From assembly GCF_003697815.1 (NCBI RefSeq), contig NZ_RDQG01000033.1, positions 1-36,686 of the forward strand: a stretch of DNA of 36,686 nt, written 5' to 3'. Position numbers and translations under genes: made by a program. Positions 1 through 36,686 of the stretch are shown piece by piece (position 1 is the first letter of the stretch; every line of letters begins with the position of its first letter). This stretch comes from Halalkalicoccus subterraneus (GTDB lineage: Archaea > Halobacteriota > Halobacteria > Halobacteriales > Halalkalicoccaceae). A model generated the notes under the pieces. It searched no databases. It was not told where the DNA came from and saw nothing but the letters and a program-made list of their open reading frames with translations.

Positions 1-788
1 TCCCGATCGTCGCCGACTGCGACACCGGCTACGGCGGCGTCCACAACGTCCGGCGCGCGGTCCGCGAGTACGAGAAGGCCGGCGTCGCGGCGATCCACAT
101 CGAGGACCAGACCACGCCCAAGCGCTGTGGGCACATCGCGGGCAAGGAGATCGTCTCGCGCGAGCAGGCCGAAGCGCGCTTCTCGGCGGCCGTCGACGCC
201 AAGCAGTCGGAAGACACCGTGATCATCGCCCGCACCGACGCCTACGGCAGCTCCAACGGCGACTGGGAGGAACACCTCGAACGCGGGCGGCTCTACGCCG
301 ACTGCGGGGTCGACCTGGTCTGGCCCGAGATGCCCGACCCGAGCCGGGAGGACGCGGTCAACTACGCCGAGACGATCCACGAGACCCACCCCGATCTGGA
401 TCTCGCGTTCAACTACTCCTCCTCGTTCGCGTGGTCCGAGCAGGACGACCCGCTGACGTTCGAGGAGCTTGGTGATCTGGGCTACAAGTACATCTTCATC
501 ACGCTGTACGGGCTGCACTCGGGCGCCCACGCGGCCTATGAGGACTTCCAGAACATCGCCGAAAACGACGAACAGGCCCAGTTCGACCTGGAGGATCGCT
601 ACATCGGCCACCCGACCGAGTCCCACCACGAACTCTCGCAGGTGAGCCGCTATCAGGACGTCGAGACGACGTTCGACCCCGAGGCGCGCGCGCGTATCGA
701 GGGATCCGAAGGGTTCGCCGAGGAACGAGACACCCTCCAGACCGCGGAGGAGGACGGGGAGAGCGCCGAAGCCGAGAGCGACGACTGA
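1..788 (+). CDS. aceA: Isocitrate lyase, C-terminal part (5' end outside window)
   Basis: Cleaves isocitrate to glyoxylate and succinate, the first step of the glyoxylate bypass, in the cytosol. The reading frame is open from base 3 to the TGA at 786-788, giving about 261 residues without a start. Visible family features are the DCDTGYGG segment near the start, the IHIEDQ strand, and the catalytic loop KRCGH with its cysteine at 126-128 (KKCGH in most members), followed by IIARTDA. The C-terminal tail is very acidic ([12 protein letters not shown]), as expected for a halophile. The fold is the PEP-mutase/ICL TIM barrel; methylisocitrate lyase is the main alternative, but the KRCGH loop and the tail length favour isocitrate lyase. 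The next gene starts 80 nt downstream and is functionally unrelated. Confidence 0.93.
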
Positions 789-868
789 TCGCGGGTCGGC
801 TCGGCGGTATCCCGCACAAACAACTAATAATCGGGCCTCCCTAGCCGAGCACAGGGATCGAGCCCGAA

Positions 869-1819
869 ATGGTAGAGAGAGATCACATCGCGCAGAGTAA
901 GGCGATCCATCGACGGACCGGTCGGACCTTCTACTACGCGACCCGGCTGTTGCCGGGTCGCGTCCGGGAGGCGACGTACGTCCTGTATGCGTTCTTTCGC
1001 GTCGCCGACGAGGTCGTCGACGACACCGACGGGACACCCCCGGAAGAACAGCGCCGCCGACTCGACTCGCTGCGCGAGCAGGCGCTCGGACGGGCCGACC
1101 CTGAGGGGCCCGTTCTCGAGGCGTTCCAGGCGATCAGGGAGCGCCACGACATCATTGACGACGACATTGAGGCCTTCCTCGACGCGATGGAGACCGACAT
1201 CGGGAAACGCCGGTACGAGACGTACGCGGAGTTAGAGGCGTACATGAACGGCTCCGCGGCGGCCGTCGGGCGGATGATGACCGCCGTGATGGACCCTGAT
1301 AACCCCGAGGACGCCCTGCCGCACGCGACGGCACTCGGGGAGGCGTTCCAGCTGACGAACTTCGTCCGGGACGTCCGCGAGGACGTGATCGAGCGCGACC
1401 GGATCTACCTACCCCAATCGACGCTTCGGGAGTACGACGTCACGAACGACCAGATCGAGCGCTTCGAGATGGACGGGAACGTCGAGCGCGCGGTCCGAAC
1501 CGAGCTCACGCGTGCGGAGTCGCTCTACCGCAAGGGGGTCACGGGCATCAAGTATCTCCCCGAGGACTGCCAGTTCCCCGTATTGCTCGCCGCGGTGCTG
1601 TACGCGGAGCACCACCGGCTGATCCGGGCCTGCGAGTACGACGTCCTGACGAACGAACCCGAACTGAGCACGGCCAAGAAACTCCGGCTCGTCGCCCGCG
1701 TGCGCTGGCACTGGCAGTGGAGCACGGACCCCGAGGCGGTCTTCTATCGGGCGAGTGCGGTACCGGGCCCGACGGTCCCGCGGACCGAGCGCCGACACGA
1801 CAGTCTCCCCACCCGGTAG
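869..1819 (+). CDS. crtB: Phytoene synthase
   Basis: Condenses two geranylgeranyl diphosphates head to head to phytoene, the first committed step of carotenoid synthesis. The 316-residue product is a normal length for the squalene/phytoene synthase family. The first aspartate-rich motif DEVVDD lies at residues 47-52, and the second (NFVRDVREDVIERD, then RIYLP) near residues 164-180; both bind Mg-diphosphate. The N-terminus (SKAIHRRTGRTFYYATRLLP) is typical of haloarchaeal CrtB. The start is an ATG with a TATA-like TAATAAT about 40 nt upstream, so a short leader of about 15-20 nt is likely. It converges with cruF, whose stop is 17 nt away. Squalene synthase is the alternative, but the carotenoid neighbours support CrtB. 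Confidence 0.93.
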   Translation: MVERDHIAQSKAIHRRTGRTFYYATRLLPGRVREATYVLYAFFRVADEVVDDTDGTPPEEQRRRLDSLREQALGRADPEGPVLEAFQAIRERHDIIDDDIEAFLDAMETDIGKRRYETYAELEAYMNGSAAAVGRMMTAVMDPDNPEDALPHATALGEAFQLTNFVRDVREDVIERDRIYLPQSTLREYDVTNDQIERFEMDGNVERAVRTELTRAESLYRKGVTGIKYLPEDCQFPVLLAAVLYAEHHRLIRACEYDVLTNEPELSTAKKLRLVARVRWHWQWSTDPEAVFYRASAVPGPTVPRTERRHDSLPTR

Positions 1820-1836
1820 TCCGCACCCGGTGGCGC

Positions 1837-2676
1837 TCAGAGCACGTCGAAGTCGAACCAATCGCTCGTGAGGAGGACGCCCCCGAGCGACGCAGCGACG
1901 GCGACCGGAACCCAATTGCCGAAGTACGCGTTGATCAGCCCCCACAGGAGCAGGAAGCTCACTAGGTCATCTAGGAAGAACCCGCACGTCTCCAGTCGCG
2001 CCAGCACCGCCTCGTGATCGAACGAGACCTGCAGGATCGCGGTCGCGACCGAGCCGCTCAGCAGCCAGCCGGCGTAGTTGATGGCCGGCACGCCGTAGTA
2101 CGCGCCGGGCGAATCCCACGCCCAGAAACCGAGCGCGACCGCGCCGGGATCGAGGAGCAGATCGAGCGTGAGTACGGTCCCGAGGGTGAGGACGAACCGG
2201 CGGCCGACGGTGGTCTCCCCCAAGAAGAGCGAGGCGAGCAGGTAGCTGTTCAGCAGGATGGGAAAGTAGAAGACGGGCAGGCCGAGCGGGACGAGCCCGG
2301 CGAGCATCGGTCCGAGTTCGATCCCGTAGGAGAACTCGCCGTAGGGCAGCCCAGTGAGGACGCCCGCGAGTTCGATCCCCCAGGTGAACAGCGCGAGCGC
2401 CGCGACCCCGCCGGTGGCCCGCCGGTCGAGCAGGGGAACGAGACCGGCGACCAGCGGCGAGACCATCACGAGGTTCGCGCCGATCAGCAGGTAGGGGTTC
2501 ATCGCGAGTTCGGCGGGAAGGACACCCTGTCTGCCGGCGATCAGCATGACCACACCGACCACGGGGAAGGTGACGGCGATGGTGAAGCGGTTGTCCTCGA
2601 CGATGCGTTCGAGCGTCGATTCGATCCGCCCGCGGGTCGGCCTCTCGACGGCGGCCTCACCCACGCGTCCGACCAC
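1837..2676 (-). CDS. cruF: Bisanhydrobacterioruberin hydratase (CruF)
   Basis: Integral membrane carotenoid hydratase. In characterised haloarchaea it adds water to the end groups of bisanhydrobacterioruberin to give bacterioruberin, the last pathway step. The 279-residue protein has about seven hydrophobic segments and the family signature WGIELAGVLTGLPYGEFSY near residues 98-117. Further conserved-looking blocks are FPILLNSY and LLDPGAVALGFWAWDSPGAYYGVP. The start taken is GTG at 2676, since the nearby ATG at 2686 is out of frame; a GTG at 2664 is a possible alternative. In most haloarchaea cruF directly follows lyeJ; here it is separated from lyeJ by two sulfatase-fold genes. No strong TATA element is visible. 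Confidence 0.9.
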   Translation of the reverse strand: MVGRVGEAAVERPTRGRIESTLERIVEDNRFTIAVTFPVVGVVMLIAGRQGVLPAELAMNPYLLIGANLVMVSPLVAGLVPLLDRRATGGVAALALFTWGIELAGVLTGLPYGEFSYGIELGPMLAGLVPLGLPVFYFPILLNSYLLASLFLGETTVGRRFVLTLGTVLTLDLLLDPGAVALGFWAWDSPGAYYGVPAINYAGWLLSGSVATAILQVSFDHEAVLARLETCGFFLDDLVSFLLLWGLINAYFGNWVPVAVAASLGGVLLTSDWFDFDVL

Positions 2677-2752
2677 CCGTCGTCATTACCGAGCGTTTGG
2701 ACGGCGGGCACTTAGCCCCGTTCGTTTCCCGGTCGAACCCGCAAGGACTGTC

Positions 2753-3694
2753 TCAGAGATAGCCAAAGCTCTTGAGGCGCTCGCGCACGGTGTCGTCGTC
2801 GAGTCCCTCGTCCGTGACGGGTCTGTCGGCCCGGATCGGGCGACGCGTGGCCCCCTCCTCGATCAGCCACGGGACCCTGACCAGTCCCCGGGAGCGAAGC
2901 CCACGATCGTGGCCGAACCCTCGGACCGGAACCGGCCACATCCGGTCGCCGATGAGGTTACCGTGGTCGGCGGTGACGACGCTTCTACCCGTGATCTCGG
3001 TTCGGCACTCCGCGACGAACGGGAGTACGACCTCGAGGTTCTCCTCGTAGGCTCGCCGGACCGCCCCGACGGAGAGCTCCTCGTCGCCGTCGCGCAGGCG
3101 CTCCCAGACGTTCGCCCCCGAGAGCCCGTCGTCGGGCGCGCCGCTCGCGTGGCCCCGGTGGGGGAGCGTGCGGCCGAACTCGCCGATGAAGGGGTAGTGG
3201 GGCTGCATGTAGTGGACGAGCAGGCGCTTTTCGGGGAACCGATCGGCGGCCTCGATCGCCGCCGCGGTCACCTCGCGGGGGTGGACCGTCTGGAGGTCGC
3301 CGTCCCAGGCATCGAGCAGCGATACCGTCGCGTGGAAGGTGTCCTCGGGCAGCATCGGAGCGAACGGGTTGGCCGTCACGTAGACCGTATCGTGATACCG
3401 CTCGCCGGAAAACGTCTCGGAGAGGAACTCCTCGCTGTGGCTCGCGACCGACTGGCGCGATTCGAGCGTACCCGAAAGCGTGGTTTGCCCCGCGAACGTG
3501 TCGTACCGACAGCCGTCGAGGATCACGAGCAGGTCCCAGTCCTCGGCCATGACGTCGGTTGCGCGCCGGCGCGGGAGGCGCGCGTGGATCGCCCGGTTGA
3601 GGTCGATCCCTCGACGGCGACACTCGTACCGGAGAAGCGTCGGATCGCGGATCGCCTTTCGAACGTGCCGGAGGGAGTATCTCGAGAGGGGCAT
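2753..3694 (-). CDS. Sulfatase/alkaline-phosphatase-fold protein, short form
   Basis: A 313-residue member of the alkaline phosphatase/arylsulfatase-like superfamily; the substrate is unknown. Visible core elements are LLVILDGCRYDTF near residue 55 (metal-binding Asp), a serine-rich SVASHSEEF stretch where the nucleophile should lie, HYMQPHYPF with metal-type histidines, VVTADHGNLIGDR with the Asp-His metal pair, and a later GFGH. There is no signal peptide or membrane segment. The ATG at 3694 (MPLSRYSLRH) is chosen because upstream sequence is shared with the divergent gene at 3797; a TATATC element lies about 40 nt upstream. Similar haloarchaeal proteins often occur near surface glycan genes, suggesting sulfo- or phospho-group handling. 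That role is inference. It does not resemble a carotenoid enzyme. Confidence 0.78.
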   Translation of the reverse strand: MPLSRYSLRHVRKAIRDPTLLRYECRRRGIDLNRAIHARLPRRRATDVMAEDWDLLVILDGCRYDTFAGQTTLSGTLESRQSVASHSEEFLSETFSGERYHDTVYVTANPFAPMLPEDTFHATVSLLDAWDGDLQTVHPREVTAAAIEAADRFPEKRLLVHYMQPHYPFIGEFGRTLPHRGHASGAPDDGLSGANVWERLRDGDEELSVGAVRRAYEENLEVVLPFVAECRTEITGRSVVTADHGNLIGDRMWPVPVRGFGHDRGLRSRGLVRVPWLIEEGATRRPIRADRPVTDEGLDDDTVRERLKSFGYL

Positions 3695-3796
3695 GTGGAG
3701 CGGATTCGACTCACGTTCGACGCCCGGACCGATATAGGTTGCCGGTCCCGCCTCACCTCCGCTCGATTCATTACGACGCGGCCAATACCGATCGGC

Positions 3797-5266
3797 ATGC
3801 CACCCAACGTGCTCCTCGTCGTGCTGGACAGCGTCCGCGCGAGAAACACGAGCCTTCACGGCTACGGGCGGGAAACGACGCCGTTTCTGGAGTCGTTCGC
3901 CGCGGAATCGACGATGTATACCGCCGCGCGCGCACCGGGAATGACCAGCCTGCCGAGCCACACGAGCGTCTTCACCGGGCTCGCGGTCGAGGAACACGGC
4001 GCCCACGACTCGATCCTGCACGGGATCGAGCCCGGCGTCACCGTCTGGGAGCGACTGTGTGAGGAGCGTGAGTACCGGACGGGAGTGTTCTCGTACAACA
4101 CCAACCTCGTCAGCGAGGGATCGCTTCGTGAGGCCTTCGAACACGTCGAACGGGGCAGCGACGGCCCGTTCGCCGACGGTCGTGACGTCAAGCAGTTCCA
4201 CGAGGCGACAGACGACGCCTACGTCGGCGACCCGCGCCAGTATCCGGCCTACCTCCGGTTCTGCCTGGAGAGCGACCGGCCGGCACATTCCCTCGCGAAC
4301 GGGGCGGTCACCAAGCTTCAGCGTCGGTTCACCTCTCCGCGGCTCGACCGGCTTCGCGACCCGGCGGCCGGCGAGTACGTCGACGCGCTGCTCGAGTGGA
4401 CCGAAAACGACGGGCCGTGGGCCGCGTGTTTGAACCTGATGGACGCCCACCACCCGTACTGTCCGAAACCGGAGCACGACCTGTGGGGCGGGACGGAGCT
4501 CCAGCGAAGACAGAGCGAGCTCTCACCTCACCCGTGGATGGTCCACGGCGACCGGGTTTCGACCGACGAGTGGGCCTCCTTCGAGGACCTCTACGACGGG
4601 GCGATCCGGCAGGCCGACGCCGCCGTCGGCAGGCTCGTCCGAGCGCTGAAACGCCGCGGGGAGTTCGAGGAGACGCTGGTGGTCGTCACGAGCGACCACG
4701 GCGAGGGATTCGGCGAACCCAGTCGCGTCCGGCCCGGCGTGCGGACCGTCGGACACGTCGCCGGGCTCCACGAGCACCTGCTTCACGTCCCGCTGCTCGT
4801 CTCGTACCCCGGACAGACCGACGGCGGAGTCGTCGAGGAGTTGGCGACGCTGGCGCGGTTCCCGTCCGTCGTCGAGGCGGCCCTCGAGGACTCCTGGCGG
4901 GGCGACGAGTTCGTCCCCGAGGGCCCGGTCGTCGCCTCGGGGTCGAACGTCGAGGACAAGCTGAAAAACACCGAACGGGCCGCGCGCTTCTGTGGCGACA
5001 CCGAGCGGTTTGCCGACGTCGTCAGGGCCGTCTACCGGCGCGAGGACGGGGAGACGTACAAGTACGTGACGTGGGGCGACGACGAGGCGACGGTCCACGT
5101 CGAGGACGTCCGGACGAGCGAGCGCGTCGAACACGGCGATCCAGCGGGGGAAGTCGAGCGGGCGTTCGGGGCGCTCTTGGACGCGGGGATCGTCGTCGAC
5201 CGCGGGGAGGGCCACGAGGTGAGCGCGTCGACCCGCCAGCACCTCGCGGAACTCGGATACGTATAG
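3797..5266 (+). CDS. Sulfatase-like hydrolase/transferase
   Basis: A 489-residue arylsulfatase-like protein of the alkaline phosphatase superfamily. It opens with NVLLVVLDSVRARN (metal Asp), then LHGYGRETTPFL, and the active-site segment TSLPSHTSVFTG near residues 52-63. Classical sulfatases have C-x-P-S-R there; this protein has S-L-P-S-H, so it cannot form formylglycine from cysteine and lacks the usual arginine. LMDAHHPY and VVTSDHGEGFGE (near residue 295) supply further metal ligands. No signal peptide is visible, so cytoplasmic action or transfer to an activated sugar is possible. The longer upstream reading frame only mirrors its neighbour; the ATG at 3797 gives the proper N-terminus. 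It is divergent from the shorter homologue and ends 4 nt before the lyeJ stop. Confidence 0.85.
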   Translation: MPPNVLLVVLDSVRARNTSLHGYGRETTPFLESFAAESTMYTAARAPGMTSLPSHTSVFTGLAVEEHGAHDSILHGIEPGVTVWERLCEEREYRTGVFSYNTNLVSEGSLREAFEHVERGSDGPFADGRDVKQFHEATDDAYVGDPRQYPAYLRFCLESDRPAHSLANGAVTKLQRRFTSPRLDRLRDPAAGEYVDALLEWTENDGPWAACLNLMDAHHPYCPKPEHDLWGGTELQRRQSELSPHPWMVHGDRVSTDEWASFEDLYDGAIRQADAAVGRLVRALKRRGEFEETLVVVTSDHGEGFGEPSRVRPGVRTVGHVAGLHEHLLHVPLLVSYPGQTDGGVVEELATLARFPSVVEAALEDSWRGDEFVPEGPVVASGSNVEDKLKNTERAARFCGDTERFADVVRAVYRREDGETYKYVTWGDDEATVHVEDVRTSERVEHGDPAGEVERAFGALLDAGIVVDRGEGHEVSASTRQHLAELGYV

Positions 5267-5270
5267 GCGG

Positions 5271-6101
5271 CTACGGGGAAACCAACAGCCACAGCCCGCC
5301 CACCGTGAACAGCGCACCGACGACCGTGTTGAGCGCGGGGAACCACCAGTAGGCTCTCGACACGTCGAGGTCGGTGAGCGCGACCGCGAGGGTGAAAACC
5401 GGATAGACGAGGAAGAGCGCGCCCAGCCGCGCGTCGAACGCGCCGAAACAGAGCGCCGCGAGCGTCCAGCACGCCACGCAGTAGGCGTAGGTGCGTGACT
5501 CGCCAAGCAGGGTCGCCGTCGTTTCGATTCCCGCCGCGCGGTCGGGCTCGATGTCGGGAATCGCGCTGAAGGTGTGCATCCCCATCGTCCAGAGCCAGCC
5601 GCCGGCGATGGCGAGGACGGGTGGCTGGCTTCCGGCGAGCGCGACGTACGCGGCCGCGCCCGGCGTGAAGTACAGCCCGTTCGAGACGGAATCGAGCAGG
5701 GGCGTCGTCTTGAACCGCGCGGGCGGGGCGCTGTAGGCCGCCCCGAGGAGCAAGAACGCGGCGAGCCACGGCCACGCGCCGGCGGGAAGCAGCGGGAAGA
5801 AGGTAAGCGGGACGACCGCACAGACGGTGACGGCGATCGGGACGGCTCGCTGGCCCTCGAAGCGCGCCTCGCGATCCTCCTTTTTCGGGTTTTCCCGATC
5901 GATCTCGCGGTCGTAGACGTCGTTGATCCCGTAGAGAAACACGTTCGCGGGCACGAGGAAGTAAACGAACAGCGCGAGGAGGGACGCCGAGAGCAGCTCC
6001 TCGGGCCTGTCCGCCCCGAAGACCGCTCCCACCAGGACGGGGCCGGCCAGATAGAGCCAGAAGCGGGGCCGGGAGAGTGCCAGCAGGTAGCGGACGGTCA
6101 C
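5271..6101 (-). CDS. lyeJ: Lycopene elongase (UbiA-family C5 prenyltransferase)
   Basis: Membrane prenyltransferase that adds dimethylallyl units to lycopene on the route to C50 bacterioruberin. The 276-residue protein has eight or nine hydrophobic helices and both UbiA aspartate motifs: NDVYDREIDREN near residues 60-71 and DIEPDRAAG near 180-188. The GTG start at 6101 is chosen because it overlaps the crtD stop by 4 nt (GTGA), indicating translational coupling. A longer in-frame version from 6158 would add 19 arginine-rich residues and is unlikely. UbiA homologues for ubiquinone or menaquinone are the alternative, but the partnership with crtD and cruF is diagnostic of the bacterioruberin pathway. 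Confidence 0.92.
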   Translation of the reverse strand: MTVRYLLALSRPRFWLYLAGPVLVGAVFGADRPEELLSASLLALFVYFLVPANVFLYGINDVYDREIDRENPKKEDREARFEGQRAVPIAVTVCAVVPLTFFPLLPAGAWPWLAAFLLLGAAYSAPPARFKTTPLLDSVSNGLYFTPGAAAYVALAGSQPPVLAIAGGWLWTMGMHTFSAIPDIEPDRAAGIETTATLLGESRTYAYCVACWTLAALCFGAFDARLGALFLVYPVFTLAVALTDLDVSRAYWWFPALNTVVGALFTVGGLWLLVSP

Positions 6102-7579
6102 TGGTTCGGGTAGTCCTCCGCGACGGCCTCGGCGGTGAGCTGGCCGCTGATCAGACACATCGGGACGCCGATCCCGGGCGTGGTGTACGATCCGGTGAAG
6201 TAGAGCCCGTCGACCTCCTTCGAGCGATGCGGCGGGCGGAACACGGCGGTCTGTTCCAAGGTGTGGGCGAGCCCCAGTGCCGTGCCCCGCATGCTGTTGT
6301 ACCGATCGGCGAAATCGTCGATCGTGAACGTCTCCTCGAAGACGATCCGGTCTCGGAGGTCAACGCCGGTGTTCTCCGCGATGTCGTCGAGAACGAGGTT
6401 TCGATAGCTCTCGCGGATCACGGGCCGGTCGTCCAGACCCGGTGCGACGGGCACGAGCGCGAAGAGGTTCGAGTGTCCCTCGGGAGCGACCGAGTCGTCG
6501 GTCTTCGAGGGGACACAGAGGTAGTAGGCGGGATCGTCGGGCCATTCCGGCTCGTCGAAGATCTCTTCGAAGTGTTCCTCCCAGTCGGTCGGAAGGACGA
6601 GCGTGTGATGAGCCAGCTCCGCTACGTCGCCCTCGACACCGAGATAGAGCAGGAACGCGGAGGGCGCGTAGGTTCGGGACTCCCAGTACTCCTCGCTATA
6701 CCCGCGCTTTTCCGGCGGCAGGAGGTCGAGTTCGGTGTGGGCGTAGTCGGCGTCCGAAACGACGAGGTCCGGGAGGAAAGTGTCGCGCGCTTCGACCTTG
6801 AACCCGCCCGCCCGCCCTTCGATCGCCTCGACCGGCTGGTCGGTGTAATAGGTGACCCCCAACTCCGTGCCGAGTTCGCTGATCCCGTCGACGACGCCGC
6901 CGAGCCCGCCTTCGGGGTAGTGGACGCCGAGGTTGAAGTCGACGTGACTCATCAGGTTGTAGAGCGCGGGCGTGTTGTTGGGCGAGCCCCCCAGAAAGAC
7001 GAGGGTGTACTGCATGATCTGCTGGAGCTTCGGGTGCTCGAAGTAGTCCTCGACGTGATCCTGCATCGAGCCGATCAGCGAGAGCCCGCGGGCGTTCTTC
7101 GCCACGTTCCAGTCGGCCCAATCCCTGAATCGAGGTCGGTCCTCGTAGACGAAATGCTCCATGCCGACCTCGTAGTTCAGTTCGCTCGTTTCGAGGTATC
7201 GCTCCAGGGCCTCGCCCGCACCCGATTCGTAGCTCTCGAAGACCTTCTTTGTTTCCTCGATGTCCGGCGAGACGTCGACCTCGTCCCCGTCCTTGAAGAA
7301 GATCCGATAATGGGGATCGAGCTGTTCGGTGGCGTAGTACTCATCGACCTCGCGCCCGAAATCGGCAAAGAAGCGCTCGAAGACGTCGGGCATCAGGTAC
7401 CACGACGGCCCCATGTCGAAGCGAAAGCCCTCAGCTTCGAGCCGTGAGGCGCGCCCGCCGAGCTGTTCGTTCTTCTCGACGACCTGCACGTCGGCACCGG
7501 CGTCAGCCAGGTAGCACGCGGTCGAGAGCCCGCCAAACCCGCTTCCGATCACGACGACCGACTGCTCCGACAACTCCAT
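6098..7579 (-). CDS. crtD: Carotenoid 3,4-desaturase (CrtD; phytoene-desaturase family)
   Basis: FAD-dependent carotenoid desaturase that, in the characterised haloarchaeal trio CrtD-LyeJ-CruF, introduces the 3,4 double bonds needed for bacterioruberin. The 493-residue protein begins with a dinucleotide-binding fold (VVVIGSGFGGLSTACYLADAG, residues ~8-28), followed by VVEKNEQLGGRASR and DMGPSWYLMPDVFERFF. It ends with the family's FAD-binding block YFTGSYTTPGIGVPMCLISG. The ATG at 7579 is supported by a TATAAA element at 7603-7608 (reverse strand), about 26 nt upstream, implying a leaderless transcript. An extension to 7771 is open but has non-haloarchaeal composition. Phytoene desaturase CrtI is a close paralogue, and a contribution to earlier desaturation cannot be excluded. 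Confidence 0.9.
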   Translation of the reverse strand: MELSEQSVVVIGSGFGGLSTACYLADAGADVQVVEKNEQLGGRASRLEAEGFRFDMGPSWYLMPDVFERFFADFGREVDEYYATEQLDPHYRIFFKDGDEVDVSPDIEETKKVFESYESGAGEALERYLETSELNYEVGMEHFVYEDRPRFRDWADWNVAKNARGLSLIGSMQDHVEDYFEHPKLQQIMQYTLVFLGGSPNNTPALYNLMSHVDFNLGVHYPEGGLGGVVDGISELGTELGVTYYTDQPVEAIEGRAGGFKVEARDTFLPDLVVSDADYAHTELDLLPPEKRGYSEEYWESRTYAPSAFLLYLGVEGDVAELAHHTLVLPTDWEEHFEEIFDEPEWPDDPAYYLCVPSKTDDSVAPEGHSNLFALVPVAPGLDDRPVIRESYRNLVLDDIAENTGVDLRDRIVFEETFTIDDFADRYNSMRGTALGLAHTLEQTAVFRPPHRSKEVDGLYFTGSYTTPGIGVPMCLISGQLTAEAVAEDYPNQ

Positions 7580-7602
7580 GTCGGTACTCGGGACGACGAC
7601 GG

Positions 7603-7608
7603 TATAAA
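7603..7608 (-). promoter_or_regulatory. TATA box of the crtD-lyeJ operon
   Basis: On the minus strand this reads TTTATA, centred about 26 nt before the crtD ATG. That is the haloarchaeal leaderless spacing, and it decides the crtD start. Confidence 0.65.
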
Positions 7609-7609
7609 T

Positions 7610-8025
7610 CCGGGTGACCCAACCCAGCGGACCGCCCGAGGGTACTCCAGTGGGCGAGGGAATCGTCCACGATAGCCGGTTCGTTGAACGGCCGTCCGTC
7701 GAACCGAACGGTGACCGTCCCGACTCCACAACCGAAAGCGAGTGAAACGATGTACGGTAAAGACATGACAAATAGTCATAAGTATTATATATCTGTGAGG
7801 TGTATGAATGATTGCTGACATCGTGTCAGTGTCGAGGTGGTGCCGGGTTGCCCGGCTCGGCACTACCCGTGTCTCTGATACCGCCGTCGGACGATCGCCG
7901 ACGGCGCCACATTTCCATTCAGTAAGCGGCCGGTTTTCGTACCGGCGAGCGGGAAGGGGTGTTGAACGGCTAACAGTCAAGATCCGAACGGCGGATCGGT
8001 ACACACGACAACGTTCGACGGGTAA
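7610..8025. other. Intergenic region between crtD and ppc with AT-rich core and hairpins
   Basis: About 415 nt with no convincing protein gene. It holds an AT-rich island at roughly 7766-7795 (with TATTATATAT) that could serve as a TATA element in either direction. A perfect 6-bp hairpin lies at 7815-7829 (CTGACA, loop TCG, TGTCAG). A perfect 9-bp inverted repeat with a 7-nt loop lies at 7882-7906 (CGCCGTCGG/CCGACGGCG). Open frames at 7503-7766 (minus) and 7808-8149 (plus) lack acidic haloarchaeal composition. A non-coding RNA or regulatory role is possible but not demonstrated. Confidence 0.4.
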
Positions 8026-8045
8026 GAGCCGTGGATCGACGGCTC
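8026..8045 (-). terminator. Possible terminator hairpin after ppc
   Basis: Perfect 7-bp inverted repeat GAGCCGT/ACGGCTC with a 6-nt loop, 11 nt beyond the ppc stop. On the minus strand it is followed by a short TTACCC. Archaeal termination relies mainly on T-runs, and none is strong here, so the assignment is tentative. Confidence 0.35.
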
Positions 8046-8056
8046 GGACGGACGTA

Positions 8057-10765
8057 CTAGCCCGTGTTCTTCATCCCGGCCGCGATCCCTTTGACCGTGA
8101 GCCGCAGCGTTCGCTCCTCGGCGTCGGTACGGTGCGTCTGACCCAATAGATGTGTCTGCAGCAGGTTCAGCGGGTCGACGTAGGGGTTGCGGCGTTTGAG
8201 ACTCTCTTCGAGCCAGTCGCGCCGGACCAGCGCGTCGCGACCCGCGATCTCGGTCACGAGGTCGGCGGCGCGCTCGTACTCGTCGATGAGCCGCGGGAAG
8301 AACGTTTCACGCAGCGAGGACTCGGCGAGGCCGGCGTACTCGGCGGCGATCTCGGGCTCGGTGCGCGCGAGCGCCAGCGCGGCGTTATCGAGCGTCGTCC
8401 TGAAGAATGGCCACTCGGCGTACATCTCCCGGAGGGTTTCGACGTCGCCACCGGAATCGAGGTAGGCGTCGATGCCCGAGGCGAGCGCGTACCACCCGGG
8501 GATGATGCAGCGCGACTGAGTCCAAGAGAACACCCACGGGATCGCCCGGAGGTCCTCGACGGATCGCTCCCCGCTTCTGGAAGCCGGCCTGGATCCGAGG
8601 TTGAGCTCCTCGATCACGGTGATGGGCGTGGCCTGCTCGAAGTAGCTGACGAACCCGTCGCTTTCGAGGAGGTCACGGTACTCCTCGCGGGCGGCGTCGG
8701 CCATCGTCCCCATCGCCTCGCTCCACTCCTCGGGGACCTCCTCTTCGGGCTCCTCGAGGGCGCGCTTTCGTGCCAGGACTTGCGCGTTGACCATCTGCTC
8801 GATGTTGCGCTCGGCGATCCGGGGATTGGCGTACTTCTCGGCGATCGACTCGCCCTGCTCGGTGAACTTCACCTGTCCCGAAACCGATTCGTTTGGCAGC
8901 GCAAGCAGCGCCCGGTTCATCGGGCCGCCACCCCGTGAGATCGACCCGCCGCGGCCGTGAAAGAGCCGCATCGTGACGTCGAAGTCGTCGGTGATCTCGG
9001 CGAGGCGGCGCTGGTTGTTGTACAGCGACCAGTTGGCGGCCAGAAAGCCGTTCTCCTTGTTCGAATCCGAGTAGCCGAGCATGATCTCCTGGGTGTCGCC
9101 CCGCGCGGCCAGCGCCCGGCTGTAGGCCTCGTTTTCGAACAGGGTACCCATGATCCGCCGGGCGCCCGACAGCGCGTACTCGGTCTCGAGCAGGGGGACG
9201 ATGTCGATCCCCGAGTGGTCGGGCAGGGCGATGACGCCGGCCTGCTCGGCGAGGAAGAGCACTTCCAGCACGTGGCTCGGCTCCTCGGTCATCGAGATGG
9301 CGTAGGTATCGATCGCGTCGTCGCCGTACTCGGTCTGCCAGTCGGAAAGCCGGGCGAACAGCTCCAGTACCGTCCGGGCGGTCTCCGAGAGGTCGGCCTC
9401 CTCGTCACGATAGAGCGTCTCGGGGTCGATCACCGACTCGTCCTGGAGGACGGCCTCGGTGAGCGTCTCGACGCGTTCGTCCTCCGAGAGCGCACGGTAG
9501 TCGATCTCCTCGAGGGCGAGGGCCTCGGCGACGGCCTCGGTGTGGTTCGCCTGGTGGTCGCGCAGGTCGAGGCTCGCAAGCGAGAAGCCGAAGGTGTCGA
9601 CCTGCCGTCGGAGGGGATCGACGTGGGCGGAGACGACGCTGTCCGCGCCGTTTCGTCGGGCACTTTCCGCGAGCACGTCCAGGTCGGCACGGAACCCGGC
9701 GACGTCCTCGTAGCCGCCGGGGCGGACGTCGTCGATCCGGTTGAGCCGCTCACGCATCAGCTTGAGCTTCTGACGGTAGGGCTCGCGGGGATAGCGGTCC
9801 TCGGTACCCCGGGCGACCTCGGGCAGGCGCTCGCGGTCGGCCGACAGCGACTTCTCGAACTCGGGGCCGACGTCGATCCGGCCCCCGTCCTGGCTCAGAA
9901 CGCCCGAGAGTCGCTTGAGCGCGTCGCGGTAGCGCTCGAGGACGACCGTCCGCTGGCGTTCCAAGGTCTCGGCGGTCACTTCGGGGGTAACGTAGGGGTT
10001 GCCGTCCCGGTCGGAGCCGGCCCACGAGCGGAACTCGAAGAGTTTGGGCACGTCGATGTCGTGGCCGGCCTCCTCGAGTGCCTCCTCGAACTCGTCGTAG
10101 ACCTCGCCGACGACGTCGAACAGCGTGTTTTCGAGGTACCACTGGACGTTGATCGCCTCGTCGGTCGGTTCGGGCCGGCGGTTCCTGACCTGTGGGGTCT
10201 GCCAGAGGCTGACGACCTCGCTTTCGATGTTCCGCTTGACGTGGTCGTGTTCCTTGTCGGTCAGTGCACGTTCGTCGAGGGTCTCGAGGTCGACCGCGAC
10301 GCTCCGGAGCTTGGATTTGACCGTCTTCCGACGGGCTTCGGTCGGGTGGGCCGTGAAGGTCGGTTCGATCAACACGTCCTCGAGGACGCGCTTTGCCGTC
10401 CGCTCGTCGACGTCGGAAAGCGCCTCCGCGGCGACATCGAGGCTGTCGTCGAGCGCGCGCTCCTGGGATGCCTGGCGAATCGCGCGGACCCGCTCGCGCT
10501 CCTCGGCGAGGTTGATCAGCTCGAAGTAGGTGGTAAAGCCCCGTGCGACGATGCTTTCGCGGTCGGGTCGGAGCCGGTCGAGGATCTGGTGGACTCCCTG
10601 TCTCGATGCGGCCTCGCCGCCGCGGTAGGCGATCGAGGCGGTTCTGAGCGTTTCGACGGTTTCGAAGTCGTTCCGGGAGGCCTGCGCGCGGATCGTATCG
10701 CCCACGAGCGCGCCCAGCTCCCGAACGTCCTGATTGACGGTTCGATTGTGCAACTCGTCGTCCAT
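8057..10765 (-). CDS. ppc: Phosphoenolpyruvate carboxylase
   Basis: Carboxylates phosphoenolpyruvate with bicarbonate to oxaloacetate, an anaplerotic step, in the cytosol. The 902-residue length fits the large bacterial-type enzyme rather than the ~500-residue archaeal-type PpcA. Catalytic and signature blocks are all present: TFTAHPTEARRKT near residue 136 (catalytic His), SWAGSDRDGNPYVTP near 248, MLGYSDSNKENGF and LFHGRGGSISRGGGP in the second half, AIPWVFSWTQSR, and the terminal MKNTG. The ATG at 10765 is preferred over a GTG at 10780 because TAAAAC (10791-10796, TTTTA on the reverse strand) lies about 28 nt upstream. A large open frame on the opposite strand is only its shadow. Confidence 0.97.
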   Translation of the reverse strand: MDDELHNRTVNQDVRELGALVGDTIRAQASRNDFETVETLRTASIAYRGGEAASRQGVHQILDRLRPDRESIVARGFTTYFELINLAEERERVRAIRQASQERALDDSLDVAAEALSDVDERTAKRVLEDVLIEPTFTAHPTEARRKTVKSKLRSVAVDLETLDERALTDKEHDHVKRNIESEVVSLWQTPQVRNRRPEPTDEAINVQWYLENTLFDVVGEVYDEFEEALEEAGHDIDVPKLFEFRSWAGSDRDGNPYVTPEVTAETLERQRTVVLERYRDALKRLSGVLSQDGGRIDVGPEFEKSLSADRERLPEVARGTEDRYPREPYRQKLKLMRERLNRIDDVRPGGYEDVAGFRADLDVLAESARRNGADSVVSAHVDPLRRQVDTFGFSLASLDLRDHQANHTEAVAEALALEEIDYRALSEDERVETLTEAVLQDESVIDPETLYRDEEADLSETARTVLELFARLSDWQTEYGDDAIDTYAISMTEEPSHVLEVLFLAEQAGVIALPDHSGIDIVPLLETEYALSGARRIMGTLFENEAYSRALAARGDTQEIMLGYSDSNKENGFLAANWSLYNNQRRLAEITDDFDVTMRLFHGRGGSISRGGGPMNRALLALPNESVSGQVKFTEQGESIAEKYANPRIAERNIEQMVNAQVLARKRALEEPEEEVPEEWSEAMGTMADAAREEYRDLLESDGFVSYFEQATPITVIEELNLGSRPASRSGERSVEDLRAIPWVFSWTQSRCIIPGWYALASGIDAYLDSGGDVETLREMYAEWPFFRTTLDNAALALARTEPEIAAEYAGLAESSLRETFFPRLIDEYERAADLVTEIAGRDALVRRDWLEESLKRRNPYVDPLNLLQTHLLGQTHRTDAEERTLRLTVKGIAAGMKNTG

Positions 10766-10790
10766 GCGTGACCCCAACACGGCCCACGTC

Positions 10791-10796
10791 TAAAAC
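10791..10796 (-). promoter_or_regulatory. TATA box of ppc
   Basis: Reads GTTTTA on the minus strand, about 28 nt before the ATG at 10765. This supports that start and a leaderless mRNA. Confidence 0.5.
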
Positions 10797-11014
10797 CTCC
10801 TGTTATCCGCGAAGATTGTCTCGATAGAGAGTAAATGATGACAGTCCCGAGACGGCACCGTCCGAACGCGATTCGAGTCCCTGATTTCGATCTGACAGTG
10901 ATCGATGTCGTTGAGACACGTACGTGATCTGCAGAGCGTTTCAGACCTGAATCAGAACAGATATGCATTTCAGTTATCAACGTGCCTATCTTATTTGCGG
11001 TCCAATGTTCACGT

Positions 11015-11266
11015 ATGCCCACGTATGCGCTCACGCCGATCGAGGATCTGGGCATCGAGATCGACCGGAACGATCCCGAGATCGCGATCCTCGTCGGGAA
11101 ACCGGGAATGGAGTCCTTCTTCGAGGGGGGTGGTGAAACGACGTACGTCTGTGCGGACTGCGGAACGACGATCGCGGCAAACGTCGAGCGGGGCGCGATC
11201 GGGAACATGGGGTTCGAGTGTCTCGGCTGTGGGACCCTGCTGTATCTGCCGGTCTACGACGACTGA
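11015..11266 (+). CDS. Small zinc-ribbon-like protein, function unknown
   Basis: An 83-residue protein with two cysteine pairs, CADC near residue 47 and CLGC near residue 70, spaced to bind one zinc ion as a C4 ribbon. The N-terminal half (PTYALTPIEDLGIEIDRNDP) has no obvious motif. The ATG at 11015 is supported by an AT-rich TATCTTATTT element centred about 25 nt upstream. I do not recognise the family. Zinc ribbons of this size in haloarchaea may bind nucleic acid or partner proteins, but nothing here shows which. It stands convergent to TFS, with stop codons 25 nt apart, so it is a separate transcript. Confidence 0.78.
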   Translation: MPTYALTPIEDLGIEIDRNDPEIAILVGKPGMESFFEGGGETTYVCADCGTTIAANVERGAIGNMGFECLGCGTLLYLPVYDD

Positions 11267-11291
11267 GACGGTCGGACCTCGCTTGGTCGGT

Positions 11292-11615
11292 TCAGTTGTA
11301 CTCGCGCCAGCGATAGCCACACTCCTTGCACTTGAAGAACCTCGTCGGCGGCTCGTCGGCCGCACCGGTCTGCTTGATCGTGTACCACGCCTCGCCGTGA
11401 CCACACTCCTCGCAGGTCACGTCCTTCGCCGTGGGTTTGCCCTCGAACTCCGCGCCCTCTTCGGTTTCGATCAGTTCGTCGCCGCTCTGGGCCTCCGTCG
11501 AGACGAACTCGGATTCGGCCTCGCGGTCCCGCACGACCGTCTCGTCACACGACCCGCAGGTCCAGTGATCGCCCTCGGCTTTCATCATCGAACCGCACTC
11601 GGGACAGAACTGCAT
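11292..11615 (-). CDS. tfs: Transcription factor S (TFS, TFIIS/RPB9-like)
   Basis: Archaeal elongation factor that stimulates RNA cleavage by backtracked RNA polymerase. The 107-residue product has an N-terminal zinc ribbon (CPECGSMM and CGSCD, residues ~4-23), an acidic linker, and a C-terminal TFIIS-type ribbon with CEECGHGEAWY and FKCKECGYRWREYN. The tip of the C-terminal ribbon carries the acidic pair DE (AADEP), which inserts into the polymerase active site and marks a cleavage-competent TFS rather than a plain RPB9. The ATG at 11615 gives the canonical MQFCPECGSMM start. It is often annotated as RNA polymerase subunit M (RpoM). Confidence 0.94.
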   Translation of the reverse strand: MQFCPECGSMMKAEGDHWTCGSCDETVVRDREAESEFVSTEAQSGDELIETEEGAEFEGKPTAKDVTCEECGHGEAWYTIKQTGAADEPPTRFFKCKECGYRWREYN

Positions 11616-11750
11616 GGGGCGACCGTAATGGACGAACCCACTTGAACCTCGCTTCCCGACCGCACCGAACGGCCGTATCGCCGTTTCGATTGTCAGTTCG
11701 ACATCATACACAAGCTTCATTATTAACCGGTAATAATGGGAGTATATCCC

Positions 11751-11948
11751 ATGGGAGATGAACACACTAAAGGCGACGAGATAGACCAGGGCGACGATCT
11801 GGGAGAGCCGAGGGAGGCCGAGGAGGTGGAGGAGGACGACGAGTTTCGCTGTACGATCTGCGACGAGACGTTCGACAGTCAACAGGACCTAGAGGAGCAC
11901 GGCGAGGAGGAACACGAAGGGGACGAAGACTACAGCAAGCAGCCCTGA
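11751..11948 (+). CDS. Small acidic C2H2 zinc-finger protein
   Basis: A 65-residue, extremely acidic protein with a single C2H2-type finger: FRCTICDETFDSQQDLEEH followed by EEEH, near residues 33-56. Small single-finger proteins of this form are common in haloarchaea and mostly uncharacterised; DNA or protein binding is inferred from the fold only. Two ATGs are possible. The one at 11751 is preferred because the AT-rich TTATTAA element near 11718-11726 lies about 28 nt upstream; the ATG at 11736 would be too close. It is divergent from TFS across about 135 nt. Just after the stop another frame stays open with coding-like composition (see findings). Confidence 0.78.
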   Translation: MGDEHTKGDEIDQGDDLGEPREAEEVEEDDEFRCTICDETFDSQQDLEEHGEEEHEGDEDYSKQP

Positions 11949-12100
11949 AGAGCGCGATTCACGGCCGCTCGACGGGGAGATCTCGTATCCGGAACCGGTC
12001 GATGACGACGAGCGCTTGGATCTCGGTTCCCTCGTGGGCTGAAGCACTGTTTTCCGGACGGATGTCGCTGTGTCACGTCCCTCGATTTCGAGACGTCGGG

Positions 12101-13075
12101 TTAGCCCGTGTGGTCGACCGACGCACCGGTGTTTCGCCCGCTCGCCACGAGAACCGATCCGTCGACGTCCGCCGCCGCGAGCGCATTCCGTCCCGATTTT
12201 CGGGCCCTATCGGCCCGCTCCCGGTCGGTGATCCCGTAGACGACGGGACCCCACGAGGACTGCCCGGCCCCCTCGATCGCCCGGCAGGCCTCGAGTTCGC
12301 GGACGATATCGCCGACCGGCGGGCGGTATACCCCACCCTGTGCATCTGCGTACCACGCACCGTTGAGTCGGCCGATCTCGGCGATACCCGCCCCGAACGT
12401 TGCGAGATCACCCTCGACGAGCGCCGGCAAGACCCGACGGGCACTGATAGCCGTGATCTCGTCGGCGATCCCCGGGCTCGCACGCTCGACGACCGCGCGC
12501 ATGTCGTCGTCCTCCTGTTCGCCGCTTTTCCCGGGTTCGACGTCGGGGATTACGAGGAGGAAGCGCCATCCATCGGGGATCGGGTGGCGCGCGATCACAG
12601 GTGGGACGCGCCAGGAACCGTCTTCGGGGCGCTCGGCGGTGAATCGGGTCGTCGGATGACCGCCGTCGCAGACGAACCCACCCTCCCGGAAGGTCGCGAT
12701 CCCGACGCCGCTTCGCCCGCCCCGCCCGAGTCGCGGGGCTCGCTCTTCGAGTCGCGGCTCGCGGCCGTACGCGCGGGCGATCCCCGAGAGCACGGCGAGC
12801 GAGAACTGCGTGCCGCTGCCCAGACCCGCGTGGCGCGGCAACGTCTCGCGGACCGAGACGCGCGCACCCGGCACGTCGAGGACCTCGACTGCCCGGCGCG
12901 CGTAGCGCTCGGCGTCGGGGTGGCCCGTCCGAACTCCCTCGGCGCGCTCGCAGTCGACGACCAGCCGCGGCGTTTCCAGAGCTAACCCCAAACTGCCGTA
13001 GAGGCGTTCGTGGGCGAGCGAGAGGTTCCGGAAGCCGAAGTGAAGTCGGCCGGCGGTCGTGACCCGAACTGCCAT
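12101..13075 (-). CDS. Beta-ribofuranosylaminobenzene 5'-phosphate synthase family protein (GHMP fold)
   Basis: Resembles beta-RFAP synthase, which condenses a para-hydroxybenzoate/pABA-type acceptor with PRPP in the first step of methanopterin-type pterin synthesis. The 324-residue protein has the expected N-terminal TTAGRLHFGF, the GHMP-family glycine-rich loop LPRHAGLGSGTQFSLAVLSG near residues 78-97, RSGVGIATFREGGF near 123-136, and a C-terminal QSSWGPVVYG. Haloarchaea are generally thought to use folate-type cofactors, so the physiological product here is uncertain. A sugar-kinase role is the alternative but less likely given the RFAP-specific blocks. The start is ATG at 13075. The universal stress gene upstream (stop at 13128) runs in the same direction. 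Confidence 0.82.
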   Translation of the reverse strand: MAVRVTTAGRLHFGFRNLSLAHERLYGSLGLALETPRLVVDCERAEGVRTGHPDAERYARRAVEVLDVPGARVSVRETLPRHAGLGSGTQFSLAVLSGIARAYGREPRLEERAPRLGRGGRSGVGIATFREGGFVCDGGHPTTRFTAERPEDGSWRVPPVIARHPIPDGWRFLLVIPDVEPGKSGEQEDDDMRAVVERASPGIADEITAISARRVLPALVEGDLATFGAGIAEIGRLNGAWYADAQGGVYRPPVGDIVRELEACRAIEGAGQSSWGPVVYGITDRERADRARKSGRNALAAADVDGSVLVASGRNTGASVDHTG

Positions 13076-13127
13076 CGTCTCCCGTTGGCGGTTCCGAGGA
13101 ATGGGCGTTTCGGCGGTGGCAAGCGAG

Positions 13128-13586
13128 CTACTCGTCGGGCCTGACGAGCATCACCGGCGTCGTGGCGTGGCGCGCGACCTTGCCCGCGACGTCGCCGAGC
13201 AGGAACTTCCCGACCGCGCTGCGCCCGCGTGCGCCCATCACGATCAGATCCATCGATTCCTCGCGCGCGTAATCGGTGATCACCTCGGCCGGGTCGCCGC
13301 TTCTGACGACGCCCTCGGCGTCCAATCCCGCCTCCCGGGCGCGCTCGACGACCACGTCGGTGAGTTCGCTGCCCGCCTCCTCGCGGCGCTGCTCCATCTC
13401 CTGGCGCTCGGGGGCATCATGTGAGAGTTCGTTGATCGCCTGTGACATGCGTCCCGTGCTCCGATCGTCGAGCACGGAGAGCGCGTGGACGGTGCTTCCG
13501 AACTGCCGGGCGATCTCGATGGAGTGGTCGACCGCCCGGTCGGCCTGCTCGCTTCCGTCGACCGGAACGAGAATCGTCTCGTACAT
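13128..13586 (-). CDS. Universal stress protein, UspA family
   Basis: Single-domain, 152-residue cytosolic Usp protein. It starts MYETILVPVDGSEQADRA and ends with the nucleotide-binding signature MGARGRSAVGKFLLGDVAG followed by TTPVMLV, so it is of the ATP-binding type. Its role in stress survival is inferred from the family. An upstream ATG at 13604 would add six residues. The one at 13586 is chosen because ATAATT at 13612-13617 lies about 28 nt upstream, the leaderless spacing. The gene precedes the RFAP-synthase-like gene by 52 nt and may be cotranscribed with it, without obvious functional link. Confidence 0.93.
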   Translation of the reverse strand: MYETILVPVDGSEQADRAVDHSIEIARQFGSTVHALSVLDDRSTGRMSQAINELSHDAPERQEMEQRREEAGSELTDVVVERAREAGLDAEGVVRSGDPAEVITDYAREESMDLIVMGARGRSAVGKFLLGDVAGKVARHATTPVMLVRPDE

Positions 13587-13611
13587 ACCAGCTACATCGA
13601 CCATGCCCTAC

Positions 13612-13617
13612 ATAATT
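13612..13617 (-). promoter_or_regulatory. TATA-like element of the Usp gene
   Basis: Reads AATTAT on the minus strand, about 28 nt before the ATG at 13586. It favours this start over the ATG at 13604. Confidence 0.45.
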
Positions 13618-13803
13618 GCTGGGGCGATGGAGTGACGGGACGGTCGCCCGCGGCCAAACGCGTGAGTCGAGGCGCTACCGGCCCAGGTATCATATGAAAT
13701 ACATTATCTGGCCCCTTCGAGACCGTCTCGGCGGTGAACGTCGTCATGTCGGTCACGGGGACCACGGTCGCTTCCCTCGAACTGTTCGCGCTGACCTAAC
13801 CGA

Positions 13804-14691
13804 TCAGATCTCGAGCGCGCGGTCGACCGCCTCGCCGATCTCCGCTTTCGCGTCCTCGTCGAGTTCAACCAGCGGCGGTTTCACTTCCTCGGAGGGGATC
13901 ACATCGCGGTGGACCAGCGCCGTCTTCGTCGCCGGGGCGAAGCCGTACTCCACGCAGAGCTCGAACAGCGGCGCGATCGCCTCGGACTGGAGTTCGGCTC
14001 CCCGCTCGTCGTCTGCGGTGTCGAGCAGTTCGGCGAAGACCTCGGGGATCACGTTGCCGAGCGCGTGGACGCCGCCGTTCGACCCCATCCGCAGCGCGGG
14101 CACCAGCAGGGTGTCGAACCCCTGCATCAACACGAACTCCTCGTGGGTCTGGCGGTCCACCGAGAGGAAATAGGACAGATCGCCGCTGGTGTCCTTCATG
14201 CCCCGGATCGAGTCGTGTTCTGCGAGCGCACCCACCGTTTCGGCGTCGATGGCGTCGCCGACGTACATCGGGATATTATAGAGGAACAGCGGCAGGGCGC
14301 TCTCGTCGGCGACCGCCTCGAAGAACCGTTGGGTGCCCTCGCGGTCGTTCGCGGTGTGGAAGTACGGCCCGACGATCGCGGCTGCGTCCGCGCCCGCGGC
14401 CTCGGCTTCCTCGATGCGCGCGAGCGTCTCGGGCACGCTCGTGCCGGCCGCGCCGGCGATCACGGGTGCGTCGCCCGAGGCCTCGACGACGGTGCTGATC
14501 ACCTGACTGCGCTGTTCGGGCGCGAGACTCGCGAACTCGCCGGTGGTGCCACAGGGAAACAGCCCGTCGACGCCGCCGTCGAGAATGAACTCCGTGAGCG
14601 AGGTGAGCGCCTCCTCGTCGACCTCGCCGTCGGCAAGTGGAGTGACGATCGGGCACAGGACGCCGGTGAACGAACTGTCGAGCGTTGGCAT
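13804..14691 (-). CDS. DHDPS/N-acetylneuraminate-lyase family aldolase
   Basis: A class I pyruvate-dependent aldolase or lyase of 295 residues with a TIM-barrel fold. The family landmarks are GLFPCGTTGEFASL near residues 42-55 (carboxylate-binding GTTGE), LYNIPMYVG near 135 (proton-relay Tyr), RGMKDTSGD near 162 (Schiff-base Lys) and the glycine-rich MGSNGGVHALGN near 207. Candidates are dihydrodipicolinate synthase (lysine) or 2-keto-3-deoxygluconate-type aldolase (Entner-Doudoroff or sugar acids); the sequence does not settle this. The neighbouring DUF2088 remnant hints at sugar- or hydroxy-acid metabolism. The ATG at 14691 is supported by ATAAAA at 14714-14719, about 25 nt upstream, implying a leaderless transcript. 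Confidence 0.85.
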   Translation of the reverse strand: MPTLDSSFTGVLCPIVTPLADGEVDEEALTSLTEFILDGGVDGLFPCGTTGEFASLAPEQRSQVISTVVEASGDAPVIAGAAGTSVPETLARIEEAEAAGADAAAIVGPYFHTANDREGTQRFFEAVADESALPLFLYNIPMYVGDAIDAETVGALAEHDSIRGMKDTSGDLSYFLSVDRQTHEEFVLMQGFDTLLVPALRMGSNGGVHALGNVIPEVFAELLDTADDERGAELQSEAIAPLFELCVEYGFAPATKTALVHRDVIPSEEVKPPLVELDEDAKAEIGEAVDRALEI

Positions 14692-14713
14692 ACGTTCGGG
14701 TCCGAGGACCACG

Positions 14714-14719
14714 ATAAAA
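14714..14719 (-). promoter_or_regulatory. TATA box of the aldolase gene
   Basis: Reads TTTTAT on the minus strand, centred about 25 nt before the ATG at 14691. It lies just downstream of the remnant at 14741-15058. Confidence 0.5.
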
Positions 14720-14740
14720 GAACTTGCCGTCCCGGTAAGC

Positions 14741-15058
14741 TCACCGAACCGGCGAGGGCGTTTCCCCGTCGAAATCGAGCGGTTCGAGTTCGCCGACGGA
14801 GGCGTCCTCCCGCCCCTCCAGTACGTGTCCGACGGGTTCGGAAACCGGTAGCTCGTCGGGAACGGCGATGGGGACGCACGCCCGAGTGGGCTCGGCGCTG
14901 GTGACGATGTCGACGTACATGTCCACGAATTCGAGATCCGCGACGAGCCCCTGATGGACGAAATCCGCGTGACCGAGTCCGAGCCCGTTACCGTGGGAAG
15001 CGGGCGTGATCGAGCGCGCGTAGACCCGGGTGATGCTCGGAGAGTCGGTCGCCGGAAA
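14741..15058 (-). pseudogene. C-terminal remnant of a lactate-racemase-domain (DUF2088/LarA-like) protein
   Basis: On the minus strand a frame without ATG runs to the stop at 14741. It reads TRVYARSITPASHGNGLGLG, then HADFVHQGLVADLEFVDMYV and DIVTSAEPTRACVPIAV. This matches from memory the C-terminal pattern of DUF2088 proteins (RDLTPETRGNATGIGLADF..., then a T-S-xxPE-A-R-IP block). Family members are about 400 residues, while only about 100 are present here. The N-terminal nickel/substrate domain is absent, and the upstream sequence is the ilvD promoter. A GTG at 14926 could start only a 61-residue stub. I read it as a truncated, non-functional gene copy; its boundaries are approximate. Confidence 0.6.
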
Positions 15059-15075
15059 CGCCCGCCACCGGCAGC

Positions 15076-15082
15076 TATTAAT
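15076..15082 (+). promoter_or_regulatory. TATA box of ilvD
   Basis: TATTAAT centred 27 nt before the ilvD ATG at 15106, the leaderless spacing. It selects this ATG over a TTG at 15100. Confidence 0.6.
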
Positions 15083-15105
15083 CCCTCCGAATCCGCCGAT
15101 TGAAT

Positions 15106-16860
15106 ATGAGTAACACGCCGCAACAGGAGCGACGTCGAGAGACGGGGGAAAAGCGCGAGGACCTACCGAGCCGCGAGGTGACCGAGGGGCCCGAGCGCGC
15201 GCCCCACCGCGCGATGTTCCGCGCGATGGGCTACGACGACCGAGACCTCTCCTCGCCGATGGTCGGGGTCGCCAACCCGGCGGCGGACATCACGCCATGT
15301 AACGTCCACCTCGACGACGTGGCAGAGGCCGCGATCGAGGGCGTCGACGACGCCGAGGGGATGCCCATCGAGTTCGGAACCATCACCATCTCCGATGCCA
15401 TCTCGATGGGCCACGAGGGGATGAAGGCCTCGCTGATCAGCCGGGAGGTCATCGCCGATTCGGTCGAGCTCGTGGCGTTCGGCGAGAAGATGGACGCGCT
15501 GGTGACGGTCGCGGGCTGCGATAAGAACCTGCCCGGGATGATGATGGCCGCGATCCGCACGGACCTCCCATCGGTGTTCCTCTACGGCGGCTCGATCATG
15601 CCCGGCGAGCACGACGGGCGGGAGATAACGGTCCAAAACGTCTTCGAGGGCGTCGGCGCCGTGAGCTCCGGCGAGATGAGCGAGGACGAGCTGGTGGAGA
15701 TGGAACACGAGGCCTGTCCCGGCGCTGGCTCGTGTGGCGGGATGTTCACCGCCAATACGATGGCTTCGATCTCCGAGGCGGTCGGGCTCGCGCCGCTCGG
15801 ATCCGCGAGTGCGCCGGCCGAGACCGACGAGCGATACGAGATCTCCCGCCGGGCGGGGGAACTCGCGCTCGAATGCGTCGAGGAGGACCGCACCCCCTCG
15901 ACGATTCTCTCGAAGGAGAGCTTCGAGAACGCCATCGCCGTCCAAGTCGCGATGGGCGGCTCGACCAACGCCGTGCTCCACCTGCTGGCGATGGCCGCCG
16001 AGGCCGGTATCGACCTCGACATCGAGGAATTCGACGAGATCTCCAGGAGAACGCCCAAGATCGCGAACCTCCAGCCCGGCGGCACCCGCGTCATGAAGGA
16101 CCTCTGGGAGCAGGGCGGCGTTCCCGTCGTGATGCGCCGGCTGCTCGAGGCGGGCTACGTCCACGGCGACGCGATGACCGTCACCGGGCGCACGATCGCC
16201 GAGGAGATCGACCATCTCGAAGAAGCGGGCGAGATCCCCGCCGACGGCGAGGTCGACGCCGACTTCATCTACACCACGGAGGAGCCCTACCAGGACGAGG
16301 GCGCGATCAAGATCTTGACCGGCAATCTCGCCCCGGAGGGCGCGGTACTGAAGGTGACCGGCGACGACGCCTTCCACCACGAGGGGCCCGCGAGGGTGTT
16401 CGAGAACGAGGAAGAAGCGATGAAATACGTACAAGAGGGCCACATCTCCTCGGGCGACGTGCTCGTCATCAGAAACGAGGGTCCGCGTGGCGGACCGGGC
16501 ATGCGCGAGATGCTCGGAGTCACCGCCGCCGTGGTCGGTCAGGGTCACGAGGACGACGTGGCGCTCCTCACTGACGGTCGGTTCTCGGGTGCGACCCGCG
16601 GCCCGATGATCGGCCACGTCGCCCCCGAAGCCGCCGACGGCGGCCCCATCGGGCTGATCGAGGAGGGCGATACGATCACTGTCGACATCCCCGAGCGAAC
16701 ACTGTCCGTGGACCTGAGCGACGGTGAACTCGCGGATCGCCGCGAGGGCTGGGAGCGCGCGGAGCCCCAGTACACGACCGGCGTACTCGCCAAATACGGC
16801 GCGGCCTTCGGCTCGGCGGCCAACGGCGCGGTGACGAACCCCGGCGCGAAGCGCGAGTAA
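15106..16860 (+). CDS. ilvD: Dihydroxy-acid dehydratase
   Basis: Dehydrates 2,3-dihydroxy-isovalerate and -methylvalerate to the keto acids of valine and isoleucine synthesis. The 584-residue length is normal for DHAD. The Fe-S ligand blocks are TPCNVHLDD (residues ~66-74), [12 protein letters not shown] (~142-153) and [14 protein letters not shown] (~208-221). [13 protein letters not shown], the [13 protein letters not shown] active-site strand and a C-terminal GAVTNPGA are also present. The IlvD/EDD family also contains sugar-acid dehydratases (phosphogluconate, arabinonate, xylonate), but the N-terminal half follows the DHAD pattern ([21 protein letters not shown]). It is divergent from the aldolase, with the DUF2088 remnant between them. 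Confidence 0.94.
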
Positions 16861-16904
16861 ACGACGGCCAAAATAGTTCTGTCACACGTATATTCATATT
16901 CGAT

Positions 16905-17183
16905 ATGAATGGAACGGGTCGGTTCCGTCTCTCGCAGGTGGTCGGTGGCGTCAGTTTGACGGCGCTTGCGGTGGTGGGGTTCCGACTGGCCGACCTCGAC
17001 ACGGTGATGGCGTTCGTGATGGTCGGATTACTCGTTGGTGGTGTGGGGTTGGTGCTCGAAAACGGCTACTACGCGCTGAACCCGGCTGCCGACGGATTCG
17101 AGCCGGGACCAGTCATGTACTACGGTTCGTTCGTCAGTAGCGGGGTCGTCCTCCTCACAGTGGTTTTGGCTGCCGTACTCTGA
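16905..17183 (+). CDS. Small integral membrane protein, function unknown
   Basis: A 92-residue protein with three predicted membrane helices: roughly residues 11-27 (VVGGVSLTALAVVGF), 32-52 (TVMAFVMVGLLVGGVGLVL) and 72-92 (YGSFVSSGVVLLTVVLAAVL). There is a short polar loop NGYYALNPAADGFEPG between helices two and three. No family is recognised. The ATG at 16905 follows an AT-rich stretch. It begins 44 nt after ilvD but shows no metabolic link to it. Confidence 0.68.
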   Translation: MNGTGRFRLSQVVGGVSLTALAVVGFRLADLDTVMAFVMVGLLVGGVGLVLENGYYALNPAADGFEPGPVMYYGSFVSSGVVLLTVVLAAVL

Positions 17184-17220
17184 GATCCATCAAGCCGACA
17201 CGGCGGTCCAGAACCGAGGA

Positions 17221-17382
17221 TCACCGGTTCACGACGACGAGCCCGACCAGCGCGACCCCAACCAGCGGAATCCCGATCCCCGAGAGGCCGGTGCCGTAGG
17301 CGAAGTCGGCGACCGTGTGGACGACGCCGACGAACCCGAGCGCGAGGAGGAGGAGGCTGGCGACGAGCGATCGTTTGTCCAT
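17221..17382 (-). CDS. Very small two-helix membrane protein (53 aa)
   Basis: Minus-strand frame from ATG 17382 to the TGA at 17221-17223. The product begins MDKRSLVASLLLLALGFVGV and continues VHTVADFAYGTGLSGIG, then PLVGVALVGLVVVNR. Two hydrophobic helices (about residues 6-20 and 37-51) flank a short polar loop, and positive residues sit at both ends. Composition and codon use look like a genuine haloarchaeal membrane gene, although it is below usual gene-caller limits. Such short proteins are frequent beside haloarchaeal transporters. Its role is unknown. It is divergent from the antiporter unit at 17481-19594. Confidence 0.6.
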   Translation of the reverse strand: MDKRSLVASLLLLALGFVGVVHTVADFAYGTGLSGIGIPLVGVALVGLVVVNR

Positions 17383-17480
17383 GTCGGTAGGGAGGACGGA
17401 CGGGTCATGAACCCGTCGCCGACCATCGAACCGACCGGCCGCTTTTATGCGGCTGGCCGAACTCAGTGGGGGTATCCCCG

Positions 17481-17549
17481 ATGGAGGCGATGGACGACGG
17501 ACGGGCGACGGCCGGTGAGCGACGAGCGACGCACGAGCCCGTGCGATGA
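17481..17549 (+). CDS. Candidate 22-codon leader ORF overlapping the antiporter start
   Basis: ATG 17481 opens a 22-codon frame (MEAMDDGRATAGERRATHEP, then VR) whose TGA (17547-17549) overlaps the antiporter ATG (17546-17548) as ATGA. A TTTTAT element at 17442-17447 lies about 36 nt before this ATG, so transcription should include it. The product has no hydrophobic or binding motif. A coupling or leader role is inference; the frame may also simply be untranslated 5' leader. Confidence 0.3.
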   Translation: MEAMDDGRATAGERRATHEPVR

Positions 17550-19594
17550 ACGCGCATTCGGCCTTCGAACTCCCGGTGTCCGACCCGGTCCTCGTCTTCG
17601 CGCTGGCGATGATCGTCTTCCTCGTCGCGCCGCTTTGCTTCCAACGCTATCGCCTGCCCGGGATCGTCGGAGTCATCCTCGTCGGGGCGCTCATCGGCCC
17701 GAACGCACTCGGGATCCTCGATCGCGGCGAGACGATCGTCCTGCTGGGGGAGGTCGGGCTGATCTATCTCATGTTCGTCGCGGGCCTCGAGATCGACCTG
17801 AACCAGTTCTTCGAGAACGCCGATCGGAGCGTCGTCTTCGGCCTGCTCTCGTTTCTGGTTCCGCAGGCCGTCGGGACGGTTGCGGGCGTGTTCGTCCTCG
17901 GCCTCTCGATCCCGGCGGCGTCGCTGTTCGCCTCGATTTTCGCCTCCCACACCCTGCTCGCCTACCCGGTGGCAAACCGGCTGGGAATCGTCACCGACGA
18001 GGCGATGACCGTGACCATCGGCGGGACGATCCTCACCGATACGCTCGCCCTGCTCGTGCTCGCGGTGGTCGTGGCCGGGGCACAGGGGACGCTCGACGCG
18101 GCGTTCTGGGTACGACTCGTTCTCGGACTCGCGCTGTTTTTCGCTGGAATCTGGGTCCTCGTCCCTCGCCTGGGCGCGTGGTTCTTCCGCACGGTCGACG
18201 AGGAGAGCTACTTCGAGTTCCTCTTCGTCATGAGTATCCTGTTCGTCTGCGCGTACGCGGCCGAGGTCGTGGGGATCGAGCCCATCGTCGGGGCCTTTCT
18301 GGCGGGATTGGTCCTCAACCGACTGATCCCCGACCACGGTGCGCTGATGAACCGCATCGAGTTCGTCGGCAACGCGCTGTTCATCCCCTTCTTCCTGCTC
18401 TCGGTCGGGATGCTCGTCGACGTCCGCGCGATCGCCGCGGGTCCCCGTACACTCCTGATCGCAGGCGTCCTCGTCGTGAGCGTACTGGTCACGAAGTACC
18501 TCGCGGCGTGGCTGACCGGCCGTCTCTACGGCTACAGCGACGTGCAGGTCGAAGGGATGTTCGGCCTCTCGCTGGGGCAGGCCGCCGCCGCGCTGGCGAT
18601 CGTCCTGATCGGCTTCGAGGTGGGAATCGACGGCTTCGATCGGGAGATGGTCAACGCCGTCGTCCTGATGATCCTCGCGGCCAGCGTGATCAGCCCCGCC
18701 GTCGTCGAGCGGGCCGGAAAGCGGATCGCACTCGTCGCCGATCGGGACGTCGCCGACGCGGCGAGTCACCAGCGGGTGTTGGTTCCCCTCTCGCCGAAAA
18801 CGGAACACCGCGAGGAGCTGGTCGACCTCGCGCTCTCGATTCGCGAACCGCGTTCCCGCGAGCCGATTAGGGCGTTGACGGTGATCGAGCCCGGCGAGGA
18901 CGCCGATCTACGGGTCGCTCGGGCCGAGTCGGTGCTCGACGAGGTCGTCGAGTACGCCGCCGGAGCCGAGGCGGCCGTCGACACCCGGACCCGGCTCAAC
19001 TACAACGTCGCGTCGGGGATCGTCAACGCGGGCGTCGAAAACCGGATCACGACGTTCGTCATCGGCTGGGACGGCGCCCGCTCGCGACGCCAGCGGGTGG
19101 TCGGCGACGTGATCGACCAGGTGCTCGGGCGGACCACGCAGCTCGTCCTCGTCTCGCGGATTCGCGGCCCGCTCAACGCGACCCGCGAGGTCGTCGTGCT
19201 GCTCCCACCGGAGATCGACCACAACGTCGGGTTCGATGGGGCGCTCGGCGCGATCGGAGCGCTGACGGACGGCGCCGGCGCGCGCGTCCGTGCGGTGGCG
19301 GTCGGCTGGGACGCCGCCGAGGCGAGGCGGGCGTTCGAGTCGGTCGGGTCGTCCGTCGGCGCGGGGTTCGAGGACGTCGCGGACTGGAAGGCGCTGCTCG
19401 AACTGCTTCGCGACGACGTCTCGGCCGATGATCTGGTGGTCTGTATGAGCGCGCGACGGGGGACGGTCGGCTGGCACCCCCAGCTACAGACGCTACCGAA
19501 AAGCATCTCGACGCTCGTCGACGGCGACTTCGTCGTGGTCTACCCGGCGAGCGCAGAGCGCGCCGACGACCGGCAGTTCCTCCGGCTGCGATGA
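17546..19594 (+). CDS. Kef-type cation:proton antiporter (CPA2) with C-terminal Usp-like tail
   Basis: A 682-residue membrane transporter. Residues ~10-395 form a CPA2 Na+/H+ or K+/H+ exchanger with about 12 helices: RLPGIVGVILVGALIGPNAL, LGEVGLIYLMFVAGLEIDL, then the discontinuous-helix region IGGTILTDTLALLVLA, and GIEPIVGAFLAGLVLNRLIP. Residues ~408-540 (RVLVPLSPKTEHREELVDLA ... VIGWDGA) form a Usp-like domain. A second, more diverged unit follows (~545-680) with VVVLLPPEI and VCMSARRGTVGWHPQL. There is no TrkA-N/KTN domain, so gating would run through the Usp-like part. The ion is not determined. The start overlaps a 22-codon leader ORF. Confidence 0.9.
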   Translation: MNAHSAFELPVSDPVLVFALAMIVFLVAPLCFQRYRLPGIVGVILVGALIGPNALGILDRGETIVLLGEVGLIYLMFVAGLEIDLNQFFENADRSVVFGLLSFLVPQAVGTVAGVFVLGLSIPAASLFASIFASHTLLAYPVANRLGIVTDEAMTVTIGGTILTDTLALLVLAVVVAGAQGTLDAAFWVRLVLGLALFFAGIWVLVPRLGAWFFRTVDEESYFEFLFVMSILFVCAYAAEVVGIEPIVGAFLAGLVLNRLIPDHGALMNRIEFVGNALFIPFFLLSVGMLVDVRAIAAGPRTLLIAGVLVVSVLVTKYLAAWLTGRLYGYSDVQVEGMFGLSLGQAAAALAIVLIGFEVGIDGFDREMVNAVVLMILAASVISPAVVERAGKRIALVADRDVADAASHQRVLVPLSPKTEHREELVDLALSIREPRSREPIRALTVIEPGEDADLRVARAESVLDEVVEYAAGAEAAVDTRTRLNYNVASGIVNAGVENRITTFVIGWDGARSRRQRVVGDVIDQVLGRTTQLVLVSRIRGPLNATREVVVLLPPEIDHNVGFDGALGAIGALTDGAGARVRAVAVGWDAAEARRAFESVGSSVGAGFEDVADWKALLELLRDDVSADDLVVCMSARRGTVGWHPQLQTLPKSISTLVDGDFVVVYPASAERADDRQFLRLR

Positions 19595-19595
19595 G

Positions 19596-19889
19596 TCACT
19601 CGACGAGCAGCGAGTAGGCGATCAACGAGAAGCCGGCAAGCACGAACAGCCCCTCGACGAGCACGCCCAGCCCGAGCCAGACGTCGAGGATCTCGAAGGC
19701 GAAACCGGCCAGCGCGCTCCCAAGGGTCACGAGCGCGAAGCCTGCCGCGAGGAACCCGAGCGATCGACTCCGCGTGCGCCGAGAGGCCCTGTACGCGAAG
19801 TAGGTGACCGCCCCGCCCGCGACGACCGTCAGCGTCTTGACGACCACCAGGGCGATCGTCACCCACTCGGGGGCCGATTCGTGGACCAT
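19596..19889 (-). CDS. Small membrane protein paired with HTH regulator (DUF7521-like)
   Basis: A 97-residue protein with three hydrophobic helices: about residues 9-32 (VTIALVVVKTLTVVAGGAVTYF), 43-65 (SLGFLAAGFALVTLGSAL) and 71-95 (LGLGVLVEGLFVLAGFSLIA). A basic RASRRTRSRS loop lies after the first helix. Haloarchaea often pair a protein of this type with a winged-helix regulator, and here the ATG overlaps the regulator stop by 4 nt (ATGA), indicating translational coupling. The function is unknown; membrane sensing or signalling to the regulator is inference. The gene is convergent with the antiporter, whose stop lies 1 nt away. Confidence 0.8.
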   Translation of the reverse strand: MVHESAPEWVTIALVVVKTLTVVAGGAVTYFAYRASRRTRSRSLGFLAAGFALVTLGSALAGFAFEILDVWLGLGVLVEGLFVLAGFSLIAYSLLVE

Positions 19890-20266
19890 CAGAGTCCCTC
19901 CTTGACCTCCGACCAGAGCGACGCGAGGCGCTCGTCGGCGGTTCGCGCGGGTCGGGTGATCGTCAGTTCGAACCGACGGTCCTCGTCGATCGAGAGCAAC
20001 ACCTCCTCGAAGGCGAGGCGATACCGGCTGGTGTGTCTGCCGTCGGCCCGGATCTCGATCGACTCCTCCAGCAGCGTCGCCTCGGTCATCGTATCCAGTT
20101 TGCGATAGGTCGTCGACAACGGAACGTCGCAGGCCTCGCTCAGTTCGCTCGCGGTCATCGCGCTCTCGACTGTTTCGGCGATCTCCCGGCAGTCGTCGTC
20201 ACAGAGCGCTTCGAGAACCGTCGTCAGTTCGGGTTCGGTCCCCTCGGCGAACGGATCCCTGACCAT
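19889..20266 (-). CDS. Winged-helix transcriptional regulator (ArsR/TrmB-like HTH)
   Basis: A 125-residue DNA-binding protein. Residues ~10-75 form a winged helix, with LTTVLEALCDDDCREIAETV before the recognition part ASELSEACDVPLSTTYRKLD and a basic wing (SIEIRADGRHTSRYRL). The C-terminal half (FEEVLLSIDEDRRFELTI) may be a small effector or dimerisation region. The ATG at 20266 is supported by ATATAA at 20292-20297, about 28 nt upstream. It forms a two-gene coupled unit with the membrane protein that follows. Autoregulation or membrane-signal-dependent control is inferred from pairing only. Confidence 0.85.
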   Translation of the reverse strand: MVRDPFAEGTEPELTTVLEALCDDDCREIAETVESAMTASELSEACDVPLSTTYRKLDTMTEATLLEESIEIRADGRHTSRYRLAFEEVLLSIDEDRRFELTITRPARTADERLASLWSEVKEGL

Positions 20267-20291
20267 TCGGATGACCGTTTACGACGGACCG

Positions 20292-20297
20292 ATATAA
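20292..20297 (-). promoter_or_regulatory. TATA box of the HTH/membrane protein pair
   Basis: Reads TTATAT on the minus strand, about 28 nt before the ATG at 20266, consistent with a leaderless transcript. Confidence 0.6.
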
Positions 20298-20340
20298 CAG
20301 GTGTGTCTCGGCGGACGTCGGGTCGGCAGGCCACGCCACG

Positions 20341-20346
20341 TATAAG
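20341..20346 (+). promoter_or_regulatory. TATA box still present before the oxidoreductase remnant
   Basis: TATAAG centred 27 nt before ATG 20371. The promoter geometry is intact although the gene is not. Confidence 0.5.
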
Positions 20347-20370
20347 CATCCGGCGGCCGAACGCGCGGCT

Positions 20371-20666
20371 ATGTCCGTCGAGGGATTTTTGAGCGGGTTC
20401 GACGCGCGCGACTGGGAGGACGGGCGACCCGAAGGGACGGTCCGCCTCGCGATGGTCGGGATGGCTGGTGGACGACCGAGCAGGCGATCCCCGCGACCGA
20501 GGGAAGCGACTACTGCGAGACGATGCTCAAGGAGGTCGATTACTTCGCGTACTGTCTGCTGACCGGCGCCGATCCGGTGCCCGGTGGCGAGCACGGGGCG
20601 GTAGACATCCGGGCGATCGAGGGCGTCTACGAGGCCGCCGAGTCGGGCGATCGCATCGAGCTATAG
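20371..20666 (+). pseudogene. Degraded Gfo/Idh/MocA-family oxidoreductase (sugar dehydrogenase type)
   Basis: The first 30 codons (MSVEGFLSGFDARDWEDGRP, EGTVRLAMVG) match the N-terminus of haloarchaeal NAD(P)-dependent sugar dehydrogenases of the Gfo/Idh/MocA family. A one-base loss near 20461 then shifts the frame. The +1 frame continues as the expected GWWTTEQAIPATEGSDYCET and passes without the central ~250 codons straight into a family C-terminus, MLKEVDYFAYCLLTG ... GEHGAVDIRAIEGVYEAAES, ending at TAG 20664-20666. Full members are about 350 residues; only about 98 codons remain. It therefore carries one frameshift and one large internal deletion and cannot make an active enzyme. Its end overlaps the stop of the convergent gene at 20661. 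Confidence 0.8.
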
Positions 20667-21554
20667 CGACTGGAAGGATTCGCCCGCAAGCGGGCTTTCG
20701 ACTTCGAGGCCGTTTTCGGCGAGCAGCCGGACCGCCAGCCGGTCGTGGAGGAACGCCTGCTGGTCGAGGTCGAGACCCTTGTAGGTGACCTCGGTGATCC
20801 ACCCCGTCGTCCCGAGGTCCGCTCCCGCTTTCATCACGGCCATCAGCCGCTCCTCGTTGCTCTGTTCGATCTCCGACCCGCTGACCGTTCCCGACTGGAA
20901 GGCGTACTCCGGGTTCTCCTCGAGGAACGCCGTCATCACCTCCTCGTTCATGTACTCGGCCGCGGTCGCCGCGTCCCTGGTCGCGCCCTCGACCGAGGAC
21001 GGGAAGATCATCTGGCCGACTGCACCGTCATCGACGCCGATGATCCCCCGGGAGGTGTGCATGTCGATCAGGCAGTCGGGCTCGTACTCAGTTATTTCGT
21101 CCCAGAGCCCGCGGGCGATCCCCGTCGTCGGTGCCTCGCCGACCGGGAACTGCCGGTTCAGGTCGCCATCCGGGCCGTGGCGGGTTTCCTCGTCGACGGC
21201 CGGCTTGTTCGCCTCGGGGATCACGACCAGTCGCCCGCCGGCGAGGTCGTACTCGGTGACGGTTCGGGCACCCTCGACCCCGCCGGTCTCGTTGCCGTGG
21301 ACGCCCCCGAGGACCATACCCGTGGGGCCGTCACCCGCGCGCAGGACGTGGACGCTCGTCTCGTACGCCGTTCCTTCCATCATCGCGTGTGTCTCCCGTT
21401 CGGTTTCGGGCGGGTCGTCGGACCCGTTCGTCGTGTCGTCGGGTTCGTTCGTGGAGTCGTTTCCACCCCCTCCGATACAGCCGGCGACGGTCGCCGCGAG
21501 GGCACCACCGGCGGTTCGGAGGACGGTCCGACGGGAGAAGCGGGGCACAGTCAT
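20661..21554 (-). CDS. Tat-exported lipoprotein of the AstE/AspA (M14) metallohydrolase fold
   Basis: A 297-residue predicted surface lipoprotein. The N-terminus has a twin-arginine motif (FSRRTVLRTAGG), a hydrophobic stretch and a lipobox TVAGC at residues ~22-26, then a Thr/Asp-rich linker. The catalytic domain shows the zinc site of succinylglutamate desuccinylase/aspartoacylase proteins: LGGVHGNETGG near residue 88 (HxxE) and CLIDMHTS near 157 (third ligand His). A DLNRQFP motif typical of the family lies between them. The substrate is unknown; amide or peptide cleavage outside the cell is inferred. The ATG at 21554 is preferred because ATAAAC near 21581-21586 lies about 29 nt upstream. 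Confidence 0.85.
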   Translation of the reverse strand: MTVPRFSRRTVLRTAGGALAATVAGCIGGGGNDSTNEPDDTTNGSDDPPETERETHAMMEGTAYETSVHVLRAGDGPTGMVLGGVHGNETGGVEGARTVTEYDLAGGRLVVIPEANKPAVDEETRHGPDGDLNRQFPVGEAPTTGIARGLWDEITEYEPDCLIDMHTSRGIIGVDDGAVGQMIFPSSVEGATRDAATAAEYMNEEVMTAFLEENPEYAFQSGTVSGSEIEQSNEERLMAVMKAGADLGTTGWITEVTYKGLDLDQQAFLHDRLAVRLLAENGLEVESPLAGESFQSL

Positions 21555-21605
21555 CAACCGACTGGTAGGTCCCACCGGGGATAAACGTCCTGAGATGGAG
21601 TCCGC

Positions 21606-22583
21606 TCACAGCAGCGCGTAGCCGATACCGAACGAGAGTGCGGCGACCGTGATCGTCGCGAGCGCGGTGAGAACCGGCGTCAGAACCCCCTCCGCTGACG
21701 GACGGGGGCGGCCGAGGCCGAGTGCCGACCGGCCCGAGCCCGGTCTGTACGCGCGGCGCACGAGGGGTGCGGGGCCGACGATGCCGACCCCGAGGACGCC
21801 GACGACGAACCGGTAGGCCGAGTCGACGGTCGGCGCCGGAAGCGCGAGCACGGCGCCCACGTAGACGATTCCGAGGGTCGCGCGCCACTGGACGTGCTCG
21901 CGGACTGAACAGTCGGCCAGCCGACAGTAGACGAGGACGGCCAACCAGATCGTCGCCAGTTCGAGGCCGAACGTTCCGAGCAGGTGGAGCGTCGGGTCCG
22001 TGCTCAGGAGGACGCGACCGTCGAGAAACCGGACGTCGAACGGGTAGAGAAACAGCGGCGGCTCGCCGGTGAAGAGGTCACCGAACGGGTGGCTCAACAG
22101 CCCGACCAGCGCCGCCGCGCCGATCGATCGGGGGCCGAACCCGCCGCTACGGACGGCCGCGGTCGCGACCGCGAGCCCGGCGAGGACGAACGCTGCCATC
22201 ACGGCGAGCCCGAGCGGTCCGCTCGAAATCCCGGTGAGGACGACCCCGACCAACACCGCAAGTCCCGCGAGCCGCCACGACCCGAACCGGGACGGAGCCG
22301 AGATACCGCGCGCCCAGAGCGCGACCCCGACGGCGCTCGCAAGCCCGACCGGAAGCGAGTGGGTGAGCACGCGGTGGACGAGCGTGCTCGCGCTCCAGAA
22401 GCCGGAAACGGCGCCGGACTCGCCGACCAGTCCCGATAGCGCGTACAGCATGTCGACGTCGGGGATCGTCGCGAACGCCCCGCCGAGGAGGCCGAGAACG
22501 AGCGCGCGCTCGCGGTCGTGCCCAAGGCGGTGTGCGCCGCCGGCGACCAGGGCGAACGCCAGCATCGCGTGCCCGACGAACAT
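21606..22583 (-). CDS. Membrane-bound metal-dependent hydrolase (YdjM/DUF457 family)
   Basis: A 325-residue integral membrane protein with the pattern of the YdjM-like predicted hydrolases. It opens MFVGHAMLAFALVAGGAHRLG, then ATIPDVDMLYAL, and has a later LVHRVLTHSLPVG (residues ~68-80) and GLLSHPFGDLFTGEPPLFLY (~160-179). The conserved His and Asp residues at membrane borders are taken to bind metal. There are about eight helices. The substrate is unknown. The C-terminal part (after residue ~225) is more variable and hydrophobic. The start ATG 22583 has GATAAG (22608-22613) about 27 nt upstream. The next upstream gene ends 44 nt away, and the two may be transcribed separately. Confidence 0.83.
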   Translation of the reverse strand: MFVGHAMLAFALVAGGAHRLGHDRERALVLGLLGGAFATIPDVDMLYALSGLVGESGAVSGFWSASTLVHRVLTHSLPVGLASAVGVALWARGISAPSRFGSWRLAGLAVLVGVVLTGISSGPLGLAVMAAFVLAGLAVATAAVRSGGFGPRSIGAAALVGLLSHPFGDLFTGEPPLFLYPFDVRFLDGRVLLSTDPTLHLLGTFGLELATIWLAVLVYCRLADCSVREHVQWRATLGIVYVGAVLALPAPTVDSAYRFVVGVLGVGIVGPAPLVRRAYRPGSGRSALGLGRPRPSAEGVLTPVLTALATITVAALSFGIGYALL

Positions 22584-22626
22584 ACCGTCCCAACGACGCC
22601 CGCAACGATAAGCGATTCGCGACGGT

Positions 22627-23280
22627 TCAGCGCGTCTCGAAGTGAGCCGCGATCGAGTCGACGAGGTCGTTGAGGTGAGAGGTGCCCCAGATCGCGACGA
22701 CGATCGCGCCGATCGTGTTGAACACGAGATCGAGCATCGTGTCCTCGAGACCGTACTGTGTCAGAACCGAGCCGAACCCGAGCGCCGGGCCGATCGACCC
22801 GAGGGCGAACTCGATGACCTCCCAGAAGACGCCAAAGGCGAGCACGAACAGGAGGATGAACACGAACATGAACCGCGGGGGGAGGTGAACGTCCTCGGTG
22901 TGGAGGTCGACCGCCCGGGCGGCGGCGTAGCCGACGGCGGCGACGACCGAGGCGGACAGCCCATGCGTGAGGTGATCCCACCACCAGACCGTTCGATACA
23001 GGTTGAGTGGGCTTCCGGGCAGACCCACGGTGCCGAGGGCGTGAAGGAACACGGCGGCGGTGATCCAGAGGATCAGCCCGGCGTCCATCGTGATCCCGTA
23101 CTCGCGTTTGAGCAGTGGCGGGAGCTGCGTCACCACGAGCGCCACGCCCGTGTTGACGAGAACGCCCGTCGCGCCGCGCTCCAACCCGATGAAGAACATC
23201 CCGACGAGCGATAGTTCCATGAGCCACGCGAGGTAGCGCTGGTGTGCCGACGAGAGTCCGAGTCGGTCCCGGAGGTTCAC
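22627..23280 (-). CDS. DUF2238/YjdF-like integral membrane protein
   Basis: A 217-residue membrane protein with about six helices. The recognisable blocks are YRTVWWWDHLTHGLSASVVA near residues 93-112 and LAFGVFWEVIEFALG near 145-160, both typical of the DUF2238 (YjdF) family, whose biochemical function is unknown. The histidines and acidic residues in those blocks sit within or at the edge of helices and could bind metal. The GTG start at 23280 overlaps the TGA of the upstream gene by 4 nt (GTGA), so it is probably translationally coupled to that gene. TTQYGLEDTMLDLVFNTIGA near the end is also conserved-looking. Confidence 0.8.
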   Translation of the reverse strand: MNLRDRLGLSSAHQRYLAWLMELSLVGMFFIGLERGATGVLVNTGVALVVTQLPPLLKREYGITMDAGLILWITAAVFLHALGTVGLPGSPLNLYRTVWWWDHLTHGLSASVVAAVGYAAARAVDLHTEDVHLPPRFMFVFILLFVLAFGVFWEVIEFALGSIGPALGFGSVLTQYGLEDTMLDLVFNTIGAIVVAIWGTSHLNDLVDSIAAHFETR

Positions 23281-23870
23281 GGGGTCTCACCGCCCGTGAC
23301 CCGCGAGAGAACGCGCGAGCGCCGCCGGAAGTACAGCTCGAAGACGATCCCGGCGACGAACCCGGCGGCCGTCGAGGCGACGAACTCCCACATGAGTGCC
23401 TCCTCGCTCCCGAGAAACCCCGTCGCGAGATACAGGTCGGCGATCCAGCGAACCACGGCCCACGCACCGGCCGTCGCCATCGTGGCGATGACGACGAACG
23501 CGACGGCGAAACTCGGGGACATCCTAACGGACGTGAACGCGTGGATCTCGACTGCGACCAGCAGCGCGATGGCCGCCACTGAGAGGTAGGTCGCGAACTC
23601 GCTGACCTCGCCGCGACCGAACGCCCGGCCGATCAGGGGAATCGAGGCGAGCGCGAGCACCTCCCACGGGGGCGTCGTTCGTACGCTCCGGAAGGCGACC
23701 GCGGGCAGCACCGCCAGCGTCCCGACGAACCCCGCAAAGCAGGCCCACAGCAGATCACCGTCGAACAGGCTCCCCAAGGCGACCGCGAGGACGAACCCGA
23801 TGAGCCCCCACGCTGCGAGCGCGTTCCCGGATGCGGTTCCGACGAAACCGTCGAGTACCGTTCGATCCAT
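23277..23870 (-). CDS. Integral membrane protein, function unknown
   Basis: A 197-residue protein with about six hydrophobic helices: NALAAWGLIGFVLAVALGSL, then WACFAGFVGTLAVLPAVAF, ATYLSVAAIALLVAVEI, FAVAFVVIATMATAGAWAV and FVASTAAGFVAGIVFELYF. It ends with a basic RRRSRVLSRV tail. The helix pattern and the terminal FVAS/GFVAGIVFELYF region weakly resemble the DUF2238 protein that follows and overlaps it (GTGA), so the pair may be divergent relatives or a heteromeric complex. This is inference. ATG 23870 begins the protein; no clear TATA element was found upstream. Confidence 0.7.
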   Translation of the reverse strand: MDRTVLDGFVGTASGNALAAWGLIGFVLAVALGSLFDGDLLWACFAGFVGTLAVLPAVAFRSVRTTPPWEVLALASIPLIGRAFGRGEVSEFATYLSVAAIALLVAVEIHAFTSVRMSPSFAVAFVVIATMATAGAWAVVRWIADLYLATGFLGSEEALMWEFVASTAAGFVAGIVFELYFRRRSRVLSRVTGGETP

Positions 23871-24113
23871 TTGATGGACTTGGTAGCGTTACTCGGCCGT
23901 CGACGTATATGCCTCGCGTTCCCCGTGTGCCGGGTCCGGGTAGGGCGACCGATGAAGGCTACCGGCCATCGGTGGGTCGAAACGGACGGGACTGCTCGGT
24001 ATGGAAAGGCAGTCGACGACCGGTTCGACGGCTCGCAGAACGGCGTCCCGGTGGGACTGAGATCACAGTCGCTCACACCGGTCGCTCTCCGTTTCCGTTT
24101 TCCTTCGAAGAAG

Positions 24114-24184
24114 TGGGACCGCTGAGAGTCGAACTCAGGTCCTACGGACCCCATCCGCAGAGGATACCACTACCCCACGGTCCC
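24114..24184 (-). tRNA. tRNA-Pro (anticodon GGG)
   Basis: A 71-nt cloverleaf on the minus strand. The acceptor stem GGGACCG/CGGTCCC (24178-24184 with 24115-24121) has seven pairs, with discriminator A at 24114. The anticodon stem TGCGG/CCGTA closes the loop ATGGGGT, giving anticodon GGG at 24150-24152. The T arm CTGAG-TTCGACT-CTCAG is perfect, and the D arm contains TAGTGGTA. There is no intron, and CCA is not encoded. It reads CCC and CCU proline codons. Confidence 0.93.
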
Positions 24185-24207
24185 GCATCTCGGACAACGA
24201 CCGTCGG

Positions 24208-24215
24208 TTAATTAA
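24208..24215 (-). promoter_or_regulatory. TATA box of tRNA-Pro
   Basis: The palindrome TTAATTAA is centred about 27 nt upstream of the tRNA 5' end. It is the only AT-rich element in this stretch. Confidence 0.65.
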
Positions 24216-24320
24216 GGGTGTCGCTTTCCGAGCTTCGGGGGGTCGCCCGCGGGAGGGATCGCGGGACCCGTCACTGGCACGGGCCGGGCCGCGAGTCGGA
24301 CCGGTCGTCGAGTTCCTCGG

Positions 24321-25190
24321 CTAGACCAGCACGCGTTCGAGGGCGACGACTCGATCCGAATCCGCGTCGTGATCGCCCACGAGCCGCCCGAGACAGATCG
24401 CCGAGCCGTCCGGCGTGTAGCAGGCGACCAGCGGCTCCGTGTCGGGATCGCCCTCCGCGTCGATGACGCCCGGCGCGTACACCTGCGCGCCGTGTGCCAC
24501 CTCGTGGGCCGCATTCGGCGCGATCGTCACTCGCGGGAGATGCGACAGGGCGCGCTCGCCGGGGTCGATGACCTCCCTGAGGGGCCCCTCGTCGCCCTCC
24601 TCGGCGAAGGCGATCGCGTCGGCCAGATCGTACAGCGAGACCAACGAGGCGTCGTCGAACGGCGTCGTCCCCGTTCGCCGGAGGTGGCCCATGTGTGCGC
24701 CGGTCCCCAGCGCGAGGCCGATGTCGTGACAGAGCTTTCTGACGTACGTCCCGCTCTCACACCGGATCCGGAGGAGGGCGTTCCTGTCCTGCACTTCGAG
24801 CAGGTCGAGTTCGTGGACGGTCCGTACCCGCAACCGCCGGGCGACCGCGCTCTTTTTCGGCGGCTTCTGGTAGAGGGCGCCCTCGAATTCCCCGATCACC
24901 GCCTCGATGTCGGTCGGAGCCGGACCGTGGAGTTCGAGCACTGCGACGTACTCCTTGTGCCCCTCGAGAAACGCGGGTGCAAGGCGGGTCGCGGCGCCGG
25001 TCATGACGGGCAGACAGCCGGTCACCTTCGGGTCGAGCGTCCCGGCGTGGGCGGCCTTCTCGACGCCAAGCAGGTCCCGGATCCACGCCGAGACCTGGTG
25101 GGCGGAGGGGCCGGGCGGCTTGTCGAGGTTGACGACGCCGAACTCGACGAGCGAATCGAGGTCGCGATCGTCAGGTGGATCGCGAACCAT
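24321..25190 (-). CDS. truB: tRNA/rRNA pseudouridine synthase Cbf5/TruB
   Basis: Archaeal Cbf5-type enzyme that forms pseudouridine in rRNA as part of H/ACA RNPs and at tRNA U55. The 289-residue product has VVNLDKPPGPSAHQVSAWIR (residues ~19-38), the catalytic-Asp motif HAGTLDPKVTGCLPV (~48-62), KEYVAVLELHG, YQKPPKKSAVARRLRVRT and RCESGTYVRKLCHDIG. The C-terminal PUA domain runs from about residue 205 (VTIAPNAAHEVAHGAQVYAP). It overlaps the upstream cmk stop by 4 nt (ATGA), so the two are coupled. The cmk-cbf5 neighbourhood is conserved in many archaea. The trailing tRNA-Pro at 24114 is in the same direction but has its own promoter. Confidence 0.94.
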   Translation of the reverse strand: MVRDPPDDRDLDSLVEFGVVNLDKPPGPSAHQVSAWIRDLLGVEKAAHAGTLDPKVTGCLPVMTGAATRLAPAFLEGHKEYVAVLELHGPAPTDIEAVIGEFEGALYQKPPKKSAVARRLRVRTVHELDLLEVQDRNALLRIRCESGTYVRKLCHDIGLALGTGAHMGHLRRTGTTPFDDASLVSLYDLADAIAFAEEGDEGPLREVIDPGERALSHLPRVTIAPNAAHEVAHGAQVYAPGVIDAEGDPDTEPLVACYTPDGSAICLGRLVGDHDADSDRVVALERVLV

Positions 25191-25768
25191 CAGAACTCGT
25201 AGCGAACGTCCGTAACGGGGAAGGCTCCCTCGTCACCCGTCGGGTCGTAGCGCTCGGCGGCGGTCACGAGGAGGTCGGTCGTCTCCTCGGGCCCCCAGCG
25301 GGCGGTGTTGACCGCGAAATCGTAGATCGAGAGGTCGGTGATGTCGATCCCGTAATACTCCTCGTATCGGAGGCCCTCGCTCTTTGCCCGCGAACGCGTC
25401 TCCTCTCTTGCCTGCTCGACGGGTTTTCCCTCGCGGTCGGCGATGCGTTCGGCCCGGACGTCGATCGGGGCGTTGAGCCAGAGGCGTAGATCGGCGTACT
25501 CGGCGGCCATCCAGCCCGCGAGCCGGGATTCGAGGATCAGGTCGTCGCGTTCGGCGGCGAGCTCCCGAAGCCGGCGGTCCAAGTCCCGGTCGATGGCGTC
25601 GTCCTCCTCTGCGAGCGCGTTGAACTCCGAGAGCGAGAGCCCTCGTTCGGCGGCGAGCTCCCGGAAGACGTCGCCGCCGCTGACGTGCTCGTAGCCGAGC
25701 GCCCCGGCCAAGCCGGCCGCGGCGGTGCTCTTGCCACTGCCGGGCGGGCCCGAAACGGTGAGTAACAT
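25190..25768 (-). CDS. cmk: Cytidylate kinase, archaeal type
   Basis: Phosphorylates CMP and dCMP with ATP. The 192-residue protein has a P-loop [18 protein letters not shown] at residues ~4-21, then [20 protein letters not shown], the nucleotide-binding [18 protein letters not shown] and a basic lid [17 protein letters not shown]. The archaeal enzyme is shorter than bacterial Cmk. The ATG at 25768 is preferred to a GTG two codons upstream because TAAAAG at 25791-25796 lies about 25 nt away (leaderless). It is coupled by a 4-nt overlap to truB. Adenylate-kinase-like relatives are the alternative, but operon context supports Cmk. Confidence 0.92.
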
Positions 25769-25790
25769 ATCCACCCTCGCGGGGAGAGAG

Positions 25791-25796
25791 TAAAAG
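25791..25796 (-). promoter_or_regulatory. TATA box of cmk-truB
   Basis: Reads CTTTTA on the minus strand, about 25 nt before ATG 25768. It indicates that cmk-truB can be transcribed independently of the upstream EMC3-like gene. Confidence 0.55.
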
Positions 25797-25810
25797 AGGT
25801 TTCTATCCGC

Positions 25811-26728
25811 TCAGGCCGTCGGCGTCGTGCTGACGTTGAGCGATTTGCGAAGGATCTGGGTGAACGCCATCGAGCAGACGAAGTACCAGACGATCCACGC
25901 CTGCATCGGCCCGACGACCCCGCTCGTCCACTCGACTTCGCCAGCAAGCGGCATCACGACCGAGCCGAGGTCCTGGAGGTGGGTCGTCGCCCCTCGGGCC
26001 CCGATGGCCCAGTACATCCAGAGGAACACGGGGATGGTAAACAGCATGATCCAGACCATCGGGCGGAACTGCTCTTTGAGCATTCCCATCTGCTCGCCCA
26101 TCGCCTCCATCTGCTCCTGCTGGATGCGCTCCATGGCCTCCTCGTCGCCGCGCTCCTTGGCACGCTCGCGTTTGTCCTGGATCGCCTTCATCTTGCCCTG
26201 ATACTCGCTCATCTTCGAGGTGTTCATCAGGTTCGACTGCAGCAGCGAGGAGTACAGCCCCGTCACCAGCGCGAGGATGAGGATCACGGCATAGAAGGGC
26301 AACACCCCACTGATCGGACCGATCACGATGTTCATCGTCCCGCCGATGGCGTCGCGGGCGGGTCCCCACGCGTACCCCAGGAACGTCAGCGCGACCCCGC
26401 CGGCGGCTATCTTGTCCCATTTCGTCCAACTGGACTCGTCGTCGTCATCGGTACCGGCGCTCGTCGGACTCGCCGTCCCCGCCGCGTCGCCGTCGACGAC
26501 CGACCGGACCTCTTCGGGATCGCGGACCTCGAACCCCTCGTAGCCGTCGACCAGGATCCCCTTCTCGATCAGCCGACCCCACTGTCCGCTGGAGATATCG
26601 TCGCGGACGTCTGCCCACTCGACCTCCCGATCGCCGTCGTTGGATTCCCGCAGCACGACCGTGATGGCGTGCTCCATGCCGGGGTTTTCCTCGATCAGCG
26701 TCTGTACCTTCTCCGCGGTTCGTCCCAT
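25811..26728 (-). CDS. EMC3/TMCO1-type membrane insertase homologue (DUF106)
   Basis: A 305-residue membrane protein of the DUF106 family, the archaeal branch of the Oxa1/YidC/EMC3 superfamily thought to insert membrane proteins. Residues 1-85 form a cytosolic halophile-specific N-domain (MGRTAEKVQTLIEENPGMEH), followed by an acidic linker. Three membrane segments follow: VLPFYAVILILALVTGLYSS, WIMLFTIPVFLWMYWAIG and MQAWIVWYFVCSMAFTQILR. The first two are separated by a charged coiled coil (KMKAIQDKRERAKERGDEEA, continuing to GMLKEQ), as in EMC3. A GTTAATC element (26751-26757) lies about 26 nt before the ATG at 26728. Its position between adk and cmk is the usual archaeal arrangement. Confidence 0.92.
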   Translation of the reverse strand: MGRTAEKVQTLIEENPGMEHAITVVLRESNDGDREVEWADVRDDISSGQWGRLIEKGILVDGYEGFEVRDPEEVRSVVDGDAAGTASPTSAGTDDDDESSWTKWDKIAAGGVALTFLGYAWGPARDAIGGTMNIVIGPISGVLPFYAVILILALVTGLYSSLLQSNLMNTSKMSEYQGKMKAIQDKRERAKERGDEEAMERIQQEQMEAMGEQMGMLKEQFRPMVWIMLFTIPVFLWMYWAIGARGATTHLQDLGSVVMPLAGEVEWTSGVVGPMQAWIVWYFVCSMAFTQILRKSLNVSTTPTA

Positions 26729-26750
26729 TGCGCTCCGATAGGAAACCGGC

Positions 26751-26757
26751 GTTAATC
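26751..26757 (-). promoter_or_regulatory. TATA-like element of the EMC3-like gene
   Basis: Reads GATTAAC on the minus strand, centred about 26 nt before ATG 26728. It lies in the short gap after adk. Confidence 0.45.
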
Positions 26758-26764
26758 AACCTGT

Positions 26765-27388
26765 TTACTCGACGCGCTCGTCGACCGCGCTCTTGATGTC
26801 GTTCCAGACCTCGTCGGGCGCCTGCTCGCCGTCGATCCGGACGAAGCCCCCGTGGTCCTCGTAGTGTTCGATCACCGGCTCGGTGTTTTCCTCGAAGACG
26901 CGAAGGCGCTCCTTGACGGTGTCCTCAGTGTCGTCGTCGCGCTGGATCAGCCGCTCTCGAATCTCCTCGTCGTCCGGCATGTCGTACTCGGTGTGGTAGT
27001 TATCGCCCGTCTCGGGGTCGACCCGACGGCCAGTCAGCCGGTGGACGAGTTCGTCCTCAGGGACATCGAGATACAGCACCACGTCCAGGTCGGTGATCCC
27101 TTCGAGGTACTCGACCTGGGATTCGTTTCGCGGGTAGCCGTCCAGCACGTAGCCGTTGGCCGATTCGAGCGCCTCGCGGACGATCGCGTTGACCAGTTCG
27201 TCGGGGACGAGTTCGCCAGCCTCCATGTACTCCCGAGGGGTGCCGTGTTCGGTTTCCATGTCCTTGTTCGCGCGCAGCGCGTCGCCCGTCGTGACGTGCT
27301 CGATCCCGTACTCATCGGCGAGGTTCGAACTCTGGGTTCCCTTTCCCGCACCCGGCGCACCGACGATCAGGATCTGTGGCTGTGCCAT
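26765..27388 (-). CDS. adk: Adenylate kinase
   Basis: Interconverts ATP + AMP and 2 ADP. The 207-residue protein has the P-loop [19 protein letters not shown] (residues ~6-24), the AMP-binding HVTTGDALR and LVPDELV, the signature [11 protein letters not shown] (DGYPR), a lid with [19 protein letters not shown] (no zinc cysteines) and [17 protein letters not shown]. This is the long, bacterial-like form found in haloarchaea rather than the archaeal AdkA trimer. The ATG at 27388 has ATTAAA (27411-27416) about 26 nt upstream, so the transcript is probably leaderless. In many archaea adk follows secY directly; here about 5.9 kb lies between them. Confidence 0.96.
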
Positions 27389-27410
27389 ACTCCCCCCTCT
27401 TCCCTCCAGC

Positions 27411-27416
27411 ATTAAA
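27411..27416 (-). promoter_or_regulatory. TATA box of adk
   Basis: Reads TTTAAT on the minus strand, about 26 nt before ATG 27388. It shows that adk has its own promoter independent of secY. Confidence 0.6.
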
Positions 27417-27523
27417 GAGATACAGGAACTCAGAACGGGCCACGAGACTCGTCCGAGCCCCCGGCAACACTCGCGGAGAAAACGACACGGTGAAGGCAAA
27501 GACGTGGGTGGATACATCCGAGA

Positions 27524-27661
27524 ATGAAATCGACGGAGAACGCCGAGCCGGTATCGAGCGGCGGAATCGGCGAGCGTTGGGCGCGACTCGACCGGGGATG
27601 GCGGGCGGTCGCGCTCGGACTCGCCGTCGTTGGACTGCAGTGGCTCCGCCAGATCATCTGA
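27524..27661 (+). CDS. 45-residue single-helix ORF overlapping the YeiH-type gene
   Basis: The frame runs from ATG 27524 to TGA 27659-27661. The product begins [20 protein letters not shown] and continues [20 protein letters not shown], ending LRQII. The second half is one amphipathic or membrane helix preceded by basic residues. The stop overlaps the transporter ATG as TGATG, the classical coupling arrangement. It may be a regulatory or accessory subunit, or a former N-terminal extension of the transporter separated by a frameshift. YeiH proteins do not need this extra helix, which favours a separate mini-protein. Confidence 0.5.
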
Positions 27662-28641
27662 TGGGATTCCGGCAGCATCTTCCGGGAATCGGGACGCTTC
27701 TCGGCGTCGGTGTCGTGGCCCGGAGCATCGCGACACTGACGGGGATCAACGACCTCGTCCTCGCGATCGTCGCGGGCGTCCTGCTCGGCAATCTGGTTGG
27801 CATTCCGCCGTGGGCAGCCCGCGGCATCGAGAACCACAAGCTCTTCTTGGAGACCGGGATCGTCCTGCTCGGCGCGTCGATCGCGATCGAGGAACTGATC
27901 GGGGCCGGCCCGCTGGTCATCGCGCTGGTGATCGGAACGGTCGCGTTCGGCCTCCTGCTCGTGGAGGCGATCGCGCGCTACGGGTTCGGACTGCACGATC
28001 GGTCCGCCTCGTTGCTCGCCGCCGGCACGAGCATCTGTGGGGTTTCGGCGGTCGCAGCGGTCGGACAGGTCGTCGACGCGCGGGGCGATCAGCTCACCTA
28101 CGCGGCCGCGACGATCGTGCTGTTCGATGCGATCACCCTCGTTCTCTACCCGTTTCTGGGAGATCTGTTGGGACTCAGCGGCCGGGAGTTCGGCGTCTGG
28201 GCGGGCTTGAGCATGTTCAGCACCGGCCCGGTCGCCGCGGCGGGTTTCGCCCACTCGGCGGAGGCGGGCCAGTGGGCAACGGTGACGAAGCTCGCGCGCA
28301 ACACGCTGTTGGGAGCCGTCGTCGTCGCCTATTCGCTCGCCTACACGACGCGAAAGGCGAACGACCCCGGCGTGAAACGCCTCTGGCTGCAGTTCCCGAA
28401 GTTCCTCGTCGGGTTCCTGTCGGTCGCGGCCATCGCGAACGCCGGGGTGTTGACCTCCGCCTCGCTGGAGTCGATCGGGCGTGTCTCCGACTGGCTGTTC
28501 GTCCTCGCGTTCGTCGGGCTCGGACTCGAGATCCGACCGGCTCGAATGCGCGAAAGCGGCCTGACGCCGATCGCGATCGTCCTGTGTGCGTTCTGTACGA
28601 TAAGCGTCGTGACGCTGTCCGTCGTCCGCCTGCTCCTGTAG
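27661..28641 (+). CDS. YeiH/UPF0324 family putative membrane transporter
   Basis: A 326-residue integral membrane protein of the UPF0324 (YeiH) family, sometimes called putative sulfate exporters; the substrate has not been proven for the family. It has about ten helices, with the conserved blocks [18 protein letters not shown] (residues ~30-47), [20 protein letters not shown] (~60-79), [20 protein letters not shown] (~117-136), the charged [20 protein letters not shown] (~205-224) and [22 protein letters not shown] 27661 follows directly from the overlapping mini-ORF. The reading frame extends upstream without a start-supporting promoter and with non-coding composition. Confidence 0.88.
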
Positions 28642-28678
28642 TCCGTCGGCCTTTTACTCGCGCTCGCGTAGTCGGAGT

Positions 28679-29053
28679 ATGACGCGATTCAGCGCCGATT
28701 CCGAGGAGGACCGCCGAACCCTGTTCGCGGACGCGATAGCCGCCCACCGGGCCCGCGAAAGTCCGTTCTGCACGTTCGAAGCCGGTAACGGCGATCCGGC
28801 GTGGGTGCAGGTCGGCGGCGACACGCTGAACCTCGACTGCACCGACGCGGAACTGGATCGCCTCGAATCGCTGCTGAACGAGTTTTCGGCCTTCTCGATC
28901 GAGGGACTCACCAGTCCCGAGAACGCACAAGGGACGAACGTTCGGGTTCAGGTGTTCGCCGACGACGAGCGGATCGCCGCCTTCGTCGAGCGGTGTTTCC
29001 GTGACGTCTACGGGCAGCCCGACGAGTACGTCGCCTGGGCGAGTGAGGTCTGA
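28679..29053 (+). CDS. Conserved haloarchaeal protein, function unknown
   Basis: A 124-residue, acidic, soluble protein. No catalytic motif is recognised. The central part (WVQVGGDTLNLDCTDAELDR, then LESLLNEFSAFSIEG) and the end (FADDERIAAFVERCFRDVYG) look like a compact alpha/beta domain. Three cysteines (CTFEAG, LDCTD, ERCF) are not spaced as a metal ribbon. ATG 28679 has TTTTAC at about 28651-28656, roughly 25 nt upstream (leaderless). It follows the YeiH-type gene by 37 nt but with its own promoter. Confidence 0.72.
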   Translation: MTRFSADSEEDRRTLFADAIAAHRARESPFCTFEAGNGDPAWVQVGGDTLNLDCTDAELDRLESLLNEFSAFSIEGLTSPENAQGTNVRVQVFADDERIAAFVERCFRDVYGQPDEYVAWASEV

Positions 29054-29060
29054 GAGGGGC

Positions 29061-29189
29061 TTACTGCTCGATCTCGACCGGATCGGCCGCGAACAGCCAC
29101 GCCTCAGAGGAGCTCGCATCGCGGAGTTCGAGACCGTTGAATCGGTAGTACGCCGAAACGCGATCGACAGCGTCGTGTTGGAGGGACAT
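29061..29189 (-). CDS. 42-residue haloarchaeal mini-protein
   Basis: Minus-strand frame from ATG 29189 to TAA 29061-29063. The product begins MSLQHDAVDRVSAYYRFNGL and continues ELRDASSSEAWLFAADPVEI, ending EQ. It is acidic and has the pattern aromatic-G-x-E-L-x-D-A...AW seen in very short haloarchaeal proteins of unknown role. TTATTA at about 29216-29221 lies roughly 29 nt before the ATG, consistent with a leaderless gene. It converges with the gene at 28679-29053 (stops 7 nt apart). It is shorter than the limit used by many gene finders. Confidence 0.65.
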   Translation of the reverse strand: MSLQHDAVDRVSAYYRFNGLELRDASSSEAWLFAADPVEIEQ

Positions 29190-29280
29190 ATACCGAATAT
29201 CACTGATAGAACACATTATTATGATGTGGCTAGACATCGGTCATCCCGTACGGCCCGACGGCCCGGAGACGACGCGACGG

Positions 29281-29904
29281 TCAGAGTGACGTGGGGCCGC
29301 GATCACCGTCCCCGATCAGCAGGTGTGATCGCACGTACCCTTCGAGTCCCTCGAAGACGGGGTCGACCGGCCGGCCGGTCGTTACCCGCTGAAGGATCGC
29401 CCCGTTGATGGTCGTCACCAGGAACTCGGCGGTCGATTCGGGATTCACGTCCCGAAAGACGCCCTGCTCGACGCCCGAGCGAATGATGGCGGCGTACCGA
29501 TCGCGAAAGAGGCGGTCCGTTCGGTCGAACTGCTCGCGGTAGTCCGGATCATGAGCGGCCTGTGCCCGGAGTTCCACGAGAGTGCGCGCAAGCTCGATAT
29601 CGTCGTCCAACGGACCCGTTCGAGCCAGTTCGAGCGCCCGCCGGAGTCGGTCGTCGGGGGCCGCGTCGCCGTCCACTACCGAGGCCGTTTCGAACTCCTC
29701 GAGCAGGTAGCCCAAAAAATCAACGAGCAGGTCGTCCTTCCCGTCGTAGTGGTGGTAGATCAGGGAGACACTCTTCTCGAACTCCTCACCGATGCGGCCG
29801 ATCGTGAGATCCGCATACCCATGGGTGGATAACGCGCGATAGGTCGCCGCCATGAGTGCCTCACGGGTCCCTTCGGGGTCGTCGCGGAACCGTCTCAGGG
29901 TCAT
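29281..29904 (-). CDS. TetR/AcrR-family transcriptional repressor
   Basis: A 207-residue regulator. Residues ~12-60 form the TetR DNA-binding domain: TREALMAATYRALSTHGYAD, then LTIGRIGEEFEKSVSLIYHH (the helix-turn-helix) and YDGKDDLLVDFLGYLLEEF. The C-terminal domain (ERYAAII-like RDRYAAIIRSGVEQGVFRDV) is the ligand-binding and dimer part, with no clue to the ligand. ATG 29904 is favoured over a TTG at 29928, which lies in the operator. It is divergent from an ABC exporter it probably represses; a palindromic operator lies at 29910-29925. This arrangement is typical for drug or lipid-type efflux control. Confidence 0.92.
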   Translation of the reverse strand: MTLRRFRDDPEGTREALMAATYRALSTHGYADLTIGRIGEEFEKSVSLIYHHYDGKDDLLVDFLGYLLEEFETASVVDGDAAPDDRLRRALELARTGPLDDDIELARTLVELRAQAAHDPDYREQFDRTDRLFRDRYAAIIRSGVEQGVFRDVNPESTAEFLVTTINGAILQRVTTGRPVDPVFEGLEGYVRSHLLIGDGDRGPTSL

Positions 29905-29909
29905 ATTGA

Positions 29910-29925
29910 TTGAATATTCATTCAA
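29910..29925. promoter_or_regulatory. Probable TetR operator
   Basis: TTGAAT-ATTC-ATTCAA, an inverted repeat of 6-bp arms with a nested perfect palindrome TGAATATTCA (29911-29920). It lies 6 nt from the tetR-type ATG and 4 nt from the TATA element, so a bound dimer would block both divergent promoters. Confidence 0.68.
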
Positions 29926-29929
29926 CAAC

Positions 29930-29934
29930 TATAT
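29930..29934. promoter_or_regulatory. Single TATA element centred between two divergent genes
   Basis: TATAT (within CTATATC) lies 28-29 nt from both ATG 29904 (minus) and ATG 29961 (plus). No second AT-rich element with leaderless spacing is present for either gene, so it may serve both directions. Confidence 0.5.
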
Positions 29935-29960
29935 CACCTTCCATCCGCTTTTATCCGAGG

Positions 29961-30980
29961 ATGAATACGATCGAGGCAGCGGGCGTCGAACTGACTTACT
30001 CCGACGGAACCGAGGCGGTGAGAGGGATCGATCTGACGATCCCGGAGGGGGAGTTCTTCGGATTTCTCGGGCCGAACGGCGCGGGCAAGACGACGGCCAT
30101 CAAGACGCTGACGACTCTGTTGCGGCCGACGGCGGGGTCGATAACGGTAAACGGCTACGACGTCGTCGAGGAGCCCCGGTCAGTGCGCGCCTCCATCGGC
30201 TACATGGCCCAGGAGACCAGCATCGACGAGGAACTCACCGCCCGCGAGAACATTCGCTTCGCCTGCGAAGCCTACGGCGTCCCCCGCGACGAGCGCGCCA
30301 CCCGGATCGACGAACTGCTCGACCTCGTCGACCTCGCGGACGTCGCCGACAAACGCGCCGAGAGCTTCTCGGGTGGGATGCAAAAGCGCTTGGACGTCGC
30401 GATGGCGCTGGTACATCGCCCGCCGCTGGTCTTCCTCGACGAGCCGACCACCGGCCTCGACCCGAAGGCCCGCATCGACCTCTGGGAGTACTTTCGCGAG
30501 ATCAACCGCCAGGGGACGACGGTCTTTCTCACCACGCAGTATCTCGAGGAGGCCGACCAGCTCTGTGACCGGCTGTCGGTGATCCAAGATGGAACAATCG
30601 TCGCGACGGACTCGCCCGACGCGCTCAAATCCCAGGTCGGCGGCGACGCCCTTGAGATCACCCTCGAAGACGCGAGCGAGACGGAACGCGAACGCGCCCG
30701 CCGGGTCGCAGCCGAGTCCGGTCTGTTCGAGGGAGGATCGGTCGAAACCACCGAGGACGGGCTCAGTATCACGTCCAACCACGCCCGCCGGTCGGGGACC
30801 GACTTGCTGGTAGCCCTTCGGGACGCCGGATTCACCGTCGTCGGCTTCGACATCCGCTCGCCGACGCTTGACGACGTGTTTCTCGCGATCACCGATCAGA
30901 GGGCGGCCGACGACACGAGCGATAGCTCCGACGAGCGATCCCCCGCCGGGACCGAAGCCGAAATCGAGGTGGGCCAGTGA
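29961..30980 (+). CDS. ABC transporter ATP-binding protein (DrrA-type)
   Basis: A 339-residue nucleotide-binding subunit of an ABC-2 exporter. Walker A is GPNGAGKTT near residue 38, the Q-loop is YMAQETS, the signature SFSGGMQKR is near residue 135, Walker B plus catalytic Glu is LVFLDEPTTGLDP, and the switch region is FLTTQYLEEADQL. The C-terminal ~100 residues (DALEITLEDASE ... PTLDDVFLAITD) form the DrrA-like accessory domain, followed by an acidic tail. It ends by overlapping the permease start (GTGA). The substrate is unknown; drugs, lipids or polysaccharide are typical for this class. It is likely repressed by the adjacent TetR protein. Confidence 0.93.
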   Translation: MNTIEAAGVELTYSDGTEAVRGIDLTIPEGEFFGFLGPNGAGKTTAIKTLTTLLRPTAGSITVNGYDVVEEPRSVRASIGYMAQETSIDEELTARENIRFACEAYGVPRDERATRIDELLDLVDLADVADKRAESFSGGMQKRLDVAMALVHRPPLVFLDEPTTGLDPKARIDLWEYFREINRQGTTVFLTTQYLEEADQLCDRLSVIQDGTIVATDSPDALKSQVGGDALEITLEDASETERERARRVAAESGLFEGGSVETTEDGLSITSNHARRSGTDLLVALRDAGFTVVGFDIRSPTLDDVFLAITDQRAADDTSDSSDERSPAGTEAEIEVGQ

Positions 30981-31867
30981 GCACCGCCGAGGAGCGACCG
31001 GCCGGACGCGGAAACGGCTTTCTCGCCGACGTCTGGATCGTCCTCAAGCGCTGGTTGATCAAGACGACGCGCAACCCGTTCGTGGTGGTCTCGTCGCTGA
31101 TCCAACCGATCGTCTTTCTGGTGTTGTTCACCACGGTGTTCGGCCAGGTCACCGGCGACGCGCTTGCGGGGGCGCTCGGCGGCGAGATCAGCTATATCAC
31201 CTTCCTCGTTCCGGCGATCGTGATCCAGTCGGCGCTGGTCGCGGCCGCCGGCTCGGGGATCGGGCTGGTCGACGACATGGAAAGCGGGATGTTCGAGAAG
31301 ATGCTCGTCTCGCCGATCAGTCGGGGCGCGATGCTCCTCGGGAAGGCGCTCTCGGAAGTGGTTCGGATCGTCGTTCAGACGGTCATCATCCTCGCGCTGG
31401 GCTACGGCCTACTGTGGCTCGATACCGGTGGTGAGGTCGGTACCTACATCGAGACCGGCCTGCTCGGCGTGCTCGGTATCATCGGCGTCACGATCGTCTT
31501 CGCGGTCTGGTTTACCGCCTTCTCGAACATCGTCGCGCTCGTGACCCGCGATCAGGAGTCGACCATCATCGGCGCGAACCTGCTTCAGTTCCCGTTGCTG
31601 TTCGTCTCCAGTGCGTTCCTCCCCGTCGAGGCCCTTCCGGGCTGGGTGCGGGCGGTCGCGACGGTCAACCCGATCACCTACGGCGTCGACGCGGTCCGGG
31701 CGTTGATGCTCGGTCAGGACGTCCTGGCCGTCATCGACGTCTCGGCGTTCGGCGGGATCTGGAACACGCTGGTGCCGGCAGTTGCGATCCTGCTCGCGCT
31801 GGATCTCGTCTTGGGCGCAGTCGCGATACGGTATCTGAACCGCGCGTCGAGCTCACAGGTCGATTAG
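30977..31867 (+). CDS. ABC-2 type permease (DrrB-like)
   Basis: A 296-residue membrane subunit partnering the preceding ATPase. It has six helices and an N-terminal amphipathic segment (DVWIVLKRWLIKTTRNPFVV), then SSLIQPIVFLVLFTTVFGQV. The ABC-2 signature region is in the last third: LLQFPLLFVSSAFLPVEALP, then GWVRAVATVNPITYGVDAVR. The start is GTG at 30977, overlapping the ATPase stop by 4 nt. The C-terminal helix is ILLALDLVLGAVAIRYL. It acts in export from the cytoplasm; the substrate is not indicated by sequence. Confidence 0.93.
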   Translation: MSTAEERPAGRGNGFLADVWIVLKRWLIKTTRNPFVVVSSLIQPIVFLVLFTTVFGQVTGDALAGALGGEISYITFLVPAIVIQSALVAAAGSGIGLVDDMESGMFEKMLVSPISRGAMLLGKALSEVVRIVVQTVIILALGYGLLWLDTGGEVGTYIETGLLGVLGIIGVTIVFAVWFTAFSNIVALVTRDQESTIIGANLLQFPLLFVSSAFLPVEALPGWVRAVATVNPITYGVDAVRALMLGQDVLAVIDVSAFGGIWNTLVPAVAILLALDLVLGAVAIRYLNRASSSQVD

Positions 31868-31894
31868 ACCGAGCCGACCGGCGACCGGAAGCAT

Positions 31895-33181
31895 TCAGTT
31901 CCAGAAGTCGGGGACAGACGCGTCGATCTGGTAGCCACCCGCTTGGAAGCTGTCGGCGACGAGCGTTCGCCGGTCGCCGTCCATCGACAGCGGACCCATC
32001 ACGTTCGACAGCAGGATATCGCGGGTTTCGGTGCGGTGGAGTTCGTACCACTCGTCGCCGTCGACGCTCGCAAGGAGGACCGAATCCTCGGCCGTATCGT
32101 GCATGGTCGAGTAGCCAAACGGCATCAGGCACAGCTCGCGGCCGTCGTCCTCCCGGATGTGCCACCGACGACGCGCGTACAGCTCCATGACGTCGTCGTC
32201 GGGGTCGGTCTCGATCTGGACGTGTGGGCGAACGAGGTCGTCGACGCCGTCGGGTTCGTCGTTCGGGCCGTCGCGCGCCCAGCGAATGATCCCCTCGGGG
32301 ACGCCATCGGTGCCGAAGGCGACACAGTCTCTGAACGCGGCGATCTGCGTGATCATCGTCACGGCGCCCCGTTCGTCGAGTTCCTCCCACGAATCACCCA
32401 GATCGTCGCTCCAGTAGATCTGGGAGTTGCCGTGGTCGCCGACGGCCACCCAGATGCGCTCGGCGTAGGGGTCGTACTCCACGTCGTGGATGTGGTGGTT
32501 CGCCGCGTCCTCGGTGACCAGTTCGGGTTCGAGGACCTTCTCGAAGGATCTGCCGCCGTCAGTCGAGAGGATCACCTCGTTGGCATGTCTGTTCGCCTCG
32601 AAATCCGAGAGCGCGTACGTCGAGATGACGACGATGTCCTCGTGGGTAGCGTGGCCGAACTCGTTCGACATCCGCCCGTAATCGAACTGGTAGAGCGTTT
32701 CCGCTCCGCCGAGATCCTCGTCGATGAGGTGGATCTTCCCGCCGACGTCACCCCGTCCGCCGGTCGCGGCGATGATTCGTCCACTATCGGGGACGAGCAC
32801 CATCTTGACGTACTCCTCCTTGGTACCCTCCTCCTCGAAGGAGTACAGCGTCTCGGTCGTTTCCCACCAGTCGTCGCTGACCAGTACGCGCGCCCCGCTG
32901 CGCCCGTAGAGTCGCTCGTTTCGGTCGATCCAGACGGGATGTCCCCCGTTTTCGCGTTCATCGTGAACGTCGAGATCGTACTGCGTGTACGGACGGCCGT
33001 CACCGCCTTCCGGCTCCGGCCGGTCCCCTTCGTCGTCCCCGCTGGGTTGCTCGCTCGTCTCGGCGTCCGGTTCGCTCTCGTCGTCTTCGGTGTCTTCCGT
33101 CCCCTCGCTCCCTACACAACCCGCGAACGCGATCCCCGTTCCCGCTGCGGACGCCAGTTCGATGAACCGTCTCCTATCCAT
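31895..33181 (-). CDS. Tat lipoprotein with BNR/Asp-box beta-propeller
   Basis: A 428-residue predicted surface lipoprotein. The N-terminus has the twin-arginine signal MDRRRFIELASAAGTGIAFA and lipobox FAGC (cysteine near residue 22), then an acidic Glu/Asp-rich linker to about residue 60. The rest is beta-rich with Asp-box-like repeats: VLVSDDWWETTETLY, LSTDGGRSFEKVL and WSDDLGDSWEEL. These resemble sialidase or photosystem-stability-factor-like propellers. No sialidase catalytic arginine triad is evident, so a binding role is as likely as hydrolysis. The ATG at 33181 follows an AT-rich promoter with a perfect inverted repeat. It ends 28 nt from the ABC permease stop, converging with it. Confidence 0.83.
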   Translation of the reverse strand: MDRRRFIELASAAGTGIAFAGCVGSEGTEDTEDDESEPDAETSEQPSGDDEGDRPEPEGGDGRPYTQYDLDVHDERENGGHPVWIDRNERLYGRSGARVLVSDDWWETTETLYSFEEEGTKEEYVKMVLVPDSGRIIAATGGRGDVGGKIHLIDEDLGGAETLYQFDYGRMSNEFGHATHEDIVVISTYALSDFEANRHANEVILSTDGGRSFEKVLEPELVTEDAANHHIHDVEYDPYAERIWVAVGDHGNSQIYWSDDLGDSWEELDERGAVTMITQIAAFRDCVAFGTDGVPEGIIRWARDGPNDEPDGVDDLVRPHVQIETDPDDDVMELYARRRWHIREDDGRELCLMPFGYSTMHDTAEDSVLLASVDGDEWYELHRTETRDILLSNVMGPLSMDGDRRTLVADSFQAGGYQIDASVPDFWN

Positions 33182-33187
33182 AGAATA

Positions 33188-33213
33188 AGATATATTTTAT
33201 ATTAAATATATCT
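33188..33213. promoter_or_regulatory. Perfect inverted repeat over the lipoprotein promoter
   Basis: AGATATATTT and AAATATATCT form perfect 10-bp arms separated by TATATT. It starts 7 nt before the ATG at 33181 and includes the expected TATA position (~33204-33210), so a bound dimer would prevent initiation. Part of the symmetry could stem from AT bias. Confidence 0.5.
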
Positions 33214-33328
33214 ATCGACTAATTCAACGTCGTAGTCCGTGTGGGGATCGGTGACAGTACCGACTACGCGTCACCGGGTTCGTGAGCCACGGACCAACTG
33301 AAAACGAGAGGAGTCAGAGAGAGGTCAG

Positions 33329-34804
33329 TCAGCGACCGCCGCCGAACATCTCGCGCATCATCGGGTGCATCTCCATCATCTGCTCTTCGGCGATCTCCTC
33401 GTAGAGCTTGTAGGTAATCGACACCGCAAGCAGCAGTCCGGTACCGGAGACCGCGCCGATGGTGCCGAGCATGTTCGCCATCACGGCGAGTAGACCGACC
33501 AAGGCCCCGCCGATGACCGTCACCTGCGGGATATATCTCCCTAGGACCTTCTCGTAGACGCCGACGTTCTGGCGGAAGCCGGGGATCTGCATACCGGAGT
33601 TCTGGATCTGGCGTGCCGTTGCCTCGGGCCCCATGTCGGTGGTTTCGACCCAGAAAATGGCGAAGATCGCCCCGCCGATGACCATCACCGCCAGGTCGAT
33701 CCCGACCCGGAGCATGATCTGCCAGACCGCCTGGCTCGCCTCGCCGAGCCACCACATCCACTCCTCGGGCGATTGGATCGGCTTCAGGTAGTAAAACAGC
33801 CCGCTCGTGGGCTGACCCTGACCGTCATAGACGCCGAGCCACGCGGGCATCGATCCGCCCAGTTGTGAATCCAGGATCCGTCCCAGGAACTGGACGTTCA
33901 TCTGTACGGCCCGAACGAGGATCATCGGCAGGACGCTCGCGTAGATGAGCTTCACGGGGAATCGCCCCCGGGCGCCCTTCACGCGGGCGTGTGAGAGGGG
34001 GATCTCCACGCGCACCGATTCGGCATACACGACCACCACGAAGATGAACACCGTCGTGATGATCGCGAGCAACGCCCCCTGACCGAGAAACAGCGCCTGG
34101 ATCCCCTCGCCGGTCAACAGCGACGGGAAGGATTCCTGGCCAAAGAGGATCGAGAACCACGTCGGGATGATCCCCGCCTCACCGGGTAGCCCGCCCCAGG
34201 CGAACAGCCCGCCGAGCAGGCGCTGGCTTACGCCGGCGATGATGAACAGGCCGATCCCGCTACCGACGCCCCACTTCGAGACGATCTCGTCGAGAAACAG
34301 GATGAGGATCCCGCCGACGAACACCTGCGCGAAGATGAGCATCTGAATCGTCATCTGACCGTAGGTCGCCGCCAGTTCGGGGCTCACCGGAAGGAAGCCG
34401 CCGAGAAACACCATCGGAAACGCGGTCAGCGCGACCATCACGATCACCAGCAGCTTCTGGAGACCCTGATAGAGCACCTGATCGCGCGGGTCGTTGGTGT
34501 CCAACCCCAACAGTCCGGCACCGCCGAGCAGTTGGAGAACGATACTCGCGGTGACGATCGGTCCGATTCCGACCTGTAGGATTGTACCCTGGCTACCGGC
34601 CAATATCGAGCGAAACTGCCCGAAGATGTCCTGACCTGCGCCGGCCGATGGGAGTCCCCAGAGGTAGACGTTCGTCAGAAAAAAATACACTAACAACACA
34701 CCGAGCGTCCATCCCATCTTCCGCTTGAAGGGGACGTGCCCCTCGGGGCGTGTGACGCCCGGCATTCGTGTGAGAACCGGTTCAGCGGCTTCCTTCCAGC
34801 TCAT
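33329..34804 (-). CDS. secY: Preprotein translocase subunit SecY
   Basis: Central channel of the Sec61/SecYEG translocon. The 491-residue protein has ten membrane helices and begins MSWKEAAEPVLTRMPGVTRP. Recognisable parts are the pore-ring and plug region after SAGAGQDIFGQF, the family block LQVGIGPIVTASIVLQLLGG, the cytosolic loop VEIPLSHARVKGARGRFPVK, and TARQIQNSGMQIPGFR in the last third. It ends with a methionine-rich MMEMHPMMREMFGGGR tail. It directly follows uL15 (3-nt gap), as in archaeal spc operons. The tail length and Met content are typical of haloarchaeal SecY. Confidence 0.96.
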   Translation of the reverse strand: MSWKEAAEPVLTRMPGVTRPEGHVPFKRKMGWTLGVLLVYFFLTNVYLWGLPSAGAGQDIFGQFRSILAGSQGTILQVGIGPIVTASIVLQLLGGAGLLGLDTNDPRDQVLYQGLQKLLVIVMVALTAFPMVFLGGFLPVSPELAATYGQMTIQMLIFAQVFVGGILILFLDEIVSKWGVGSGIGLFIIAGVSQRLLGGLFAWGGLPGEAGIIPTWFSILFGQESFPSLLTGEGIQALFLGQGALLAIITTVFIFVVVVYAESVRVEIPLSHARVKGARGRFPVKLIYASVLPMILVRAVQMNVQFLGRILDSQLGGSMPAWLGVYDGQGQPTSGLFYYLKPIQSPEEWMWWLGEASQAVWQIMLRVGIDLAVMVIGGAIFAIFWVETTDMGPEATARQIQNSGMQIPGFRQNVGVYEKVLGRYIPQVTVIGGALVGLLAVMANMLGTIGAVSGTGLLLAVSITYKLYEEIAEEQMMEMHPMMREMFGGGR

Positions 34805-34807
34805 TGA

Positions 34808-35320
34808 TTACGCTTCGTCAGCGGTTGGTTCAATATCTTCCGATTCTGAGTTCTCCTCGTCCGCCTCCTCGTCGACCTGGCCGCGCTCGGAGACGATCGC
34901 CTCGCCCCCGTTCTCCTCGATGAGCTCGACCGCGCTGGCCGAGAAGGCGTCCGCGGTGACCTCGAGGCTGGTGCGGACCTGCCCGCCGCCGAGTACCTTC
35001 ACGGCGTCGGCGTCGTAGCCGTCCTCGACGAGGTCGCGTGCGTCGAGCGCGTAACCGTCGTCGGTCTCCTCTGCGAGGTCGTCGGCGACCAAGAGCGCGA
35101 CGTCTTCGTCCAGTTCCTGCACGTCGATCGTCAGGACCGTCTCCTTCGCCTTCTCGGGTCGCTTGAAGCCGTGTTTGCCGAGCGGCCCGTAGTTGTGGAA
35201 CTCGTGCTTGCTTCGTCCGGCGGCACCGCGTCCACCGCGGTGGCCGGCACCACGTCGGTTCTTGTGGGTACCGCCACCGTGGGTTCGCGAGCCGCGCTGG
35301 CGATTTTTCTTGTTCGTCAT
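34808..35320 (-). CDS. rpl15: Ribosomal protein uL15
   Basis: Large-subunit protein of 170 residues. The Gly/Arg/His-rich N-terminal tail (RGSRTHGGGTHKNRRGAGHR) that threads through 23S rRNA is followed by FHNYGPLGKHGFKRPEK and the globular domain (LDARDLVEDGYDADAVKVLG). The C-terminal extension is strongly acidic, a halophilic adaptation. A 2-nt gap separates it from the uL30 stop, so it is cotranscribed with uL30 and secY. ATG 35320 (MTNKKNRQRGSRT) is the conserved start; a longer open frame upstream overlaps uL30 in a non-coding frame. Confidence 0.95.
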   Translation of the reverse strand: MTNKKNRQRGSRTHGGGTHKNRRGAGHRGGRGAAGRSKHEFHNYGPLGKHGFKRPEKAKETVLTIDVQELDEDVALLVADDLAEETDDGYALDARDLVEDGYDADAVKVLGGGQVRTSLEVTADAFSASAVELIEENGGEAIVSERGQVDEEADEENSESEDIEPTADEA

Positions 35321-35322
35321 GG

Positions 35323-35787
35323 TTATCGCATCGCGGTGAGGAGGTCGTCGATCTCCTCGGTGGTGTGTTTGCCGAGCTGTCCGCCATCGCTGGCCGGGTG
35401 TTTGATCCCCTCGTGTCCGCCACGCGGCGGGTGGAGCCGGAGCACGGGCGTCAGCCCCTGCTCGCGAAGCGTCGTCTCCTCGGCGAGTAGCGCCTCCGCG
35501 AGCGCCTCGACGGAGTCGTACTCCGTGTTCTCGTCGAGCCACTCGTCGTCGATCCCGTCGCTACCCTCGGCGGGCTCCGCCCGCGTGCGGATCAACGTCT
35601 CGACGACGTCCTGGCTGGGTTCGCCGTAGGCGACGTGGTCGTTGACCTTCGAGACCATTCCGCGGAACGTCTCGTGTTCGGGGACGAGCGCGCAGTGGTT
35701 GACGCGGTGGAGGTTGAGCATCGAGAGGGTGTCCTTGACCTCGTAGTTCATGTTGACCTCGCCGCGCAGTTGAACGATCGCCTGCAT
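35323..35787 (-). CDS. rpl30: Ribosomal protein uL30
   Basis: Large-subunit protein, archaeal long form of 154 residues. It starts [20 protein letters not shown], followed by the rRNA-binding LSMLNLHRVNHCALVPE. The archaeal-specific C-terminus has LRLHPPRGGHEGIKHPASDG and ends at HTTEEIDDLLTAMR. ATG 35787 overlaps the uS5 stop (ATGA), so translation is coupled within the spc cluster. Confidence 0.95.
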   Translation of the reverse strand: MQAIVQLRGEVNMNYEVKDTLSMLNLHRVNHCALVPEHETFRGMVSKVNDHVAYGEPSQDVVETLIRTRAEPAEGSDGIDDEWLDENTEYDSVEALAEALLAEETTLREQGLTPVLRLHPPRGGHEGIKHPASDGGQLGKHTTEEIDDLLTAMR

Positions 35788-36428
35788 CACTCTGACACCT
35801 CCTGGCGCTGTTCGAGCGCGTGCTGGGGCGTGCGCGACTGGGAGGCGTTCTCCAGTGCGTTGAACGTCGCCTTCGCGAGGTTCAGCGTCGTGCGCGTGTT
35901 GCCGTGGCTCTTCGTCCAGGCGTCCTCGATACCGGCGAGTTCGAGGATGTTCGCGACGGTTTCGGCGGCCGCGAGGCCCAGACCCTTGGGTGCGGGCTGG
36001 ATCTCGACGGTGACCGAGCCCGCCTTGCCGGTCGACTTTCGCATCAGCGAGTGGGTGCCGCCCGCGCGGTCCTCCCACGAGCCGCTGCCGCGATCGACCG
36101 AGATGATGTTCAGTTTCGCGATACCGATCGCCTTCTGGATGGCGCCCCCGACCTGGTCGTCGCGGCCCTCCGCGTAGCCGACGTAGCCGTCGCGGTTGCC
36201 GACCGCACAGACACAGCGGAACTTGACCCGGCGACCCGAGTCGGTCATCCGCTGGACCATGTTGATGTCGAGCACCTCGTCTTCGAGACCGGGAAGGAGT
36301 TGGTCGATGACCTCGACCTCCTTCAGCGGCAGTCCCGAGTTCAGCGCCTCGTCCATCGTCTCGATCTCGCCGTCGCGGACGAGTCGGCCGAGACGTGTCA
36401 CGGGCTCCCATCCGTCGTTTCGTGCCAT
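35787..36428 (-). CDS. rps5: Ribosomal protein uS5
   Basis: Small-subunit protein of 213 residues, needed for decoding accuracy. It shows the N-terminal double-stranded-RNA-binding-like domain ([20 protein letters not shown], then [20 protein letters not shown]) and the C-terminal domain ([20 protein letters not shown], then [20 protein letters not shown]). ATG 36428 lies 2 nt after the uL18 stop; the gene overlaps uL30 by 4 nt. Order and spacing are those of the archaeal spc operon. Confidence 0.96.
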
Positions 36429-36430
36429 TG

Positions 36431-36686
36431 TTAGTCCTCCATGATGGTCTCCCGAACCTCGTCAAAGTGCTCGGGAAGCGTCGTTGCGTCGAACTCGCCG
36501 CTGTACAGCGGCTCGTCGAGACTCTCTGCGTACTCGGCGATGTGCCCGCCGCGGGTCCGATCCCAGTCAGCGAGAACGCTATCGTTGTGCGGGATGTCGA
36601 GCCCCGCGTCGATCGCGCCCTCCTGAACGGCGAACACCTTGTTGCCGGGCGTCGCCGTGTGCAGGCCGATGTCGAGGACGGCCTCG
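36431..36686 (-). CDS. rpl18: Ribosomal protein uL18, C-terminal part (5' end outside window)
   Basis: The frame is open from the window edge to the stop at 36431-36433, about 84 residues. It contains the archaeal uL18 block [20 protein letters not shown], then [18 protein letters not shown] and ends [12 protein letters not shown]. uL18 binds 5S rRNA. The ATG within the fragment at 36637 is internal, not the start. It belongs to the same operon as uS5. Confidence 0.93.

Follow-up and report, generated by a model that had tools for sequence, protein, structure and literature searches.

A candidate glycan-sulfating gene pair between lyeJ and cruF in the bacterioruberin cluster of Halalkalicoccus subterraneus

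In the 36,686-nt stretch of Halalkalicoccus subterraneus DNA analysed here (the window), two genes transcribed away from each other separate lyeJ from cruF inside the bacterioruberin cluster, and the question is what such a pair does at this place. Gene A (positions 2753..3694, minus strand) encodes a 313-residue protein assigned to an Agl30-like family of the alkaline phosphatase superfamily, and gene B (3797..5266, plus strand) encodes a 489-residue PF00884 protein of an Agl31-like family. Coordinates, strands and family matches confirmed that two divergent genes of this superfamily lie between lyeJ and cruF, as an earlier note on this DNA had described. The region between their start codons, which that note had put at about 100 nt, measures 102 nt in the sequence (3695..3796) and would hold the putative promoters of both genes. 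The stop codon of B finishes at 5266 and the convergent lyeJ ORF at 5271, which leaves 4 nt between the two stops, in agreement with the same note.

The flanking genes are ordinary members of the haloarchaeal crtD-lyeJ-cruF cluster, and the difference here is that the pair splits lyeJ from cruF. On one side, cruF (1837..2676, minus strand, with an alternative GTG start at 2664) encodes bisanhydrobacterioruberin hydratase (NCBIfam NF041333 CruF_Halo, 351 bits) and is convergent with a crtB-type phytoene synthase gene (869..1819, plus strand). On the other side lies the gene for a lyeJ-type UbiA prenyltransferase (5271..6101, minus strand; UbiA family, NF009516/PRK12875, 444 bits); read from 6101, this gene overlaps the crtD stop by 4 nt, and a longer ORF reaches 6158. 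The crtD product (6098..7579, minus strand) matches the bifunctional phytoene desaturase-3,4-desaturase CrtID (NF058655, 764 bits). The flanks also comprise ppc and a gene that by eye is isocitrate-lyase-like, and no glycosylation gene adjoins the pair within the window.

B matches PF00884 with an E-value of 1e-28. Relatives within this family include true hydrolases as well as phosphotransferases, an observation that counts against a sulfate-transfer reading. The metal ligands D11, D300, H301 and H320 of B were found in 32/32 rows (B and 31 relatives), and the candidate ligands of A (D60, D243, H244 and H262) were invariant in 35/35 rows (A and 34 relatives), as well as in all 21 rows formed by the window A and 20 relatives from viral contigs; the proposal that both proteins keep metal-ligand motifs is borne out. 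The B profile aligns with PDB structures of sulfatases and phosphonate monoester hydrolases (4upi, E 3e-25, positions 2–302), and B shares D11, D300 and H301 with such PF00884 enzymes (4upi, 4upk). However, it carries a serine at the nucleophile position and no formylglycine motif. Formylglycine-dependent sulfatases require a C/S-x-P/A-x-R motif at the nucleophile. In B this motif is absent; the putative nucleophile S51 lies within S51-L-P-S-H55, and both S51 and H55 are present in all 32 rows.

A search of A against Pfam and NCBIfam returned no match at E 0.1. Comparison of the A and B profiles gave an hhalign probability of 97, and an AlphaFold model of A, built from an alignment with the 20 viral-contig relatives, reached a mean pLDDT of 77 (single-sequence folding gave a useless 33). 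This profile comparison and the predicted model support an alkaline-phosphatase-superfamily fold for A. The best structural match of the model is the phosphoethanolamine transferase 5fgn (Z 16.5, rmsd 2.9 over 199 residues), and sulfatases follow less than 1 Z below it (6hhm, Z 15.6). The putative nucleophile of A, S87, starts helix 87–94 in the model.

These matches bring two alternatives into view. The PF00884 and 4upi matches of B and the 6hhm match of A would suit hydrolytic enzymes (sulfatases or phosphoesterases) that clip sulfate or phosphate groups off glycans or nutrients. We consider this unlikely, given that the formylglycine motif is missing from B and its relatives alike, that the closest side-by-side pair of known function is reported to transfer sulfate (PMC11980604), and that a hydropathy scan saw no hydrophobic N-terminal segment in A or B, which is unusual for scavenging enzymes. 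The other alternative is the transfer of phosphate-type head groups to glycans or archaeal lipids, by analogy with the phosphoethanolamine of EptA. The EptA/EptC/MCR phosphoethanolamine transferases are of the Thr/Ser nucleophile type, and their catalytic domains share the predicted fold of A and include its top structural matches; the position of S87 at the opening of a helix is likewise nucleophile-like. Nevertheless, sulfatases match equally well to within 1 Z, and a shared fold shows no function; identity to A is 12–16%, other substrates are expected, no membrane domain was seen in A or B, and the sequence relatives of known function sulfate. On balance, head-group transfer appears improbable.

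The closest functional precedent comes from Halobacterium salinarum, in which Agl30 (VNG1056C) and Agl31 (VNG1057C) are reported to be N-glycan sulfotransferases on the basis of deletion data and of expression in Haloferax volcanii; basal sulfation is reported to persist in the double deletion (PMC11980604). We took one genome (G068) as Hbt. salinarum on the basis of a bacteriorhodopsin identity of 100% over residues 3–262. It carries an Agl31-like gene followed directly by an Agl30-like gene, in tandem (locus L276); VNG1056C and VNG1057C were assigned to these genes by anatomy and not by record, and no AglB was seen on the 18-kb contig that holds them. With the database size set to 1e7, A aligned with the Agl30-like protein at 30% identity over 315 columns (E 7e-21; A profile, 152 bits), and B with the Agl31-like protein at 28% over 342 columns (E 8e-18; B profile, 133 bits). 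All 12 active-site positions compared are common to A and the Agl30-like protein, and 12/13 to B and the Agl31-like protein, the exception being H320 of B, which is a valine there, possibly through an alignment shift.

Both pairs place a protein of about 320 residues, with no or a sub-threshold Pfam match, beside a PF00884 protein of 459–489 residues, all within the alkaline phosphatase superfamily. In contrast to the tandem Agl pair, A and B are divergent, and they occupy a carotenoid locus outside an aglB-anchored N-glycosylation cluster. A also differs from Agl30 in its lack of an N-terminal hydrophobic or membrane segment: its maximal 19-residue mean hydropathy is 0.85, at residue 222, versus 1.36 at residue 23 of the Agl30-like protein. 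Because identity is only 28–30% and the window genome contains a closer Agl30 relative than A (contig 6, 40%), the substrate and even the reaction of A and B may differ from those of Agl30/Agl31. A third superfamily gene in the Hbt. salinarum cluster, VNG1063H, is reported to leave N-glycan sulfation like that of the parent when deleted (PMC11980604). Not every superfamily relative in a glycosylation cluster sulfates, then, and this too counts against a sulfate-transfer reading.

The genomic surroundings of the relatives point to surface-glycan chemistry, as the earlier note had suggested for one of its options. Searches scored the best four or five candidates per genome, and neighbours were restricted to proteins of 150–899 residues that do not overlap an A- or B-like ORF, a size filter that excludes AglB-sized proteins from the counts. 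Among 117 of 118 neighbours of A relatives (without L069:1-495), the flippase family Polysacc_synt occurred 17 times, Glycos_transf_1 15 times and Glycos_transf_2 13 times; among 109 of 110 neighbours of B relatives (without L064:1-2640), the figures were 24 for Glycos_transf_2, 11 for Polysacc_synt and 8 for Glycos_transf_1. Because several of the loci belong to related genomes, these neighbour proteins do not count as independent. In a control of 102 proteins, the 25 commonest of 111 families included none of these three, and single glycosyltransferases may be hidden there because just these 25 were listed. At one locus (L249), A, B, a gene that by eye is GT2-like and AglB (STT3, AglB_core) are consecutive. 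On plasmids (3 of 54 matched records, with an incomplete gene table), a flippase or glycosyltransferase is annotated near two A relatives, and none is annotated near the B relative of one record.

Pairing of the two families is recurrent and partial. Of the 40 loci L210–L249, 17 contain an A-like ORF together with a B-like one, with A in two pieces at L241; three of the loci (L224–L226) had been chosen because both ORFs were seen nearby, and L218, a top A match, had also been seen paired. For Halalkalicoccaceae, 38 A rows were reduced to 29 genes by merging five fragment pairs and dropping four rows (three of them weak, the other a 58-residue fragment); of 75 PF00884 rows, 73 were used, the other two being A genes themselves. 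A PF00884 gene lies within 3 kb of 10/29 A-family genes, where about 0.46 would be expected under uniform placement, and the remaining 19 have none within that distance. The ten paired genes are not independent, since six look like one genus-wide tandem pair, a judgement made from spacing, orientation and score and not from a tree.

We then considered whether the location itself implies a role in carotenoid synthesis. Our survey of haloarchaeal lyeJ-cruF loci retained the best 80 of 278, of which 76 come from outside the family and carry both genes, two (L104 and L151) have no cruF match and two (L072 and L073) are from Halalkalicoccus. In all 76 loci outside the family the lyeJ-cruF gap runs from -20 to 221 nt (median 47.5), which upholds the statement that crtD, lyeJ and cruF are normally consecutive. 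No match to A or B at E 1e-10 was found in any of these best 80 loci. Nor was the pair at the junction in six other Halalkalicoccus genomes or in the two sister-genus genomes with a readable junction; within this sampling it is confined to the window genome, as the insertion option of the earlier note would have it. Junction content differs between most genomes of Halalkalicoccaceae and ranges from almost nothing through small ORFs to larger cargo, including alpha/beta hydrolases, an AI-2E transporter and a 10-kb segment that includes a metal ATPase as well as a transposase.

A role of A and B in sulfating or otherwise modifying bacterioruberin, its glycosides or membrane glycolipids could be argued from their place inside the cluster and from the orientation of A, which shares its strand with cruF, ends 76 nt upstream of that ORF and could be co-transcribed with it. 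However, none of the other genomes examined has the pair in its carotenoid cluster, its relatives sit in glycosylation clusters, cruF retains its own promoter-like block, and relatives carry unrelated cargo at the same junction. We regard this role as very unlikely and reject carotenoid linkage on the distribution described above; the finding of the pair in one genome only, with relatives beside glycosylation genes, is what the earlier note had named as speaking against it. More doubtful still is a glycan sulfation cassette recruited into the cluster, in which A would be co-transcribed with cruF and the pair would sulfate (glycosylated) bacterioruberin or a membrane glycolipid. Because related species have different and unrelated genes at the site of the pair, it probably has no connection with the pigment.

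How the junction could accept such cargo is suggested by the sequence upstream of cruF. Between A and cruF lies a block (GAAACGAACGGGGCTAAGTG..., 2694..2730, minus strand) that is conserved in the family: TAAGT, followed about 28 nt on by ATGA, occurs in 9/9 readable family genomes, and the window genome preserves it despite the pair. This block presumably acts as the own promoter of cruF. With that promoter immediately upstream, an insert would leave cruF connected, and the lyeJ-cruF junction of Halalkalicoccaceae may for this reason tolerate inserts. Among five relatives, the crtD-ppc (120–6183 nt) and g13804-g15106 (3696–7656 nt) junctions of the stretch vary as well, which weakens the idea of the lyeJ-cruF junction as a special hotspot; aceA-crtB, crtB-cruF and lyeJ-crtD remain close in the same five.

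The pair appears to have entered the lyeJ-cruF junction by insertion, in the lineage leading to the window genome alone. Tight packing had been taken as a sign of a stable arrangement, an argument that fails because six congeners have no pair at this junction. A fresh insertion with mobile-element scars was rejected: no exact direct or inverted repeat of at least 8 nt was found between 2641–2790 and 5201–5330, and the GC (0.687 for A, 0.690 for B) and GC3 (0.873 and 0.882) fall within the range of nine other genes compared. Base composition gives no sign that A and B arrived very recently. In FastTree phylogenies B clusters with five B genes (L230–L234, support 1.0), whereas the three innermost clades of A (support 0.49–0.65) do not include these loci; a pair that moves together and has near kin elsewhere was not found.

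We favour, as the somewhat more probable reading, that A and B form a glycan-sulfating pair of the Agl30/Agl31 type inserted at a permissive lyeJ-cruF junction. Both would be Ser/Thr-nucleophile enzymes of the alkaline phosphatase fold, probably cytoplasmic, whose likeliest activity is to put sulfate on sugars, not to take it off. The acceptor would be a lipid-linked or S-layer glycan, and perhaps each enzyme acts on a different sugar. Such a reading offers a testable name, Agl30/Agl31-like glycan sulfotransferases, for many haloarchaeal proteins now called “sulfatase” or “hypothetical” that recur close to one another and to glycosyltransferases. It also cautions that a place inside a pigment cluster does not prove a pigment function: in a lineage in which cruF has an apparent promoter of its own, a compact operon junction may have become a settling place for other genes.

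The window corresponds to contig 33 of a 3.6-Mb Halalkalicoccus draft genome, and its genes follow the order crtB(+), cruF(−), A(−), B(+), lyeJ(−), crtD(−) and ppc(−). The alkaline-phosphatase-superfamily genes A (2753–3694, minus strand; 313 residues) and B (3797–5266, plus strand; 489 residues) are divergent, with start codons 102 nt apart. The stops of B and lyeJ are separated by 4 nt, and 76 nt lie between the A stop and the start of the cruF ORF. Our best reading, drawn from the observed homology and distribution of the pair and the neighbourhoods of its relatives, is that A and B are glycan-modifying transferases, probably sulfotransferases, of the type of Agl30 and Agl31 of Halobacterium salinarum, and that a single Halalkalicoccus lineage acquired them by insertion at a permissive junction. 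A literature search of titles and the beginnings of abstracts retrieved no publication on this pair or on the lyeJ–cruF junction; among the 8 papers listed by one search, PMC11980604 alone contains the names Agl30 and Agl31.

B matches PF00884 and A has no Pfam or NCBIfam match at E 0.1; the profile of A matches that of B with a probability of 97. When A was aligned with 34 relatives, residues D60, R63, D65, H161, Q164, H166, D243, H244 and H262 were invariant and position 87 was Ser or Thr in all 35 aligned rows. The alignment of B with 31 relatives showed D11, S51, H55, S57, H218, D300, H301, H320 and H330 to be invariant. B has His at position 55, where the formylglycine motif has Arg, and is therefore improbable as a formylglycine-dependent sulfatase. 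The structure model of A (pLDDT 77, pTM 0.78) matched phosphoethanolamine transferases, with 5fgn at Z 16.5 (199 residues, rmsd 2.9), and sulfatases, with 6hhm at Z 15.6 (204 residues, rmsd 3.5); these matches are effectively tied. Twenty public viral contigs (L279–L298) also encode A-like single-domain alkaline-phosphatase-fold proteins; all 20 keep D60, R63, D65, H161, H166, D243, H244 and H262, with Thr at position 87, and they are possibly virus-encoded glycan-modifying transferases.

According to PMC11980604, VNG1056C of Hbt. salinarum is Agl30, a membrane protein without an InterPro family, and VNG1057C is Agl31, a soluble member of the arylsulfatase family. Based on deletions and on expression in Haloferax volcanii, the two are described there as sulfating the iduronic acid and the terminal glucuronic acid of an N-linked tetrasaccharide. 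The same paper names three such genes, with a membrane segment predicted at residues 21–39 of VNG1056C, and reports that deletion of the third, VNG1063H, leaves sulfation parent-like and that basal sulfation persists in the double deletion (PMC11980604). Among the compared genomes, G068 was taken to be Hbt. salinarum; its bacteriorhodopsin is identical to the query over residues 3–262. Contig 17 of G068 carries three alkaline-phosphatase-superfamily genes amid genes that by eye are glycosyltransferase-like. One is Agl31-like (459 aa); the next gene downstream is Agl30-like (326 aa), and its product has a hydrophobic stretch that begins at residue 23; the third lies two genes away. Inspection of the ORFs on this 18-kb contig showed no AglB, so the match to the VNG locus tags rests on gene anatomy. 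A shares 30% identity with the Agl30-like protein (E 7e-21) and B 28% with the Agl31-like protein (E 8e-18), and the checked positions agree in 12 of 12 and 12 of 13 cases, respectively.

We infer the reaction and the acceptor of the window pair. Contig 6 of the window's genome encodes a nearer relative of Agl30 (L266; 40% identity to it), with a PF00884 gene 1.4 kb away and a called ORF between the two, and also a tandem PF00884/A-like pair (L265:4427–7171); because of these genes, the window pair is probably paralogous and acts on an acceptor of its own. The genes after the tandem pair in L265 are glycosyltransferase-like by eye, and such a tandem PF00884 and A-like pair, distinct from the window pair, is recurrent in the genus, with similar spacing in G001, G002, G003, G004 and G005. 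Related clusters anchored by aglB are present in other haloarchaea, and the passages on those clusters do not name Agl30 (PMC13308652).

In a sample of 392 genomes from the order, 224 contained relatives of A and 105 contained relatives of B at E 1e-45. Proteins neighbouring A relatives included Polysacc_synt (17/117), Glycos_transf_1 (15/117) and Glycos_transf_2 (13/117), and those neighbouring B relatives included Glycos_transf_2 (24/109) and Polysacc_synt (11/109). In a control of 102 proteins flanking carotenoid loci, these three families were absent from the 25 most frequent. A and B relatives frequently lie near each other: both were present in 17 of the 40 fetched loci, a count that includes 3 loci fetched because both genes had been seen there. 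Locus L224 contains a divergent pair (B 6378–7826, minus; A 7902–8855, plus), and in L249 A, B, a GT2-like gene and AglB are consecutive. Two plasmid relatives of A have a flippase or glycosyltransferase nearby. A universal rule is countered by the lone A-family genes, as 19 of 29 in the family lack a PF00884 gene closer than 3 kb, and by a plasmid B relative (38% identity) with no annotated glycosyltransferase nearby. In FastTree analysis, B grouped with five B genes of another family (L230–L234, support 1.0) and A had no well-supported close partner; the trees thus offer no evidence for movement of the two genes as one unit.

The earlier note's statement that crtD, lyeJ and cruF are normally consecutive in haloarchaea was borne out. 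Of 278 lyeJ relatives in the genome collection, the best 80 were compared. The 76 of these loci that lie outside the family and also have cruF show a lyeJ–cruF gap of −20 to 221 nt (median 47.5); the remaining four are L104 and L151, without a cruF match, and the Halalkalicoccus loci L072 and L073. Within Halalkalicoccaceae this gap is 206 to 9984 nt. It comprises 206 nt with no obvious gene in G004, a 68-aa ORF in G003, a 72-aa zf-FCS ORF in G005 and an alpha/beta hydrolase in G002 and G006, on opposite strands. The sister-genus genomes carry a ThiS-family protein and an AI-2E transporter (G007), or a hydrolase and a small ORF resembling that ThiS-family protein by eye (G009), and in G001 the gap spans ~10 kb, with ORFs that include a DDE transposase, a Fic protein and a metal P-type ATPase (L054:4849–14832). 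Across the family genomes and surveyed loci, only the window's genome has A and B at this junction, and the genus yielded no orthologue of either gene at this position. Among five relatives, the crtD–ppc junction varies as well (120–6183 nt; window 7580–8056), and the aceA–crtB (74–91 nt), crtB–cruF (1–102 nt) and lyeJ–crtD (−4 to 2 nt) spacings are near-constant. Because other junctions in the stretch vary too, the lyeJ–cruF junction in the genus behaves like an ordinary transcription-unit boundary. The identity of cruF to the window gene is 71–82% within the family and 45–58% in other haloarchaea, a sharper drop across the survey loci than for lyeJ or crtD, and the family's cruF may have a separate history.

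In all nine readable family genomes, the region upstream of cruF contains a shared block in which TAAGT precedes a conserved ATGA by ~28 nt; the window retains this block at 2694–2730, between A and cruF. A very short frame begins at the conserved ATG ~28 nt past the TATA-like element (window 2664–2686 and eight relatives), and by eye its stop falls on the cruF start or just inside it in 9/9 family genomes; this frame may be a leaderless mini-ORF with coupling to cruF, or no more than transcription start context. The block resembles an archaeal BRE/TATA-type promoter and is a putative promoter of cruF. If the block works as a promoter, cruF would be independent of lyeJ transcription in the family, and its own promoter would be the reason why this junction tolerates inserts.
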